Shown here piece by piece: positions 1-64,000 of a stretch of DNA of 64,000 nt. The notes below the pieces were generated by a model. It worked only from the letters and a program-made list of their open reading frames with translations, did not search any database and was not told where the DNA came from. Source of the DNA: Candidatus Krumholzibacteriota bacterium (GTDB lineage: Bacteria; Krumholzibacteriota; Krumholzibacteriia; JAJRXK01); NCBI GenBank assembly GCA_024276305.1, contig JAJRXK010000023.1, positions 1 through 64,000 on the forward strand, in the 5' to 3' direction. How positions within the stretch are numbered: the first letter of the stretch is position 1; each line of letters opens with the position of its first letter. Position numbers and translations under genes: made by a program.

Positions 1-21
1 CGATCTTCCGGTGTACCAGCC

Positions 22-1335
22 ATGAAAGAGTCGTCCTCGGGTTTGGGTTCTTCCATGGTCGAGTGGATGCAGGTCATGTATCCCTGGTGCCGCAGTATCA
101 CCGGCGAAGGCCTGCGGCAGACCCTGGACTTTGTGGGGGAAGAGGTCGAGGGACTCGACCGAGTGCGCATTCCGACCGGGACGGCCTGCTTCGACTGGAC
201 CATTCCTCGCGAGTGGAATATTCGCGACGCCTACGTGAAGGATGTCGCGGGAAAACGAGTCATCGATTTTCGCTCGTCGAATCTGCACGTGGTCAGCTAT
301 AGCGTGCCCACGCGACAGAGGTTGAGCCTGGCCGAGCTGCGCCCCCACCTGCACACTCTCCCCGATCGACCGGATTGGATCCCCTACCGCACCAGCTACT
401 ATCGCCAGAGCTGGGGCTTTTGCCTGCGCCACCGGGATCTTCTGGCTCTGGAGGAACGGGGAGAGGACCAGGTCTATGAAGTGGTCATCGACTCCAGCCT
501 GGAGGAGGGGCACCTCGACTACGCCGAAGTCCTGGTGCCGGGAGCGCGGTCGGACGAGGTGTTGCTCAGCACTCACGTCTGCCATCCCTCCATGGCCAAC
601 GACAACCTCTCGGGCATCGTGGTGTTGATGGCGCTGGGGCAGTGGCTCCGGTCTCGGCCTCGTCGCTACAGCTATCGTCTGCTCTTCGTGCCGGGGACCA
701 TTGGGGCCGTGGCCTGGCTCGCGCACAATCCGGAGGCGGTGGGCCGCATTCGGCACGGGCTGGTTCTGGCTGGAATGGGCGATGCGGGCCCCCTGACCTA
801 CAAGCGCAGCCGCCGAGCCGATGCGGAGATCGATCGGAGTGTGGAGCGCGTGCTCGAAGAGCGGGCCGAGAATCATTCCATCCTCGACTTCTCTCCCTAC
901 GGATACGACGAGCGCCAGTACAATTCCCCGGGCTTCGACCTTCCCGTGGGGAGGCTCGGCCGGAGCGAATACGGGAGCTATCCCCAATACCACACCTCGG
1001 CGGACGACCTGAGCTTCGTGAGCGCGGAGCAGCTCGAAGCCTCATTCCACACCGTGGCGGCGGTGATCGAACGCCTCGAATCCACCGAGACCTACCGCAA
1101 CCTCTCTCCCTACGGAGAACCTCAATTGGGGCGCCGCGGGCTCTACGACGACTTTGCGGAGGGGGTGGACGTGGTCGCGGCACGGTTGGCGCGTCTGTGG
1201 GTGCTGAATCTCTCCGACGGGCATCATTCGATTCTGGACATCGCGGACCGGGCCGGTCTGGAACTTGCGGTGGTGGAAGATGCGGCACGGGCGCTCCGCG
1301 AGGGCGGGCTTCTGGAAGTGGCAGGAGGGAAGTAG
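22..1335 (+). CDS. DUF4910-type aminopeptidase-like protein of polysaccharide loci
   Basis: The protein has 437 residues and looks like the DUF4910/aminopeptidase-like family that often occurs in surface-polysaccharide clusters. Candidate metal ligands lie in STHVCHPSMANDN (His185, His188, Asp194) and in the later YHTSADD segment, giving an M28-like zinc peptidase fold. The last 65 residues look like a winged helix (SILDIADRAG...ALREGGLLE). It may remove acyl or aminoacyl groups from a precursor, but its substrate is unknown. There is no signal peptide, so it should be cytoplasmic. Its stop codon directly precedes the start of the ABC permease, which places it in the same operon. The frame is open to the left edge of the window, so an upstream start cannot be excluded. 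Confidence 0.8.
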   Translation: MKESSSGLGSSMVEWMQVMYPWCRSITGEGLRQTLDFVGEEVEGLDRVRIPTGTACFDWTIPREWNIRDAYVKDVAGKRVIDFRSSNLHVVSYSVPTRQRLSLAELRPHLHTLPDRPDWIPYRTSYYRQSWGFCLRHRDLLALEERGEDQVYEVVIDSSLEEGHLDYAEVLVPGARSDEVLLSTHVCHPSMANDNLSGIVVLMALGQWLRSRPRRYSYRLLFVPGTIGAVAWLAHNPEAVGRIRHGLVLAGMGDAGPLTYKRSRRADAEIDRSVERVLEERAENHSILDFSPYGYDERQYNSPGFDLPVGRLGRSEYGSYPQYHTSADDLSFVSAEQLEASFHTVAAVIERLESTETYRNLSPYGEPQLGRRGLYDDFAEGVDVVAARLARLWVLNLSDGHHSILDIADRAGLELAVVEDAARALREGGLLEVAGGK

Positions 1336-2121
1336 ATGTTGCAGTCGATTCGAAGCCTCGTGGAGTATCGGGATCTCCTCCTCATGCTGACTTGGCGCGA
1401 CATCCGCATCAAGTACAAGCAATCGGTCATGGGATTCCTGTGGGCCATCTTCATGCCCATCATCATCGTGGCCGCCGGGATCATGGTGAAGATCGCCTTC
1501 TCCTATGTCTCCAAACAACCCCTGCAGACCGAGCACATCGTGACGATCGCGGTGAAGTCCTTGCCCTGGGCTTTCTTCGTGGCTTGCCTTCGTTTCTCCT
1601 CCAACAGTTTGATCAGCAACCCGAATCTGGTCACCAAGATCTACTTTCCCCGCATCATCTTTCCCGTGTCGGCGGTGATCAGCCAACTCTTCGACTTCGT
1701 CATCGCCTCTTCAGTGCTGCTGGTCATCCTCGCCTTTCTCAAGGTCGGAGCGAGTCTGCAGCTCTTGTGGGTTCCTCTGCTGATTCTCATTCTGCTCTTC
1801 CTGGCTCTGGGCATGGGCATTCTCTTCTCTGCGGCCAATCTCTTCTTTCGAGATGTGAAGTACCTGGTGGAGGTCATTCTCACCTTCGCCATCTTCTTCA
1901 CGCCGGTGTTCTACGAGGTCGAGATGTTCGACAAGTGGAGCACCCTCCTCCTGGTCAATCCCGTCGCGCCCTTGCTCGAAGGCCTGCGCGCATGCGTGGT
2001 GCTCCATCAGGCTCCGGATCTGATGTGGATTGCCTACAGCGGTGGAGTAGCCGTCGTCACTCTCCTCGTCTCGGTGTGGTCCTTCGCGCGGCTGGAGCCG
2101 CTCTTCGCGGAGAGCATCTGA
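1336..2121 (+). CDS. ABC-2 type polysaccharide export permease (Wzm/TagG-like)
   Basis: This 261-residue inner-membrane protein has about six hydrophobic segments and the usual N-terminus of the family (RDLLLMLTWRDIRIKYKQ). The segment FTPVFYEV followed by NPVAPLLEGLRA is typical of ABC-2 permeases that export O-antigen or teichoic acid. It should form the membrane channel for the ATPase encoded 63 bases downstream and move an undecaprenyl-linked glycan to the periplasm. The ATG follows the upstream stop with no gap, and AGGAGG (1322-1327) inside the upstream gene serves as ribosome binding site, so the two genes are probably translationally coupled. Confidence 0.92.
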   Translation: MLQSIRSLVEYRDLLLMLTWRDIRIKYKQSVMGFLWAIFMPIIIVAAGIMVKIAFSYVSKQPLQTEHIVTIAVKSLPWAFFVACLRFSSNSLISNPNLVTKIYFPRIIFPVSAVISQLFDFVIASSVLLVILAFLKVGASLQLLWVPLLILILLFLALGMGILFSAANLFFRDVKYLVEVILTFAIFFTPVFYEVEMFDKWSTLLLVNPVAPLLEGLRACVVLHQAPDLMWIAYSGGVAVVTLLVSVWSFARLEPLFAESI

Positions 2122-2184
2122 GATGAAGACACGCCATCTGGGATCCGCAGCCCCCCTTCGACCCGAAGCGCGAGAGATTCGATC

Positions 2185-3387
2185 ATGAGTGACGACCAAG
2201 CGATTCTCGAATTCCGCAAGGTGTCCAAGAAGTTTCGTCGTGGACAGCTCCACGACTCCCTGCGCGACCTGCTTCCCTCTTTGGCCAAGTCCTTCTTCCG
2301 GGGACGCAGTAGCAAGGACCTGGGCGAACAGGAGTTCTGGGCCCTGCGAGATGTGAGCTTCGCTCTGGGGAAGGGCGAGGCGCTGGGGATCATCGGTCCC
2401 AATGGGGCCGGCAAGAGCACCATTCTCAAGACCCTCACCGGAATCATGAATCCCACGTCGGGCGAACGAATCGTACGGGGTTCTCTTTCGGCCCTCATCG
2501 AGGTGGGCGCGGGTTTCCATCCGGATCTGACTGGTCGGGAGAACATCTTTCTCAATGGCACGATTCTGGGGATGTCCCGGGCGGAAATCCGCGAAAAGCT
2601 CGAGGAGATCATCGAATTCTCCGGTCTGCGCGACTTCATCGACACTCCGGTCAAGCGCTACTCCTCAGGGATGTACGCCCGCCTGGGATTCTCCATCGCC
2701 TGTCACGTCTCGCCGGATATCCTGGTGGTGGACGAGGTGCTGAGTGTGGGCGATTGGGCTTTCCAGAACAAGTCGATGGAAAAGATGAAGGGCATTCTGG
2801 GGAGTGGGGCCACGGTCATCTTCGTCTCGCACAACCTGAAGGCGGTCACCACGCTCTGTGAGAAGGTGCTCTACCTCGAAAAGGGGCAGGTCCAGGCCTT
2901 CGGGCCGGCCAAGGAGGTGGTGGATGCCTACATCCGTCGAGCCTCCGCTCAGGCCCAGGAGGCGAAAATCGAGGGAAAGCCCGCCTTCATCGAAGAGGTC
3001 CGTCTGAAGAATGGGACCGAGGACGGGTCGGTCTTTCGTCCCGGAGAGAAAGGGGTGGTGGAAGTCGCGGTAAGGGCGCCGGATTGGGACAAGGGAATGG
3101 CGGTGGCCCTGGGTTTCCGCGACGAGAACTACAACATGTTCTTCTACGTCGATTCCTGTCGCCTGGGGGCCCCGGAGTTCTTTCTTGGACCGGGAGAATC
3201 GCGTACACTCGTCTTCGAGTTCGACATGCACCTGGCGCCGGGTTCTTATTTCCTGAATGTGGCGTTGACTCACCCCCAACTCGATCAGGTGCTCGATCAT
3301 CGTGCCCCGGCGCTCACCTTCGTCGTCCATTCGGATGTCGATGTCCGCGGGGTGGCGAATCTGTATCCCCGGCTCGTGGAAAGGTGA
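2185..3387 (+). CDS. ABC polysaccharide exporter ATPase with C-terminal glycan-binding domain (Wzt-like)
   Basis: The 400-residue ATPase partners the preceding permease. Residues 1-250 form the nucleotide-binding domain: Walker A GPNGAGKST (71-79), signature YSSGM (159-163), Walker B ILVVDEV (179-185) and H-loop His at about 216. Residues from about 255 to 400 form a Wzt-type beta-sandwich, which in known transporters recognises the modified end of a finished polysaccharide. This predicts that the exported glycan carries a terminal cap. The ATPase faces the cytoplasm. Its stop codon overlaps the GTG start of the next glycosyltransferase (GTGA). Confidence 0.93.
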   Translation: MSDDQAILEFRKVSKKFRRGQLHDSLRDLLPSLAKSFFRGRSSKDLGEQEFWALRDVSFALGKGEALGIIGPNGAGKSTILKTLTGIMNPTSGERIVRGSLSALIEVGAGFHPDLTGRENIFLNGTILGMSRAEIREKLEEIIEFSGLRDFIDTPVKRYSSGMYARLGFSIACHVSPDILVVDEVLSVGDWAFQNKSMEKMKGILGSGATVIFVSHNLKAVTTLCEKVLYLEKGQVQAFGPAKEVVDAYIRRASAQAQEAKIEGKPAFIEEVRLKNGTEDGSVFRPGEKGVVEVAVRAPDWDKGMAVALGFRDENYNMFFYVDSCRLGAPEFFLGPGESRTLVFEFDMHLAPGSYFLNVALTHPQLDQVLDHRAPALTFVVHSDVDVRGVANLYPRLVER

Positions 3388-4670
3388 GCATCAACACCAT
3401 GACGGGGCCCCCGCTCGGGAGCACGGGAGCCACGGTGGAAGCTCAGAAGTCTTCGGAACGCCTCGGGCCCTATGCCTTGGTTTGTCTGGGTGGGATCCCC
3501 TGGGGCCACTCCTGGAAACGAAACCAGAGCATGGTCTACGAGCTGGCCGATAGTTCGCTCTTCGACCGGGTTCTGTTCGTGAATCCCAAAGAAATGTGGT
3601 TGCGAGATGAGCTCACCCGGGGTGGGGGATCGATGCGCGCTCGCTCGCGTCGAATCCTGGATAGCCTCCCCCGTCAGCGCGGTCGAAACCTCACCACCCT
3701 CACCCTCATTCGATGCCTACCCTTCAAGAAGACGGCGCGGTGGGCTCTACGCGCCGAGAACCGCGGTTTCCGCACCTACCTGAACCGTCTTCTCGGGGGT
3801 CGCCCTTTCATCCTGCTGAACAATCACCCCAATTTCTACTGGAGCGATCTGTTGGCGGGGCTCATGGGAGATGCCGAATTGACGGTCTACGATCTTTCGG
3901 ACGATTTTCTCGAGTTCCACCAGATCCAGCGCCACCGGGATGTCATCGCGGCGAGCCTGGAATACTGCTGCTCTCGTTCGGACTTGGTCCTTGCGGTCAA
4001 TCCTCATGTGGCGGATCGCTACCGGATCCACAATCCGAACGTTCACGTCGTGCTCAACGCGACCAATGTCGAGAACTTCCAGAGGCCGAGCTACGCTCGG
4101 GTGGCCATGCTCGAGAGGATTCGGACCGACGCCGAGGCGGTCTTCGGCTACGCGGGAATCATCAACCGGGTTCGGCTGGACTACGAACTGTTGCGACGAA
4201 CCCTGGACCGGCGCCCGCATTGGCACCTGGTCCTCGTGGGAAGTGCGGACCCGAGCTTTCTGGACCTCGTCGAACGCTATCCCAACCTTCACCATCATCC
4301 GGCGGTGGACTATCATCTGTTGCCGGACTGGCTCCACGGCTTCGACGCGGTGATCGTTCCCTTCGAGCACAATGCCCACACCCAGGGCAATGACTTGCTC
4401 AAGGTGAACGACGCTCTGGCGATGGGCAAGCCGGTGGTCGTGGCGGGGGTGAGATCTCTCGATCGATATGGAGACCTGGTGAGGGTCGCCCGCCATGCCG
4501 ATGAATTCCTCTCGGCTCTCGAAGCATCCAGAGTCGAGAAGGATCCGGAGCTCATGGAACGCCGACGGGCTTTCGCGAGGGAGAATTCCTGGCGGCATCG
4601 CGCCCAGGAAGTGCAGGATATCCTCGAGCAGGCCCTGCGCGAGAAGAGGGACAAGGGGGCGTCGCGGTGA
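3384..4670 (+). CDS. GT-B glycosyltransferase (TuaH-like)
   Basis: The 428-residue cytoplasmic glycosyltransferase has a GT-B architecture. The N-terminal half contains WGHSWKRNQSM and a hydrophobic turn FILLNNHPNFYW. The C-terminal half has the donor-binding pattern VFGYAGIINRVRLDYELL, then LVLVGSADPS and NDLLKVNDALAMGKPVV. The overall look is that of TuaH/GumK-like enzymes, which add uronic or other sugars to lipid-linked precursors; the sugar cannot be read from sequence. The start chosen is GTG at 3384, which overlaps the upstream TGA. An ATG at 3399 is the alternative. Its own end overlaps the PIG-L gene by four bases. Confidence 0.85.
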   Translation: MSINTMTGPPLGSTGATVEAQKSSERLGPYALVCLGGIPWGHSWKRNQSMVYELADSSLFDRVLFVNPKEMWLRDELTRGGGSMRARSRRILDSLPRQRGRNLTTLTLIRCLPFKKTARWALRAENRGFRTYLNRLLGGRPFILLNNHPNFYWSDLLAGLMGDAELTVYDLSDDFLEFHQIQRHRDVIAASLEYCCSRSDLVLAVNPHVADRYRIHNPNVHVVLNATNVENFQRPSYARVAMLERIRTDAEAVFGYAGIINRVRLDYELLRRTLDRRPHWHLVLVGSADPSFLDLVERYPNLHHHPAVDYHLLPDWLHGFDAVIVPFEHNAHTQGNDLLKVNDALAMGKPVVVAGVRSLDRYGDLVRVARHADEFLSALEASRVEKDPELMERRRAFARENSWRHRAQEVQDILEQALREKRDKGASR

Positions 4671-5326
4671 ATCTCTTCCGGTGGCCAGAGACCGGGCCGA
4701 GCCCGCTGAACATTCTGTGTCTGGGTGCGCACTGTGACGACATCGAGATCGGTTGTGGCGCCACCTTGCTCACCCTTCTCTCGCGGCAAGCGGCTGTCGT
4801 GAGGTGGGAGATCTTCAGTGGCAGTGACGAGCGCGAGGCCGAAGCGCGAAGCTCGGCGGCGATGTTTCTGGCCCAGGCGAAGTCCTTCGAGGTGCATGTC
4901 CACCGTCATCGCGACGGCTATCTCCCCTATGTCGGGGCGGAGGTGAAGGATGAATTCGAGCGCCTCAAGACCAAGATCGATCCCGATCTGATCTTCACTC
5001 ACACCGCCGCCGACATGCACCAGGACCACCGCTTGTTGCAGGAGCTCACCTGGAACACCTTCCGCCACCATCTGATCCTGGAATACGAGATCCCCAAGGT
5101 GGACGGAGATCTGGGTCGCCCCAATGTCTATGTTCCAGTGACCGAGGAGGCCGCCCGCCGCAAGGCAGAAATCCTGGTGCAGGCCTATCGGAGTCAGAGC
5201 TCCAAGCCCTGGTTCGACGAGAGTCTCTTCGCCGCGCTGATGCGCATTCGGGGGATGGAATGCGAAGCCCCCAGCCGGTCGGCCGAGGGCTTCTTCGGTC
5301 GCAAGGTGATCCTCCAGGGAGCCTGA
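4667..5326 (+). CDS. PIG-L family N-acetylglucosaminyl deacetylase-like protein
   Basis: The 219-residue protein opens with the diagnostic zinc motif GAHCDDIEIGCG (His22, Asp24, Asp25) of the PIG-L/LmbE fold. A second histidine region, THTAADMHQDH, completes the site. Family members remove acetyl groups from GlcNAc-type sugars on lipids, mycothiol precursors or nucleotide sugars. Here it probably edits a polysaccharide precursor or free nucleotide sugar in the cytoplasm. It starts with GTG overlapping the upstream TGA, so it is co-translated with the glycosyltransferase. It is the last gene of this plus-strand block; the next gene is convergent. Confidence 0.9.
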   Translation: MNLFRWPETGPSPLNILCLGAHCDDIEIGCGATLLTLLSRQAAVVRWEIFSGSDEREAEARSSAAMFLAQAKSFEVHVHRHRDGYLPYVGAEVKDEFERLKTKIDPDLIFTHTAADMHQDHRLLQELTWNTFRHHLILEYEIPKVDGDLGRPNVYVPVTEEAARRKAEILVQAYRSQSSKPWFDESLFAALMRIRGMECEAPSRSAEGFFGRKVILQGA

Positions 5327-5351
5327 CCCCAATCCGCGGGTCGTGCGCGCA

Positions 5352-6794
5352 CTAACGTACCAACAGTACCTTTGCGCTCAGGTTCACTTTCCGACCGATG
5401 GCTCGCACATAGTACACTCCACTGCTCACGTCGATGCCGGACTGGTCTCGCCCGTCCCAACGCAGCTGCAGATCTCCCGGATTCGTGACTTGGGGCCGGA
5501 GAGTGCGGACCCGGCGCCCCGCGAGGTCGTAGATTCCCACCGAGAGGTCATCGCCCGCTGCCTGCACATTGATCTGGGCCGCGAACTGGAAGGGATTCGG
5601 CCAGATCCGGATCGTTCCGGCGGCCAGGGGCAGGACGGGGTCGACGCCGGTGACGACCGGAGCGTTCTGGAATTCGTAGGTGAAGAAAGCGGCCCGCTGC
5701 GATTGGTTGTTGTACTCGGTCGCAATCCAGTCCGCGCTCCGCGATCCGGCCACGATCCGGTATTCGTCCACTCGGCCTTCCATGAGGTCGAGACTGTTGA
5801 ACAGGGCGGGACCTGCGATGCCGACTCGTCCGCCGATGGCCTCTCCGGTATAGGCGTGGTTGGTCGCCGGTGCGTAGTGGATCTGCACGGCTTGCTCGAC
5901 ACCATCCAAGAAGAAGCGCGCGGTATCGGCGGCCGAATCCAGGGTCCACACGAAGTGGTGCATGGAGGTGTCGATCACCGCGGAATTCCAGGTCATGAAC
6001 CCACTGGCCGTTTCCAGGTCCGGATTGAGGTCTCCCCCGCTGCGCTGGAAGGAGAGATTCCAGAAGCCGGTGAGGGACTGAAACGCCACCCGTCCGGAGA
6101 GAGCTCCGCCGGGATGGCTGGCCCAGGCGCTGATCGTATAGGTGCTGTCCGTGGAACTCACCCGGTCGGTGTAGACCCAGTTGGAGACCCCATCGAAGTT
6201 CCAAGCGGAACCGATTTGGCCGTCTTGGAGGCTCGATGCCGTCCAATTGCTTCCGGCGCCGGTTTCCGCGAAATTGCCGCCGGGGCCGGAGTCCGAGAGG
6301 ATCCCCGATTGGGGGTCGTCCTCGAAGTGGTAGACGGCCAGGTGCTCCGGACCGAAGGCGCTGCCCAGACCAGGGGTGACGGTGGTGTCCGGATTGCCGT
6401 AATACAGATAGAACTCATTCTGAGTGGCGGAGAGCACGGGGGCCTTGAACCAGATCTCTGCCCGGTGGGCCAGGGAGTCGTAGCTCACGATTTCGTGTTC
6501 GAGAGGAGTGGTGCCGTCACTTGCGGTGATGAGCAGGTCACTCCCATCCTTGTTGGCAAAGGGGAAGAGCGCATTCAGACTGTCCGCATCGATCGAGATC
6601 AGGAGACTGAAGTCATTCAGGGTTCCCGAGGCGGGCAGGAGTTCCGGCTTGGCGTCGAAGCGAATCCGATGGGCCCAACCGGGGTCGATCCAGGGAGCAG
6701 CTCCGGCCGCTCCGGCGGCGAGGGCCGGCAGCGTGGGGCTGGCCATCGAGAGGACGCAGAGCACAAGCAGAGTAAGGTAGCGGGGTCGCAACAT
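5352..6794 (-). CDS. Secreted DUF2341-LamG protein with FlgD-like C-terminal domain (paralogue 1)
   Basis: The 480-residue exported protein begins with a clear signal peptide ending in LPALAAGA. After it comes a DUF2341 domain (about 34-150) containing PWIDPGWAHRIRF and FYLYYGNPDTT. A concanavalin/LamG-like domain follows (about 155-370), with the motifs WNFDGVSNWV and DEYRIVAGSRSADWI. The FlgD-like immunoglobulin tail (about 392-480) has IRIWPNPF, DLAGRRVRTL and SGVYYVRA. DUF2341 and LamG domains are linked to carbohydrate binding, so a surface lectin tied to the polysaccharide is plausible. It is closely similar in plan to the proteins at 10726 and 31026. Confidence 0.9.
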   Translation of the reverse strand: MLRPRYLTLLVLCVLSMASPTLPALAAGAAGAAPWIDPGWAHRIRFDAKPELLPASGTLNDFSLLISIDADSLNALFPFANKDGSDLLITASDGTTPLEHEIVSYDSLAHRAEIWFKAPVLSATQNEFYLYYGNPDTTVTPGLGSAFGPEHLAVYHFEDDPQSGILSDSGPGGNFAETGAGSNWTASSLQDGQIGSAWNFDGVSNWVYTDRVSSTDSTYTISAWASHPGGALSGRVAFQSLTGFWNLSFQRSGGDLNPDLETASGFMTWNSAVIDTSMHHFVWTLDSAADTARFFLDGVEQAVQIHYAPATNHAYTGEAIGGRVGIAGPALFNSLDLMEGRVDEYRIVAGSRSADWIATEYNNQSQRAAFFTYEFQNAPVVTGVDPVLPLAAGTIRIWPNPFQFAAQINVQAAGDDLSVGIYDLAGRRVRTLRPQVTNPGDLQLRWDGRDQSGIDVSSGVYYVRAIGRKVNLSAKVLLVR

Positions 6795-6863
6795 TCTGAA
6801 TCCTCGATTTTGGGCGGTTGGGTCGCCGCACGACAGGGACCTGGGCTCTCTTCGGACCTGAGA

Positions 6864-6872
6864 AGTATACCA
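6864..6872 (-). promoter_or_regulatory. Extended -10 promoter element (TGGTATACT)
   Basis: Read on the minus strand, TGGTATACT gives a TG dinucleotide one base before a good -10 hexamer, about 70 bases upstream of the DUF2341 gene start at 6794. No convincing -35 box is visible 17 bases upstream. The same lone extended -10 pattern recurs at six other places in the window. Confidence 0.5.
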
Positions 6873-7024
6873 TTCTTGCTAGAGAATGGCCGGGAATCAT
6901 CCACCCGGGCGAGGACTCGCTGCGGGGTCGAAAGGGCGGATTCGCGGGGCGTTCGGCACGATGGGGTCGTGCAAAACACCACGAGGAACGACTCGGAGGG
7001 CTGGCGCCGGGCCCCGAGAACGAA

Positions 7025-8545
7025 ATGAGATTGTCGATGCACGATGCGCCCTCTCCTCACCGACCCCGCCCCAGAGCTGCCGGAGCATTCTGGGCGGCGG
7101 TGGTGGCAATGGCGGGGGTCTTGATCCTCGTGATCGGCGCCTCCGTTCGTCCCCTCTGGTACGACGAATTCTTCACGTACTATGTCTCGCGCCTCCCGGG
7201 TCCGGGGGCCATCGCCCAGGCTCTGCTGGAGGGGGCGGACAATGGCCCTCCCTTCGACTACTGGCTTCGCAATTCGAGCATGTCACTCTTCGGCTCGAGC
7301 CCGCTCGCGCTGCGACTGCCCTCGATCGCCGGCCTTCTGGTGAGCGCATGGGCCCTGGCGGCCACGGTCCGCCCACGGCAGGGGGCGGCGGCGGCGTGGA
7401 TCGCGGTGCTCGGTCTGGGATTCACGGTCGCGCCTCGCTACGGAATCGAAGCGAGAGCCTATTCCACTCTTCTGGCCTGCATGGCCGTTGCCCTCTGGGC
7501 CTGGCAAAGTGCGGTGATGCGGCCGGATCGCCGTCGCTATGCCGTGGTTCTGGGGCTGGCCCTCTTTCTGTCCCCCATGACCCACTACTACGGAGTGCTC
7601 AACTACCTACCCATCCTGGCGGCCGAAGTCGCGAGCTGGGGACGTGCCCCCCGTTGCGGAAGGCGATGGGCGGCCTTGGTCCTCTCCCTGGGGAGCGTGG
7701 GCTTCTTGCCGGCCTTCGCCCGTCACGCCTGGCAGATGCGGCAGCATTTCTGGGCGGCGGCGAGAAACCCCTGGTCGGTGGTCGACGCCTACTCCTCGCT
7801 CTTCGGCCTGGGCTTGGCCTTCCTCGTGTTCGTGGGTGTGCTCTGGTTTCGCACGCGGCCGCGGTCGCAGAGTGCTCCCCGGTCCCAAGGCGATCCCGCA
7901 AGGCGGGGAATCGCCGCCGCCACGGGGGTCCTGTTGCTCACCCCGGTCATCGTCTACGGCATGGCGAGTGCCTTCACCAATGCGATGGCCCACCGCTACG
8001 CCCTGATCACCACTCTGGGATTGGCGCTGGTCGCGGCCCTATTGGGAGCCCCCTTTGCCGCGGCTCGTCCCCGATGGACTCGAGCGCTCATTGCAGTCCT
8101 GGTCGTGGTGCAGCTCGCATCCTGGGAACGGCAGCTCCTCGGCGATGGGGCAGGGTCGGATGTCGAGGGAATCCGCACCTTCTTGGGCGGCCACGCCGAG
8201 GATCTGGTGGTCGAGGACGCGCAGGATTTTCTGCGCCTCTACCACGACCTCCCCCTCCGCGAAGGGCGCCAACTCGTCTACCTCAGCGATGCGGAGCTGT
8301 CGGTGCAGCATTTGGGCTACGACACCGACGAGATCGCTCTTCCGAAGCTCCGCCCCTATGCCCGCTTTCACCTGGTGGACTTCGAGGCCTATCTGCGGCG
8401 GCAGTCCGACTTCCTGGTGATCGTGGGGCCGGAGCCTCGGTGGCTCTCCTCGGAATTGCAGTTGCGGCACTACGAACTCGATCTGGTGGCTCGTGTCGGC
8501 TCCCACACCGTCTACCGCGTGAGGCCTCCCGCCGCCGCCCGTTGA
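7025..8545 (+). CDS. GT-C membrane glycosyltransferase (ArnT/GT39-GT83-like)
   Basis: The 506-residue protein has an N-terminal membrane helix followed by VRPLWYDEFFTYYVSR. Its Asp-Glu pair in the first outer loop is the usual catalytic feature of GT-C enzymes that take sugars from polyprenyl phosphate. About ten further hydrophobic stretches follow, and the last 130 residues are soluble and probably periplasmic. It may transfer a sugar to a glycan or protein on the outer face of the inner membrane. ATG at 7025 was chosen because it just precedes the first helix; the ATG at 7037 is possible. The open frame further upstream, from 6818, looks non-coding. Confidence 0.82.
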   Translation: MRLSMHDAPSPHRPRPRAAGAFWAAVVAMAGVLILVIGASVRPLWYDEFFTYYVSRLPGPGAIAQALLEGADNGPPFDYWLRNSSMSLFGSSPLALRLPSIAGLLVSAWALAATVRPRQGAAAAWIAVLGLGFTVAPRYGIEARAYSTLLACMAVALWAWQSAVMRPDRRRYAVVLGLALFLSPMTHYYGVLNYLPILAAEVASWGRAPRCGRRWAALVLSLGSVGFLPAFARHAWQMRQHFWAAARNPWSVVDAYSSLFGLGLAFLVFVGVLWFRTRPRSQSAPRSQGDPARRGIAAATGVLLLTPVIVYGMASAFTNAMAHRYALITTLGLALVAALLGAPFAAARPRWTRALIAVLVVVQLASWERQLLGDGAGSDVEGIRTFLGGHAEDLVVEDAQDFLRLYHDLPLREGRQLVYLSDAELSVQHLGYDTDEIALPKLRPYARFHLVDFEAYLRRQSDFLVIVGPEPRWLSSELQLRHYELDLVARVGSHTVYRVRPPAAAR

Positions 8546-8552
8546 TCCCGGT

Positions 8553-9758
8553 TCAGGGCAGATCCCAACGGATGGCGAAGCGGGCTCCGTCGCGGGTGGG
8601 GGCCAGAGAGAAGCGCGGCCCCGATGCCGCCTCGGGACGGCCGACCCGGTAGGCGTCGATGACATTCCAGACGTAGACGTAGGCGGCGGTTCCCAGAAGG
8701 ACCCACCGCACGAGACTCAAGTCGTCGGTGTCACTCTTGGAAGCATCGATCTCGGATTGCCAGCGTTGCCGGTCCTCGGCGGTGATGGCCGCGTCCCGTC
8801 GCCGCGCCGCGCTGGCGACGTCTCGACGCGCGCTGAGGTAGGCATCCTGGGCCACCAGAGTCGCGGCGGTGGTGGTGAGGAAAGAAGTCAGGAAGAAATT
8901 GGCCCTCGAGTCGCGTCCCACCGAACGTTGGCCCGCTCCCGGGATGAGCGCGCTTCGCAGTGCGGCACTGCGGCCGCTCCGGGAGGGAAGGCTGAGTTGG
9001 TAGCCAGCCTCTCCCTGGGGCCAAACCGTGGCGTGAGGGGTGAGCAACCAGCTGTCGATGGCCGAGCCCACCCAGAGGCCTCCGATGTAGGCCAGCCAGA
9101 TCTTGCGCAGACGGTTGTCATCGCTGAACTCCGCTCGCGCGTCGAATTCGTCGAGCCTGGCCTGCTTCTGCTCTTCCGGGTCGAGGGCAGCCCGTCTGCG
9201 GTCCACCGCGGAGCGGATGTCCTTTTCGGCATCGTCCGCAGTGCTGTTCATCCACCACCACAGCCCGGTGGCGACGGCTCCCGAACCGAGGTACACCCAC
9301 CCCCGGCGATCGTGGTGCACGGTCTCGACCAAGCCCGGGGGAAGAAGGAGCGCGGTGGCATTGGACCAGGGCTCCATTTCGAGGCCCTCGGTGCTCAGGT
9401 GCAGGCGCCCCCGAGTCGTCGCGGTGCGCGGCCCGTGGGTGATGAGGTCGTAGCTCCCCAGCGGGAGGGCTCCCAGATCGAGTTCCGCATTGGAGTTGAG
9501 GTCGATGGGTCCTCGCAGTTGGAGTCGCAGTCCCACCGCATCACTGCGCAGCGTTTGGGCCAGAGCAGCCGTGCCCCCGCCGAAGGAGATGGCCACCATC
9601 AGGAGGACCGAGAGGGTGGTCGCCGCACGAGGGCGCGGATCCGAAGAGAAGGAATTGGGCACAGCGATATCCAGGCGTGGGGTCCAGGGCAACGAGGAGC
9701 GATCCAGCTTAACCAGCCGGCCCCTCGCTTTCAAGGAGACGGAGCTTCCATGGTACAC
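8553..9758 (-). CDS. DUF5683-like exported protein
   Basis: The protein has up to 401 residues. A hydrophobic export segment ends in GGTAALAQ. Later come ALIPGAGQRSVGRDSR, a charged stretch (about 290-330), and WVLLGTAAYVYVWNVIDAYRVG near the end. These match the general layout of DUF5683 proteins, small membrane or envelope proteins of unknown role common in the FCB group. The GTG at 9758 overlaps the end of the upstream phosphatase gene by 28 bases; GTG at 9662 would give a shorter and more normal signal peptide. It is probably co-transcribed with the PP2C-like gene. No function can be assigned. Confidence 0.7.
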   Translation of the reverse strand: MYHGSSVSLKARGRLVKLDRSSLPWTPRLDIAVPNSFSSDPRPRAATTLSVLLMVAISFGGGTAALAQTLRSDAVGLRLQLRGPIDLNSNAELDLGALPLGSYDLITHGPRTATTRGRLHLSTEGLEMEPWSNATALLLPPGLVETVHHDRRGWVYLGSGAVATGLWWWMNSTADDAEKDIRSAVDRRRAALDPEEQKQARLDEFDARAEFSDDNRLRKIWLAYIGGLWVGSAIDSWLLTPHATVWPQGEAGYQLSLPSRSGRSAALRSALIPGAGQRSVGRDSRANFFLTSFLTTTAATLVAQDAYLSARRDVASAARRRDAAITAEDRQRWQSEIDASKSDTDDLSLVRWVLLGTAAYVYVWNVIDAYRVGRPEAASGPRFSLAPTRDGARFAIRWDLP

Positions 9759-10534
9759 GAACTCACCAACAACGCGATGTTGTCCTGGCCGCCCGGATGT
9801 CCCCCCACTCCCCGCATGGCGAGTTGGGTGAGCCGTTGGGCGAAGCTCCGGGGGTCATTGCCGCAGCTCGCATAGCAACGCTGCAGCTGAGCGGTGCCCA
9901 CCGAGGTCGAAGGGCTCCCATAGTGACATTCATGGATTCCGTCGGTGAACAACAAGAGGAGGTCCTGAGGCCGCGTGAAGAAGAGCAGGCTCTCCGCCTC
10001 GTCGATGAGGGGGCGGACCTCGTCGCGGAGGGCCACGAAGGTGGTGCGCGGCCGGCTCAGGAATTCGGCCCGTTCGGGCCCCACCACCGCCAGGGCCGAA
10101 TCTCCGAAGGAGTAGCCGAATCCCTGCCCCGCTTTGCGATCGAGGACCACGACGAGGAGCGTCGATTCGGAACGATCCGCCGACTCGCGGAGCGGGATCG
10201 ACTCGATGAGATCGGCCAGCTCCTGAGGAGCCAGGGGAATCCGGTCGAGGCGGGTATCGAGGGCTCGGAGCAGGTCATGACTGGCTCGGTGACCGAAATG
10301 CGCATCTGCGACCGCGAGCAACACTCGAGGTCCCTCGCAGCGGGCGAGCAGACCATCCTCGTTGGGGACGTCCGGGGAGCCCTTGCTCCGCAGTGCGGGG
10401 GTGTTGGGGCTGGCTCCGGCGCTGATGGCGGCGGTGATGCCGGCGGCGGGGATCGCTTCGAGGTGGACGCGACCATAGTCTCCGAACTGCTCCCCCAGGA
10501 GGAGCAATGAGGAAGAAGGGGATGGTGCGTTCAA
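9731..10534 (-). CDS. PP2C-like serine/threonine phosphatase
   Basis: The 267-residue protein carries the ordered PP2C motifs: PNEDG (57-61), VADAHFGH (75-82, in place of the usual DGMGGH), SFGDSALAV (142-150), LFTDGIHE (195-202) and GGQDNIALL (248-256). Candidate metal ligands are Asp60, Asp77, Asp198 and Asp251. It is a manganese-dependent phosphatase with no export signal or sensor domain, and the protein it acts on is unknown. Translation starts at a TTG, eight bases after AGGAGG on the minus strand, a strong site that decides this start. It overlaps the DUF5683-like gene. Confidence 0.82.
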   Translation of the reverse strand: MNAPSPSSSLLLLGEQFGDYGRVHLEAIPAAGITAAISAGASPNTPALRSKGSPDVPNEDGLLARCEGPRVLLAVADAHFGHRASHDLLRALDTRLDRIPLAPQELADLIESIPLRESADRSESTLLVVVLDRKAGQGFGYSFGDSALAVVGPERAEFLSRPRTTFVALRDEVRPLIDEAESLLFFTRPQDLLLLFTDGIHECHYGSPSTSVGTAQLQRCYASCGNDPRSFAQRLTQLAMRGVGGHPGGQDNIALLVSSCTMEAPSP

Positions 10535-10649
10535 CTGGAGCCTCCTGGATTGGGCGCGGAAGCAGAGCCCGAGACTAACCTGGCGAGGGCTTCGACTCCA
10601 AGGAGTTCCGCCCCGATCGGGCTCCGCGACGCGGCGAGCCCGCGGATTC

Positions 10650-10658
10650 TGCTATACT
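10650..10658 (+). promoter_or_regulatory. Extended -10 promoter element (TGCTATACT)
   Basis: TGCTATACT lies 68 bases upstream of the second DUF2341 gene. The spacing is almost the same as for the element of the first paralogue (70 bases). No good -35 hexamer is seen. Confidence 0.5.
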
Positions 10659-10725
10659 GTCGGTGGTCTGAACAACTGCCCGAGATGCCCGAGTCCCGCC
10701 CTCCTACGGCGGGTAGGAGTGCCCT

Positions 10726-12171
10726 ATGCGACACCCCAGATGTGATTTCCTGGCCGCCCGCGCGGCTTTGGTCCCCGTCCTCTTCCTTCTCCTCCTCGCC
10801 GGGCCGGTTCCCGAGGCTCACGCGGCGGCGCCTTGGATCGACGCCGGCTGGTCGAATCGAGTGGAGGTCTCGGCCAAGCCCGCCGCCGTCGCCGGATCCT
10901 TCACCGATTTCACCTTGGTCCTCCACATCGAGGCCGATAGCCTTTCGAGCGTCTTCGACCTGGCCAAGGCCGACGGGAGTGATCTCTTGGTCACTGCCTC
11001 CGACGGAGTCACTCCCCTGGGTCAGGAACTGGTGTCCTATGACCCGGTGGCTCGCGATGCGCAGATCTGGTTTCGGGTGCCGTCGTTGACGCCGACCAAC
11101 GCGCGTTTCTATCTGTACTATGGCAATCCCGACACCACGCTCTCCTTGATCGGCAGTGATGCGTGGGCCAGCGAGAACATCGCGGTCTATCACTTCGACG
11201 ACGATCCCGGCTTGAATGTCGTCTCGGATTCGTCGCCCTGGGGAAACTTCGCCATCGGGGGTCAGGGGAGCACCTGGACCAGCACCGACACCATTTCCGC
11301 CCAAGTGGGGCTGGGATGGAATTTCAATGGGGACTCCCATTGGGTCGACGGAGACAACGTCAGCTCGACCGATAGCACCTTCACCATCAGCGCCTGGTTC
11401 GCCTGTTGGAATCTGGGGAAGGACGCCAACTTCGCCTTCTCGGCCGAGGACGGCTTCTGGCATCTCTCCGCCAAACGCAACAGCGGCCAGCGCAATGCAG
11501 ACTTCGCCGATCCCAATGGTTTCTTCCGGTGGAATCCGGCAATCACCGACACCCTGATCCATCACTACGTCTGGACTCTCGATGGGGTGAACGACACGCT
11601 TCGTTTCTACTACGATGGCGTCGAGCAGGATGGCTTCACCTACACCTCGGTCCCCGGGCAGAAGGTCTACACCGGAATCCAGTTGCAGGGACACATCGGC
11701 ATTGCCAGTCCCCTCTTCGGGCAGAACAACCCCTTCGACATGATGGAGGGCATTGTCGACGAGTATCGAATCGTCGAGGGCGCTCGCTCGCCGGAATGGG
11801 TCGCGACCGAATATGCCAATCAGGCGGATGCGGTGAGCTTCTTCACTTATGTCATCGAAAACCGTCCGGTGGTCGTCGCCGCCAATCCTCTGTCGACGGT
11901 GCTCGGCCGGGTGAGCGTCTATCCCAATCCCTTCCGAATGTCCGCTTCCGTCGACGTGGACTTGGGAGCCACCTCGGTTGGGGTTGCGGTCTACGACGTG
12001 GCCGGACGGCGAGTACGAATCCTCCAACCCCCGCGTCTGCGTGAGGGTCCCTTCCGCCTGCAGTGGGATGGGCGGGATGACCGCGGTGATCGCGTGGCCG
12101 GGGGAATCTACTTTCTGAGAGTCCTGGGGTCGGATCAGACCCTGGGGGCGAAGGTGCTCTACCTGCGTTAG
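10726..12171 (+). CDS. Secreted DUF2341-LamG protein with FlgD-like C-terminal domain (paralogue 2)
   Basis: This 481-residue protein has the same plan as the one at 5352: signal peptide ending in PEAHAAAP, DUF2341 domain with PWIDAGWSNRVEV and FYLYYGNPDTT, LamG-like domain with WNFNGDSHWVDG and DEYRIVEGARSPEWVATEY, and a FlgD-like tail with RVSVYPNPF, DVAGRRVRIL and GIYFLRVLG. It should be exported and anchored or sorted by its tail. It is transcribed alone, divergently from the phosphatase pair and convergently with the flippase gene. Its shared motifs with the first copy point to duplication inside the locus. Confidence 0.9.
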   Translation: MRHPRCDFLAARAALVPVLFLLLLAGPVPEAHAAAPWIDAGWSNRVEVSAKPAAVAGSFTDFTLVLHIEADSLSSVFDLAKADGSDLLVTASDGVTPLGQELVSYDPVARDAQIWFRVPSLTPTNARFYLYYGNPDTTLSLIGSDAWASENIAVYHFDDDPGLNVVSDSSPWGNFAIGGQGSTWTSTDTISAQVGLGWNFNGDSHWVDGDNVSSTDSTFTISAWFACWNLGKDANFAFSAEDGFWHLSAKRNSGQRNADFADPNGFFRWNPAITDTLIHHYVWTLDGVNDTLRFYYDGVEQDGFTYTSVPGQKVYTGIQLQGHIGIASPLFGQNNPFDMMEGIVDEYRIVEGARSPEWVATEYANQADAVSFFTYVIENRPVVVAANPLSTVLGRVSVYPNPFRMSASVDVDLGATSVGVAVYDVAGRRVRILQPPRLREGPFRLQWDGRDDRGDRVAGGIYFLRVLGSDQTLGAKVLYLR

Positions 12172-12196
12172 CGGATGCGTGGGCTGCGGCGCATTC

Positions 12197-13741
12197 CTAG
12201 CGCTGCAGCCTCTTCGCGATCTGCGCCCGCAGAGCTGTCCGTTCCTCGGAGGTGATGGCCAGGGGCAGGGCCAAGAGCGCATAGACTCCACAACTGATCG
12301 CAGCGATCAGGGCGAGGTGGCCGAAGCTGTCGGTGCCGATGAGGCGCCGCGACAACAGTTCCGCCACCAGGAACATCACACTCCCGGCCAGCAGCGCCCG
12401 CAGATGCACCTGGGCGAAGAGACTCCCGGGAGAGATCTTCAGATAGGAACAGGAGGTGACGGCGTAAATGCTCTGCGCCACCACCGCCCCGATCAATCCG
12501 GCCATCGCGACCCCCGCGATTCCCATGGGCCGCACCAAGAGGAGGCTGCCCGCCACCGCCAGGAGGGAGACAATGGCGGACACCTTCACGAGGACGTTCA
12601 GGTGCCCCACTCCAATGAAGAAGCGCCACAGAAGGGGCTGAAAACTCTCGATCAAGACCTGCGAGGCCAGGAACATCAGGACGAGATGGCCGCGGTCCTG
12701 GTATTCCGGTCCGATCCAATGCCCGATGAAGGGGGCGCCCTCGGTCAACAGCAGAACCGACACCGGCAGCAGCAAGAGGAAGATGTAGCGGGAGTAGTCC
12801 AGATAGATCTGTCGCAGCATCGCGTGCTCGTTGCGCCCCTGCAATTCGCTGAACATGGGCATGAAGCTCGCGGAAAGAGTCCAGGCGATCTGTCGCGAGT
12901 AGTCGACGAGCTTGACCGGGATGGCGTAGAAAGCGACGGCGGCCGATGAAACCATGGTCGAAATGATGATCGGCTGAGCGTGGGTAGCCAGTCGGGTAGT
13001 GGTGGCCGATGCGAAGACGCGTCCGCCGAAGCTCATCAACTCGCGAAAGGACTGCCGGCTGAGGTAGCTCGGATGAAAACGCAGCTCGGGGAGGACTCGA
13101 CGCACGGCCACAACGCTCGAGAGGACGGTGAAGAGGTCCATTGCGAGGCGACAGGCGACCAACGCCAGAAGTCCACCCTCTTCGAGAAAGGTCAGGACGA
13201 GCACTGCATTCAAAATCCACGCCCCGGCATCGATCATGTTCTTGATGTGGTAGCGCTGACATCCGTAGAGTACGCCGGTGAACAGATAGTTCATGTACAT
13301 GATCACGGCGTCGAGGCCGATGGCGGCAAAGAGAAGTTGCTGCCGCGGAAGCTGTCCGAGTCCCTCCACATGATCGCGAACCAGGGGAGGAACGACGGTC
13401 ACACACAGGAGTGCGGCAATACAGCTGATGGCGAGAAAGAAGACGAGGGCGGCGGTCACCAGCTCTTGGAGCTTCTCCTTCTCCCCGCTGCCACGATATT
13501 GACCGACCAGTTTCACCACGGCCGGCTGCACTCCCATTTCGAGAATGCTGGCGTAGCCGATGAAGGACAGCAGGAGTACCCAGAAGCCGTAGATCGAGTC
13601 GCCGAGGGTCCTCACGATGAAGGGCGTGAGGTAGAATGCGATACCAATGGAAAGAACGTAACGCGATACGTTCGAAATGGTATTGAGGGTCAGACGCCGA
13701 TGCACCTGAGCCGAGCTACTGCCTGTGTCGGGGCGGACCAT
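12197..13741 (-). CDS. Wzx-like polysaccharide flippase (MATE/MOP superfamily)
   Basis: The 514-residue protein shows about 12-14 hydrophobic segments. The first, ISNVSRYVLSIGIAFYLTPF, and the motif LGDSIYGFWVL are typical of Wzx/RfbX-type flippases, which move undecaprenyl-PP-linked repeat units across the inner membrane. It would feed the Wzy-like polymerase at 18628. ATG at 13741 was chosen because it gives a normal N-terminus; the frame continues upstream to a TTG at 13828 without a hydrophobic or conserved segment. It lies alone on the minus strand, divergent from the operon that starts at 13951. Confidence 0.9.
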   Translation of the reverse strand: MVRPDTGSSSAQVHRRLTLNTISNVSRYVLSIGIAFYLTPFIVRTLGDSIYGFWVLLLSFIGYASILEMGVQPAVVKLVGQYRGSGEKEKLQELVTAALVFFLAISCIAALLCVTVVPPLVRDHVEGLGQLPRQQLLFAAIGLDAVIMYMNYLFTGVLYGCQRYHIKNMIDAGAWILNAVLVLTFLEEGGLLALVACRLAMDLFTVLSSVVAVRRVLPELRFHPSYLSRQSFRELMSFGGRVFASATTTRLATHAQPIIISTMVSSAAVAFYAIPVKLVDYSRQIAWTLSASFMPMFSELQGRNEHAMLRQIYLDYSRYIFLLLLPVSVLLLTEGAPFIGHWIGPEYQDRGHLVLMFLASQVLIESFQPLLWRFFIGVGHLNVLVKVSAIVSLLAVAGSLLLVRPMGIAGVAMAGLIGAVVAQSIYAVTSCSYLKISPGSLFAQVHLRALLAGSVMFLVAELLSRRLIGTDSFGHLALIAAISCGVYALLALPLAITSEERTALRAQIAKRLQR

Positions 13742-13803
13742 GGGCCAAGTGTAAGGCCGGGCCCGGGATTTGCCTAGCAGGCCAGAAAAGCCCGGTAGGG
13801 AGA

Positions 13804-13832
13804 TTGGCACCCGCACCTGCTTGTGCAATACT
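13804..13832 (+). promoter_or_regulatory. Candidate sigma-70 promoter for the 13951-20067 operon
   Basis: TTGGCA (13804-13809) and AATACT (13827-13832) are separated by 17 bases. The site lies in the gene-free stretch between the flippase gene and the dehydrogenase gene. It would give a leader of about 110 bases. The -10 match is only moderate. Confidence 0.35.
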
Positions 13833-13939
13833 CATGGCGGTGCTCGCTCCTCGAAGATCAACCAAATCAACCCAACACCCAAGCTCTGACACCCGGTGCG
13901 CCCGGCGGATGGCCGCGGGAGAGCCACCGATGACGGCTC

Positions 13940-13946
13940 AGGAGGT
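13940..13946 (+). promoter_or_regulatory. Strong ribosome binding site fixing the dehydrogenase start
   Basis: AGGAGGT ends four bases before ATG 13951. It favours this ATG over in-frame ATGs at 13909 and 13930, which have no comparable site. Confidence 0.6.
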
Positions 13947-13950
13947 CCCC

Positions 13951-15174
13951 ATGCCGAGCTCCTCCCCTGGGGAAGGCTCTGCCGCAGGCGGCATCGATCT
14001 CGAGGTCCACGGGGATCGCTACGAGGGATTCGTGGGCATCGATACCATCGTCCACGCGCGCAGCGCGGGAGGCGTTCGCATCGCCGACGATCTGGCTCTG
14101 GAGGAGATCCGGGCCCTCGCCCGCGAGATGAGCCTGAAGTATGCGCTCTTCCACCTGCCCCGCGGCGGGGCCAAGGCCGGCCTTCGCATGGGAGCGGAGC
14201 TGACCCCGGAGCAACGCCATGCGGCATTGGTGGACTTCGGCCGAAGGCTCGCCCCCATCATCGTCAATGGCATCTACAGTCCCGGCATGGACATGAATTG
14301 CGGGCCCGAGGAGTTGCGCTGCATCTACCGCGGGGCCGGCATCGAGCTGGGACCGATCACCGACACTTCCTGGTTCACTGCGATCAGCGTCTACGAGGCC
14401 CTCCAGGCCATGCGGATTCGACTGGACCGTCCCGCTCCCCTCCGTCTGGCCATCGAGGGTTTCGGATCGGTGGCCCGGCACTTGGCCGACCGCCTCGACC
14501 CCCGGGATTTCCGAATCGACTGGGTGGCGACCCTCGAGGGTGCCGTCCATCTCGAATCTCCCCCCTCGCCGGCCGAGATTGCGGCGAAGAAGGCTTCGCA
14601 GGGCGATGGCTTCGTCCTCGACCTCGAGGGAGAGCGCTGCTCTCGCGACGATGTTCTCCGGGCCCCGGTCGACATTCTCCTTCCCTCCTCGCGGACCTGG
14701 GTCATCGACGACGCCATCGCCACCGGTCTTCGGGCGGCGGCGATCGTGCCCATCGCCAACGCTCCTTTTGCCGGGAGCAGTGTGCAGATTCTCCACCAGG
14801 CTGGAGTGCTCTTGATGCCCGGCTATCTCAGCAATTGCGGAGGGGTGCTCGCATCTTCGCTCTACGACCAGGGCCTGTCCCGAAACGAGGTGGAGGTCCT
14901 CTTCGAGAGAGAGTTCCGCCCCATCGTCGACGGGATTCTGCGCCTGGCGAGCGCGCAGCATCGCCCGGGCACCGAGGTCGCCGAGGAGGTTGCTCGGGGC
15001 CACATGGCCACCCGCGAGAGCATGCCGCATCGCTCCCTGCCCCAGCGGATCCACGAGCGCTTTCTGGCGCGCAAGATGCCGAGGTCCTGGCGAGCGAGGA
15101 AGGCCCGCTCGACCTTCGTGAGCAATTGTCGGTCGGTGGTGGCTGAGCTGAACGCCAAGGGAGCGGCATCTTGA
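13951..15174 (+). CDS. Glu/Leu/Phe/Val dehydrogenase family protein
   Basis: The 407-residue cytoplasmic enzyme has the family signature LPRGGAKAGLRMG with the catalytic lysine at about 75, the amino-acid-binding lysine in SLKYAL (63), and a Rossmann site EGFGSVARHL (169-178). Family members deaminate glutamate or branched-chain amino acids with NAD(P). Being first in an operon of polysaccharide genes is unusual. It might supply or remove amino groups for aminosugar or aminoacyl decoration, or use a different substrate. It ends in TTGA, where the TTG starts the FemAB-like gene, so the two are coupled. Confidence 0.85.
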   Translation: MPSSSPGEGSAAGGIDLEVHGDRYEGFVGIDTIVHARSAGGVRIADDLALEEIRALAREMSLKYALFHLPRGGAKAGLRMGAELTPEQRHAALVDFGRRLAPIIVNGIYSPGMDMNCGPEELRCIYRGAGIELGPITDTSWFTAISVYEALQAMRIRLDRPAPLRLAIEGFGSVARHLADRLDPRDFRIDWVATLEGAVHLESPPSPAEIAAKKASQGDGFVLDLEGERCSRDDVLRAPVDILLPSSRTWVIDDAIATGLRAAAIVPIANAPFAGSSVQILHQAGVLLMPGYLSNCGGVLASSLYDQGLSRNEVEVLFEREFRPIVDGILRLASAQHRPGTEVAEEVARGHMATRESMPHRSLPQRIHERFLARKMPRSWRARKARSTFVSNCRSVVAELNAKGAAS

Positions 15175-16160
15175 GCTCCGCCCCCCTCGGATTCTTCCGC
15201 CTGGATCCGGCGCCGACGGATGCGGAATGGATGGAGCGCCTCGAAGGGCACCGCGCATCGGCCCTCCACCACCCCGCCATCCACCGCGGCGACCATGGGT
15301 CGCAGAAGCTCCATTATCTCGTTCTACGCCAGGGGAGCGAAGAGCGGGGCTGTGCTCTGGCCATCGAAGAGAAGCGCCGCCGCCTCCGCTTGCCCTTCGT
15401 GGGAAGTCGGAATCTGCTCTTGCCCTCGGCCCCTGCGATCGACACCGAGGTTGACCGGAAGGCGGCCCGGAAGGCCCTCCTCGACTATGCGGAGTCCTTC
15501 GATCGCCTCACGGTCCAGCCCGCCTCCAGCGAGTGGTTGGTCGACGACGACCATTTCGTGCGCCACCGCCAGGGGGCGATCCTCGAATTCGTCATGCCCT
15601 TGGAGTCGGAGATCGACGCGGTGCGGGCGCGATTCCACAAGGTCCACCGCAAGAATGCGCGGCGGGCCAAGACCAAGGGCGTCGAGGTCGTCGAGGACAG
15701 TTCGGTCGAGGGGCTCCTGCGGCTGCGCGACATGCAGCTCGCTTCGGCCGAGCGGGCGAGTGAGCGCAACAATGCCTTCGGAGTGCGGGACGAGAGCTAC
15801 TTTCGTCAGGTGCAGCGGGAGGTCTATGCCACGGGCCTCGGCCACGTTCTCTTCGCCCGAATCGACGGTGAAGCGATCGCCGCTCTGGCTTGGTTGCAGC
15901 TGGGCTCTCGGGCCGCGACCGTGAGGTCGGGCTCTCACGCCGAGGGTTATCGGAACTACGCGATGTACGCTCTCTACGACGCTCTGGTGGAGCGCTTGGT
16001 GGGAGAAGGAATCACCGAGCTCAACGCGGGAGGCGTGCCCGCCGAGGCTCAGGAAGAGGGTCATCCTCAGCACGGGCTCTACGAATTCAAGAAGGGCTAC
16101 GGTGGAACTCCCCGCCTGCGCTACGGGTTGGAGATCTCCCTGCAGAAAGTCCGGTCCTGA
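15171..16160 (+). CDS. FemAB/GNAT-type acyltransferase (Acetyltransf_6-like)
   Basis: The 329-residue protein carries FHKVHRKNARRAK followed by a GNAT-like domain (VLFARIDGEAIAALAWL, GYRNYAMYALYDALVERLV, LYEFKKGYGG). This pattern is typical of FemAB-like transferases that attach acyl or aminoacyl groups to exopolysaccharide or cell-wall precursors. Its neighbour, an amino-acid dehydrogenase, fits a link with amino-acid metabolism, though that is inference. The start is TTG at 15171, overlapping the upstream stop as TTGA; no other start fits without losing conserved sequence. Confidence 0.82.
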   Translation: MSSAPLGFFRLDPAPTDAEWMERLEGHRASALHHPAIHRGDHGSQKLHYLVLRQGSEERGCALAIEEKRRRLRLPFVGSRNLLLPSAPAIDTEVDRKAARKALLDYAESFDRLTVQPASSEWLVDDDHFVRHRQGAILEFVMPLESEIDAVRARFHKVHRKNARRAKTKGVEVVEDSSVEGLLRLRDMQLASAERASERNNAFGVRDESYFRQVQREVYATGLGHVLFARIDGEAIAALAWLQLGSRAATVRSGSHAEGYRNYAMYALYDALVERLVGEGITELNAGGVPAEAQEEGHPQHGLYEFKKGYGGTPRLRYGLEISLQKVRS

Positions 16161-16182
16161 TGAGAGGGATGCGAGGTCGTCG

Positions 16183-17364
16183 ATGGCGCTGACTCCGAAT
16201 CGAGTGCGCGAAGGTGTGCGAGAGCGGCTTCGGCGGGCGGGGGAGCGCCCCGATCGCCAGACCGCGGTGGAATCTGCCATGGGGTGGCTCTGCACCGCTC
16301 AAGATGCCAATACCGATGGCGGTGTGCCCCATAGCTATGCCGTCGGGGCCGATCCGAAATCCGGTTGGGCGCGGTCCTACCCCGAGACGACGGGTTACAT
16401 CATTCCCACCATGATCAACGGGGCCGCCTTCGCCGGCGCGCGGGATCCCCTGGCGCGGGCCCTGCGGATGGCGGATTGGGAGATCGAGATCCAATTGCCA
16501 GAGGGTGCAGTTCCCGACCTGGTCGCCCACCGCCCCACGGTCTTCGACACCGGACAGGTCATCTTCGGCTATCTGGCCGCTCATCGTCTGAGTGGTGAGC
16601 AGAAGTACCTCGACGCCGCAGTGCGCAGCGGTCAGTGGTTGGTCCAGACCCTCGACGCCGATGGTGTCTGGCGTCACGAGAGCGATTCGGGAGGACCCGG
16701 CCGCACCTACAACGTTCGGGTGGCGTGGTCGTTGTTGGAGCTGAGACAGAGGACCGGCGATGATGGCTACCGCCGGCCGATGGAGAGATTCTGCGAATGG
16801 ACCCTTCGCCAGGAGCACGGAGGTCTGCGCAGGAATGGATGGTTCGACCGCAATTGTCTGACCCACGACGAAATGCCGCTCCTGCACACCATTTCCTACA
16901 CCGCGCGGGGACAATTCGAATGCGGCCGGCTGCTGGGGGAGGAAGATCTCATCGCTGCGGCGCGGCGGACGGTCGAGAGCCTACTGCCCCTGATGCGCGA
17001 GGACGGTGGCCTGCCGGGGCGGTTCCGGTCGGATTGGACCGGTGCGGTCCGGTGGTCCTGCCTCACCGGCATGGCCCAATTGTCGATCCTGCTCCGCCGA
17101 TTCGCGGACTACGACCAAGGTCGTGGTGATCGGGGGGTCGGACGCATCGCGGCCTATCGGAGTGCGGCTCGACGACTCAACGATTTCCTCTGCTCCGTTC
17201 AGGATGTGGGATCGAAGGATCCCGGATTGCGTGGGGGAGTGCGGGGGAGTTTTCCGGTCTACGGTGCCTACGGTCAGTGGAGAGTGCTGAACTGGGCGAC
17301 CAAATTCTTTGCCGACGCACTGCTCATCGAGGCGGACGACCGTGCGCTCGAGCATCCGGGTTGA
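16183..17364 (+). CDS. Alpha/alpha-toroid protein of a polysaccharide operon, function unknown
   Basis: The 393-residue protein shows repeated helical pairs with aromatic and glycine-rich turns, such as AMGWLCTAQDANTDGGV, SGQWLVQTLDADGVW and CEWTLRQEHGG. This resembles prenyltransferase/squalene-oxidase, AGE or C5-epimerase toroid folds. Such folds act on sugars or cyclise lipids, but no catalytic motif could be identified with certainty. There is no signal peptide. GAGGT (16173-16177) lies five bases before the ATG, and the gene is 22 bases from the FemAB-like gene and 10 from the next glycosyltransferase. A sugar-modifying role is inference only. Confidence 0.65.
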   Translation: MALTPNRVREGVRERLRRAGERPDRQTAVESAMGWLCTAQDANTDGGVPHSYAVGADPKSGWARSYPETTGYIIPTMINGAAFAGARDPLARALRMADWEIEIQLPEGAVPDLVAHRPTVFDTGQVIFGYLAAHRLSGEQKYLDAAVRSGQWLVQTLDADGVWRHESDSGGPGRTYNVRVAWSLLELRQRTGDDGYRRPMERFCEWTLRQEHGGLRRNGWFDRNCLTHDEMPLLHTISYTARGQFECGRLLGEEDLIAAARRTVESLLPLMREDGGLPGRFRSDWTGAVRWSCLTGMAQLSILLRRFADYDQGRGDRGVGRIAAYRSAARRLNDFLCSVQDVGSKDPGLRGGVRGSFPVYGAYGQWRVLNWATKFFADALLIEADDRALEHPG

Positions 17365-17374
17365 GAGGACCACC

Positions 17375-18628
17375 ATGCGCGTGCTCGCCGTTCTCTACTG
17401 TTATCCGCCTCTGCTCGTCCCTGCGTCGATTTGCTACTTGAAGCTGGTCACCGCATTGCAGAGCCAGGGGGTCGAGGTGGAGATCGTCACCATCGATCCC
17501 GCCACCTTCGCCAGCCCCGGCGAGATTCCACTGGACCCGAGCTTGGAGTCGGTCGTTCCCGCGGTTCATCGCCATGTGGTGGTGCGGTCCCCGGAGAGCT
17601 CCATGTGGATCAAGGCCCTCAAGAGACTCGATCCGACCCGAAGATTCACCCATCGCTGGCTCGAACCCAAGAAGCGGGAATGGACGGGCCGCGCTCTGCG
17701 CCAGCTTCGCGAGGTCGACCCGAGCCACTACGACCTGGTCCTCACCTGCAGTCAGCCCCATTGCAACCATCTGGTGGGTCTCGAATTGCAGGAGAGGACG
17801 GGCATTCCCTGGGTCGCGTATTTCAGCGATCCCTGGACCGACAGCCCCTACATCGACTATGCGCGCGACGACGTGCGCGAGTTCAACCGCCGGCTCGAGG
17901 ATCGCATTCTCGAGCGGGCGGACCGGGTGTTCTACACCTGTGAGGAGATGCGCGACCTCATCCTGAGTCGCCATCCTCGCCTCGATTCGGCCAAGACCGG
18001 CGTCCTCCCCCATTCTTTTGTGAAGCAGTGGTACGAGCTGAGCGAAACCCCGCCCATCGAGCCCTTCGACGGGATCAAGATGCTCCAGACCGGAAGTTTC
18101 TACGGGCCCAGAACCCCGCTGCCGGTGGTGGAGGCCTTGGCCGGCCTGCACCGGGAAGGCCGGCTCGAGGGACGGCTGCGCATCGACAGCTACGGGGGTA
18201 TGGCTCCCGAACATCAGAGGGCCATCGTCGATGCGGGCCTGGCCGAGATCTTCCGGGCCCGGACTTTCCTTCCCTATTTGCAGACCCTGCCGCTGATGAA
18301 GGCCCACGACATCCTGCTCCTCGTCGATGCGGCCCTCAGCTCCACCGACGAGAATGTCTTCCTCCCGTCGAAACTCATCGACTACCTCGGATCGAGAAGG
18401 CCGATTCTCGCGATCACTCCCGAGCGGGGAGCGACGGCACGAGTGGTGCAGGCAGCGGGGGGAAGGGTCTGCCCCATCGAGGACGCCGCCGGAGTGCGAC
18501 AGGCCTTCGAATCTCTGCTCGACCAAGACCAAGTGGTGCAGCAGGCTCGTGAGGAAGGCATCGAATGTTTCGACCACCGGCGGGTGGGTGCTTCGGTGCG
18601 GGCGCAGTTGGAAGAGGTTCTTCGTTGA
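17375..18628 (+). CDS. GT4-like glycosyltransferase
   Basis: The 417-residue enzyme has a GT-B layout. The N-terminus MRVLAVLYCYPPLLVPAS is a typical Rossmann start with a flexible loop, and the acceptor half contains YFSDPWTDSPYIDYA. The donor half has MLQTGSFYGPRTPLPVVEAL and the late motif NVFLPSKLIDYLGSRRPILA, which resembles the E-x7-E region of GT4 enzymes. It should add a sugar to the growing lipid-linked unit on the cytoplasmic face. Its stop overlaps the next start by one base (TGATG). A purine-rich site, GAGAGGA, lies just upstream of the ATG. Confidence 0.88.
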   Translation: MRVLAVLYCYPPLLVPASICYLKLVTALQSQGVEVEIVTIDPATFASPGEIPLDPSLESVVPAVHRHVVVRSPESSMWIKALKRLDPTRRFTHRWLEPKKREWTGRALRQLREVDPSHYDLVLTCSQPHCNHLVGLELQERTGIPWVAYFSDPWTDSPYIDYARDDVREFNRRLEDRILERADRVFYTCEEMRDLILSRHPRLDSAKTGVLPHSFVKQWYELSETPPIEPFDGIKMLQTGSFYGPRTPLPVVEALAGLHREGRLEGRLRIDSYGGMAPEHQRAIVDAGLAEIFRARTFLPYLQTLPLMKAHDILLLVDAALSSTDENVFLPSKLIDYLGSRRPILAITPERGATARVVQAAGGRVCPIEDAAGVRQAFESLLDQDQVVQQAREEGIECFDHRRVGASVRAQLEEVLR

Positions 18629-20067
18629 TGGGTTCGTTGCCGTCGACATCCCCTGCACTCCAGACCCAGGAGACTCTCCGGCGTTGGTTGCGGGGGCTTC
18701 CGTTGGCCACCGCGGTGGGAGTGCTCTTGATCCTCTGCGCGGGGATTGGCTTCGTCGTTCCCTATGTGAATCCTCTCCTCCTCTACGGCGGCATCATCGC
18801 CCTCGGATTCGTCCTGCTGATCCTGGCCAACCCATTCATCGGACTCATCGCCTATACCGCGACCTACATGCTTCGGCCCGGAGAGATCGTTCCCGCCATC
18901 GAGCCATTGCATGTGGAACGACTCGTGGGGCTTCTGGGTTTGGGGAGCCTTCTGCTCTCGCAGCTCTTGCGAGACCGCAGCATACACCTGGACAAGTCTC
19001 GTCAGTCGAAGCTCTTTCTCTTTCTCCTGGTCGCGGTGCTCCTCTCGGTGCCGGGCTCCTATTGGATGTCCAAGTCGGTCGAGGGTCTCGTCGATTTCTT
19101 AAAGATCGGGGTGTTCTACATCCTGGTCGTTCAGCTCATCACCAGCCGCCAGCGATTGAAGATCTTTCTGTGGGTGTATTGTGCATCCATCGCCTACGAT
19201 GCCGCGCAATCGGTCAATGATTACTTCCATGGAACCAATCTCCACGCGCAGGGAATCGACCGCGCCATCGGGCGTACGGGGGGAGAGGGAGCCAATGAAC
19301 TGGGCGCGACCATGGCGGCCACCATTCCGATCTTCTTGCTCCTGGCCCTTCGCAAAGGCAGCGGGCGCTGGCGCATCTTCTACGCGGCGGTCTTCCTGCT
19401 CCTGCTCATGACCCTGGCCTTTACCGGGTCTCGATCGGCCTTCCTGGGCTTCTTGGTCTCGCTCGGATATGTGTGGTGGAATTCACGGCAGAAGCTCCTG
19501 TTCGGGGCCCTGGGCCTGCTGTTCCTGGGGGCGGGGATTCTGGCGCTTCCCGAGCAGTACAAGGAGCGCTACACCACGATTCTCGAATCCGCGGAGAGCA
19601 CCGAGAACCTGGACGATTCGTCGAAGCTTCGCCTGGTGATCTGGGGGGCTGGGTTGCGGATGATGGCCGCGCGACCCATCAGTGGAGTGGGCATCGGTTG
19701 CTACGGAGTGGCCAATGGAATGGAGTTCTCTCCTCCGGGCCGCAACAACTGGATGGAGGCGCACAGCCTGTACATCCAGGTGCCGGCAGAGATGGGATTC
19801 ATCGGGGCGATTGCCTTCTTCTGGTTCGTGATCCACATGCTGCGATTCAATCGTCGCACCGCCCGTGAGCTCGAGGCCGAGGGGGATGAGTGGGAATTCG
19901 AGAGGGTGTTCCTGAACGCCATGTTTGCGGCCACGTTGGCTTTGCTCATGAGCGGCGTCTTCGGCCACAGCCTGACGCGACGCACATGGTATCTCTACGC
20001 CGCGTTGGGAGTGGTGGTGCACCGAGTCTATGTCTTCGAGAGAATCAAGAGGCTGGGGGTACGGTGA
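18628..20067 (+). CDS. O-antigen polymerase/ligase-like membrane protein (Wzy/WaaL)
   Basis: The 479-residue protein has about 12 hydrophobic segments and the large periplasmic loop of the O-antigen ligase family. Diagnostic parts are RTGGEGANELGATMA before the loop and ARPISGVGIGCYGVANG with WMEAHSLYIQVPAEMGFIG after it; the AHSLY-type histidine is usual for these enzymes. It would polymerise flipped repeat units or ligate the product. It is the last gene of the operon from 13951 and overlaps the convergent lipoprotein gene by 23 bases. Wzy and WaaL cannot be separated from sequence alone. Confidence 0.88.
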   Translation: MGSLPSTSPALQTQETLRRWLRGLPLATAVGVLLILCAGIGFVVPYVNPLLLYGGIIALGFVLLILANPFIGLIAYTATYMLRPGEIVPAIEPLHVERLVGLLGLGSLLLSQLLRDRSIHLDKSRQSKLFLFLLVAVLLSVPGSYWMSKSVEGLVDFLKIGVFYILVVQLITSRQRLKIFLWVYCASIAYDAAQSVNDYFHGTNLHAQGIDRAIGRTGGEGANELGATMAATIPIFLLLALRKGSGRWRIFYAAVFLLLLMTLAFTGSRSAFLGFLVSLGYVWWNSRQKLLFGALGLLFLGAGILALPEQYKERYTTILESAESTENLDDSSKLRLVIWGAGLRMMAARPISGVGIGCYGVANGMEFSPPGRNNWMEAHSLYIQVPAEMGFIGAIAFFWFVIHMLRFNRRTARELEAEGDEWEFERVFLNAMFAATLALLMSGVFGHSLTRRTWYLYAALGVVVHRVYVFERIKRLGVR

Positions 20068-20452
20068 CCAGGACTTCGATCACATTCGAGAAGTCGCTCT
20101 CGTTGCGCCAGTTGTCGTAGGCGCGGACCGCCACGTAATGCGTTCCCACGGGAAGATCGAGGTCGACGGTGGTCACGTTGCCCACGTCCAGGCAATCTTG
20201 GAGTTGAGTATTCGAAGGTCCGTAGCAGATCGTATATCCCGTGAGATCGGTCAAGGGCTGACTGCCGTCGGCATTGGCCGTCGGTGCGTCCCAGCTCAGG
20301 GTCACGGTGCCGGTGGTCGGGGGATCCACGGGGGGTGGGGTGATTCCGGGAGCGACGGGCGAATCTTTTGCACAGGCCGCAAGCAGGGCCAGGACCAGAA
20401 AGGCCGCGCCGTGGAATTGGAGTTGCTTCCGCCAGGTGATGCGATGGATCAT
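20045..20452 (-). CDS. Small lipoprotein with one fibronectin type III domain
   Basis: The 135-residue protein has a lipoprotein signal with lipobox LLAAC (Cys27), then a proline-rich linker and one FN3-like domain (about 45-130: VTLSWDAPTANADGSQ, YTICYGPS, HYVAVRAYDNW). It should be attached to the envelope. Its role is unknown; FN3 domains are general adhesion modules. The start is ATG at 20452 behind GGGAGA on the minus strand. The 3-prime end overlaps the convergent polymerase gene. Confidence 0.75.
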   Translation of the reverse strand: MIHRITWRKQLQFHGAAFLVLALLAACAKDSPVAPGITPPPVDPPTTGTVTLSWDAPTANADGSQPLTDLTGYTICYGPSNTQLQDCLDVGNVTTVDLDLPVGTHYVAVRAYDNWRNESDFSNVIEVLVTVPPAS

Positions 20453-20873
20453 TCCGCTGCGTCTCCCATAGAGTTGGAGGTCTCCTGTCGGCGTCGAGCA
20501 AGGCCCGAGCCAGCAGGAACTTCGTGGGGGGGCTACCGTTGCGGTTCCGATGCTTCCCACCGGGGGCGGGAGATTCCTCGTGGGACGAGGGCCCGAGCGC
20601 GCAGCTTCTGGCGGAAAGAAGCGCACATCGCGATCTGCAAGAACCTCCGAGGGGGATCAGCGCAGACCGTGGGTCGACGTCGTTCCGAGTCGTTCTCCGC
20701 AGGGGCATCGGCGAGGTGGGGCTATGCCAGACAATAGGCAGGGCGCGGGGATTCTGCCAACAGGAATCACCCCTGCAATCGTGGGTCGAAAGTTGGGGTT
20801 CGAGTTTTCTTCGCGTGATACAATTCCCGGATCGATCGAACACGCCGCTTGCGGCCAAACAGGAATCGGGTGA
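20453..20873 (+). other. Gene-free divergent region upstream of the Wza-like gene
   Basis: This 421-base stretch separates the lipoprotein gene from the export operon. No convincing reading frame or RNA gene was found. It holds a small hairpin, CCTCGT/ACGAGG (20576-20590), and the extended -10 element described at 20816. Confidence 0.5.
20816..20824 (+). promoter_or_regulatory. Extended -10 promoter element (TGATACAAT)
   Basis: TGATACAAT lies 50 bases upstream of the Wza-like start. TTGGGG at 20793 is the only -35-like hexamer, but the spacing of 20 is too long. Confidence 0.5.
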
Positions 20874-21833
20874 ATGGACATGCAGCGAGCCGTTTTGGGC
20901 CTGATCTGCGGATTCTGCCTCTGGGGGGTCCAGGTGGTCAGGGCTCAGGAGCTTCCTCTGCCTTCGGAACCCTCGGTGGTGCAGGACTCCGACTACGTCA
21001 TCGGGCCGGAGGATGTCCTGGACATCCAAGTCTGGGGCAAGGAGGAGCTCTCCGGTCGCCGGACGGTGGATGTGCAGGGGATGGTGCAGCTCCCGCTGGT
21101 GGGAGAATTCCGGGCCGCGGGGCGGACCCCGGCGGAGATGAGCGCCAGCCTCACCGAGCGATTCCAGCTCCTGGACTCGTCCATCCCCCAGGTTCTGGTG
21201 GCCATGGCCCAGTACAACAGCCAGAGCGTCACCATCGTGGGGTCGGTCTACAACGCCGGGAAGTACGGTTTCCAGCGGCTTCCCGACCTCTGGTCGGCGA
21301 TTCTGACCGCGGGGGGACCGACCTCCGACGCCGATTTGGGGCGGGTGCAGATCTTGCGTGAAGGCGACCACGGAACCGAGGCCATCGAGGTGGACCTCTC
21401 CGGCGGGGTCACCGCGTCACGGACGGCATCTCTGCCCCCGCTGCAGCCCAAGGATCAGATCCTCGTCCCGGCGGTCGAAGACATCCCCATGGGTGGCGAC
21501 AAGGTCTACGTGCTGGGCGCGGTGAATTCTCCCGGGATCTACCGGGTGCAGGCTGCGGGATCGGTGGTCGAGGCGATTGCGGCCGCCGGCGGTCCCACTT
21601 CCGAGGCCGATCTCGAGAAGATCTATTTGACCCGGGTGAACGCAAACGGAACCATCGCGACGCGGCTGAACTTGAAGGAATATCTCGAAGAGGGCTCGCC
21701 CAACGCGGACATGCCGCTCCAGGCCGGGGACACGATCACCATTCCTGAGAGAAGCAAGTTCTGGAATCAGGTTGGCGGAGGATTGTTGAGGGTCGGGCTG
21801 TTGATCAGCTCGGTCATTCTGGCCACTCGATAG
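20874..21833 (+). CDS. Polysaccharide export outer-membrane protein (Wza-like, SLBB domains)
   Basis: The 319-residue protein has a signal peptide cut after about residue 24 (VVRA-QE), a polysaccharide export domain (38-115: YVIGPEDVLDIQVWGKEEL and GMVQLPLVGEFRAAGRT) and two SLBB domains (about 118-200 and 208-295: VTIVGSVYNAGKYGF, VYVLGAVNSPGIYRV, each with an AAGGPTSEADL-type turn). A hydrophobic C-terminal stretch follows. Family members form the outer-membrane exit for Wzx/Wzy-made capsule or exopolysaccharide. No lipobox cysteine is obvious, unlike E. coli Wza. It heads an operon with the chain-length protein 10 bases downstream. Confidence 0.93.
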   Translation: MDMQRAVLGLICGFCLWGVQVVRAQELPLPSEPSVVQDSDYVIGPEDVLDIQVWGKEELSGRRTVDVQGMVQLPLVGEFRAAGRTPAEMSASLTERFQLLDSSIPQVLVAMAQYNSQSVTIVGSVYNAGKYGFQRLPDLWSAILTAGGPTSDADLGRVQILREGDHGTEAIEVDLSGGVTASRTASLPPLQPKDQILVPAVEDIPMGGDKVYVLGAVNSPGIYRVQAAGSVVEAIAAAGGPTSEADLEKIYLTRVNANGTIATRLNLKEYLEEGSPNADMPLQAGDTITIPERSKFWNQVGGGLLRVGLLISSVILATR

Positions 21834-21843
21834 CGACGGAGAC

Positions 21844-23496
21844 ATGGACGCATCCATCGATCTAAAACAGTACGTGCGCATGTTCTGGCGTCGCAAGGGG
21901 ATCGTCATCCTCTGCGCGGTGACCGTGGTCTGCGCCGCCAAGATCTCGCTCGAATTCATTCCCGACCAGTACCAGGCCGAGGCCACCCTCATGATCGAGG
22001 AACGCCAGCGCATGGCGAGTCCCCTCGAGGACATCATGGGTGGGATGCGCGCGCCCTCCCGAGGGTACAATGTCGAAGAGAAGAAGATGGCGGAGCTCGC
22101 AGGCCGAGTGCTGAGCCGTCCTTTCCTCGAGCGCCTGGTCCGGCTGCTGCAGATGCAAAACGATCCCGACGTACAGGCCTACGCCGAGAATGCTCATCGT
22201 GAGCACCCCGAGTTGAGCATCGACGAGATGGCGATTCGGAGCGTGATCAACGGGCTGCGCAAGAAGATCTCCTTCAAGCGCGCGGGTTCGGACATCTACA
22301 AGATCATCGTGAGCGACACCGATCCGCGGAGTGCCCAACTCCTCGCCAAGTGGGTGAGCGAGCTCTACGTCGACACCTCTCTTCAGAACACCCTGGACCA
22401 GCTGCGGAGCGCGCATGAATTCGGGGCCGAGCAGATGCGCATCTACGAAGAGCAATTGCAACAACGCGAACGGGCGCTGGCGCAGTACAAGCAGTCTCGT
22501 ATTTCCGAGAACCTGGATCGGGGCAGCGTGCGGGCCGGAAACATCGCGGTGGCCGACGCTCTGTACAAGCGACTCATCGACGAGACCGAACTGGCGCGAG
22601 TGAAGCGATTGCCCCTCGAGCGCGAAGTGAATGCCAGCGGGCTCAAGGGCGAAGAAGTCGTGGTATTGGCGGATCCCGAGGTCCGACGTCAGGCGGCGGC
22701 GGTGACCTCGAGTCTGAAGGACAACATCACCGATCGCCTTCTCGACGAGACGCCGGCCGTCGGAGATTGGCCGCCGACTGGAGCCTACGCCACCATGCGC
22801 CGGGGGCTCTATTCGGCCATCGAGCGCCGGGTCGACACCTCCTACCCCGGCGTGGATGCGCAGGTCCGCGACAGCTTGGTGCGCTTGGTCTTCTCCACCC
22901 TCGATCAGAGCATCTACGGGGATGTGGGCGAGTTCCTGGGCCGCGCCATCGCCGACTTCCGGCGGCAGGCTCAGTCCCAGCCCACCGATGAACTGGAATT
23001 GGCACGGCTGGAATCCGATGTCGCGAGAGCACGGGAATTGCTGCAGAAGTTTCAGGCGCAGCTCGTGGCCAGCGACGTCAGTCAGGCCATGGAGGCCACA
23101 AACCTCGGTCTGCGGATCGAGATCCTCGAGAGCCCGGTCTTCCCGATTTGGCCCAGCAGTCCGGATCGGCGCAAGCTCTTGTTGACTGCGATGCTCATCG
23201 GCCCGCTGTTGGGACTGGGCTTCGCCCTGCTGGCAGAGCTCACCGACAGCACCTTGCGCAGCGTGAGCGACTTCGAACGGATCTTCCACGGCGCGATTCT
23301 GGGAATCACTCCCCTCGTCGAGCGAAGTCGACCGGACCTGGGACGAGTACGTCGTTATTGGGTGCCGGCTGCGGTGGCCGGAGTGCTGATGCTCACCCTG
23401 ATTTTCTTCGTCACCGTTCGCGGAGTGCTCCACGACGGCACGGCCCCGCGCCCGTCGGTACAGATCATCGATCCTTCGGAGGCCAAGACCAAATGA
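21844..23496 (+). CDS. Wzz/GumC-type chain-length and export co-polymerase
   Basis: The 550-residue inner-membrane protein has one N-terminal membrane helix (about 17-35), the Wzz motif YQAEATLMIEE, a long periplasmic part with coiled-coil stretches (about 190-260 and 375-410), and the C-terminal PVFPIWPSSPDRRK proline-rich motif followed by two further hydrophobic segments. It should set polymer length and bridge to the Wza-like channel. The extra hydrophobic segment at the end (RRYWVPAAVAGVLMLTLIFFV) is additional to the usual two-helix plan. The ATG of the kinase gene overlaps its stop (ATGA). Confidence 0.9.
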   Translation: MDASIDLKQYVRMFWRRKGIVILCAVTVVCAAKISLEFIPDQYQAEATLMIEERQRMASPLEDIMGGMRAPSRGYNVEEKKMAELAGRVLSRPFLERLVRLLQMQNDPDVQAYAENAHREHPELSIDEMAIRSVINGLRKKISFKRAGSDIYKIIVSDTDPRSAQLLAKWVSELYVDTSLQNTLDQLRSAHEFGAEQMRIYEEQLQQRERALAQYKQSRISENLDRGSVRAGNIAVADALYKRLIDETELARVKRLPLEREVNASGLKGEEVVVLADPEVRRQAAAVTSSLKDNITDRLLDETPAVGDWPPTGAYATMRRGLYSAIERRVDTSYPGVDAQVRDSLVRLVFSTLDQSIYGDVGEFLGRAIADFRRQAQSQPTDELELARLESDVARARELLQKFQAQLVASDVSQAMEATNLGLRIEILESPVFPIWPSSPDRRKLLLTAMLIGPLLGLGFALLAELTDSTLRSVSDFERIFHGAILGITPLVERSRPDLGRVRRYWVPAAVAGVLMLTLIFFVTVRGVLHDGTAPRPSVQIIDPSEAKTK

Positions 23497-24161
23497 GGAC
23501 CATCGAACGCCTCCGGTCGAACTCTCTGCTCTCGGCGGAGATCAGCAAGCTCGAGAGCCGTCTCTGGCGGCAGTGTCGTCGTGATGACGTCAAGACCGTC
23601 CTCGTCACTAGCGCAGTCCGGGGCGAGGGGAAGAGTACGACCATCTCCTACCTCGCCACGGCGATGGGGCTCTTTCCCGGACGGAAGATCCTGGCCATGG
23701 ACTTCGACTTGAGAGTGCCCAGTCTCAACCGGGAATTCGAAGTCGACATCGAGCACGGAATCGAGGAGGTCCTGGCCGGGAAGATCGAATTGAAGGCGGC
23801 CATTGTTCGCACCACTCTGGCCGGATTGGACATCGTGGTTCCTTCGACCAAGGGCGATCCAGAGCTCTTGCATCAGACCGAGCCCCTCCGCCGCTGCTTC
23901 TCCTATGCGCGCGAGCACTACGACTTGGTCCTCATCGACACTCCCGCGGTGATTCCCGTCGCCGACGCCACGGCGGTCATGCCCTTCGCCGATGGTGTGG
24001 TCTTGGTGGCCATGGCGGGCAAGACCACCGAGCCCTACTTGCGGCGCGCACTGACCATCTGTGATGGACTCGATGCTCGCGTCCTCGGGTTGGTCGTGAG
24101 CAATGTTCACGAAGCGGCCCCCGAGTATCTCATCGGCGACGGCAACTATTACTACGAGTAG
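23493..24161 (+). CDS. BY-kinase/CpsD-like ATPase
   Basis: The 222-residue cytoplasmic protein has the bacterial tyrosine kinase pattern: Walker A TSAVRGEGKST (39-49), Walker A-prime ILAMDFDLR (66-74) and Walker B LVLIDTPAV (145-153). It ends in NYYYE, a short tyrosine cluster that could be the autophosphorylation site. It is separate from the Wzz-like protein, as in the CpsC/CpsD pairs of Firmicutes. It is expected to control polymer assembly through phosphorylation cycles. The ATG overlaps the upstream stop. If the tyrosines are not used, it would be only a ParA-like export ATPase. Confidence 0.87.
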   Translation: MRTIERLRSNSLLSAEISKLESRLWRQCRRDDVKTVLVTSAVRGEGKSTTISYLATAMGLFPGRKILAMDFDLRVPSLNREFEVDIEHGIEEVLAGKIELKAAIVRTTLAGLDIVVPSTKGDPELLHQTEPLRRCFSYAREHYDLVLIDTPAVIPVADATAVMPFADGVVLVAMAGKTTEPYLRRALTICDGLDARVLGLVVSNVHEAAPEYLIGDGNYYYE

Positions 24162-24171
24162 GGGAAGCGCC

Positions 24172-25212
24172 GTGTGCCCCGACCTCACTTCCCCGGTGCG
24201 CCTCTCCGTGGTATTGCCCGTATTGAACGAGTCCGTGGACATCGGCGAGCTCTTGCAATCGCTGCTCTCCCAAGAGGCCGTGCCAGGCGGTTATGAGATC
24301 ATTGTCGCCGATGGAGGTTCCACCGATGGCACCCGGGAAATCGTCCAGGGTTTTGGCGGGGAAAAAGTCGCAGTGCGCCTCTTCGACAATCCGCGACGCC
24401 TGAGTGGCGCGGCCCGGAACGTCGGGGCGGCGGCTGCCCGCGGAGAGTTCGTACTCTATCTCGATGGACACTGTGCGTTGCCTCGCGCCGACTACTTGAA
24501 GCGGGTGGTGGAGATCTTTGACGACACCGGCGCCGATTGTCTCTCCCGTCCCCAGTTCCTGGATCAGATGGTTGGGGGAGGATGGGCCGAGGCCATCGCA
24601 GGGGCCCGCCATTCCTGGTTCGGACACAATGCCGGATCGGATATCTACGGGTGCGAGCCCGGCCCCACCGATCCCCGTTCCGCGGGAGCGGCCTACCGTC
24701 GGTCGCGTTGGGTCGAACTCGGCGGCTACGACGAGCGCTTCGATGCCTGCGAAGATGTCGAATTCAATCATCGCATCGATGAGGTGGGCTGTTCCTCCTA
24801 TGCCCATCCTGATCTCACCGTTCACTATCGTCCCCGATCCTCGGTGCGAGGGCTTTTCTGGCAGATGTTCCGCTACGGTCGGGGGCGGGCGCGGTTGATG
24901 GCCAAGCATCCGAAATTGCGACCGCTCCCGCTGCTGGTCCTCAGTGCCGCGGTGCTGGTGGTGGTCGTCCTCGGCCTGGGAGTGTCGGCCGCAGGGGCCG
25001 CGGCGCTGCTGGGGATCGGAGGGGGAGCCTGGTTGGTGGTGGCCCTGGTCGAAGGATTCCGGCAGGGGCGCTCCTGGATGGGGGCGCTGCGAATCACGGT
25101 GGCCTTTGGCGCCATCTACAGTGGGTTGCTCCTGGGCTTCTGGCGCGGACTTGCGGAGGCGTGGCGTTACCGCGGCCCTGGGGGGCCGCCAACGGTGGGG
25201 GAAGAACTGTGA
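24172..25212 (+). CDS. Membrane-attached GT2 glycosyltransferase (ExoA-like)
   Basis: The 346-residue GT-A enzyme begins LSVVLPVLNESVDI and has the nucleotide-binding turn IVADGGSTDGT (44-54). The usual DxD is present as the variant YLDGHCAL (Asp98, His100). The acidic motif DACEDVEFNHR follows at about 196. The C-terminal third holds hydrophobic segments after residue 255, anchoring it to the inner membrane, as in succinoglycan ExoA. The GTG start at 24172 follows AGGGGAAG. It lies 10 bases after the kinase and overlaps the CapK-like gene by four bases. Confidence 0.88.
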   Translation: MCPDLTSPVRLSVVLPVLNESVDIGELLQSLLSQEAVPGGYEIIVADGGSTDGTREIVQGFGGEKVAVRLFDNPRRLSGAARNVGAAAARGEFVLYLDGHCALPRADYLKRVVEIFDDTGADCLSRPQFLDQMVGGGWAEAIAGARHSWFGHNAGSDIYGCEPGPTDPRSAGAAYRRSRWVELGGYDERFDACEDVEFNHRIDEVGCSSYAHPDLTVHYRPRSSVRGLFWQMFRYGRGRARLMAKHPKLRPLPLLVLSAAVLVVVVLGLGVSAAGAAALLGIGGGAWLVVALVEGFRQGRSWMGALRITVAFGAIYSGLLLGFWRGLAEAWRYRGPGGPPTVGEEL

Positions 25213-26621
25213 GCGGTGACCATTCGCGGGGCCGATCCCAGGACGATCTGGGCTCTCGTCTCGCACGTCGGGTCTTCGTTCCCTTCTACGAAAAGCGTTG
25301 GGGACTGCATGTGCCGGAGATCGCCAGCGCTCTGGACCAAAGCCAGTACTGGACGGCTGAACGGATTCGCCAGACTCAATTCACCGCGGTGAAGGATCTC
25401 CTCACCGGAGCCTTCGAGGGCAACGCTTTCTATCGTTCCCGAATGGAAGCGGTGGGCGTACTTCCCCGAGAACTCCAATCCTGGGAGGACTTCGAAAGGC
25501 TGCCGCTGCTCACCAAGGAAGACCTGCGCGGAGATCCTTCCGATTTGATCACTCGGGGTTACCGCAGCTCGGAGATGTTCTACAAGCGTACTGGGGGATC
25601 CACGGGAGTCCCGGTGAAACTCTATTGGGACCGAGATGCCCACCGCTTCAAACGTGCGGTGGTCAAGCGCCACGACGCCTGGGCGGGATATGTACTGGGG
25701 CGGAAGCAGGCCGCGCTCTGGGGCGACACCGAGAAGAGTTATCCTTTGAAAGAGCGGGTGTACAAAGCCCTCTGTGAGCGCACGATCTATCTGGACACCC
25801 TTCTCATGGACGAGGCTCATCTGGCGGATTTCGTCGAGAGGGTCCGGCGCTTCGGGCCACGCTGTCTCATTGGCCATGCGCACTCGCTCTTCTTCTTCAC
25901 CGAATACGTCCTGTCCTGCGGCGCGGACGACATCTCCTTCGATTCGATCATCTCGACCGCGGAGACCCTTTCCGCCGAGGAGCGGGCGTTGATCGAAGGC
26001 CGCTTCGGGGCGGTGGTGTTCGACCGCTATGGTTGCGAAGAGCTCTCGCTGGTCGCCTCGGAGTGTGAGGCCCACGAGGGATTGCACCTCAGCGCAGAGG
26101 GGCTCTACGTGGAGCTCATCGACGCGGAGGGACGAGTGCGCCACTGGTGGGATGACGACGCGGCGGCCGACGAGCCGGCGCGCATCGTGGTCACCGATCT
26201 GACCAATCGCGGGATGCCCTTCGTTCGCTACGAGGTCGGGGACTTGGGGAAATGGGCGCGGGGAGAGTGCAGGTGCGGGCGGGGACTGCCCAGGCTCGAG
26301 CGGGTCTTCGGACGGGTGACCGACATCCTCTTCGCGCCGGATGGGCGAAAGATCTCGGGGGTGTCCATCCTCGACACCTTCATCATCCATGTGCCGGGGG
26401 TGAGGCAGGCCCAAATCGTCCAAGATCGCCTGGACCATTTGGTGCTGCGGGTGGTCGCCGACGCCCACTTCGACGACGACAGTCGGGGGCGTCTGGATCA
26501 GAGTGTGCGGGAGATCTTCGGCGGAGAGATGCGTTACGACCTCGATCTGGTCGATCGTATCGAGCCGACTCCACGGGGAAAGTATCAGTTCACGATTTGT
26601 GAACTGGAAGGCGTCGACTGA
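25209..26621 (+). CDS. CapK/phenylacetate-CoA ligase-like adenylate-forming enzyme
   Basis: The 470-residue protein belongs to the PaaK/CapK branch of the AMP-binding superfamily. It carries the nucleotide loop YKRTGGSTGVPVKL (125-138), FDRYGCEELS, the late VRYEVGDLG motif, and a C-terminal small domain ending PRGKYQFTICE. In capsule loci such proteins are thought to activate or transfer an acyl group onto the glycan. No CoA or substrate choice can be read. The GTG start overlaps the preceding stop, and it closes the export operon that starts at 20874. Confidence 0.87.
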   Translation: MSGDHSRGRSQDDLGSRLARRVFVPFYEKRWGLHVPEIASALDQSQYWTAERIRQTQFTAVKDLLTGAFEGNAFYRSRMEAVGVLPRELQSWEDFERLPLLTKEDLRGDPSDLITRGYRSSEMFYKRTGGSTGVPVKLYWDRDAHRFKRAVVKRHDAWAGYVLGRKQAALWGDTEKSYPLKERVYKALCERTIYLDTLLMDEAHLADFVERVRRFGPRCLIGHAHSLFFFTEYVLSCGADDISFDSIISTAETLSAEERALIEGRFGAVVFDRYGCEELSLVASECEAHEGLHLSAEGLYVELIDAEGRVRHWWDDDAAADEPARIVVTDLTNRGMPFVRYEVGDLGKWARGECRCGRGLPRLERVFGRVTDILFAPDGRKISGVSILDTFIIHVPGVRQAQIVQDRLDHLVLRVVADAHFDDDSRGRLDQSVREIFGGEMRYDLDLVDRIEPTPRGKYQFTICELEGVD

Positions 26622-26643
26622 GGGCCGAAGCCCCCAGCCCCCT

Positions 26644-28251
26644 TCAGTTCTTTTCTTCGCGCAGATTCTTGGGAGCTTCGGGGGCGAGGGTGTTCCCCAC
26701 TCCACTCGGTGCGACGAAGATCTGACCTTCTCCATTGACCAGAGTCCAGGTCGCGACGGGACGCAGCTCGAGTCCGTTCAGATCAATCGGAGAATACTCA
26801 TCGGGCAGGTCGAAGGTCACCGCGGTGGCCGCGTCGAAGTCGCCGTTGTAGGGCTCTCGGTGGCGGACCACTGCGAAACCGCAGGTGAGAGGCCGACCGT
26901 AGATCTTGTAGTCGTTTCCCTTGCCGTCCACCCCACTCTGGATCACATAAGGGGGGCCGAGGGGCTTGCCCAGATCGACATCGAAGGCCCCCGCTAGGTT
27001 CTTCGCCCACTTCTCCGGCTGGGATGCCGCGTCCCAAACATTGACTCCCAACAGGTACGTGGTGGCGGTGAGGCCGGTGTCATCGGCGCGGTGCACCCAG
27101 TGACTGGCCAGGTTGTTCATGATCGCCTGGTCGTCGGTGAAGCTGCCTGCCAGTCCGGCGCGAGACTTGAAGACATAGCCGGTTTCGAACAGGCCCACAC
27201 CCTGAGCCAGGGCCTGAGTGTGCTTGTTGTAGATGATCTCGGGAAGGCTCGCCCCGAAGTCCCGAGTCGGATTGTATTCGAACTCCAGGCTCAGGATATG
27301 TGCGGTGGGCGGATTGACATACGATTCCTCCCAACTCGAGCTTCCCACGTAGGGCACATTGGCCACGTTGGGAATGATGTAGATTTGCCGGCCGCCGAAG
27401 GCACTGCGATTCTCGTCGACATAGGTGCGCAATTCGCTGAGAAAGACGCGTACTCCCCGCATCCAGTACCAGTCCATGAACTCCGAGGAGTTGAATTGGG
27501 TGTGCAGAGGATGCTCGGCCACTCGGCCACCGCTGACGATGCGGACCTGCAGGGCGGAATTCGCGGAGTTGTCGAACATGATGCCCCCGGGGTGGATTCC
27601 CCCGACGAGGGGCTCGTTGAGCCGTGCGGCGTTGTAGGCGCGGTGGAGGCTCCGGACCGCGGGTGAGCTGAAATTCGTCACGCGGCGAGCCAGCGAGGCG
27701 AAGTACACCGGAACGCGGGCCTCGGCCCGATTGACGGCATTGGCGGGTGGGTCGCCGGCCTGAGGGCTGGGGTTCCATCCTGGGATCGTGATGTTCTGTC
27801 CCTGGAGCTCGACGACGGTGTCTTCCCAAAAGTGAATGTAGGCGTCTTCCCCGTCGATTCCGAATTGTGCGGCATTGGCCATCAACCACTGGTGTTCGGA
27901 ATCCTCACCCACGTAGTTGTCGGTGAGCGAATTGTAGACGGCGATGAACTTGAGCTTGGAATTGCGGTTGAGCATGTACTCCACGTCGGGCCGATATCCC
28001 TCGACCACGAAGTCGAAACGATCCGCGATCGCATCGAGGGTGGCGGTGGGCATGGCGCTGTGGGTGTACATGAACATGGCCCGCCGGAGGGGCCACGGAT
28101 TGTTGCACTGGACGGTGGCTTCGATGGGTGCCGCAGCCGATACGATGCTACTGGCGAAGAGGCTCAGAAGAATGAGGGCGGAGGACAACGCAGCGATCGA
28201 TATGCGGCGGCGGGGGGCGCTGCGCACTCGGGTGCGGTTGCTTCGCTTCAT
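26644..28251 (-). CDS. Exported glycoside-hydrolase-like protein (putative TIM barrel)
   Basis: The 535-residue protein has a signal peptide (hydrophobic core after RRRIS, ending SIVSAAAP). The mature part starts NPWPLRRAMFMYTHSAMPTA, then DFVVEGYRPDVEY, FIAVYNSLTDNY, a conserved-looking GGIHPGGIMFDN and WYWMRGVRVFLSELRTY. Alternating strands and helices of this type resemble hypothetical glycoside hydrolases (GHL) that end up on the cell surface. No catalytic acid pair can be named with confidence. It might trim or release the polysaccharide. ATG 28251 was chosen because GGAG lies seven bases upstream. It is convergent with the export operon. Confidence 0.6.
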   Translation of the reverse strand: MKRSNRTRVRSAPRRRISIAALSSALILLSLFASSIVSAAAPIEATVQCNNPWPLRRAMFMYTHSAMPTATLDAIADRFDFVVEGYRPDVEYMLNRNSKLKFIAVYNSLTDNYVGEDSEHQWLMANAAQFGIDGEDAYIHFWEDTVVELQGQNITIPGWNPSPQAGDPPANAVNRAEARVPVYFASLARRVTNFSSPAVRSLHRAYNAARLNEPLVGGIHPGGIMFDNSANSALQVRIVSGGRVAEHPLHTQFNSSEFMDWYWMRGVRVFLSELRTYVDENRSAFGGRQIYIIPNVANVPYVGSSSWEESYVNPPTAHILSLEFEYNPTRDFGASLPEIIYNKHTQALAQGVGLFETGYVFKSRAGLAGSFTDDQAIMNNLASHWVHRADDTGLTATTYLLGVNVWDAASQPEKWAKNLAGAFDVDLGKPLGPPYVIQSGVDGKGNDYKIYGRPLTCGFAVVRHREPYNGDFDAATAVTFDLPDEYSPIDLNGLELRPVATWTLVNGEGQIFVAPSGVGNTLAPEAPKNLREEKN

Positions 28252-28441
28252 GAAAAGGCTCCAGACCATTTCGGGTGGATCGGTTCGGGGGTGGCACATC
28301 CCGATCTCGAGGGCCCCGACCTGTGTCTCAGGCTGCAACAATGGTGCCAAGGACGCAAGAAGGGAAGGGGCGAAGATCGGCAGAAAATCGGCGATTGGAG
28401 GCGGTTTGGACCGGCCTTGCGGCGACCCTCGAGGGAATCTG

Positions 28442-28450
28442 TGCTAGACT
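28442..28450 (+). promoter_or_regulatory. Extended -10 promoter element (TGCTAGACT)
   Basis: TGCTAGACT ends 48 bases before the ATG of the GT4 gene at 28498. It lies in the divergent gap between this gene and the hydrolase-like gene. Confidence 0.45.
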
Positions 28451-28497
28451 TCGCCCTTCTTGGAGAGCGGCCGGCCCCAGCAGGATGCACAAGCCCC

Positions 28498-29658
28498 ATG
28501 ACGGAGTCCCAGACCCTCGCCCCGCCCTCGGGCGACCGCGGTCGAATCAAGGTTGCCTTCGTGATCGATACTCTCTTCTTCCCGGCAGGGGGGACGGAGG
28601 GACAGTTGTTGCATTTGCTGCGGGGCCTCGACCGCGACCGCTTCGAGCCCGAACTCTTCTGTCTGCGCGGCAATGACTGGCTCCGTCGGGAATTCGATCT
28701 GTGCCCGGTCACCATTCTCGACCTTCATTTGTCGAAGAACGCGGACACCCTCCGAAAGATCTGGGGATTCTCGCGGCAGCTGCGCCATCGCTGCGACCTC
28801 GTGCAGACTCACTTTCGTGATGCCAATATGGTGGGCGTGTTGGCCGCCGCGCTGAGCGGAAGGGTCAGGGTTCTGTCCACACGCCGCGGAGTTCCCTACT
28901 GGAATGGTCGGACGGGTCTTCGACTCCTGCGCATTCTGAATGGACGAGTCACTCACTTCTTGGCGAATTGCCACACCACCGCTCAGCTTTGTGCCCGGGA
29001 CGAGGGGATCGCGCCGGCTCGCTTCGATGTGATCTACAACGGGCTGGATGCATCCAGATTCTTCCCCCCTTCCCCGGGAGAGAGAGGGAAGCTGCGCGAG
29101 GAGTTGGGATTGGATCCCGCGGCTCCGGTGGTGGGAATCGTTGCGAATCTGCGACCGGTGAAGGGCATCGATGTCTTTCTGCGGGCCGCAGAACGGGTGG
29201 TGTCGGTGGAGGCGGGGGTGCATTTCGTGATCGTCGGGCAGGGCGACGAGGAGGTTTCGCTTCGCAAGCTGGCAACCGAACTCGGGATCGAGAATCAGGT
29301 CCATTTCCTGGGTGCACGTACGGATGTTCCCTCGTTGCTGCACCTCTTCGACATTGGGGTGCTGGCGTCGCATTCGGAGAGTTTCTCGAACTCCATTCTC
29401 GAGTACCTCGCGAGCGGTCTGCCGGTCGTGGTGACGGATGTGGGTGGCGCGGCGGAGGTCGTGCGTCCGGGGGAAAATGGCCACCTCGTTCCCGCAGGCG
29501 ATCACGTCGCCATGGCCGAACGCTTGGTCGACCTGCTTCGAGTCCCTTCGGGACCGCGGGCCTGGCGAAAGGGCGAGAGCTTGGATGATCGCTTCACGGT
29601 GGAGCGCATGGTACGCGCCCACGAGGATCTCTACTTCCGCCTGATGCAGAGGACCTGA
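28498..29658 (+). CDS. GT4 family glycosyltransferase
   Basis: The 386-residue enzyme shows the complete GT4 pattern. It has an N-terminal glycine-rich loop (FFPAGGTEGQLLHLL), the hinge motif VIYNGLDASRFFP, VVGIVANLRPVKGIDVFLRA at the start of the donor domain, and HSESFSNSILEYLASGLPVV with VGGAAEVV at the nucleotide-sugar site. It is a retaining enzyme acting in the cytoplasm; the sugar is unknown. The open frame upstream to 27832 runs antisense through the hydrolase-like gene and is not coding. The next gene follows after three bases. Confidence 0.92.
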   Translation: MTESQTLAPPSGDRGRIKVAFVIDTLFFPAGGTEGQLLHLLRGLDRDRFEPELFCLRGNDWLRREFDLCPVTILDLHLSKNADTLRKIWGFSRQLRHRCDLVQTHFRDANMVGVLAAALSGRVRVLSTRRGVPYWNGRTGLRLLRILNGRVTHFLANCHTTAQLCARDEGIAPARFDVIYNGLDASRFFPPSPGERGKLREELGLDPAAPVVGIVANLRPVKGIDVFLRAAERVVSVEAGVHFVIVGQGDEEVSLRKLATELGIENQVHFLGARTDVPSLLHLFDIGVLASHSESFSNSILEYLASGLPVVVTDVGGAAEVVRPGENGHLVPAGDHVAMAERLVDLLRVPSGPRAWRKGESLDDRFTVERMVRAHEDLYFRLMQRT

Positions 29659-29661
29659 TCG

Positions 29662-30864
29662 ATGGATGTCTTGGTCTTGCGAGGATTGAGCTGGATGTTG
29701 CTGGTGCCGGCGGCGGGTCTGGTGCTCTACAACATGACCTTGGCCCTGCTCTCCCTGAGACGAGAGCATCCGGGTCCCTTGGCGACCTCTTCGGAGTTGC
29801 CCCGATTCGTCTTGGTGATGCCGGCCCATGACGAGGGGTCGACCATTGCCTCCGCCCTCGAAGCCTGCGCTCGGCTCGACTATCCCGAGGACCGGTACCA
29901 GCTGTTGGTCGTGGCGGACAATTGCAGCGATGACACCGCAGCCGTGGTCCGGGCTCACGGAATCCGTTGTTGGGATCGCCACGATCGCGAGCGCCGCGGG
30001 AAGGGTTATGCCCTGCGCTTCGCCTTCGACCAGTTGCTCGAGGAGGATTTCGACGCTTTCGTGGTCCTCGATGCAGATTGCTGGCTCGACCCCCACGCTC
30101 TGCGGCGCTTCGCGGCAGAGCTCTCCGAGGGGCGCCGGGTCCTCCAAGCGAAGTATGTGGTGTCGAATCCCGATGCGACTCCGGTAAGCTATGTGGTGGC
30201 AGTGGGCAATGAGATCGAGAACAGTCTCTACTATCGTCCTAAGAGTGAGCTGGGTTGGGTGGTGTCCCTCCGAGGCACCGGAATGGTCTTCGTGGCCGAG
30301 GTCTTGAGGGAGCATCCCTGGGGATCCTTCTCCATCGTCGAGGATCTGGACTATACCCTGGGGCTCTATCGGGCGGGCGAGACCGTGACCTTCGTCCCCG
30401 ACGTGAAGGTTCACTCCCCCTTTCCGGAAACGGCGGAGCAGCTGAGAGTGCAGCGGGAGCGGTGGGCCGGAGGCAATGTCCAGATGACCAAGGGTTCCGC
30501 GCTGCGGCTGTTGGCGGAGGGAGTGGTGAGGGGACGATGGTTGATCGTGGACATGGGGTTGACCATCCTGTCCCAGAGTCGTCCCCTGCTGATCGTGGTT
30601 CTGGGGGCCGGCCTGGCGGTCACCGCTGGCGGTTGGTGGCGGGCCGGCGACCTCTTCGCGTCTCGGGCCCTGGCGGCAAGCCTGTCCTTGAATCTGGCCT
30701 TTCTGGCCTATCTGGGGTGGGGAGTGGCCCGTTTGGGGCTCAACCGACATCGAGCCCTCCTTCTCCTGCGGGCTCCAGTGGTGCTGGTGCGTCTGGTGAT
30801 CATCGCCCTGAGGGGGGCGTTGGGCACCACCGCCCGGGGGTGGGAGCGCACGCCTCGGGGTTGA
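29662..30864 (+). CDS. Membrane GT2 glycosyltransferase with QxxRW motif
   Basis: The 400-residue protein starts with a membrane helix (about 9-31), then a GT2 core: VMPAHDEGS, VVADNCSDDTA, VLDADC (DxD at 137-139), VEDLDYTLGLY (acidic base at about 227) and QRERW (264-268). Three further helices close the protein. QxxRW marks processive or lipid-linked GT2 synthases such as cellulose and hyaluronan synthases, so it may build a polymer or a lipid-linked sugar. It forms a two-gene unit with the GT4 enzyme. Confidence 0.88.
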   Translation: MDVLVLRGLSWMLLVPAAGLVLYNMTLALLSLRREHPGPLATSSELPRFVLVMPAHDEGSTIASALEACARLDYPEDRYQLLVVADNCSDDTAAVVRAHGIRCWDRHDRERRGKGYALRFAFDQLLEEDFDAFVVLDADCWLDPHALRRFAAELSEGRRVLQAKYVVSNPDATPVSYVVAVGNEIENSLYYRPKSELGWVVSLRGTGMVFVAEVLREHPWGSFSIVEDLDYTLGLYRAGETVTFVPDVKVHSPFPETAEQLRVQRERWAGGNVQMTKGSALRLLAEGVVRGRWLIVDMGLTILSQSRPLLIVVLGAGLAVTAGGWWRAGDLFASRALAASLSLNLAFLAYLGWGVARLGLNRHRALLLLRAPVVLVRLVIIALRGALGTTARGWERTPRG

Positions 30865-31025
30865 GGGACCCGGCCCTCTCGGCCGCAGAGCGCGCACGGA
30901 TCCTGCTTCTCACCGAGGGGCATCTGCCAGATCGGCCCCGAATTCGACAATCTCCGGCTCCCTGGACCCGAGAGGCCTGAGCGATTACCAAACGATGGAG
31001 AATCCCGATCCTGACCCTGTGTGCG

Positions 31026-32201
31026 GTGCTGATGCTCTTCGCCGCGACCATGATGGCGACCGGTGCTGCGGCCCAGAGCCCGGCGACCGTCCGGAAGGCC
31101 GGAGTTCCCTGGCTGGATTCGGCCTGGTCCTACCGGGTGCTCCTGAGTGTGCACCCAACCATGCTCGACTCGACGGCGACCCTGACCACCTTTCCCCTGG
31201 TGGTGGATGGCGCGGTGCTCTCGATGGTCTTCGCCCGGGCGCGTAGCGACGGAGCGGACATCGTGGTGACCCGATCCGATGGTACGACTCGGCTCCCGCA
31301 CGAGCTCGTGGAGTACGATTCCGGAACGGGGTCGTTGGAGTTGTGGTTCCAAGCCGAGACCCTCTCCTCGGGATCGGCTGACTTCTACGTTTACTACGGC
31401 AACAGTACGGCGGCGACGGTGACTCCCGGTGCGGTCTGGGCCAGCGACTACGTCGCCGTCTACCACTTCGCAGAGAACCCGGGATTGGGCGTGCTCAAGG
31501 ACTACACTTCGGCGGGGAACGACGGGCGAGCGGATCAGGGAGTGAGCAATTGGACCGCATCGGATGTGGGACCGGGAGTCCTCGGTCAGGGCTGGCATTT
31601 CAACGGGACCTCCCACTTCATCAATACCGCGGCCATAAGGACCCAGGATGCGGGCTATACCGTCAGCGCGTGGATGAAGCACGAGACCCGAGGAACGGAC
31701 TTCACCTTCCAGGCGAATCCCGGATTCTGGCATGTCTCCTCCCAGGCCAGCAATGCCACCAACAACATTCAGTACCAGACCGGTACGGTGGATGTGCGGT
31801 GGGGACCGAATCCCATTCCCTTGAATGAATTCCACCAATTCACGTGGGTGTTCAAGCCCACCGCGGGGATCATCGACTTCTACTTCGACGGCATGTTGCA
31901 GTCTCCCCTCTCCTTCTGGCCTCCGGACACCAATCCCACGAACTACTACACGGGTTTTCCTCTCAACCCCAATGGCACCGACCTCGTGGGTATCATGGGC
32001 CCCATCTTCTTCAATTCTCTCGATCTGATGAACGGAATCGGCGACGAATTCCGGGTGAGCGATGCGGAAAAGAGTGGAGCCTGGGTTGCGACCTCCTTTC
32101 GGAATCAGTCCAACCCTGCCGCCTTCTATGCTCTGGGCAACGAAGAGCAGGCCACTCCCTTGGATTCTCCGAGTTGGTCGGGTTTCAAGGCGCGTTACTG
32201 A
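31026..32201 (+). CDS. Secreted DUF2341-LamG protein without FlgD tail (paralogue 3)
   Basis: About 391 residues: hydrophobic leader ending TGAAAQS, DUF2341 domain (PWLDSAWSYRVLL, FYVYYGNST), and LamG-like domain (WHFNGTSHFINT, DEFRVSDAEKSGAWVATSF). Unlike the copies at 5352 and 10726 it lacks the FlgD-like tail and ends in PSWSGFKARY, which is echoed at the end of the protein at 46456. With the GTG start at 31026 the leader lacks basic residues. The frame stays open back to a stop at 30978, and an ATT at 30984, preceded by GAGAGG (30971-30976), would add TKRWR. The true start may therefore be 30984. Confidence 0.82.
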   Translation: MLMLFAATMMATGAAAQSPATVRKAGVPWLDSAWSYRVLLSVHPTMLDSTATLTTFPLVVDGAVLSMVFARARSDGADIVVTRSDGTTRLPHELVEYDSGTGSLELWFQAETLSSGSADFYVYYGNSTAATVTPGAVWASDYVAVYHFAENPGLGVLKDYTSAGNDGRADQGVSNWTASDVGPGVLGQGWHFNGTSHFINTAAIRTQDAGYTVSAWMKHETRGTDFTFQANPGFWHVSSQASNATNNIQYQTGTVDVRWGPNPIPLNEFHQFTWVFKPTAGIIDFYFDGMLQSPLSFWPPDTNPTNYYTGFPLNPNGTDLVGIMGPIFFNSLDLMNGIGDEFRVSDAEKSGAWVATSFRNQSNPAAFYALGNEEQATPLDSPSWSGFKARY

Positions 32202-32229
32202 GCCGCGGAACTCGGGGACGGCCTCGGTG

Positions 32230-33207
32230 TCAATGGCGGGTGAGGAGCGCCTTCAGAGCCAGTTTGTAGAGCGATGGATTCCAGGGATGTCGCCGAAAGT
32301 AGCGTCCCAGAACCTTTCGCGCCTCCCGCCCTTCGCCGGCTTCGAGGGCCTCCCACACTAAATCTCGGGCACAGCGCAGGGCCTTGTCGCGCAAGATGCG
32401 TTGGTAGGGCTCCCCTTCGAACTCTCGACGCTGAAGCTCGGTGAGTGCGAGGAGCGCGCGTAGGTTGGCCACGCGCCGCGAAGGATCGTGAATGATGCTT
32501 CCGGAGTGGTTGCGCTTGCGAGAGAGGACTTCGTCACGGAATCCCACTGCGCCGTGGCATGCACATCGAGCCCAGTAGTCGTCGTCCTCGCCGTAGGCAT
32601 AGCCCTCACGGAACTCTCCCACCTTGCGAGCCACTTCGCGGCGAATGGTGAGCCCGCTGGTGTGCATGAAGCTGCCGTGCTCGAGCACTGCCGCAGCGAT
32701 GTCCTCCTCGATGATCCACTCCTTTTCGGATACCTTCCGATGGGCGAAGCGACGAAAGGTCGACCAGGTGTCCACTCCCGAAGGATTCGTCACGCCCCCT
32801 TCGTCGAAGAGGTCGTAATTCGTGAAGAACATTCCGACTTCTCGGTGGCGAGCGAAGAAGTCGACGGTGTGGCGGACACATCCGCTCAGGAGGAGGTCAT
32901 CCGCGTCGAAGAACATGAGCAATTCGCCGCGGGCGTGAGCGAGGGCGGTATTGCGCGCGGCCGCCACCCCCCCGTTCTCACGGCGAATCGAACGGATTCG
33001 ATCCTGCCACCGGGCCAAGATCGACGGCGTGTCATCGGTCGATCCATCGTCGACCACCAGGATCTCGACTTCGTGGCCCTCGACTTCTGCGGCGCAGGCG
33101 GTGAGAGATTGCAGCGCTTCGTCGAGAAATTCCCCGTAGTTGTAAGTGGGCATGAGAATGGAGAGGGCCGGGCAGGTGGCCTTGGACTGCTCTTCGATCC
33201 GCCTCAC
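32230..33207 (-). CDS. GT2 family glycosyltransferase
   Basis: The 325-residue soluble GT-A enzyme has SILMPTYNYGEFLDEAL, VVDDGSTDDTPS (52-63), GGVAAARNTAL and the metal motif FFDADDLL (100-107). It should add one sugar to a lipid-linked precursor in the cytoplasm. The GTG start at 33207 overlaps the stop of the hexapeptide transferase gene (GTGA on the minus strand); a second GTG at 33225 is possible. The longer open frame upstream overlaps that gene and is not coding. Confidence 0.87.
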   Translation of the reverse strand: MRRIEEQSKATCPALSILMPTYNYGEFLDEALQSLTACAAEVEGHEVEILVVDDGSTDDTPSILARWQDRIRSIRRENGGVAAARNTALAHARGELLMFFDADDLLLSGCVRHTVDFFARHREVGMFFTNYDLFDEGGVTNPSGVDTWSTFRRFAHRKVSEKEWIIEEDIAAAVLEHGSFMHTSGLTIRREVARKVGEFREGYAYGEDDDYWARCACHGAVGFRDEVLSRKRNHSGSIIHDPSRRVANLRALLALTELQRREFEGEPYQRILRDKALRCARDLVWEALEAGEGREARKVLGRYFRRHPWNPSLYKLALKALLTRH

Positions 33208-33830
33208 GTCGAACCCACCGGAGACTCGGTCTGGGAGGGAGGCTTCCAATCGCGGGCCATGGCTCTCGCGGGATTTCCCATGGCCAGGCGATGATCGGGC
33301 ACCGGTCGGGTGACCACGGATCCGGCGGAGACGATGCAACGCTCTCCAACATCCGCCATGATGATGGCCCCTTCTCCGATCCAGGTGTTGGTGCCCACAT
33401 GCACGCGCTCGTACCGAGGCCCCTGGTCGTTGACATTGTGGGTGTCGTCCCAGACTTCGTGCTGACGGCCGCCGCTGAGGATACTCACGCGGGGACTGAT
33501 CAGGACGTGGTCGGCCACGCTGACCGTACCGAGAGCCGCGAAGCCACCGATGGTCACATCGGTGCCGATGCGCGCCGTGCGGTGGCTGACGCGGCATCCG
33601 AATTCGAAGCACACGTCTGCGCGGCAGGACTCCAAGGTCAACATGTAGTAGGCGAGTCGGAGGTAGTTTCCCAGCAGCGTGGGGACGAGGCTCAGAATTT
33701 CTCCTCCGGCGCCGAAGCACCGCTCCCCGGGTCCGAAGAGGGCCTCGAGGCGTGAAGCCATCGCGAGCGGACTGACGAGGACCATGCAGGCCGCAGTCGC
33801 CACGCGCTTGAAGATCCTGCGGAGGTTCAT
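33204..33830 (-). CDS. Hexapeptide-repeat acetyltransferase (LbetaH family)
   Basis: The 208-residue protein has the left-handed beta-helix pattern of CysE/WbbJ-like O-acetyltransferases: RTARIGTDVTIGGFAALG, VSVADHVLISPRVSILSGG, then VHVGTNTWIGEGAIIMADVG and the ending VVTRPVPDHRLAMGNPAR. The N-terminus has a hydrophobic or amphipathic helix (TAACMVLVSPLAM) that may hold it at the membrane. It probably acetylates the polysaccharide precursor. ATG 33830 was chosen; GTG codons at 33836 and 33842 are alternatives. It is coupled to the GT2 gene and divergent from the pyruvyl transferase. Confidence 0.87.
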   Translation of the reverse strand: MNLRRIFKRVATAACMVLVSPLAMASRLEALFGPGERCFGAGGEILSLVPTLLGNYLRLAYYMLTLESCRADVCFEFGCRVSHRTARIGTDVTIGGFAALGTVSVADHVLISPRVSILSGGRQHEVWDDTHNVNDQGPRYERVHVGTNTWIGEGAIIMADVGERCIVSAGSVVTRPVPDHRLAMGNPARAMARDWKPPSQTESPVGST

Positions 33831-33952
33831 CGCCACGCCCACACTTTCCCTATATAAGGACTGAACCTTGCATTAACGTCCTGCTCATCCCTCATGTTAG
33901 CGGCTGTGCCGAGTCGCGACAAGCCGCCTGGACTCGAATCCCGGGAGTCACC

Positions 33953-35173
33953 TTGGCTATGGCCTCCGCGAGACGACCCCTGCGCGTCGGGATCTACGGA
34001 CCCTTCGGTTGGGGCAACCTGGGAGATGCGGCGATCCAGGAGGCGATGCTCGCCAACCTGCGGCGTCGCCACCCCGATGCGGAGGTCCTGGCCTTCTCCC
34101 TGAATCCCCGGGACACGGAGAAGATTCACGCGATCGAATCCCACCCCATCGAACGCGGTTGGAAGAGTCGGAATCCTCTGGGAGACTTCTTGAGGGAGCT
34201 CCGATTTCTGTGGAGGGCCAAGCGCCGGCTCGAGGGCCTCGACCTCTTCATCATCTCCGGTGGGGGTCAAATCGCGGACTTTTGGGGAGGACCGTTCTAT
34301 CATCCCTACAACCTTCTCAAGTGGGTGGGCTGCGCACGGCTCGCAGGGTGCAGGGTTCCGGTTCTGAGCGTCGGAGCGGGGCCGATTCAATATCGCCTGA
34401 GTGCATTCTTCTTGCAGCTGACTCTCCGCATGTCCCATCTGCGCAGTTATCGAGACCGGCAGTCGCACGAGCTGTTGTCGAAGTGGGGCTTCTGTCGCCA
34501 GGATCCCGTCGTGCCGGACCTCGCCTTCAGCTTCCCGGTCGCCGACCGAGGGATTCCCCGGCCTGCGCCCGCCCCCGGAGAGCCGCCTCTGGTGGGAGTG
34601 GGGGTCATGGCCTACTGCCATCCCACTCCTGGAGTGTGGCCGGACCACGATCCCCGTCGCTACCGCCGCTACCTGGACCAGCAGGTGACCCTGGTGCGCG
34701 GATTGGTCCGCGAGGGATGTCGGGTACAGCTCCTGATGACCCAGATCCGCAGCGATCGCTACGCCTTCGATGATCTTGTGGAGATCTTGAGTCGGGACGA
34801 GGGGGGATTGCCTTCGGCGGTGAGGGCCGAACCCACGGAAAGTCTCGACCATGCTCTCGCCCAGATCGCCCGGTGTGACGTCGTCGTGGCCTCTCGCCTG
34901 CACGGGGTGATCCTCTCCTTCCTCCTTCATCGGCCGGTCCTCGCCCTGAGTTATCAGCAAAAGGTGGATGCGGTGGTGGAGCAATTCGGTCAAGAGGAGT
35001 TCCGCTGCGATATCGACGCGACGACCGGGGAGGAGTTGGTGGAGACGGTTCGCAAGTTGCTGGAGTGCCGGGCTCGCGTGGGAGAAGAGATTCGAATCGT
35101 CGCCGAGAAGCACGCTCAGGACTTGGAACGTCAATATGACCGGGTCTTCGGATCCGAGGAGGGGGGGAGATGA
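33953..35173 (+). CDS. Polysaccharide pyruvyl transferase (CsaB-like)
   Basis: The 406-residue protein belongs to the pyruvyl transferase family (PF04230): YGPFGWGNLGDAAIQEA at the N-terminus, the middle FIISGGGQIADFWG and SVGAGPIQ, and the C-terminal VVASRLHGVILSFLLHRPVLAL. These enzymes transfer pyruvate from phosphoenolpyruvate to form an acidic ketal on a sugar, which is often bound by SLH-type domains. TTG at 33953 has GGGAG five bases upstream; ATG at 33959 is the alternative. The last bases overlap the next glycosyltransferase (ATGA). Confidence 0.9.
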   Translation: MAMASARRPLRVGIYGPFGWGNLGDAAIQEAMLANLRRRHPDAEVLAFSLNPRDTEKIHAIESHPIERGWKSRNPLGDFLRELRFLWRAKRRLEGLDLFIISGGGQIADFWGGPFYHPYNLLKWVGCARLAGCRVPVLSVGAGPIQYRLSAFFLQLTLRMSHLRSYRDRQSHELLSKWGFCRQDPVVPDLAFSFPVADRGIPRPAPAPGEPPLVGVGVMAYCHPTPGVWPDHDPRRYRRYLDQQVTLVRGLVREGCRVQLLMTQIRSDRYAFDDLVEILSRDEGGLPSAVRAEPTESLDHALAQIARCDVVVASRLHGVILSFLLHRPVLALSYQQKVDAVVEQFGQEEFRCDIDATTGEELVETVRKLLECRARVGEEIRIVAEKHAQDLERQYDRVFGSEEGGR

Positions 35174-36153
35174 ACAGCCCTCGGGTGAGCGTGGTCACTC
35201 CGGCCTACAACGAGGAGGACTATCTGGCGGAGTGCATCGAGAGTGTGTTGGCCCAGACCTACACCAACTGGGACTATACCGTGGTCAACAACTGCAGTGA
35301 GGATCGGAGTCTGGAGATCGCCCAACGCTTCGCGGCCTCCGACCGTCGAATCCGGGTGGTGGACAACTCCCGGTTCTTGTCGCAGATCGACAATCTGAAC
35401 TGGTCTCTCGAGCAGATCTCTTCGGAGGCGGTCTATGTGAAGATGGTCTTGGCCGACGACCGCTTGTTCCCTCGGTGTTTGGCCGAGATGGTTCGAGTGG
35501 CCGAGAAGCATCCTCGGGTGGGATTGGTGAGCGCTCACCGTCAGGACGACCGAGAGGTGAATTGCGACGGTCTCTCCGGCCCTCAGGAATGCTTCGACGG
35601 CCGCGAGGTTGCGCGCGCGACCTTGACCGAAGATCTTTTCGTATTCGGTTCCCCATCGACGGTCATGTTGCGTGCGGACCTCGTTCGCGCTCGACGACCC
35701 TTCTTCGATCGCACTGCGCTACACGAAGACACCGAAGCCTGCCTGGAGATCCTCCGCAACCACGACCTGGGATATGTTCACGAGGTTCTGACCTTCACGC
35801 GACGTGAGAACGAATCCCTGACCACCACCCGACGGGCTTTCGACAGCGCGCACCGACTGGATCGCCTGATCATGGCCGCGAAGTATGGTCCGGTCTTTCT
35901 CAGTGAAGAGGAAGAGCGGGTGCGTCGGCGACAGTTGGAGGAAGAGTACTATCGTTTCCTCGGAGAACGCCTCCTCTACCAACTCCCCGAGGGGTTCTGG
36001 GACTACCACCGCCAGGGACTCCTCAGCGCGGGGCTGCGGCTCCATCGCCCCCGTCTTTGGCGGGCCGGTCTTCGGGCGGCACTTGACGAGTTGAAGCAAC
36101 CGCGACTCCTGATGCGCCGGGGAGCGAAGCTCCTCCATCGCTCCCGAAACTGA
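35170..36153 (+). CDS. GT2 family glycosyltransferase
   Basis: The 327-residue GT-A enzyme has VSVVTPAYNEEDYLAECI, a nucleotide turn YTVVNNCSEDRS and the acidic metal motif KMVLADDRLFP in place of a strict DxD. The residues after 220 form a helical tail without membrane segments. Its ATG overlaps the pyruvyl transferase stop and is preceded by GGAGG. It is the last gene of the polysaccharide locus on this side. Confidence 0.87.
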   Translation: MNSPRVSVVTPAYNEEDYLAECIESVLAQTYTNWDYTVVNNCSEDRSLEIAQRFAASDRRIRVVDNSRFLSQIDNLNWSLEQISSEAVYVKMVLADDRLFPRCLAEMVRVAEKHPRVGLVSAHRQDDREVNCDGLSGPQECFDGREVARATLTEDLFVFGSPSTVMLRADLVRARRPFFDRTALHEDTEACLEILRNHDLGYVHEVLTFTRRENESLTTTRRAFDSAHRLDRLIMAAKYGPVFLSEEEERVRRRQLEEEYYRFLGERLLYQLPEGFWDYHRQGLLSAGLRLHRPRLWRAGLRAALDELKQPRLLMRRGAKLLHRSRN

Positions 36154-36192
36154 GCCAGGGCAGGGGAGCGATCGCCGCGGATCGGGCCCTCA

Positions 36193-36208
36193 TGGCACAC
36201 TCTTCGCA
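36193..36208 (+). promoter_or_regulatory. Possible sigma-54 promoter
   Basis: TGGCAC (36193-36198) and TCGCA (36204-36208) keep the fixed GG-N10-GC spacing of sigma-54 promoters with one mismatch in the -12 box. It would start a message about 60 bases before the lipoprotein gene at 36282. A single match of this kind can arise by chance. Confidence 0.25.
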
Positions 36209-36281
36209 GCTTCTGGCACTAGAAGGAATTTGCGTTTTCGCGTGAATCCCAATGCCACCCCGAGGCGGAAGGCCCGGAGCT

Positions 36282-38054
36282 ATGCGTTCTCGTCGTATCT
36301 TCGCACTTTGCGCGCTATGTGGAGCTTTGCTTGCAGCGTGCAGTGACAATCCATCCCAGCCCAATGCAAACAATCCCGCCGACGCGGTCGATCTGACGAT
36401 TCAACACCGTGACATCGACGTGCTCGATGTCACAGCGCCGACGAATCGGCAGCGCTTCGAACTGCGGGCCATTGGGGGCACCGATCCATTGATCCCGGTC
36501 GTGGAGGTCGCGGCCAAGACTTCGGTGGCCTACACCGGGATCACCATTGAGGGTCGCGGAAACATCCTGCCGCCGATGGTGGCCGGCCAGCGGGTCCAGC
36601 TCACCGACGTGCAGATCGATGCCGAACGGGACACGCCACTCGCGGTGGCTCTGGCCAATACCGCAGGCGAAGACCGACGTGGGGCCCTGCAGATCTTCGA
36701 CATTGCCGACCCCTTCGTACCCCGGCTGACCGCCGAAGTCCTCTTGCCCCAGACTGAATACGCCTCTGCGTCCATCGAGGGCAACTGGGTCTTCGCCCTC
36801 GGAAACAGCGTCGACGGCGCGGTGCTCGATCTCTTCGACATCGGCGACCCGAACACCCCTTCTCTCATCACTCGGCACATCTTCGTCGGGGAGAGCGTGG
36901 CCCACGCGGCGACCCGTCTCGACGACGTCCTCTACGTGGTGACCGGGGCCAACGGAGGTCTCCACAGCTTCGACGCCACGGCGCTGCCCCGGATGGAGCA
37001 GGTGGGGTTCTTGGCCATCGCCGATGCGCGCGATGTCGACCGCTATGAACGCGGCCTCGTGGTCCTGAGCGGCAGCGGGGTGAACTTCGTGGAGAATGGA
37101 GCGATCACCGGAACGGTGGCCATCGATGCCCTGCCCACCTCGGCTCCCTCGAGGGGCGTGCGGGACGACGACAGTTACTTCGTGAACACCAACGAAGGCT
37201 TGGTCGAAGTCGATTTGAAGGACCGCGAAGCCAAACTCGTATTCATGGATGCGGGTGGAACCGCCAATGGTCTGAGCTTCGATCGCAGTGGGATCTTCTT
37301 CCGTGCGAACGGAGAGAATGGACTCGAGGCGGTGTTTCGCGAGCGAGGTCGGTTGAGTTCTTTGGGCATCGTCGATGTGGCGAACTTCGGGTCTTCGAAT
37401 AGTGCGGCTGCCGGGGATGGATTCCTGCTGAGCGGGGATGGTCGAGGTGGGGTCCTGCTCTGTGCCGTGCGCTTCGATATTCTCGACGATTTCGAGGGCA
37501 ACCTCTTGCAGCCTTTCCCGTGGACTGAAGTCTACGGAGACTGGATCATCGAAGCGAAGGACGGAAGCCAGACCTGGACCTGTCCGGTGGCAGGCAACCC
37601 CAGTGACCGGCGCGCGTTCTGGGGCAACGATGCCAAGTGGAAGAACATGCAGCTCGATGTTCGGATGTTCCTCGACGGAGGTCAGGGCGCTGGGCTCTAC
37701 TTCCGGGCGACCAAGATCGAGAGCCGGGCCCGTCAGAACGCCTATGTCTTCCAATACGACCCGGGCTACGGAGAGGGCGCATTTCTCTTCCGCAAGATCC
37801 GCAGGGGCCGGGAATCCGCTCCTCTGGCGGTGGTGTACAAGAAGGACATCCCCGAGTTGGCCAGCATGGCCTGGTACGGACAGTGGCGGGATATTCGGGT
37901 GGTGGCCGAGGGGGATCACTTCCGAGCCTGGGTGGACGGGGTATTCGTGGTCGAAGCTCGCGACAGCAGCTACGAAAAGGGGACCATCGGGATGCGTCAG
38001 TGGACGGGGTCGCAGGCCTGGTTCGACGACGTGAGGGTCACCCTCTTGAAATAG
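36282..38054 (+). CDS. Lipoprotein with LVIVD-like propeller and C-terminal jelly-roll domain
   Basis: The 590-residue protein has a lipoprotein signal with lipobox LLAAC (Cys20). Residues about 120-390 hold repeats such as LQIFDIADPFVPRLTAEV and LDLFDIGDPNTPSLITRH, which resemble LVIVD/beta-propeller blades. The last 190 residues (DDFEGNLLQPFPWTEVYGDWIIEA to the end) look like a concanavalin-type jelly roll (LDVRMFLDGGQGAGLYFRA, FRAWVDGVFVVEARDSS). It should be anchored in the envelope, exposed to glycan or protein ligands. ATG 36282 gives the lipoprotein start. No partner gene is obvious. Confidence 0.8.
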   Translation: MRSRRIFALCALCGALLAACSDNPSQPNANNPADAVDLTIQHRDIDVLDVTAPTNRQRFELRAIGGTDPLIPVVEVAAKTSVAYTGITIEGRGNILPPMVAGQRVQLTDVQIDAERDTPLAVALANTAGEDRRGALQIFDIADPFVPRLTAEVLLPQTEYASASIEGNWVFALGNSVDGAVLDLFDIGDPNTPSLITRHIFVGESVAHAATRLDDVLYVVTGANGGLHSFDATALPRMEQVGFLAIADARDVDRYERGLVVLSGSGVNFVENGAITGTVAIDALPTSAPSRGVRDDDSYFVNTNEGLVEVDLKDREAKLVFMDAGGTANGLSFDRSGIFFRANGENGLEAVFRERGRLSSLGIVDVANFGSSNSAAAGDGFLLSGDGRGGVLLCAVRFDILDDFEGNLLQPFPWTEVYGDWIIEAKDGSQTWTCPVAGNPSDRRAFWGNDAKWKNMQLDVRMFLDGGQGAGLYFRATKIESRARQNAYVFQYDPGYGEGAFLFRKIRRGRESAPLAVVYKKDIPELASMAWYGQWRDIRVVAEGDHFRAWVDGVFVVEARDSSYEKGTIGMRQWTGSQAWFDDVRVTLLK

Positions 38055-38323
38055 CCCCGGAATCCGACTCCGGGCCGCCCAGCTGGCCTCGGCCGAAATT
38101 CTCGAAAAAACTCGCGAGGCGGGGAACTTCCGGGCCCCGCCTCGACGTTCTCCCGGTGACACCGCCTTCGAAGGTGCGGACGTGATTTTCGAGGCGCACG
38201 GACGTGCATTCCGGGGGCGGTGTCGGACCCCGGCTCCCGTCGATCTGCGAGTCGGATCGAGCTGGTTCCCTAGCGTGGGGTTCGATTCTGGTGTTCGGAT
38301 GGAATCGCAATGGGTGGTCCAGG

Positions 38324-38352
38324 ACCCCGTGCTCCGATGAGGAGCACGGGGT
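38324..38352 (+). terminator. Perfect 12-bp hairpin, probable terminator
   Basis: ACCCCGTGCTCC (38324-38335) pairs fully with GGAGCACGGGGT (38341-38352) across a five-base loop and is followed by TTCTTG. The U-tract is short, so termination strength is uncertain. Confidence 0.6.
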
Positions 38353-38399
38353 TCTTGTGGAGGTGGAGGGTCTCGAGATTTCCCCCGGGCGGCGAATTC

Positions 38400-38408
38400 T
38401 GATAGAAT
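38400..38408 (+). promoter_or_regulatory. Extended -10 promoter element (TGATAGAAT)
   Basis: TGATAGAAT lies 58 bases upstream of the TTG start of the methyltransferase gene, just after the hairpin at 38324. No -35 hexamer is convincing. Confidence 0.5.
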
Positions 38409-38465
38409 GAGGCATGCCCATTCGGAGGCTGGAGGGAGCCCGTACCTCTGCCGAAAGAGCATCTC

Positions 38466-39359
38466 TTGTCAGAGATCATCAATCGAAGCATGGACCGCGA
38501 GGACCTCCTCACGCCCGAGGGTCAGCGTTTCGTCCACGAGCTCAGCGAACTCCAGACTCGCGTCGAGCGAGAACGTCTGCCGGTCACTTCTTGGTATGGG
38601 GGGCTGCCCGAGCCTCGGGTCGAACTCACTCCCCAGGGCCTCAAACACCTCGCGAGACTTCTTCTGCGTCGACCCATGGCCCCGAAGATCGTGGGCGCCC
38701 CCAATCGCGGGGGTGACGACTACGAAAGCATCCCCGGGATTCGTGACGACGATCGCCATCCTTGGTTTCTCTTTTGGGAAGCCTACTGGGTGATGACGCG
38801 CGGACCGCAGATCGATGCGTCGATGCGACTGCTCGACGCCGGGGGAACCGCATCGCTCTTCAGCAGCTATTTGGCGTCTCTCGGCCCCGAGGTGCATTCG
38901 GTCGATCTGAATCCAACGCTCGTGGAAGCGGGCAAGGACATCGCGCGCCGCACCGGCTGGAATCTGCATTCCTATTCGATGGACATGACCGCGCTCGAAT
39001 TTCCTGACGAGCACTTCGACCATGCCTATTCGATCTGTGTCTTCGAGCATCTTCACGCGGAATTGCGTCGGGCGGCGCTGACCGAGATTGCGCGCGTGCT
39101 CAAACCCGGAGGGGTTCTCTGCATCACCTTCGACTATCGAGGCAAGGGCGTTGCTCTTGCGGGGCAGGGATTCAACTACGACCGGGAGAATCTGTTGCAG
39201 AATGTCGAAGACGTTTATCGCCATTTTCTGGGAACGGGGCTCTTCGAACTCTACGGAAATCCGGAATTCATCGACAACGGAAAGTCTTACCTGGTGTGGC
39301 CCACCGAGGACGCACCCAAATACACCTTCGCCGCGATCTTCTTGCAGAAGAAGGGTTGA
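38466..39359 (+). CDS. SAM-dependent methyltransferase (Methyltransf_11-like)
   Basis: The 297-residue protein contains class I methyltransferase motifs: motif I LLDAGGTASLF (122-132), acidic post-I residue in VHSVDLNP, motif II region FDHAYSICVFEHL and motif III ALTEIARVLKPGGVLCITFD. The N-terminal 115 residues are not recognised and may be a substrate cap. The substrate is unknown; given the nearby locus a sugar or lipid is possible. TTG 38466 was chosen from the promoter distance; ATG 38490 is an alternative and loses no motif. Confidence 0.85.
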   Translation: MSEIINRSMDREDLLTPEGQRFVHELSELQTRVERERLPVTSWYGGLPEPRVELTPQGLKHLARLLLRRPMAPKIVGAPNRGGDDYESIPGIRDDDRHPWFLFWEAYWVMTRGPQIDASMRLLDAGGTASLFSSYLASLGPEVHSVDLNPTLVEAGKDIARRTGWNLHSYSMDMTALEFPDEHFDHAYSICVFEHLHAELRRAALTEIARVLKPGGVLCITFDYRGKGVALAGQGFNYDRENLLQNVEDVYRHFLGTGLFELYGNPEFIDNGKSYLVWPTEDAPKYTFAAIFLQKKG

Positions 39360-39375
39360 GGCAGGACGACCTGCC
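39360..39375. terminator. Small hairpin between convergent genes
   Basis: GGCAGG (39360-39365) pairs with CCTGCC (39370-39375) around ACGA. It lies directly after the methyltransferase stop and before the end of the convergent VOC gene, so it could serve both strands. Confidence 0.35.
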
Positions 39376-39392
39376 CCAACCCTCGCCGCTGA

Positions 39393-40172
39393 CTAGTGGT
39401 GATCTTCGGACAGCTGGATCACGGCGAGGCTCGCCCCGGCGGGATCCGTGAACACCGCGAAGCGTCCGACCTTGGGAATGTCCGTCGGCGCAACCAAGAG
39501 CTGTCCCCCGAGGCTTCCCGCTCGAGAGGCAATGGCGTCACAGTCATCGACCATCACATAGGGCATCCAATGCGGTGGAACTCGAGCCGCCGCCATTGCA
39601 GGATTCATCTCCACCATGCCCCCAATGGACCGATCGCCGACTTGGAATTCGGTGTAGGGCATGGGGGCATCCTGCTCGGACTTCGCATTCCAGCCGAAGA
39701 GAGAAGTGTAGAAGGATTGCGCCGCCCCGGGGTCCCCGGTGGACAGCTCGCTCCAGCCGAAGGGACTTTCGGCGGACATGCCGCCGTGTTCGCCGGGCTT
39801 GAAGACCGCGATGTGGGCTCCGGTGGGATCCTCGAGGAAGGCCATGCGACCGACTCCCGGGACATCCATGGGCGGCACCACGATCTTGCCTGCGAGCTTC
39901 GCTGCGTTCTCGGCAGAAGCGTCGACATCTTCGACCGCGACATAGGTCATCCAGTGCGACGGGACACCCTCGAACATCTCTCCAGACATTTCGTAGAGAC
40001 CGGCGATGTCTTCACCATCCTGCTGAAGGAGGATGTATTCGCCATCGCAATCTCCGGGCATGGGATGCGCCTTCGCACTCCACCCGAACAACTCAGTGTA
40101 GAATTCCTTGGAAGAGTTGGCGTCGGTGCTACCGCACTCGAACCAACAGAATGTACCTGGGGCATGAGGCAT
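39393..40172 (-). CDS. VOC family protein with two glyoxalase-like domains
   Basis: The 259-residue cytoplasmic protein has two tandem VOC domains (about 5-125 and 135-255). The repeats share GTFCWFECGSTDANSSKEFY and the equivalent GWSELSTGDPGAAQSFY, each followed by FYTELFGW/FYTSLFGW. Each half ends with the strand pair that carries a family glutamate or aspartate (GAHIAVFKPGE; GASLAVIQL). Similar proteins in actinobacteria are linked to hydrolase or resistance roles, but no substrate is known. ATG 40172 lies behind GAAGGAGA on the minus strand. Confidence 0.88.
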   Translation of the reverse strand: MPHAPGTFCWFECGSTDANSSKEFYTELFGWSAKAHPMPGDCDGEYILLQQDGEDIAGLYEMSGEMFEGVPSHWMTYVAVEDVDASAENAAKLAGKIVVPPMDVPGVGRMAFLEDPTGAHIAVFKPGEHGGMSAESPFGWSELSTGDPGAAQSFYTSLFGWNAKSEQDAPMPYTEFQVGDRSIGGMVEMNPAMAAARVPPHWMPYVMVDDCDAIASRAGSLGGQLLVAPTDIPKVGRFAVFTDPAGASLAVIQLSEDHH

Positions 40173-40258
40173 GGTGACAGTCTCCTTCGGGCAGGACGTG
40201 AAGGGGAGGATCGTGCGACCCCGAACGGGCCGCGCCGAATCTGTCGGGGAGGTCCGTG

Positions 40259-40288
40259 AGTGTAGTCGTAAATCGAAACGAGTCTCAA
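40259..40288 (-). promoter_or_regulatory. Sigma-70 promoter of the VOC gene
   Basis: On the minus strand TTGAGA (40288-40283) and TACACT (40264-40259) are separated by 18 bases, 87 bases upstream of ATG 40172. Confidence 0.5.
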
Positions 40289-40413
40289 CCACATCTTTCG
40301 TTTTGGGCTATGGACAGGGTTCTCGATGAGAGCGAGTCTCGGGGGAGCGCGCCCCGCGGTCGGTCCGAACCCGGCAGGGCGTCGCTTTCGCAGAATGGTC
40401 TGGAGGTCGTCGA

Positions 40414-41145
40414 ATGCAGAGAATCGCGGGGGTCTTTCTGGTTGTCCTCCTGATCGGTGCGTCGCTGGGGGTTGCGCGTTCTGCTGCTTCCGAGGGCGAC
40501 GAACTCTTGGCGAGGACCATCGCCTACCACGATCCTCTCGGAAGATGGATGCAGTCCCGAATAAAACTGACCGTCGAGGGGCGTTCCGCCGACGGCCGGG
40601 TCACCCTCCGTGATTGCACCATCGACAACCGCAATGGTGACTTCTCGATCGCGGTCGCGAAGGATGGCGTCACCGCGGAGCAGGGATGGACTCAGGGTGA
40701 GTATTGGTGCCGCGTCGGTGAGGACGACCACCCGACCGAGGCTGCCCGCAGGGAATACAGCTTGAGTCCAGATCGGGCCCGACTCATGCGCGACTACATG
40801 GGATACCTATGGGGTCTCCCCATGAAGCTGCGAGATCCCGGAACGTGGGTCGATCCCCGGGTCGACGAAGCGATCTTTCGGGGGCAGAAGGTGCTCGTGA
40901 TCCGGATCCGCTACGACCCGGATGTGGGGGATGATCGATGGCGCATCTTTGTCGACCCGGACGATGCGCACATGGTGGGCTATGCCTTCTACCACGATCA
41001 GGAAGAGACTGACGGGGAGTACATCGTGCTCGAGGGGGAGGTTCTCGTCGCCGACGCGAAGATCCCTCGATCACGGTCGTGGTATCGGGTGGGAGATGAC
41101 GAGTACCTGGGGACGGACGTGCTGGTGAAGGGCGCCGGTTTCTGA
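40414..41145 (+). CDS. Exported DUF6503-like protein
   Basis: The 243-residue protein has a signal peptide (to about residue 25, GVARSAAS). The mature part starts LLARTIAYHDPLGRWMQS, followed by alternating strands (LTVEGRSADGRVTL, CTIDNRNGDFSIAV, VLVIRIRYDPDVGDDRWRIFVDPDDAHMVGYAFYH). The YHDP-x-G-x-W start and the beta-rich layout match DUF6503/LolA-like periplasmic proteins seen in Bacteroidota. The function is unknown; a lipid- or lipoprotein-handling role is possible by fold. It is followed by a hairpin at 41207. Confidence 0.72.
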   Translation: MQRIAGVFLVVLLIGASLGVARSAASEGDELLARTIAYHDPLGRWMQSRIKLTVEGRSADGRVTLRDCTIDNRNGDFSIAVAKDGVTAEQGWTQGEYWCRVGEDDHPTEAARREYSLSPDRARLMRDYMGYLWGLPMKLRDPGTWVDPRVDEAIFRGQKVLVIRIRYDPDVGDDRWRIFVDPDDAHMVGYAFYHDQEETDGEYIVLEGEVLVADAKIPRSRSWYRVGDDEYLGTDVLVKGAGF

Positions 41146-41206
41146 GCCCGGTCCGATCTCCGTCGTGGGGCTCGCCGCACCGATCATGGGACATCGCCAA
41201 CCTGCG

Positions 41207-41228
41207 ACTGTCCATGAATCTGGACAGT
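41207..41228 (+). terminator. Hairpin downstream of the DUF6503-like gene
   Basis: ACTGTCCA (41207-41214) pairs perfectly with TGGACAGT (41221-41228) across six bases and is followed by GATTTC. It lies 61 bases after the stop codon. Confidence 0.45.
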
Positions 41229-41419
41229 GATTTCGGGTGGACGACGGGCAATTGGCACAGAAGCGGGGTTTCAGTCGCCGCAGCGACCTTCTCCGCTCCA
41301 GGACTTCCTGGGCACATGCGATGCATTGGTTCCGACGACCGGTGACGATGACTGTCCCATTGGCTGAATTGCTGGTTTCGTCACATTCTGGAACCCCATT
41401 TCAAAGGGCAGGTACCCGA

Positions 41420-42460
41420 ATGCAGATCGACCATGGTGTTTCTCGATGGTGGCAGGGGCTGACGGTTGCGGTGATTTCGATGCTCATCGCGGGCGCAATC
41501 GGATGTGGAGATTCCATCACTGCCCCCTCGGATCCCGTACCCGTCGCCGCGTTCGATGGTCCTCGGAACGGAGAATTCCTCATCGTGGAATTCACCGGCA
41601 CCGTCAACGAAGGCACTCTGATTCTACCGCCGGACCTCGAAGGGATCATCGCGCCGGGAGGCTCGGTCAAGGGGAGGTTCATCCTCGATCCGACGATCCC
41701 CGATGCCAGTCCAGACTCGACCATCGGTGTCTATACGGAGCTGCGGCCGGGTTACGGAATGAGTCTGACCATCGGCGGCGCTCACCTCGAGTCCGATCCC
41801 CACTCCCCCCGATTCACCGTTCAGGTCATGGACGACCACATCTTCGGGATCGCCCCCGACGGCATGGATCGATTCGGATTGATGAGCTTCGCGAACACAC
41901 CTCTCCTGCCGTCGACCGTCGTACCGACCGTGTTCCAGATCTTCCTGTCCGACCCCTCCAAGAACGCCTTCGACACCGACGCCTTGCCGGCCTTGCCCTT
42001 GGATCTGACCGCCTTCAAGGGGACGATGTTCGCCGTGGGTCGGATCGCCACCTTGATCGGGGAAAGCCCTCGCGTGAGCGTTGGGTTCGACATCGACACC
42101 ATGACCCTGGTGGAGCATGTCTATCCCCTGACGGTGTCCTTCTATCCTCGGAGTCTGCGCCTGCACGACCGGAGCTTGTGGTTGGCGGTTCGTCTCCAGG
42201 TGGCCGCCACCGCGCCCTCCGAGCTAGATCCGGCCTCGCTCCGCTTGGTCGGAGGGGTGGGCCCCAGTCCGGATCCGCCATTTGGGCGGGATCGCGATCG
42301 GGATGGGATCCTGGAAGATTGGTTCCTGTTGTTCCCTCGCTTCGGTCTCGATCCCTATCTGAACGTCGGAATGCACGAATTGAAGTTGGAGGGCCGGTTG
42401 CGCACGGGCGAGCTGGTCCGCGGTTGGGGCCAAGTCTCGGTTCGACGGGGGATTCCTTGA
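41420..42460 (+). CDS. Lipoprotein of unknown function
   Basis: The 346-residue protein starts with a signal ending in AGAIGC (Cys29), then GDSITAPSDPVPV, a common lipoprotein linker. The mature part is beta-rich (GEFLIVEFTGTVNEGTLILP, GGSVKGRFILDP, GMSLTIGGAHLE). A later stretch, GRDRDRDGILEDWFLLFPR, resembles a calcium-binding D-rich loop. No family was recognised. The ATG at 41420 was chosen because it begins the signal; the frame upstream to 41237 has no signal features. It is convergent with the SBBP gene, with two hairpins between them. Confidence 0.7.
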   Translation: MQIDHGVSRWWQGLTVAVISMLIAGAIGCGDSITAPSDPVPVAAFDGPRNGEFLIVEFTGTVNEGTLILPPDLEGIIAPGGSVKGRFILDPTIPDASPDSTIGVYTELRPGYGMSLTIGGAHLESDPHSPRFTVQVMDDHIFGIAPDGMDRFGLMSFANTPLLPSTVVPTVFQIFLSDPSKNAFDTDALPALPLDLTAFKGTMFAVGRIATLIGESPRVSVGFDIDTMTLVEHVYPLTVSFYPRSLRLHDRSLWLAVRLQVAATAPSELDPASLRLVGGVGPSPDPPFGRDRDRDGILEDWFLLFPRFGLDPYLNVGMHELKLEGRLRTGELVRGWGQVSVRRGIP

Positions 42461-42517
42461 TGGTAGTTTACTCTTTGGCAACGCGCTATATAGACACCCG
42501 CGCTTCGTAAATCCCAT

Positions 42518-42549
42518 GACAGCGCTTTACCAACAGGTAAAGCGCTGTC
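42518..42549. terminator. Perfect 14-bp hairpin between convergent genes
   Basis: GACAGCGCTTTACC (42518-42531) pairs with GGTAAAGCGCTGTC (42536-42549) around AACA. It lies between the lipoprotein gene and the convergent SBBP gene, 20 bases from a second hairpin. It can act on both strands. No long T-run follows. Confidence 0.55.
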
Positions 42550-42563
42550 CGATCATGGATTCT

Positions 42564-42591
42564 GGTCCACGGTCCAGTCGGACCGTGGACC
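42564..42591. terminator. Perfect 12-bp hairpin between convergent genes
   Basis: GGTCCACGGTCC (42564-42575) pairs with GGACCGTGGACC (42580-42591) around AGTC. It sits six bases from the stop of the SBBP gene on the minus strand. Confidence 0.55.
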
Positions 42592-42597
42592 GCTCCC

Positions 42598-44526
42598 TCA
42601 CTTGACCAGGGTCATCGTTCGTCCGAGGAGCTCGGTGCTTCCGACGAGGCGGTAATAGTAGTTGCCGCTGGCCACGGGCCGTGCGGAGTCATCGGTCCCG
42701 TCCCATTCCACCTGATGGGCTCCCGGACCGCGATCGCCCTCGACGAGGCGACGGACGAGGGCCCCGCTCACGTCGAAGATCTCGATGACCACCGAAGAAC
42801 GGTCGGCCAAGGAGTAGCGGATGGTGGTCCTGGGATTGAAGGGGTTGGGGGAGTTCTGGGAGAGAGAATTGACCATGCGGGGAACCGTGACCGCGACCAT
42901 CTCCGAGCTCAGCTCGAAACCGTCGAGAGTCCGCAGGCGGAGCTCGTAGTGATAGGTCCGGCCGGCCTCCACCGAGGAGTCGCGAAAGATCCCGTCGTCG
43001 GTGGCGGGGCCGGCGGCGATGGCCCTGGTCGGGCCCCGGTCCTCGGATCGCAGGAGGACATAGGAATCCAGGGCCGCGGCGTCGCCCAGAGTCCAGGAGA
43101 TATCGATCGCCGAGGCGCGCGGAATCGCCGTGAAGGACTGGAAGACCACTGGTACGGCCTGCTGGTCGAAATACTTGGCCGAGTAGAAGTCGAGGGTTCC
43201 CACGCTATTGAGAATGACACCGTCGATGTTCACCGAGGTCGCGAAATCGCTGAACACATAGAAACTTCCGAGGGTGTCGATGGCGAGGTTGGCGATGTTG
43301 CCGTCGCCGATGATCTTGGTCCACTCGTGAACGCCGCTCGGGAGGTACTTGACCGCGACGAGGGTGAGGGAGGTGGAGCTTCCGACCACCGGTGGTGCAC
43401 CGCCGACCTGGGCGGTCTGGAAGACATAGCCGACGCTGAGGACCGCATCGTTGGGTCCGATCCGGACCTGGAGCCCACGGTCGCCCTGTGCGCCTCCGAT
43501 CGCGTGGACCCAGAGGACATTGCCGCTGGCGTCGCAGCGCCCGACGAATCCGTCGGGACCGCCTTGGCTGACCAGCGTGGTCGAAGCGAAATTCGACGAC
43601 CCCGAGAACTCACCGCAAAAGGCGATGTCGTCGGTGGCGCTGGCGTCCAGGAAATAGATCTTTGTGACGGAGGTGCCTCCGAATTGAGTGCTCCACAGAT
43701 AGGCACCACTGGGATCGAACTTGGAGAGAAAGGCGTCGATCTGGCCCGAAGTGGTCAGAACGCCTCCTCCGAAATCGGCGGAAACCAAGGTGCCGCCCAC
43801 GATGAGATTGCCCGATCCGTCCAGGTCCAGGGCTTCTCCCGATTCGGCCGACGCTCCCCCGAAACCCTGGCTCCATTGGTGCACGCCGTTGGTGTCGAAT
43901 CTGGCGAGAAAAATGTCGGAGCCTCCGTTGCTGAGGACGGTGCCGCCCCCGAGGTCGATGTCGTCAAAGAACTGCCCCGTGACAAAGACATTGCCGGTGG
44001 CATCTACGGCGACACCCTTGGCGCTACTGAGGAACCCCCCGGGAAAGGCCTGACTCCAAAGGTGCACCCCCGCAGGAGAATACTTGGCGACAAAGGCGCT
44101 CCCGTTGGAAGTGGCGGTGAGCGGACCCGCTCCGAAATCGAAGGTGCCGAGAAGTCGGCCGACGATATAGATGTTTCCGGCGGGGTCTGTCGTGATGTCT
44201 TGGGTGATGATGGAGCCGATGGCGCTACTGGTCATGAAGCTCCAGAGATGGGTGCCCCCCGAATCGTACTTTGCGAGGACGGATCCCGAGGTGCCGCTGC
44301 CGGAAAGGGATCCTCCGCCCATGTCGATGGAGGTGCCGGCAGACCCCACGAGAATGATGTTGTCGGAGGCATCGGTGGCGATGCCATAGGCGTGTTCGGT
44401 GAAGGAACTTCCGAAACTGGTGGCGTAGACCAGAGAAGGGACCTGTGCGGAGGATGCCGAGACGAGAAGAGCGGTTGTTGCGAGAAACACGGCGTAGAAG
44501 ATCGCGAGGCGATTGCAGGGGCGCAT
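42598..44526 (-). CDS. Exported SBBP beta-propeller protein with FlgD-like tail
   Basis: The 642-residue protein has a signal peptide (ending LLVSASSAQ), about seven SBBP-type repeats of roughly 52 residues (each like GIATDASDNIILVGSAG then a glycine-rich stretch, then AKYDSGGTHLWS), a fibronectin-like linker (FTAIPRASAIDISWTLGD) and a FlgD-like tail (NSPNPFNPRTTIRYSL, FDVSGALVRRLV, GNYYYRLVG). It should be exported and handled by its tail. The repeats form a beta-propeller with no known ligand. ATG 44526 is preferred to GTG 44583, because the latter overlaps the promoter element. Confidence 0.88.
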   Translation of the reverse strand: MRPCNRLAIFYAVFLATTALLVSASSAQVPSLVYATSFGSSFTEHAYGIATDASDNIILVGSAGTSIDMGGGSLSGSGTSGSVLAKYDSGGTHLWSFMTSSAIGSIITQDITTDPAGNIYIVGRLLGTFDFGAGPLTATSNGSAFVAKYSPAGVHLWSQAFPGGFLSSAKGVAVDATGNVFVTGQFFDDIDLGGGTVLSNGGSDIFLARFDTNGVHQWSQGFGGASAESGEALDLDGSGNLIVGGTLVSADFGGGVLTTSGQIDAFLSKFDPSGAYLWSTQFGGTSVTKIYFLDASATDDIAFCGEFSGSSNFASTTLVSQGGPDGFVGRCDASGNVLWVHAIGGAQGDRGLQVRIGPNDAVLSVGYVFQTAQVGGAPPVVGSSTSLTLVAVKYLPSGVHEWTKIIGDGNIANLAIDTLGSFYVFSDFATSVNIDGVILNSVGTLDFYSAKYFDQQAVPVVFQSFTAIPRASAIDISWTLGDAAALDSYVLLRSEDRGPTRAIAAGPATDDGIFRDSSVEAGRTYHYELRLRTLDGFELSSEMVAVTVPRMVNSLSQNSPNPFNPRTTIRYSLADRSSVVIEIFDVSGALVRRLVEGDRGPGAHQVEWDGTDDSARPVASGNYYYRLVGSTELLGRTMTLVK

Positions 44527-44573
44527 GTTTGGCCTTGGGGTTGGGGGGCGGACGATTCGATCTAAGCTCTTGA

Positions 44574-44582
44574 AGTTTAGCA
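44574..44582 (-). promoter_or_regulatory. Extended -10 promoter element (TGCTAAACT)
   Basis: On the minus strand TGCTAAACT ends 48 bases before ATG 44526, matching the spacing at 28442. This position also argues against a start at 44583. Confidence 0.5.
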
Positions 44583-44623
44583 CGTGGCGCTGGCCGGCAG
44601 CAAATCGGCCGGCATCTGGCGAT

Positions 44624-45946
44624 TCAAGCCCATTTCAGTCGAAGGTGCGCTCCAACATGGTCCCGCCAGTCGGGAGAGACGCCGGCCTCGTTCGCATATT
44701 CCGGCCAGCGTCCGAGGACATCGAGAACCTCCCCCAGGATCTCGTCCACCCGTTCTCTTCCGATTCCTCCGACGCGGGCACAGGCGTAGAAGTCTGCCCG
44801 CAAGAACTCACCGCGTTTGGAATTGACCGTCATCTGGTGTTGGGAGGTCCAGGCGCCCTGGGGATTGTAGCTGAAGGTCACATCGAAGGCCGGGGAGAGC
44901 GTCCATCGTCCTTCGCGATCCATGAGGAAGGCGATGTTCTTGACGTGGTCGTCTTGGTTGCGCGCGACCAGGTTGAAGACCATCCGGCGGAACTGTTCCT
45001 CCCTCTCTTTCGGGCCCAGGCCCAATCTTTCGATGACCATCAGCGCCTGTTCGTAGGAATAGGCGCCGGGGAGGTGGAAGTCGAAGTGGGCCAGGGCGCA
45101 GAGCGATTGCATGTGCACTTTGCGGCCTCGATCGTCGCGGTCGAAGCGGCGGGTCATGAAGTGACGGCGGCCGCCTTCCTCGAAGAGTCGGCATTCGTTC
45201 ATTCGGATCCCACAATCCCGGGCCATCTGCGAGTAGGCATATTCGATGACGCCGTAGCCCCGGGGGTCTTCGAGCTCGTGATCCTTGTTCCCACTCACTC
45301 CATCGAATTTCAGGAGCCAGTGTTCGAAACCTTCGTCTGCGGAGAGCTGGCCGGAGCGGACAGCATTCGTCTCGGGATTCCAGGCGATGACGGCCTTGGC
45401 GCGCGCGCCGCCGGCCGAAGTTCCGACTCGTAGGATCTCGGCCAGGGCGTCGTCTTGGTCGAGGGAGAGGTCCAGCTCTTTGCGTTGCGACAACACCCGC
45501 GAGGCAAGCTCCACGAGGCGATCGATTTCGACCGGACGAGGCTTTCGCTCTCGGGGTCCAATGATCGGGCGGTATTCGAGGGCACCGACCCCCCGCTCGC
45601 CCGTGTAGCACAGGCGCTCGATGGAGCTGAAGGAAACGGGGCTCCGCCCCTGAGTGGCCAACCAGGCGTTGATGAGCGCATTCCCGAATCGGTCCGGGAG
45701 GGAGTCGGCGAGGAGGCCGGGCAGTCCGTAGAAGGTGCTCCTCGAGAGCTGCGGAAAGCGGTAGACCTGGGGCGAAAGGGGCATGGTGAGAGGAGCGACC
45801 TCGATCCCGCTGCCGGCGAATTCGGGGTCGTACTCGAAGGAGGCAACGTCGTTGCCACCGGTCAGAGAGACCGCGCCGATCGTGCGTCCCCAGAGGCGGA
45901 CTTCGGCAACCTGGGCCGCTCCAATCTTCGACGGACCGGAATTCAC
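44624..45946 (-). CDS. hipA: HipA-like serine/threonine kinase, toxin of a type II pair
   Basis: The 440-residue protein has the HipA kinase pattern: N-terminal subdomain (GLLADSLPDRFGNALIN), P-loop-like GTSAGGARAKA (175-185), hinge LKFDG (212-216), catalytic loop NQDDHVKN (330-337) and metal motif SPAFDVT (351-357). HipA kinases phosphorylate glutamyl-tRNA synthetase or related targets and cause dormancy; this target is unknown. GTG 45946 overlaps the antitoxin stop and has GGAG seven bases upstream. All visible catalytic residues are intact, so it is probably active when free of its partner. Confidence 0.9.
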   Translation of the reverse strand: MNSGPSKIGAAQVAEVRLWGRTIGAVSLTGGNDVASFEYDPEFAGSGIEVAPLTMPLSPQVYRFPQLSRSTFYGLPGLLADSLPDRFGNALINAWLATQGRSPVSFSSIERLCYTGERGVGALEYRPIIGPRERKPRPVEIDRLVELASRVLSQRKELDLSLDQDDALAEILRVGTSAGGARAKAVIAWNPETNAVRSGQLSADEGFEHWLLKFDGVSGNKDHELEDPRGYGVIEYAYSQMARDCGIRMNECRLFEEGGRRHFMTRRFDRDDRGRKVHMQSLCALAHFDFHLPGAYSYEQALMVIERLGLGPKEREEQFRRMVFNLVARNQDDHVKNIAFLMDREGRWTLSPAFDVTFSYNPQGAWTSQHQMTVNSKRGEFLRADFYACARVGGIGRERVDEILGEVLDVLGRWPEYANEAGVSPDWRDHVGAHLRLKWA

Positions 45947-46332
45947 TTCAGATCTCCGTCGTCCTTCCAGGTCCAAGTGGAGGCCGTGTCCTCGCGCTTC
46001 CCGGAAGAGCTGGTCTGGGACGGAGCCCGCCGCTTCGAAGCCACCCGCTTGCGGCTGTGGCCGTGGCGGCGCAGGAGGTCCATGGGCCGAGGCCCCGCCG
46101 GCGGGAGCAGCGCGTCGAGAGCATCGAGGAGGTCGAGCTCTCGGAGCAGGTTCAAGAGCTTCGAGAGTTGTACCGAACGACCGGCTTCGACCCTCTCGAC
46201 GGTGCGCTTGCCCACTTCCGCACGGGTGGCCAATTCCTCTTGGGTCAGGCCGAGGTCGATGCGACGCGAAGCCAAACGCTGTCCGAAGTCCGCGAGGAGG
46301 GCCGCATTGGTCACTTCCGAATCGATCGCCAC
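45943..46332 (-). CDS. hipB: HipB-like XRE-family antitoxin/repressor
   Basis: The 129-residue protein has a cro/CI-type helix-turn-helix (about 15-70: FGQRLASRRIDLGLTQEEL, KRTVERVEAGRSVQLSKLL) and a long basic, probably disordered C-terminal tail (SRKRVASKRRAPS) that may contact HipA or DNA. GTG 46332 was chosen because GGAGG lies eight bases upstream on the minus strand; the frame extends to a TTG at 46377, which has no ribosome site and would leave almost no leader. It overlaps hipA by four bases. It should bind the candidate operators at 46398-46442. Confidence 0.85.
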   Translation of the reverse strand: MAIDSEVTNAALLADFGQRLASRRIDLGLTQEELATRAEVGKRTVERVEAGRSVQLSKLLNLLRELDLLDALDALLPPAGPRPMDLLRRHGHSRKRVASKRRAPSQTSSSGKREDTASTWTWKDDGDLK

Positions 46333-46397
46333 CGGACTCGCCTCCGTGGGACGGGGCCTGCGATTTCTTGGGGCCAAGAAATCGTCAACTGTGGCGA

Positions 46398-46442
46398 AAC
46401 ATAGGAAACAAGTGCTGATATGTCAACTCGTCAAAAGTGACG
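46398..46442 (-). promoter_or_regulatory. hipBA promoter with candidate operators
   Basis: On the minus strand TTGACA (46426-46421) and TATGTT (46403-46398) have a 17-base spacer, the best sigma-70 match in the window. AGTTGAC occurs at the -35 (46428-46422) and again near the expected start of transcription (46390-46384). An inverted repeat, CGTCA/TGACG (46429-46442), lies just upstream. HipB autorepression is known in the family; which repeat is used here is inference. Confidence 0.6.
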
Positions 46443-46455
46443 CACAGTGGGCTGG

Positions 46456-47193
46456 CTAGATTCCGAAGCGGGCCTTCACCCCGCTCCAGGTGGGCCGGTC
46501 GAGGAGGACTTGACCACAGCTCGTACCCGTGATCCTCAAGTCGTCGACCACGATGGTCTGGGGTCCGCGCCCCCCGAAGGAGATGCCGAAGGAGACCAAG
46601 GCATCGCCCGGTGTCCGAAAGGACTGATTCTGAACCTCGGGAACCGCGACCCCGTCGAGGCTGAGGCTGAAGGTGTCGGTCGTCATGTCCAGCTTCATCT
46701 CGAAGAGTTGGGATACATCCGGCGCCCATCCCTGGGGGAGGTTCGCTTCGTTGGACCCTCCGGCGTTGAACACAATGGCGGTTCCCCGCCAGGAGATCGA
46801 GCCGTAGAGGGCTCCGCTCGATCCTCGGAAGTCCGCCGAAATGAAGAAGGTGCTCTTCGCGCGCAGGAGGGACCGCCAGGAGACGACAAAGGACTGGCAA
46901 GTCTGATGCGCGATGCCGATCCCCGCTCGAATGTAGTGCGATCCCAGGGCCGATCCCTGGACCATCTCCAGCGGTTGGTCGAGGAGGTCACCGACCGCAG
47001 CGCGAACCAGGAAGGACCCCGACCCATCCGAATAGCGGAAGGTGTCGTCGGCGGGGGCGAGGGGCGGGTCGGAAGTCGGATTCTGGTCGACCGTGTCGTG
47101 GTTGAAGTCGTTCTGGAAGACGATGATCCCAGCCCCGGAAGTGGAGGCGGAGGAGACCACGATCAGCAGGATCCAGAGTGCGAGAGTCTTCAT
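46456..47193 (-). CDS. Exported LamG-like protein with C-terminal WSG-x-KAR motif
   Basis: The 245-residue protein has a signal peptide (LALWILLIVVSSASTSGAG) and a jelly-roll domain typical of concanavalin/LamG folds (FQNDFNHDTVDQNPTSDPPL, FEMKLDMTTDTFSLSLDG, FGGRGPQTIVVDDLRI). The last residues, RPTWSGVKARFGI, echo the end of the DUF2341 protein at 31026. Two cysteines and the terminal motif are the only other landmarks. It may bind glycans. Its ATG at 47193 overlaps the astacin stop (ATGA), and it is the last gene of the operon that starts at 50913. Confidence 0.78.
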   Translation of the reverse strand: MKTLALWILLIVVSSASTSGAGIIVFQNDFNHDTVDQNPTSDPPLAPADDTFRYSDGSGSFLVRAAVGDLLDQPLEMVQGSALGSHYIRAGIGIAHQTCQSFVVSWRSLLRAKSTFFISADFRGSSGALYGSISWRGTAIVFNAGGSNEANLPQGWAPDVSQLFEMKLDMTTDTFSLSLDGVAVPEVQNQSFRTPGDALVSFGISFGGRGPQTIVVDDLRITGTSCGQVLLDRPTWSGVKARFGI

Positions 47194-48473
47194 TGCAGGA
47201 TCACTCCTCCGGTGGGGGCTTCGATTTGCATGGGGGTGGTGATGAGACGGGCTCCGGAGGTGGAGGCGGCATAGGTGTCCGGGTAGAGGATGACCAGCTT
47301 TCCGTAGCTCGGTACGGATTGGACCGCAGTGGCAAAGCTGGTCTGCGGGTCGGCGAAGGTGCCGTTGGGATTCGGAGTCGGGGATTGGGCATGAAGAAAG
47401 ACCCAGTTCCCAGGAGCGTAGGCATAGCTCATGGTGGTGATGTCCCAGAAACTGAGATGGGTGCGTTGACCGATGAGGTCCTGCCAGGATTCGTATCCCG
47501 GATTGCAGTCGATGGTAGTGAGATTCCCGCGGTCGATCGAGAAATAGTACTGCCCGTAGTGCATCACCGAGTCGAAGTCGTAGACGGCCCCCCACGGACT
47601 TGCGGGATAGATCGACGCGGTGGTCGACGGCTCGAAGTTTCCCACGCAGCTTCCGCCGCAATCCGTGGTGGAGATGTTCTGATAATTGATGGTCACGAAG
47701 TCGTCGCGATCGGCCCGGCTCTGCTCGTGCTTGAAGGCCAGGGCATGGGCAAGCTCGTGACACATCACGTACTTCTCGCCCCAATTCACAATTTCCACCG
47801 TTCCGGGTCCCGCGGCGCCAACGACTCCGACGGTGGCGCGGTTGAAGACAGAATTGGAGATGCGGATGTAGCTGGCCTCGGTCGAATACGGAACGAAGTC
47901 CACACTGGCGACGGCCTCCCATTCGCCCATCGCCGCGACCATCGCGGCCTGGTAGTTGGGCGATACGCTCACCGTGACATCCAGAGTCACCGAGGCGCCG
48001 AAGCCCTCGTTCACGACGGCGTCGCCGGGATCGAGGTAGATCGCGTCGTTGGTGAGCCAGTCGATGCGGTAGAGGGTCGCAGCCGTGTTGTCGTTGGAGG
48101 CGGAGCCACGTACGAGGACCAACTGATCGGCCCGGAATCCGATATCGATGAAGGGATCGGAGCCAGCCGAAGTGAGAATGCGCGGAGGGTTGGAGGCAAA
48201 GCCGAGGGTGGTGCTGGTATAGCTTCCCGCGGCGGTGGCATCGTTGACGACAAAGACATAGGGAACCACCCCGCCGAGCCAGGTATTCGGTTCCCAGACG
48301 GTCCCCTTCTCCAGGCCCTCGGGGACGTACATGTCTCCTTCGACGAGGTGGTATCCCGGAGGAGGGGGTGCCGGCTGGGGGACCACTTCGAACGCGGATG
48401 CCTTCCCCAAGACGAGAAACCCCAAGAGAAGGGGAGTGGCGACCACGTGGGCTCGGTGGAGTTGGAATCGCAT
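47190..48473 (-). CDS. Secreted astacin-like metallopeptidase (M12A) with inserted segment
   Basis: The 427-residue protein has a signal peptide ending KASAFEV. The zinc site is CHELAHALAFKHEQSRADRD (238-257; His239, Glu240, His243, His249), followed by the Met-turn SVMHYGQY (302-309). The start of the astacin domain (GGVVPYVFV, 68-76) is separated from its helix (AAMGEWEAVASVDFVPYS, 180-197) by about 95 extra residues. The usual glycine of HExxHxxG is alanine (246). The final 60 residues look like a short beta-helix piece (LVILYPDTYAASTS). Substrate unknown. AGGAGGAACG precedes the ATG. Confidence 0.85.
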   Translation of the reverse strand: MRFQLHRAHVVATPLLLGFLVLGKASAFEVVPQPAPPPPGYHLVEGDMYVPEGLEKGTVWEPNTWLGGVVPYVFVVNDATAAGSYTSTTLGFASNPPRILTSAGSDPFIDIGFRADQLVLVRGSASNDNTAATLYRIDWLTNDAIYLDPGDAVVNEGFGASVTLDVTVSVSPNYQAAMVAAMGEWEAVASVDFVPYSTEASYIRISNSVFNRATVGVVGAAGPGTVEIVNWGEKYVMCHELAHALAFKHEQSRADRDDFVTINYQNISTTDCGGSCVGNFEPSTTASIYPASPWGAVYDFDSVMHYGQYYFSIDRGNLTTIDCNPGYESWQDLIGQRTHLSFWDITTMSYAYAPGNWVFLHAQSPTPNPNGTFADPQTSFATAVQSVPSYGKLVILYPDTYAASTSGARLITTPMQIEAPTGGVILQ

Positions 48474-48481
48474 CGTTCCTC

Positions 48482-50353
48482 CTACTGCAATGAGACCAGA
48501 GCCAACACCAAGCCCCGCCCCGATTCGAGACGAGTCATGGCCTTGCCGATGATGGCTACGACCGCACGATTGTGGTCGAGGACCTTCATGGCATGTCCGG
48601 CCGTCGACGAAGTGGTGAGGAGGTCGCCGGGCTCGATGGGATTCTGGCTGGCGTCGACCCACACGTAGACCCGTCCGGTCAGAGCCACCGGATGCGTGCC
48701 GTCGGCGATGCTTTCCCGCTGTCTCATGACCATGCCGGGGCGGATTCCGCCCGCGCCGCTGATCACTCCGGCGACTCGACGGTCGTAGCGAGTCTCGGTG
48801 AGCATGAGTTCTCCCGGGTGATCGGGGTCGACGGCCACCACCATGCCGGGCTTCGGGCGAGGATCCTGGATGGCTCGGGAGTGGATTCTGAACTGTTCGG
48901 AGAGATCACTCCCTCCGGTGATCTCGAGGGTCGGAGTGCGGATGCGTCCGGCTCCGCCGGCGTAGCTGGAGTCGATACGGATCTCCTCATTCCCTGCTCC
49001 GTCATAGAGGAGGATCTCGCCGCCGCTTCCCGCAGCCCCCGCGGAGACCCGCACCCCACTGGCGCCATTGTCCTGCCGCACGGAAATCGTGGCGTTGCTT
49101 CCATTCTGTGCATCGAGAGAGATGCGTGTCCGAAACGTTGGCACGTGGCCATAGAGCTCGAGGATTCCCCCCTGGGCGCCTGCGCTATCACTGCGGAGCC
49201 TCGCGATTCGCGAGGGCGCATCGCCATAGAAGTCCGTGGTGGTATCGTTCACCCGAAGGACATCGTGGTCTGCAACCCCGATCGCAATCGAGGGCGTGCT
49301 CGTGCTCACCGCGCGCATTTGCACGAGTCCGGCCGAGCTTCCGCTCGTCGTCAATCCCATCTTGAAGACAGTACTCCCTCCGCCGATCGCGAAATCTCCC
49401 GCCGAAGTGGACAAGTCGCCATTTCCCCCGGTCACATTGAATGTGGCCACGGGAGTCATCCCGACCCCCACCTTGCCGTCGGCGGTGATGATCAGATTTC
49501 CCGCCGGCGGCGAAGTGGCAGAAGCCGCGGGACCGATCCACAGCGTGTTGGAGAGAGTCTCGTGCATCAGCATCCATCGCTGAAAGCTCCCCCCAACCCG
49601 ATCGAGGGCGATGGTCGGGAAGATGGTGGCACCGACCTGTAGCATGGTTTGATTGGCGCTCCAGGGCTGGACAGTCGAAGTCCCGATGGCGACCGAGCCG
49701 TTTCCGTCGCGGTAGAGGTGGGCGCCGCTGATCGTCCAGTCGCCGTCGTCTCCCCCCGTGCCGCCGCCGGTCGAAGAGATGGTGATGTTCTGACCCGCTT
49801 CGCTGATGGTGACGTTGGATCCGGCCACGAGATGGACCGTGTTCCGGATCCCGTTGAGGCTACGGACCAGGGTGCTGCTTCCGATCATCCCCGGCGTGAG
49901 AGCACCGTCTTCGAGTCCGGCGGCTCGGAAACTGTAGGGCGAGGTCGTCAGTGGGCTCCGTGGCGATAGGGGGCTCTGTCCATCGATGGCGATGGAGAGC
50001 CAGACCGGATTGGAGAAGAAGATCGGATCGATCGGCGTCACCTCACCGAGTACTACATCGAAGATTCCGCCCGAAGTGGCGACGATCTGGGTTTCGTCCC
50101 AGAGCAGAGCTCCCCCGGTCACTTTGGTATAGATGCGGAAGCGGATCGAGTAATTGGCGTCGGCGACGAGGTTGCCGAGGTCGTCGGTGAGCAGGCCCTG
50201 GTAGCTGACCAATCGGGGGATGAAGGAGCTTGCGGCCCGCGAACTCGAAGTCAGGATCAGACTCGAGGCGAGACCGGCTACTAGAACCAGACCCACGAGG
50301 ACCTGGGCCTTCGGGAACCGACGGGGGGAGATGGAACAGGTCGGGCGATTCAT
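48482..50353 (-). CDS. Exported fibre-like protein with conserved N- and C-terminal modules
   Basis: The 623-residue protein begins with a signal peptide (ILTSSSRAASS). A conserved surface module follows (RLVSYQGLLTDDLGN, RIYTKVTGGALLWDETQ, GIFDVVLGEVTP), then a long beta-rich stalk of short repeats (about 180-480) resembling phage tail fibres or trimeric adhesins. The C-terminal module (about 490-623) contains GMVVAVDPDHPGELMLTET, GRVYVWVDASQNPIEPGDLL and TTSSTAGHAMKVLD. Similar stalk proteins occur in several uncultured lineages. No phage genes are near, so a cell-surface role is more likely. AAGGAG lies upstream of ATG 50353. Confidence 0.75.
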   Translation of the reverse strand: MNRPTCSISPRRFPKAQVLVGLVLVAGLASSLILTSSSRAASSFIPRLVSYQGLLTDDLGNLVADANYSIRFRIYTKVTGGALLWDETQIVATSGGIFDVVLGEVTPIDPIFFSNPVWLSIAIDGQSPLSPRSPLTTSPYSFRAAGLEDGALTPGMIGSSTLVRSLNGIRNTVHLVAGSNVTISEAGQNITISSTGGGTGGDDGDWTISGAHLYRDGNGSVAIGTSTVQPWSANQTMLQVGATIFPTIALDRVGGSFQRWMLMHETLSNTLWIGPAASATSPPAGNLIITADGKVGVGMTPVATFNVTGGNGDLSTSAGDFAIGGGSTVFKMGLTTSGSSAGLVQMRAVSTSTPSIAIGVADHDVLRVNDTTTDFYGDAPSRIARLRSDSAGAQGGILELYGHVPTFRTRISLDAQNGSNATISVRQDNGASGVRVSAGAAGSGGEILLYDGAGNEEIRIDSSYAGGAGRIRTPTLEITGGSDLSEQFRIHSRAIQDPRPKPGMVVAVDPDHPGELMLTETRYDRRVAGVISGAGGIRPGMVMRQRESIADGTHPVALTGRVYVWVDASQNPIEPGDLLTTSSTAGHAMKVLDHNRAVVAIIGKAMTRLESGRGLVLALVSLQ

Positions 50354-50373
50354 GAGGAGGCTCCTTCTTCGTT

Positions 50374-50913
50374 CTACTTGATCAGCGTTATGCAGCGGCT
50401 CTGCCGAAAGGATCCGGCCCGCAGCCGGTAGACGTAGACCCCGCTGGCGAGATCCGTGGGATGGAAGACGACTTCGTGTTCTCCGGCCGTCATTTCCTGA
50501 TCGAGGAGGATGGCGATCCGGCGACCTCGTAGATCGAAAAGCTCGAGTTTCACCGGGCCCGAAGTCGAGACCGCGAATCGGATGGTGGTCCGAGGATTGA
50601 AGGGATTGGGAGTGTTCTGATCGAGACGGCTGGGGAATCGCACTTCCGGTGAGTCGTCGCCAATTGCGGTGATCAGGGGTCGAGGCAGCGTGTACCAGAA
50701 GCCGATGCCCTGCTGAAAGGAGGCGCCAGCGTCCCAACCCACGGGCGAAGAACCGAAACTCGCCCGACAGCCGAAGGTACCGCCGCTCGAATGGACGGCA
50801 CTGACGCCAATCTCCTGCCGCGGAAGGCGATAGGCCGGCGCGGCAGGAGTCACTCCCCCGAGACTCGTCAAGAGGGTGAGCAGGCCGGCAGCCGTGAAGA
50901 CGTGAGATTTCAT
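50374..50913 (-). CDS. Short exported protein with FlgD-like C-terminal domain
   Basis: The 179-residue protein has a signal peptide (TAAGLLTLLTSLGGVTPAAP), a short mid region (SSGGTFGCRASFGSSPVGWD) and a full FlgD-like tail (about 95-179) with QNTPNPFNPRTTIRF, LFDLRGRRIAIL and SGVYVYRLRAG. Since the tail makes up almost half the protein, it may be a minimal carrier for the presumed sorting system. It is the first gene of the operon down to 46456, with AGGAGG upstream of the ATG and 20 bases to the next gene. Confidence 0.82.
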   Translation of the reverse strand: MKSHVFTAAGLLTLLTSLGGVTPAAPAYRLPRQEIGVSAVHSSGGTFGCRASFGSSPVGWDAGASFQQGIGFWYTLPRPLITAIGDDSPEVRFPSRLDQNTPNPFNPRTTIRFAVSTSGPVKLELFDLRGRRIAILLDQEMTAGEHEVVFHPTDLASGVYVYRLRAGSFRQSRCITLIK

Positions 50914-50971
50914 GAGGGGCCTCCTGATCGACCAGGGTCGATGGGGAACACCATCTCTGTGGGGCGGGAAG

Positions 50972-51007
50972 TTGCAGTCGAAGGAGGATCTGCGATAGGA
51001 TCGCAGA
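50972..51007 (+). promoter_or_regulatory. Candidate promoter with overlapping inverted repeat for the CHAT-sigma operon
   Basis: TTGCAG (50972-50977) and TAGGAT (50996-51001) are spaced by 18 bases. A perfect 8-bp inverted repeat, TCTGCGAT/ATCGCAGA (50989-50996 and 51000-51007), covers the -10 and is nested in a wider GGATCTG/CAGATCC pair. This is the usual place for a repressor site, though it could equally form an RNA hairpin at the 5-prime end. Confidence 0.4.
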
Positions 51008-51055
51008 CAGATCCGCCGATCCTGCCCTTGATCGGGGTTCACGAAGGAACACTTC

Positions 51056-54000
51056 ATGTCCCAGGCGCTGCCTCGCAGCGGACTCCTCCTTCTGAGTCTG
51101 CTGTTTCTCATCGCGGGCAGCCCCGCGGGGGCGGACGCGACCGACCGCGATGCCTCGCGCTTGCGCCAACTCCTCGAATCCAGTCACTACGACCAAGCGG
51201 CCGCTCTCGCTCGCATCTCGATCGAGGCGGCTCCGCTTCTATACGGTGAGGACTCGATTGAAGAGGCCCGGCTTCTCGACGCGTTGGTACAGGCGCTCTA
51301 CCGGGGTGGCCACGCTTTGGATCCCGAGGGTGTCGAGGCAGCGAATCGGGCCCTCGAGATCAAGAATCGGAGAACGGGCCCCGATTCTCGGGAGGTTGCA
51401 ACCAGCCTCATGCAGCTGGGGAATCTCTACCTTGTGCGTCGCGACCTCGGGTCGGCTCTCACCAGCTATGACCGAGCGGTAGAAATCCTCGAGTCCCTTC
51501 GTGCGCGTGGTGATGAGGAGGTGGAACGGGATCTGGCCGTCATTCTTTCGAATGTCGGGATCGTGTATCGCCGCCGGGGAGACTATGAACAGAGTTCGAG
51601 GGTGGCCCAACGCGCGCTGGCCATTCGGACGAGATCCCTGGGGGCGGATCATCCTGATCTGGCGACTTCCTACAACAACATCGCCAACATCTTCACGGAC
51701 TTGGGGAAGTACGAAGAGGCTCGTGCAAGCCACGAAGAGGCTCTGCGCATTCGCGAGGTGGCCTATGGACCGCGACACGAAGTCGTGGCCGAGAGTCTGA
51801 ACAACCTGGCCACGGTGTTGGGCTACATGGGCGAATACGACGAGGCCCTCGCCGCGCAGGAGCGGGCCCTGTCGATCTTCACCGAGACCCTCGGCCCCGA
51901 CAATGATCGCACTTGGACCGTGCGCTTCAATCTGGCCGTACTCGAGAGCGAAATGGGCGACATGGCTGGTGCGCAGAAGGACTACGAAGAGAGCCTGGGA
52001 AGGATCCGCGAACGTTTTGGAGAACGCAGCATCGAAGCGGTGGAGATCCAGGACGCTTTGGCCGAGGCCCTGCGCGCGCAGGGGGAACTTTCAGAGGCTC
52101 GTGACCTCTACGAGCTTTCCCTGTCGATCTATGAATCCCACTACGGAAACGATACCGACACCGTTGACTACACTCTGCAGGGATTGGGAAAGGTACTGAC
52201 GGAATCGGGAGACTACGATCGCGGTCGGGAGGTACTCGAGAGATCCTTGGCCATTCGAGAGGGCTACGGAGATCTCGAATCCCCCGAACTCTGCGACGCG
52301 CTCCACGCTCTCGCGGAACTCGATCTGGCCGAGGGGCGCTATGATCAGGCCATGCGGCTGGCGCAGCGTTCGGCGCGGATCATCGAGAGTCGCCTGGGAT
52401 CGCGGCATCCGTTGATGGCGGAAGCGCAGTCGATCATGTCGCGGGCAGAGTGCGGTCGAGGGGAGTTCGACCGCGGGTTCGTTCGAGCGCTGCAGGCGGA
52501 AGCCACGAGCCGTGAACACCTCCGTGAAACCATGGGGGTGTTGAGCGAGTCTCTGGCCCTCGACTACGCGGCCCACCGGCTCAGCAGTCTGGACCTCGCT
52601 CTTTCCCTACTGGGAGATGGAGGAAACGGAGAAGCGGCGGCGGCCTGGGATGCCGTGATTCGATCCCGCGCGCTGATCCTTGACGAGATGGCGGCCCGGA
52701 ATCGCGTGCGTAGTGGGGACCGTGACTCTGAGACTGTCGCTCTGCGAGACCGCTCGAGGACCGCCCGCGAGCAGTTGGCGAACTTGAGCCTGCGGGGCCC
52801 GGGATGGGAAGATCCCGCCACCTACCGCAAGCTCCTCGATCGCGCACGAGGCGAGGCGGAAGCCGCCGACCGCGCCATCGCCCTCGCAATTGGCGATCGA
52901 CGCGGCCTTCGCAAGGTTGCGGGCGTTGGGCTCGACGAGGTCCGAGCTGCGCTCGACTCGGGACATTCCCTGGTGGCTTTCGTTCGCCATGCTGCGATCG
53001 ATCCGCTCGAAGCCAATTGGCACCATGCCCGTAATGCGGACGCGAAAGCCCAGGGCGCCTATCGGGCCTTCGTTCTTCGCGATGAAAATGCCGATGTGGT
53101 GACGGTGGATCTCGGAGATGCGAACACCATCGACCACCTGATCCAACGGTGGCGCGAGGCCATGATTGCTCGACCAGCGACGCGTGCCCGGGGCTTCTCC
53201 CGGGTCGTACGGGAAGATGCAGAGGACTTTGACGATTACGAGGACTGCGCGCGGCGATTGCGTCGCAAAGTCTGGGACCCGCTTCGCCCGGCGCTGGGCC
53301 GCGGTGTGAGCACCGTGTTCGTGGTTCCTGACGGAGCGCTGCATCTGTTGAACTTCGGAGCGCTGGTGGAAGAAGACGGGTCCTTTCTCATCGAGGGAGA
53401 GAAACGCCTGTGGTTGTTGTCGACCGAGCGGGCTCTCAGCCGAAGTCGATCGGAGACGCCGGTGTCGGAAAGGCTGTTGATCGTGGGCGATCCCGACTAT
53501 GCGGCGCAGACGAGTGCGGACTCGCCGCGGGAGAACCCGAGGCCAGCTCTGATGGACCGTAGCGACTGTCTCGATGCAGCAGAGCTCCACTTCAGTCGGC
53601 TGCCGGGAGCACGACGCGAATCTCGGGAAGTCGCGGAGCTGTGGCGATCGATTGGCCTTGGCACGGACAAGGTCGAACTCCTCCAAGGAGCGGATGCCCG
53701 CGAGTCACGGGTCAAGGCCGCGGTTGCAAGCTCTGTTCGTCGTCCGAATGTGCTCCACTTTGCGACTCACGGCTTCTTCGTTGGGGAGGAGTGCGACCGC
53801 AGCGAAATGCGTCGCACCAATCCGTTGGTGCTCTCCGGTCTGGCCTTTGCCGGCGCCGATCATTGGAGGACCGCCTCCAGCGGTGAGGACGATGGCTTGC
53901 TCACCGCAGAGGAGGTCGCCGGACTGAACTTGGCCGGAGTCGACCTTGTCGTCCTCTCCGCATGCGACACTGGCTTGGGAGAAGTTCGGGCTCGAGGCGA

Positions 54001-54256
54001 GGGGGTTTTCGGGCTTCGTCGGGCGCTGCAAGTGGCAGGCGCGAGGAGCGTGGTCATGAGCCTCTGGCCGGTGGGGGATGAAGTGGGCTATCGGTTCATG
54101 AGCGCTTTCTATCGAGCGCGTTTCGGGGATGGACGCTCTCTGGAAGAGGCCCTACGTTCGACGTCGTTGGGACTCCTGCAATCGGCGCGCACACGGGGAG
54201 TTCCGCCTCATCCGAGAGACTGGGCTGCTTTTGTCGCGGTGGGAGAGTGGCAGTGA
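51056..54256 (+). CDS. Exported TPR-CHAT protein (caspase-like protease)
   Basis: The 1066-residue protein has an N-terminal signal peptide (LLLLSLLFLIAGSPAGADA). About ten kinesin-light-chain type TPR repeats follow (about 35-480), for example HPDLATSYNNIANIFTDLG and HEVVAESLNNLATVLGYMG. A helical linker leads to a C-terminal CHAT domain (about 740-1066). The catalytic dyad is visible as HFATHGF (His905) and LSACDTG (Cys970). CHAT enzymes are caspase-fold cysteine proteases. A signal peptide places this one in the periplasm or outside. It leads an operon with an ECF sigma factor and a membrane anti-sigma-like protein. Its substrate is unknown. Confidence 0.92.
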   Translation: MSQALPRSGLLLLSLLFLIAGSPAGADATDRDASRLRQLLESSHYDQAAALARISIEAAPLLYGEDSIEEARLLDALVQALYRGGHALDPEGVEAANRALEIKNRRTGPDSREVATSLMQLGNLYLVRRDLGSALTSYDRAVEILESLRARGDEEVERDLAVILSNVGIVYRRRGDYEQSSRVAQRALAIRTRSLGADHPDLATSYNNIANIFTDLGKYEEARASHEEALRIREVAYGPRHEVVAESLNNLATVLGYMGEYDEALAAQERALSIFTETLGPDNDRTWTVRFNLAVLESEMGDMAGAQKDYEESLGRIRERFGERSIEAVEIQDALAEALRAQGELSEARDLYELSLSIYESHYGNDTDTVDYTLQGLGKVLTESGDYDRGREVLERSLAIREGYGDLESPELCDALHALAELDLAEGRYDQAMRLAQRSARIIESRLGSRHPLMAEAQSIMSRAECGRGEFDRGFVRALQAEATSREHLRETMGVLSESLALDYAAHRLSSLDLALSLLGDGGNGEAAAAWDAVIRSRALILDEMAARNRVRSGDRDSETVALRDRSRTAREQLANLSLRGPGWEDPATYRKLLDRARGEAEAADRAIALAIGDRRGLRKVAGVGLDEVRAALDSGHSLVAFVRHAAIDPLEANWHHARNADAKAQGAYRAFVLRDENADVVTVDLGDANTIDHLIQRWREAMIARPATRARGFSRVVREDAEDFDDYEDCARRLRRKVWDPLRPALGRGVSTVFVVPDGALHLLNFGALVEEDGSFLIEGEKRLWLLSTERALSRSRSETPVSERLLIVGDPDYAAQTSADSPRENPRPALMDRSDCLDAAELHFSRLPGARRESREVAELWRSIGLGTDKVELLQGADARESRVKAAVASSVRRPNVLHFATHGFFVGEECDRSEMRRTNPLVLSGLAFAGADHWRTASSGEDDGLLTAEEVAGLNLAGVDLVVLSACDTGLGEVRARGEGVFGLRRALQVAGARSVVMSLWPVGDEVGYRFMSAFYRARFGDGRSLEEALRSTSLGLLQSARTRGVPPHPRDWAAFVAVGEWQ

Positions 54257-54296
54257 CTCGTGATTCGGCCGGGTCTCGTCGCGGGAGCGGAAGAAC

Positions 54297-54935
54297 ATGG
54301 CCGACTTTTCCTCGACGATGAGCATGAACGCCGAGGAGGAACGCGCGTTGGTCGAGGGCCTGAGCGTGCGCGACCCCTCCGCCGTCGAAGAATTCGTCGA
54401 GAGAACTCATCGCAACGTCTTTGCCATGGCCGCTCGCTTGGTGGCGGAGCCGAGTGATCGTGAGGATTGGACCCACGACGTTCTCCTCCAGATTCTCGAC
54501 GAACTCGCGGGAGGATATTTTGTCTACCGCTGGCCGGGGTGTTTCTGGTCCTGGTTCGGGATGCGGGTTCGTTTTCTCCTTCTGAATCGCCTTCGGCGCC
54601 ACCGCCAGGAACAGAAGCGCCTCGGCCCGGAGATCTTCGGTGAGGACGCCCTTGCCGCGGTGGGTATCCCTGCGGCTGAGCGACCCGATCGTTTGGTCGA
54701 AGGAGTGCAAGCCCGCGCCACCATCGAAGACTGTATCGCCAAACTCACCAACGAAGAGCACCGTCGGGCCCTCACCCTCTTGCTCTTCGAGGAGCTCACG
54801 TATCAGGAGGTCGCCGACGCATTGGCCGCCCCGATCAATACCGTTCGTTCGTGGATTCGACGAGCTCGGACGGCGGTGCGTCGGTGTGTTTCCTCCGTCT
54901 ATGACCTGGCGCCGGCGGAGGAGGATCGGTCATGA
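54297..54935 (+). CDS. ECF-type RNA polymerase sigma factor
   Basis: The 212-residue protein has sigma region 2 (about 28-100: AVEEFVERTHRNVFAMAARLV, DREDWTHDVLLQIL, WSWFGMRVRFLLLNRLRRHR) and region 4 (about 148-198: TLLLFEELTYQEVADALAAPINTVRSWIRRAR) separated by a linker of about 45 residues. It lacks region 3, as ECF factors do. The ATG follows GGGAGCGGAAG, 40 bases after the CHAT gene. The next gene encodes its probable anti-sigma partner. It may drive the envelope genes nearby, but no ECF-type promoter pair was identified by eye. Confidence 0.88.
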   Translation: MADFSSTMSMNAEEERALVEGLSVRDPSAVEEFVERTHRNVFAMAARLVAEPSDREDWTHDVLLQILDELAGGYFVYRWPGCFWSWFGMRVRFLLLNRLRRHRQEQKRLGPEIFGEDALAAVGIPAAERPDRLVEGVQARATIEDCIAKLTNEEHRRALTLLLFEELTYQEVADALAAPINTVRSWIRRARTAVRRCVSSVYDLAPAEEDRS

Positions 54936-55002
54936 GAGTTCTTTGGACGAAGAGATGCAACTCCCGCTCCCGTGAGGTGGTGTTCGCAGTGGGGTTGGCA
55001 CC

Positions 55003-55902
55003 ATGACCGAGCGGAGACGCCAGATGCGGAAGTTGATCTTGGCCTACGAGGAGTTGTCCCTCGAGGAGCGGGCGGAGGCGGATACCTATCTCCAAGGCGA
55101 GCCGGAACTCGAACGGGAATTGAACCGGTTGCGAAGGTTGGAGACGCTCGCGAGGGAGACCTTGAAGGATTCGCAGTCCAGTGCGGATCCCGACTGGAAC
55201 CCCGACGAGGGGGAGATGACTCCAGAGGCCACGGAGCAAGAGGCTGCGAGCCGTCAGCGGCTTCTCCGCCGTCTTCGCCGCTCCGCCGAGGGCGCAACGG
55301 ATCGACCGGAATGCGTCCCCTTCCGAAAGCAGAGGTCTGTGGCGCGGATTGCCTGGCGCCGGTGGATTCCCCTCGCCGTCGCGGCCGCCGCGGTGGTCGT
55401 GGTCCTCGGTCCATGGAGATCTACCAGGAATCTCCCGGTTCCTGAGCTGACCGATTTGCGGGTGTTGGCCGTAGACGCTCGTGGATCGGCGCAGCGGAGT
55501 GCACCGAAGAGTTTCGCCGATGGGGAATCCTTCGCACTGACCTTCAGCGTGAGCGAAGATGCGACGGTCGTCGTCTACCATGTGGATCCCCGAGGTGAAG
55601 TTGGATTGGCCTATCCCGCCCGCAGCTCGGATGCGCCTCTGCGAGTGCGGGCCGGCGAGGTGGTGCAGATCCCTCCGCCCTCTGACCCGGAGGGTTGGGT
55701 CTTCAGCGGTCTCGGGGGGACGGAGACTTTCGTCGTTGCGGTCAGTGCGAAGGAGACCTTCGACCTCACGGCCTTGGATGCGCGGATCCGACGTGGTCTG
55801 GAGGCCGCTCAGGGACGCTCGATCCGGATCGAGAATCTCGAGGACTTGCTGCGAATCGAGATTGGGCCCACGATGCGGGTGGATGCGACGCATCGCGAGT
55901 GA
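55003..55902 (+). CDS. Single-pass membrane protein, probable anti-sigma with DUF4384-like outer domain
   Basis: The 299-residue protein has a cytoplasmic N-terminus of about 118 residues that starts LILAYEELSLEERAEADTYLQGEPELEREL, similar in layout to anti-sigma domains but without the HxxxCxxC zinc site. One membrane helix follows (about 121-137, rich in alanine and valine). The outer part (about 150-250) resembles DUF4384: GESFALTFSVSEDATVVVYHVDPRGEVGLAYPA. A direct partner of the sigma factor is inferred from order and topology only. The linker next to the membrane would be open to the exported CHAT protease. Confidence 0.72.
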   Translation: MTERRRQMRKLILAYEELSLEERAEADTYLQGEPELERELNRLRRLETLARETLKDSQSSADPDWNPDEGEMTPEATEQEAASRQRLLRRLRRSAEGATDRPECVPFRKQRSVARIAWRRWIPLAVAAAAVVVVLGPWRSTRNLPVPELTDLRVLAVDARGSAQRSAPKSFADGESFALTFSVSEDATVVVYHVDPRGEVGLAYPARSSDAPLRVRAGEVVQIPPPSDPEGWVFSGLGGTETFVVAVSAKETFDLTALDARIRRGLEAAQGRSIRIENLEDLLRIEIGPTMRVDATHRE

Positions 55903-55936
55903 ACTTCGTACTCGAGATCCTCAGGAGGGATCCCCC

Positions 55937-56530
55937 ATGAACACATCGCGCTGGATTACGATTGCCGCCCTCGGTCTGTTGTTGAGTACCGCCAACTCCG
56001 CGTCCGCCTTCGATGGCCTGCGCAAGGGCTTCGTTCTAGGGGGCGGAGCTGGGCTTGGCGGAGTCAGCTACACTCAGGACATCAGTGGTGGTTCTCTGAC
56101 GGCTTCGAGCGATCGGGAGGGATCGGGAGCAGTGGTGACGACCTTCAAGATTGGCTTGGGGTTGAATGAGCGAACTCTTCTCATCTATCAACAGAATCAG
56201 AACTGGGTCGACTTCACCAATGCCTTCGGAAACAGCGTCACTGTTGCGAGTGGGTCGGGGGTCATTGCCGTGAACCACTACCTCTCCGAGGAAGGCGGGC
56301 TCTATCTCGTCGGGGGATTGGGGGTTGCAACCTGGGATGCACCCTTCAAGGACAACGTGACCGCGTTGGTCGGCGGATCGATCCTGGTGGGACTCGGAAT
56401 CCACTTCGCCACCCACTGGTCGGTCGAATTCGATCTTTCCTTTGGTAACCCCAGCGACACCCAAGGCGGGGTGAAGCTCGAGACCAAAGCCACGAATTTC
56501 AGTGCGACGGTGGTGGGGTTGGCGTTCTAG
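55937..56530 (+). CDS. Small outer-membrane beta-barrel protein
   Basis: The 197-residue protein has a signal peptide ending NSASAFD and then about eight amphipathic strands alternating with short turns (GFVLGGGAGLGGVSY, TTFKIGLGLNERTLLIYQQ, GGLYLVGGLGVATW, SILVGLGIHFATHWSVEFDLSF). It ends in aromatic F (VVGLAF), as barrel proteins do for BAM recognition. It is 34 bases downstream of the anti-sigma-like gene with AGGAGGG before the ATG, so it is probably part of the operon. It may be the sensor or output of the system. Confidence 0.78.
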   Translation: MNTSRWITIAALGLLLSTANSASAFDGLRKGFVLGGGAGLGGVSYTQDISGGSLTASSDREGSGAVVTTFKIGLGLNERTLLIYQQNQNWVDFTNAFGNSVTVASGSGVIAVNHYLSEEGGLYLVGGLGVATWDAPFKDNVTALVGGSILVGLGIHFATHWSVEFDLSFGNPSDTQGGVKLETKATNFSATVVGLAF

Positions 56531-56873
56531 ATCCCCGACTGTACGGAATCCGGGATCCCGAACACCGCCCTTCCTCCCCGGCGACAGGGACCGGCCTTCG
56601 TGGGGGCAACCCTGGAGGGGCAACCAGCAGCTCCTTCACTCTCTGGCCGTGGAAAGCTCGTCCGGAATGGCTCCGGCCGGATTCCGATCCATTTCGTGGC
56701 CGGACCGACACCCGGGTCATCGGAACGATGGAGGACCCGGCGAGGGTCTGAGCCAACCGCCCCGTCTTCGACTTTCCCCGTTAGAAATCCAACTGCCGGT
56801 CGATTCAAGAGAAAGCCCTTGTCCTGATTCTGATCAGACAGTCTTGCCCTCCTCGATTTCGAAGGGTGCCGCC
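56531..56873 (+). other. Gene-free region upstream of the kelch gene
   Basis: These 343 bases separate the barrel gene from the kelch gene. The kelch frame stays open through most of the stretch, but the translation is arginine- and proline-rich with no domain, so it was not counted as coding. A palindrome, CGGGATCCCG, lies near 56552. No clear promoter was identified. Confidence 0.5.
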
Positions 56874-59800
56874 GTGAACGACTCTCTCACTCGTATCCCT
56901 ATCTATTGCTGTTCTGCCCTGTCTCTGCGATTCGAGACATTGCTGGTGGTCCTCGTCCTGGGGATCTTCGGTGCGAATGCGCACGCTGCAGTCTTTCCTC
57001 CCAAGGAGCTGAGCCCGGGCGACCCCCGTGTCGGCCTTCAACCGGAGGAGACCACGACCCAGAGATTGGAGAAGAAAGCATCGGTGATTTGGCAGGTCTC
57101 GACCTTCAATGCGGCCAACTTTCCGAGTCCGGGGCCCTTCAATCGAGCAGCGTGGGCCGGTCGGTCGGTGGCGCAGGAGCCGGGGTGGGTTGCCTCGCCA
57201 GGTTACGGAAATGGCTGGGACACGGTTCTCGAATGCCATTTTCTGGTCGTCGACCCTTCTGCTGGTCAGTCCGTGGGCCTGGAATTCGACTTCAATTACG
57301 ATACCGAGCCGGGCTACGACTTCTTCAGTGTGGAATACGAAACCAATACAGGTTGGCAAGAGGTTCTGTCGCTTTCCGGATCGAACAAGGACGCCGCTGG
57401 AGTATTCCAGGCTCCGGGTGTCCACTACCCGACCGACGTAGCGCCGAGTGCGATGGTCTATGCCGGTAACGACTACGGGGGACCCACCAACTCCGAAGTC
57501 GGGATTCGTTTCCGCTTTCGGAGTGACGGCGGCTGGTCGGATCAGGACGGAAACTGGAATACCGACGGCGCGGTGCAGATCGACAACATTCGGGTCACGA
57601 CCACCGACGGAACCTGGTTCGAGGACTTCGAGCAGGGAAGCTTCGACTCGACCTGCTGGAGTGGGACTGATCTCGCGATTCCCCCTCCGCCGACGTCTCT
57701 CGGCTGCAAGCCCCCTCTTCCCCCTCACGATCGCATCGTGGGGTTCGGGACCCGGGGCTACTGGTTCGTAGCTCCCACCACCTTCGACATCGCGGCTGTG
57801 AAGGCCGCTGGGGATTTGGGACCGGATCGTCAGAGCGTGCAGATCATTCGGATTCAAGCCTCGGACTCGGACTTCTTGTGGCCCCTCTCGTCCACAAACT
57901 TCACGACCCTGTACTATCTCCAACAGGCGGGCAACTGGGCCGAGCACGTGTTGACGACCCCCCTGAGAATCAATGCCGGTGATCGCATCGGGATTCTGGG
58001 CGGGACCACCAACGACGGAATCACCACTCGATCCTCCTACAGTCCGAGCCTTCCTGGGCCCTTCACCTCGGAGATTGCCGGATTCCCGGTCAATTTCTTT
58101 CGTCTGGCGACCGATCAGTCGGTGAGCGCAGGTCCGATCTCCTCGATCTTCTACTCTCCCTATTCGGAGATAGGGCGATTCGACATCATCATATTGGATT
58201 GCAAACCCACCTTCGATTGCGCCTGCACGCCGAATTGGGCCCGTCGAAATGGTACCGACCCCACCGCTCGGATCGGGGCGGCGATGGTCTACGATTCGAC
58301 CCGCGATCGCACCGTGCTCTTCGGCGGTCGCGATCGGAACGGGAACTACCTCAACGACACCTGGGAGTACGACGGCACGACGTGGACTCGAGTCGCAACC
58401 ACCACTCAACCCTCTCCCCGCTACCTCGCGGGAGTGGCCTTCGACAGCGGAAGGGGAGTCACGGTTCTCTACGGCGGTTGGGACTCGAATTACCTGGGAG
58501 ATACCTGGGAATGGGATGGCAGCAATTGGTCCCAGATCCTGGCCTCGACCACGGATGTCCACCACAGCATGGGGATGGCTTACGATCCCCTGCGTCAAGT
58601 GGTCGTGCGCTACGGCGGATCTGCTCCCGGTGGGCGGGATATCGGCACTTGGGAGTACGACGGCAGCGCTTGGACTGTCGTGACGATCTCGAGTCCGCCG
58701 GGATTCCGCTCGGGGCATGAGATGGTCTTTGCCCCGTCGTTGGGGAAGATTCTTCTCTACGGGGGACAGGCTCCAGGAGGAACGTACAAGTCGGACACCT
58801 GGACCTATGACGGTGGCTGGGTCCAGTTGACGGCGAGTGGCCCCGGTGGTCTGCAACGCCATACCATGGCCGCCGATGCCGGTTGCGGTGCAGTCTATCT
58901 CTACGGAGGAATGCCCAACAACACCAGTGTCTCCGATCAACTCTGGAAATTCGAGTCCGGAGCCTGGTCGCAGATCGGGGCAGGAATGACTTCCATCTTC
59001 GGTTCGTCGCCGGGCCTGCGCAGATTCCACTCCATGGTGTACGAGGCCTCGAGCGGAGGACTCCTATTGGTGGGAGGCACCGGAATCGCCATCAATCCTC
59101 CTCTCTCCTATGAGGGAACTTTCCGTTACGCCTGTGGGCAGGTCTTGAGCGGTGGATCGTGGGACACCGGATTGGGCCATGCCTTCTTTGGACGGGCCAC
59201 CGGTGGTTCGTGGCCGGACAGCCTGGGCGGCACTCACATGATCGTGAGCAATATTGGGTCTTCTGGGGAGGACGGGGTCTACGTGAACTTTGGTGAGGCG
59301 AAAGGCTACACCATGGGCTTCAATCCGGTCCTGCCGCCCGCGAACTCGGCGAACCCCGCCGCGGCCTTCGACTTCGAACTCCTTTCGAACACGAGCAACG
59401 ACATCGAGGACGAACAGTTCATCGCCTTGGTCGGAGAGCCAGCGGCCGGAGGCACCGGACTCGGCGCCGACTACGGGGCGCTCGGAGCGAGCGGTTTCGG
59501 AGTCGAGGCCTGGCACGGAGGGGTGCTCATCGACAGCCAGAACGGATTCGTCAACGGCCAGATCCCAGTGATTCTTCCCGACGCGATCGGATCGATGCGC
59601 ACGATCGTTCGAGCGGATGGTACGGTGGCTCATGAAGTCGTGGTGGCCGACCCGGCGCAGGCGACCAACATGAGCATCGGCGGAGTTCCTGTCGCCGCGA
59701 GCCGCTTGGTGTTCTCGGCGGAGAGCGCAACGGTTCCGGTTACGCATCTCACCAGTACGATGTGGAGAGGGAGAAACTACGGAACGGTCTCTGTGGACGT

Positions 59801-60821
59801 GGAGAGTATTGGTGCCTTCGGGACCATGATGGCAACGGGAGTGGGATCGCCGGTGGCTCTGCGCGGCGAGAACGCGGGCACTGTCCTGCGACTCACCCTG
59901 TCGCCCCAGGACGGGGTGGCCGACGAGGGCTTCGAGAGCGTGTGGCAGCCTCTGGGCAGCTGTGACCGCGCCGTTTCGTTCAATTGGATGCCCCTCGAAG
60001 GAGGCGCGGCGCCGCCCATCGGTGCCACCCTGCATCTGGGGGCAAAGGGTGAGATCAGTGGAGCTTCTGAGTCGGACCTGGGAAGCCTCGAATTGGTGGT
60101 CACCAATCCTACCGTGGGGGCCATGGAGATGGAGTTCCGGCCGGACTACGCGGCGGTGGGAAGTGCAACCCACCGTGTGCAGCTCTTCGAAGCCGGAGCT
60201 CTGATCGCGGAGTTCCCCGGGGAGGTTCTACCCTTCAGCGTGACCGCGCCCGAAATGCCGAGCGGATGCGGCAAGGATTTGGTGCAGATCGATGGCTATG
60301 ATACCGCTCGATTCCACATGGACTGGCCGACCACGCGATCCTTCACATTCTCCCTGCCCGGAGTCGCCGGCGGCGCCCCCATCACCCTCTCGGGAGACGA
60401 GATCGCGGTGGTTGCAGAGAATCCTGCGGGCGCCCTCACCCGTCTCGAGAGCTTCTCGATTCTGGCCGACGGCTTCACCGAGATCGTATTGACCTCCTCG
60501 CAGGGAATACCCACCGCGGCGGGTCCGGTCACTCCTCTTTCGAGCTTGGTGGTTCATCGGGCCTATCCCAATCCCTTCAATCCCCGGGTGGTGGTTCAAT
60601 TCGAGACCGTGCAGGTTGGAGCGGTGACGGTGGAGATCTTCGACGTCGCCGGGCGCCGGGTGCGTCAGCTCCTCTCCGAGGAATCCCTGGATGCGGGTCG
60701 GCATCAGCTGGTGTGGGACGGAGTCGATGAGCGAGGGCGAAGCGTAGGCAGTGGGGTCTATCTCATTCGAGTGAGTGATCGCATGAAGACGGCCACGGTC
60801 AAGGCCACGCTCATTCGTTGA
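56874..60821 (+). CDS. Large exported kelch-repeat protein with FlgD-like tail
   Basis: The 1315-residue protein starts at GTG 56874 behind AAGGGTG. It has a signal segment (LLVVLVLGIFGANAHAAV), a jelly-roll-like N-terminal part (about 55-270), and about six kelch blades (about 460-750) with the repeated pattern MVYDSTRDRTVLFGGRD, NDTWEYDGTTW and VTVLYGGWDSN. A glycosidase-like or LamG-like region with DFELLSNTSNDIEDEQFIAL follows at about 830-1000, and a FlgD-like tail closes it (RAYPNPFNPRVVVQF, FDVAGRRVRQLL, SGVYLIRVSD). It should be surface-exposed; the ligand is unknown. A hairpin follows at 60859. Confidence 0.85.
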   Translation: MNDSLTRIPIYCCSALSLRFETLLVVLVLGIFGANAHAAVFPPKELSPGDPRVGLQPEETTTQRLEKKASVIWQVSTFNAANFPSPGPFNRAAWAGRSVAQEPGWVASPGYGNGWDTVLECHFLVVDPSAGQSVGLEFDFNYDTEPGYDFFSVEYETNTGWQEVLSLSGSNKDAAGVFQAPGVHYPTDVAPSAMVYAGNDYGGPTNSEVGIRFRFRSDGGWSDQDGNWNTDGAVQIDNIRVTTTDGTWFEDFEQGSFDSTCWSGTDLAIPPPPTSLGCKPPLPPHDRIVGFGTRGYWFVAPTTFDIAAVKAAGDLGPDRQSVQIIRIQASDSDFLWPLSSTNFTTLYYLQQAGNWAEHVLTTPLRINAGDRIGILGGTTNDGITTRSSYSPSLPGPFTSEIAGFPVNFFRLATDQSVSAGPISSIFYSPYSEIGRFDIIILDCKPTFDCACTPNWARRNGTDPTARIGAAMVYDSTRDRTVLFGGRDRNGNYLNDTWEYDGTTWTRVATTTQPSPRYLAGVAFDSGRGVTVLYGGWDSNYLGDTWEWDGSNWSQILASTTDVHHSMGMAYDPLRQVVVRYGGSAPGGRDIGTWEYDGSAWTVVTISSPPGFRSGHEMVFAPSLGKILLYGGQAPGGTYKSDTWTYDGGWVQLTASGPGGLQRHTMAADAGCGAVYLYGGMPNNTSVSDQLWKFESGAWSQIGAGMTSIFGSSPGLRRFHSMVYEASSGGLLLVGGTGIAINPPLSYEGTFRYACGQVLSGGSWDTGLGHAFFGRATGGSWPDSLGGTHMIVSNIGSSGEDGVYVNFGEAKGYTMGFNPVLPPANSANPAAAFDFELLSNTSNDIEDEQFIALVGEPAAGGTGLGADYGALGASGFGVEAWHGGVLIDSQNGFVNGQIPVILPDAIGSMRTIVRADGTVAHEVVVADPAQATNMSIGGVPVAASRLVFSAESATVPVTHLTSTMWRGRNYGTVSVDVESIGAFGTMMATGVGSPVALRGENAGTVLRLTLSPQDGVADEGFESVWQPLGSCDRAVSFNWMPLEGGAAPPIGATLHLGAKGEISGASESDLGSLELVVTNPTVGAMEMEFRPDYAAVGSATHRVQLFEAGALIAEFPGEVLPFSVTAPEMPSGCGKDLVQIDGYDTARFHMDWPTTRSFTFSLPGVAGGAPITLSGDEIAVVAENPAGALTRLESFSILADGFTEIVLTSSQGIPTAAGPVTPLSSLVVHRAYPNPFNPRVVVQFETVQVGAVTVEIFDVAGRRVRQLLSEESLDAGRHQLVWDGVDERGRSVGSGVYLIRVSDRMKTATVKATLIR

Positions 60822-60858
60822 GGCGACCTTCGAAGGCGAGTTCGATCCCATTCTTCCT

Positions 60859-60888
60859 CAACGCGGCGAGCAGCAGCACGCCGCGTTG
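60859..60888 (+). terminator. Perfect 10-bp hairpin after the kelch gene
   Basis: CAACGCGGCG (60859-60868) pairs with CGCCGCGTTG (60879-60888) across a ten-base CAG-rich loop. It lies between the kelch stop and the promoter of the next gene. There is no T-run, so it may need Rho or act only as a stabiliser. Confidence 0.5.
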
Positions 60889-60897
60889 AGCTGGATC

Positions 60898-60906
60898 TGG
60901 TATAAT
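60898..60906 (+). promoter_or_regulatory. Extended -10 promoter element (TGGTATAAT)
   Basis: TGGTATAAT is a perfect extended -10 with the consensus hexamer, 75 bases upstream of ATG 60981. TTGAGC at 60886 is only nine bases away, too close to serve as -35. Confidence 0.6.
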
Positions 60907-60980
60907 GGTCTCCATCCTTGTCCATCCAGGGCCTCCGAAAGGCGAAGGCCACCTCTACACACCTCGGGAAGACACAACGG

Positions 60981-63900
60981 ATGAAGATCAACTCCGTGCG
61001 GCTCTTGGTTGCCGCCTGCCTCCTTGGCGCACTCAGTGCCGTCTCCTTCGACAGTTCTCACGCCCAACCAGCGCTCTTCGAAGACCTCTCCACGACAGAC
61101 TTCGAAGACACGTCGCTGACCACAGCGAATTGGAACACCTCGTCTGGGGTTCTCGAGCTCTATGCCTTCGCGCCGAGGAAAGTGGGCGGGAAGAACTATG
61201 GAACCTCGGTGAAGGGGCTCGCGGTCTCGGGAGACCATGTGTTGCTGGGTCTCGCTTCGAGCAACTTGCAGGTGGTCAACATCAGTGATCCGACTTTGCC
61301 CTTCTCCGAGGCCTCGATCTCCACCGGAGCCTATGTGGACGGGGTGACGGTGGTCGGAAACAGGGCCTTCGTATGCGCGGGTCCCTCGGGTTTGCAGATC
61401 TATGACCTCCAGAATCCCGCCTCACCGATTCTGCTGGGCTCCTTCAGCACCGTCGGCGACGCCCGCAAAGTCTATGCGGCCGGATCATTGATCTATGTGG
61501 TCAGCGGGAGTTCCCTGGAGATCCTCGACGCACGGAACCCGGCGGCACCGGTTCGGATCGGACTCTACACTTCTTCGGGATTGTTGCGGGGTGTGGAGGT
61601 GCGTGGTCGTCACGCCTATCTGGCCTCCGGCTTCGCCGGACTCGAGATCCTCGATGTGAGCAATCCGACCCTTCCGGTGCAGGTGGGGGCGTTCAATTCC
61701 GTGGGATACGCCCAAGACCTGCGGGTTGACGGTCACTACGTCTACGTCGTGAGCGACACCGCTGGATTGCAGGTATTCGATGTCACTATGCCAACCGCTC
61801 CGGTCTTGGTCGGGAGCTATGACACTCCGGGTCTGGCCCGCGGCTTGGATGTGGAGGGGACCACGGCTTATGTCGCCGATGGATCCAGCGGCCTCGCAGT
61901 CGTAGACCTCTCGAATCCAACCCTTCCCACCTTGATGTTCCAGGTCCCCACGGCGGGTTTCGCGGTGTCGGTGGAGGTCGAGGGTAGTCATGCCTATGTC
62001 GCCGATGACACGGATGGACTGGGGGTGTATGAGGTCCATCAGCCCGTCGAACCGTCGTTCCGGTCTTCGCATACCATCGCCGGGTTCATGCAGCGCTCCG
62101 ATGTGGTGGATGGAAGGGCCTATGTGGCGGAGGGATCCAATGGTTTGGAGATTCTCGACGTTGTGGATCCGGCCATGCCGGCCCTGGGAGCCTACCTCAG
62201 CCCCGGATCTGTTGGAGATGTCACGGTCGTGGGCACGACCGCCTTCCTGGCCTCTGGCAACGCAGGTCTCGAAGTCGTGGATGTGACCAATCCCGGTACG
62301 CCATCGCTCTTGGGAACGTACGGCGATGTGAGTTGGGCCCAGGCGGTGCAGATTCAGGGAAATTTCGCCTTCGTGACGAGCGGGGATTCGATGTTGGTGG
62401 TCGATGTGGCCAATGTCGGGGCGCCGACTCTCGTCAGCTCCTATTCCCCGGCCGGAGGTGGGATCAACTATAGCCTTCGAGTGGTGGGAAACCGCGCGTA
62501 CATCTCGAATAGCGCCCAAGATCTGGTGATTGTCGATATCTCGGACCCGTGGGTTCCGATCGGGGTCACGACCGTCGATCTGCCGGGGGGGCCTTCGTTC
62601 ATCACCTCGCGCCGCGCGGAGCTTTGGGGGAACTACGCCTATGTTCCGCACAGCAATGTCGGCGTCGTCGTCGTCGATCTGCAGACCATGAGCCCGGTCG
62701 CCACGATTCCAGGTCATTTCGATGCAGTTTCGGTGCAAGGAGACGAACTCTTCGCCGTCGAAAGGACGGTTGGTTTGCAGGTCTTCGACATCTCCGATCC
62801 CACCGCTCCGATTTCCACGCCCCGCAGCTACGCTCTTGGCACACAGGGTGTGGACGTCCAGGTCCACGACGAGCGGGCCTATCTCTGTCACGGTGGAGCC
62901 TTCGAGATCGTGGAGGTGGCACAGCATCGCCTCGATCTCTTCCGCAATGTCGGGGTCTCGACGAATTGGGCCAACTCCATCGGCAATATCATGAGGGCGC
63001 GATTGACCTCTGTCGAGAGCGGTGCCGTGAACTGGGAGTTGAGCGCGGACGGCGGAGCGAATTGGGCAAGCTTCTCTCCGACCAATGCCTGGACGAGCCT
63101 CACGTTCACTGGAACGTCCCTGCGCTGGAGAGCCACGCTCGACTTTCAGGGATCCGTCGATCCTTCGGTCGATCGACTACAGATCGACGTGGTCGGGGAA
63201 TCCGCCCGCATCGAAGCGATCACGGACGTGGGAAACGACCAGGGCCGACAGGTGCGATTGGAATGGAGTCGAAGCGGGCATGACTTCGCGGGGGATAGCA
63301 CTCAGATCACCCAATATGCGGTCTATCGCAAGATCGAGGCGGGGCTGGCACCAATGAAGGCAGCTCCCGCGTCTTCGGATCCGGTGGCATCACTGGCGCC
63401 GGATCTGAGAGATCGGGTCGCGGCGATGGCGGCGGCGGGCTGGGATTTCGTGACCGCCGTTCCCGTTCGGGTGCAGGATCGATATGCGGTGGTCGTGCCG
63501 ACCATGGCGGACTCGTCGATCGTGTCGGGGCAGCACCTGAGCACCTTCATGGTCAGTGCCCTCACCGCAACTCCGGGCGTGTTCTTCGATTCTCCCCCGG
63601 ACAGCGGCTACTCGGTCGACAACCTAGCTCCCGGTCCGCCGCAGGGAGTCGCGGCGACCTACCAGGCCGCCGGGGTGACCCTGGACTGGGCCGACAATCC
63701 CGAGGCCGATCTGCGATTCTACCGGATCTATCGGGGCACGACTCCGGGCTTCGCTCCTGATGGCGCTCACCTGGTGGGAGAGTCGGCGCTGTCAGCGTGG
63801 ACCGATCCGACGGCGAGTCCCTGGGGATATGCCTACAAGGTGTCGGCGGTGGATTACTCGGGGAACGAGAGCCTCCTGAGCTCTCCACAAAGTGCGACCG

Positions 63901-64000
63901 ATGTTCCCACGACGGAGGGTCTGCGCTTCGCCCTTCATGAGGCGGTCCCCAATCCCTTCAATCCTCGGACCACCTTGAGCTATTCGCTCCGAAGCACCGG
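60981..64000 (+). CDS. Exported LVIVD-repeat protein with FN3 and FlgD-like end, truncated by the window
   Basis: At least 1006 residues are encoded with no stop before the edge. A signal peptide ends FDSSHAQP. About twelve LVIVD repeats follow, each like LQVVNISDPTLP or LEILDVSNPTLPVQVGAF then a glycine and AYVA. A later domain contains WELSADGGANWASFSP. Next comes VTAVPVRVQDRYAVVVPT with DSPPDSGYSVDNLAPG, a fibronectin type III domain (VTLDWADNPEADLRFYRIY), and finally EAVPNPFNPRTTLSY, the start of a FlgD-like tail. It is a surface beta-propeller protein whose C-terminus lies outside the window. Confidence 0.88.
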   Translation, partial: MKINSVRLLVAACLLGALSAVSFDSSHAQPALFEDLSTTDFEDTSLTTANWNTSSGVLELYAFAPRKVGGKNYGTSVKGLAVSGDHVLLGLASSNLQVVNISDPTLPFSEASISTGAYVDGVTVVGNRAFVCAGPSGLQIYDLQNPASPILLGSFSTVGDARKVYAAGSLIYVVSGSSLEILDARNPAAPVRIGLYTSSGLLRGVEVRGRHAYLASGFAGLEILDVSNPTLPVQVGAFNSVGYAQDLRVDGHYVYVVSDTAGLQVFDVTMPTAPVLVGSYDTPGLARGLDVEGTTAYVADGSSGLAVVDLSNPTLPTLMFQVPTAGFAVSVEVEGSHAYVADDTDGLGVYEVHQPVEPSFRSSHTIAGFMQRSDVVDGRAYVAEGSNGLEILDVVDPAMPALGAYLSPGSVGDVTVVGTTAFLASGNAGLEVVDVTNPGTPSLLGTYGDVSWAQAVQIQGNFAFVTSGDSMLVVDVANVGAPTLVSSYSPAGGGINYSLRVVGNRAYISNSAQDLVIVDISDPWVPIGVTTVDLPGGPSFITSRRAELWGNYAYVPHSNVGVVVVDLQTMSPVATIPGHFDAVSVQGDELFAVERTVGLQVFDISDPTAPISTPRSYALGTQGVDVQVHDERAYLCHGGAFEIVEVAQHRLDLFRNVGVSTNWANSIGNIMRARLTSVESGAVNWELSADGGANWASFSPTNAWTSLTFTGTSLRWRATLDFQGSVDPSVDRLQIDVVGESARIEAITDVGNDQGRQVRLEWSRSGHDFAGDSTQITQYAVYRKIEAGLAPMKAAPASSDPVASLAPDLRDRVAAMAAAGWDFVTAVPVRVQDRYAVVVPTMADSSIVSGQHLSTFMVSALTATPGVFFDSPPDSGYSVDNLAPGPPQGVAATYQAAGVTLDWADNPEADLRFYRIYRGTTPGFAPDGAHLVGESALSAWTDPTASPWGYAYKVSAVDYSGNESLLSSPQSATDVPTTEGLRFALHEAVPNPFNPRTTLSYSLRST

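Follow-up and report, generated by a model that had tools for sequence, protein, structure and literature searches.

A TPR-CHAT protease with a predicted signal peptide is encoded with an ECF sigma factor and a probable membrane anti-sigma factor in Candidatus Krumholzibacteriota

Why should a CHAT protease that carries a signal peptide be encoded directly beside a sigma factor and a membrane protein resembling a sigma inhibitor? This question is raised by four genes at positions 51056-56530 of the window, i.e. the whole stretch of 64,000 nucleotides analyzed here, which stems from a Candidatus Krumholzibacteriota genome (assembly of 3.55 Mb, 98% complete). All four genes lie on the plus strand and are separated by gaps of only 40, 67 and 34 bases, and the gene limits agree with the operon described in an earlier note on this DNA. 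That note had proposed that a CHAT protease acts here on an anti-sigma factor in a circuit without a CRISPR part, and that the last gene product may sense the state of the envelope.

The first gene (51056..54256, plus strand) encodes a TPR-CHAT protease of 1066 amino acids. Since its N-terminus (approximately residues 1-27) is a signal peptide, MSQALPRSGLLLLSLLFLIAGSPAGADA, the protein should be exported. A TPR superhelix (TPR_12, 250 bits) and a CHAT domain (PF12770, 237 bits, cut-off 24) were found by Pfam search. The dyad His905/Cys970, previously noted as intact, is invariant in the alignment of the CHAT orthologues, and the window protein thus combines both features of the PF12770 family, a match above the cut-off and the His/Cys dyad. 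Among 85 sigma-linked CHAT genes, histidine and cysteine are each kept in 84, the exceptions being one threonine and one residue lost to a contig end. The predicted model (pTM 0.74) has separase, Csx29 and DdvA as structural matches in the PDB; the match to Csx29 has an E value of 6.7e-13 and a TM score of 0.57 (by target length), and a sequence profile finds Csx29 with an E value of 1.7e-5. In many exported CHAT proteins a lipobox-like cysteine closes the signal peptide, and in others there is a membrane helix at the C-terminus (L104, L159, L163, L136, L137, L146, L147, L166 and L181, among others), so that membrane tethering of exported CHAT proteins may be common.

The second gene (54297..54935, plus strand) encodes an ECF sigma factor of 212 amino acids. 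The sigma regions 2 and 4 seen earlier were recovered: TIGR02937 scores 70 bits (cut-off 42.9), the sequence also matches Sigma70_r4_2, and region 2 can be recognized, if weakly. The third gene (55003..55902, plus strand) encodes a protein of 299 amino acids for which the single helix and the DUF4384-like outer part of the earlier description could be placed at residues of about 119-137 and at residues 171-250 (DUF4384, 47.6 bits, cut-off 27), respectively. Its identity is less evident. When used alone as a PDB sequence query the protein gave no significant match, and the NCBIfam model NF052375 ('antisigma') matches weakly and under its cut-off (E 4.7e-7). The N-terminal domain has lost its zinc ligands. 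However, clear relatives (L067, L068, L069, L070) keep the zinc-binding motif HxxxCxxC, in the forms HLQECREC, HTEECPEC and HLQACPAC, and the protein is therefore very probably a membrane anti-sigma factor, as had been suspected. Furthermore, 19 of 56 other CHAT-linked partners match zf-HC2 in a profile comparison, and a PDB sequence search with the profile of CHAT-linked anti-sigmas has its top matches in the anti-sigma factors DdvA, RslA, RsiW and ChrR. The predicted architecture, a cytoplasmic anti-sigma domain, a single transmembrane helix and an outer domain, is that of membrane anti-sigmas regulated by proteolysis, and an M50 protease (site-2, RseP-type) is encoded in the genome. For the orthologous locus L061, sigma factor and anti-sigma domain were folded as one chain, a same-frame pair read through the stop and distinct from the window's own pair. 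The parts are good and the folded sigma matches sigma-E and AlgU; with a pTM of 0.48 the domain arrangement carries no confidence.

A profile of the window-type sigma, scanned against 84,980 genomes, yielded 10 loci, and the named genomes among them are mostly Candidatus Krumholzibacteriota. Five loci (L061-L065) have the window order CHAT-ECF-anti-sigma, two (L067, L068) have the order ECF-anti-sigma-CHAT, L070 has CHAT-ECF-anti-sigma with the zinc motif, L069 is interrupted by a contig end, and L066 (G010) retains the sigma and the conserved secreted neighbours, with neither a CHAT nor an anti-sigma gene. A wider profile search detected full-length anti-sigma relatives, distributed over three families, in about 13 of 80 genomes, and one further complete triad (L219) was read. 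The window-type triad is thus found in several families of the class and in two gene orders. L068 had been considered as an outgroup, as its genome is titled Latescibacterota, and was discarded because its contig is the same as one of G079, which belongs to the same class. In a further locus, L224 (G032), the CHAT gene is cut down to residues 4-207 and the final 30; the anti-sigma breaks off past the sigma-binding part with its transmembrane and DUF4384 portions gone, while the sigma is intact. This single case fits a joint loss of the sensor branch.

In the genome under study we count 11 CHAT and about 28 ECF genes. In nine cases an ECF gene is a near neighbour of the CHAT gene, giving at least nine CHAT-sigma modules; the tenth CHAT gene (contig C103) is separated by about 7 kb from an ECF gene and a gene for a kinase-DUF4384 protein, and the start of the eleventh is close to the end of a contig. 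A lack of conserved linkage had been named beforehand as the result that would refute the proposed circuit. When loci were chosen by their CHAT match only and their surroundings then read, an ECF sigma gene was present within 2.5 kb of 83 of 125 CHAT genes in 22 Krumholzibacteriota genomes, compared to 8.3 expected from the ECF number and the size of each genome. The linkage and the gene order are both conserved. About a third of these CHAT genes have no sigma gene nearby. The similarity matrices of CHAT and sigma proteins correlate (Mantel r 0.74; permutation maximum 0.09). CHAT genes also occur in other phyla, as found in a plasmid search; the linkage counts refer to Krumholzibacteriota. An unusual expansion is seen in G003, a relative of the same family, whose 5.8 Mb hold 32 CHAT genes and some 75 ECF matches.

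Three types of partner were distinguished beside these CHAT genes. In the first, an exported CHAT is paired with a membrane anti-sigma. In the second, the CHAT is cytosolic and its anti-sigma soluble and of the zinc type; 14 of 15 such cases have a subtilase gene no more than 3 kb away. In the third, the CHAT is again exported, and its partner is a membrane Ser/Thr kinase that carries an outer DUF4384 domain and adjoins an ECF sigma. Partner topology was assigned by a simple hydrophobicity scan, and some signal peptides with uncertain start codons were called by eye. On this basis the partner spans the membrane in all 59 assigned cases of an exported CHAT (a sixtieth, L014, was assigned by eye) and in none of 13 cases of a cytosolic CHAT, where the anti-sigma is soluble throughout (13/13). 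Since all cytosolic CHATs form a single clade on the CHAT tree, this match of topologies counts as one evolutionary event, and its weight as independent, repeated evidence was reduced accordingly.

By normalised score the CHAT domain of the window is about as similar to kinase-linked CHATs (0.31-0.34) as to anti-sigma-linked ones (0.33-0.36), whereas the window sigma is unrelated to the kinase-linked sigmas (0.08-0.11, as against 0.46-0.48 for anti-sigma-linked sigmas). At locus L056, conversely, the sigma is related (0.35) and the CHAT distant (0.11). Most of the window CHAT clade shares one constant element, the partner's outer DUF4384 domain, which 13 of the 14 window-type and kinase-type partners carry. 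That this domain is constant while the sigma family changes points to the CHAT acting with or on DUF4384. Since members of this clade are also found with a kinase that carries an outer DUF4384 domain, describing the CHAT as the site-1 protease of an anti-sigma may be too restrictive, and modules with a kinase partner need a release mechanism other than anti-sigma cleavage. We therefore consider, tentatively and with a confidence just short of even, that the exported TPR-CHAT and a periplasmic DUF4384 receptor form a reusable unit, which would be wired either to an anti-sigma and one ECF family or to a Ser/Thr kinase and unrelated ECF sigmas; CHAT-sigma modules overall reach dozens of copies in some Krumholzibacteriota.

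Several arrangements around these partners are recorded here. Operons of an ECF sigma, a membrane Ser/Thr kinase-DUF4384 protein and an exported CHAT are present at L092, L098, L086, L089, L116, L117, L141 and L162. Most of 80 genomes encode a DUF4384 protein of about 600 amino acids (of the kinase type where read), often apart from any CHAT gene, e.g. at G000:C2:62617-62907. L057:7829-8503 (G000:C33) encodes a membrane DUF4384-like protein of 224 amino acids with no evident anti-sigma domain. At L077 and L082, a cytosolic CHAT directly follows the ECF sigma, and a separate anti-sigma is not evident.

For the window itself, the reading that we favour, with about even confidence, is a self-contained envelope-signalling module in which a periplasmic CHAT engages the membrane anti-sigma and frees the sigma. 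The ECF sigma would be held by the N-terminal domain of the membrane protein, with the DUF4384 domain facing the periplasm. The exported TPR-CHAT may sense or bind a ligand via its TPR superhelix and would then cut, or otherwise engage, the outer DUF4384 part; the membrane stub would be cleared, plausibly by the RseP-type M50 protease of the genome. The freed sigma would transcribe its own operon together with the neighbouring genes for secreted peptidases and proteins with sorting tails. Sigma binding, cleavage, the order of events and the target genes are what we infer in this model. According to signal peptide and transmembrane predictions the CHAT shares a compartment with the outer part of the anti-sigma, and its role as a site-1 protease is plausible, with cleavage putative. 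Counted in favour of the module were the triads in several families, the linkage (83/125), the matrix correlation (r 0.74), the zinc motif, the matching compartments, the kinase-DUF4384 pairing, the decay at L224 and the M50 protease; counted against it were the single-event topology match, the different release mechanism that a kinase partner requires, the roughly one third of CHATs without a sigma nearby, the lack of a promoter motif (see below) and the fold with a pTM of 0.48.

The fourth gene (55937..56530, plus strand) encodes a small outer-membrane barrel-like protein with a signal peptide (OMP_b-brl just below cut-off). It is absent at L051/L062, L052/L064, L061, L063 and L065; as the barrel is missing from the orthologous loci read, its proposed role as a sensor of the envelope state found no support, and we regard it as accessory. 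Just past it, at 56502-60821, a large secreted Kelch-repeat protein with a sorting tail is encoded. On the other side, on the minus strand, lie genes for a short secreted protein with a type IX sorting tail (50377..50913), which is the divergent neighbour of the operon, for a large secreted 'YQG' protein of no Pfam family (48485..50299) and for a secreted astacin-family (M12A) metalloprotease (47190..48662). Counterparts of the first two adjoin the module in several relatives, in which C10 or M12B peptidases take a place like that of the astacin, and the enzymes near the module, in the window as in the relatives, have a common tail. These neighbouring secreted genes are candidate targets of the sigma. 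A shared ECF-type promoter was not found upstream of the operons and neighbouring genes, where no 6-mer rose above shuffles.

ECF operons often include their own target genes, and the CHAT might accordingly be an output, i.e. a secreted protease that is controlled by the sigma and anti-sigma and acts elsewhere, together with the astacin and other surface proteins. The secreted peptidases among the neighbouring genes and the first position of the CHAT gene in the operon speak for this. We nevertheless consider it rather unlikely, as it leaves unexplained why the compartment of the CHAT tracks the topology of the anti-sigma and why DUF4384 partners are constant while the sigma family changes, and the correlated decay of the CHAT and the TM-DUF4384 portion at L224 speaks against it as well. 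Less probable still is a CHAT that serves as a non-proteolytic co-receptor, with the TPR part binding a ligand as well as DUF4384 and the signal passing by conformational change. Kinase and anti-sigma partners would be served equally well in this way, but binding alone would not need the dyad that is kept in nearly all linked genes.

A module for defence or regulated death, in which infection would release the CHAT as a caspase-like effector and the sigma would coordinate the response, appears very improbable. There are many CHAT paralogues (11 here, 32 in G003), and TPR-CHAT proteins are known from type III-E CRISPR (PMC10028731); however, the CHAT protein is exported, PADLOC gives no match other than the TPR, and the neighbours encode secreted surface proteins. 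Moreover, a search for the Cas7-11/RAMP protein family PF03787 with positive controls found no member in the 98% complete genome. The module lacks a CRISPR part in this sense, as the earlier note had assumed, and the absence of a RAMP protein makes a type III-E CRISPR trigger unlikely. Mere clustering of two gene families that are both abundant in the phylum, with no shared circuit, can practically be dismissed in view of the tenfold excess over chance and the co-diversification.

Overall, the repeated occurrence, in this little-studied phylum, of CHAT genes beside a sigma and its membrane inhibitor suggests a protease-triggered, CRISPR-free switch in which cleavage is putative. Exported CHAT proteins with membrane anti-sigma or kinase-DUF4384 partners were not found described in the open-licence literature. 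If the envelope-signalling module holds true, CHAT proteases (separase/caspase-like) would have a widespread job outside CRISPR, namely to switch on sigma factors across the inner membrane, and would be a new class of protease in sigma factor control. The Csx29/Csx30/CASP-sigma circuit would then plausibly have had its ancestral setting in modules of this kind. DUF4384, a domain without an assigned function that occurs with kinases and with caspase-like pseudo-orthocaspases (PMC6426788), would gain a testable role as an outer receptor. The CHAT-sigma modules offer many natural replicas for testing.

The CalpL/CalpT/CalpS system of type III CRISPR includes a sigma factor and an inhibitor. It resembles the window module in that a protease is tied to a transcriptional response via a sigma factor, but CalpL is a Lon-type protease activated by a cyclic nucleotide and has no CHAT (PMC12751052, PMC11417357). 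Among PDB structures, the window CHAT is matched best by DdvA, a transmembrane anti-sigma of Myxococcus xanthus (PDB 8rot, 8rw5, 8rlz), whose anti-sigma domain also heads the PDB sequence matches of the CHAT-linked anti-sigmas; the idea that DdvA is a fused anti-sigma-CHAT protein found no support by sequence profile, which gives no CHAT match in it.

That CHAT genes occur beside ECF sigmas and that Csx29 cuts Csx30 is already known (PMC8999054, PMC10028731). According to PMC8999054, which cites Casas-Pastor 2021 and Huang 2015, the ECF54 group has CHAT and subtilase genes in its context, proteolytic control has been proposed for it, and it is reported to have no anti-sigma. The window sigma resembles ECF54 so described in adjoining a CHAT gene, and the cytosolic CHAT modules of the phylum resemble it in their nearby subtilases (14/15); in contrast, the window module has a membrane anti-sigma and an exported CHAT, and no subtilase (S8) gene lies within 3 kb of the window CHAT. 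With type III-E Craspase, whose TPR-CHAT protease Csx29 cuts the sigma inhibitor Csx30 (PMC10028731), the window shares a TPR-CHAT protease of the Csx29 fold (by model and by profile) that is encoded with an ECF sigma and a probable sigma inhibitor. Unlike in Craspase, the CHAT is predicted to be exported, the inhibitor would be a membrane-bound descendant of zinc-type anti-sigmas with a DUF4384 domain, and an RNA trigger is unlikely. Finally, the module parallels the RseA/DegS/RseP and RsiW/PrsW/RseP systems in having a cytoplasmic anti-sigma domain, one transmembrane helix, an outer domain and an M50 protease in the genome, and differs from both in that the linked protease, which putatively makes the cut, is a CHAT cysteine protease.
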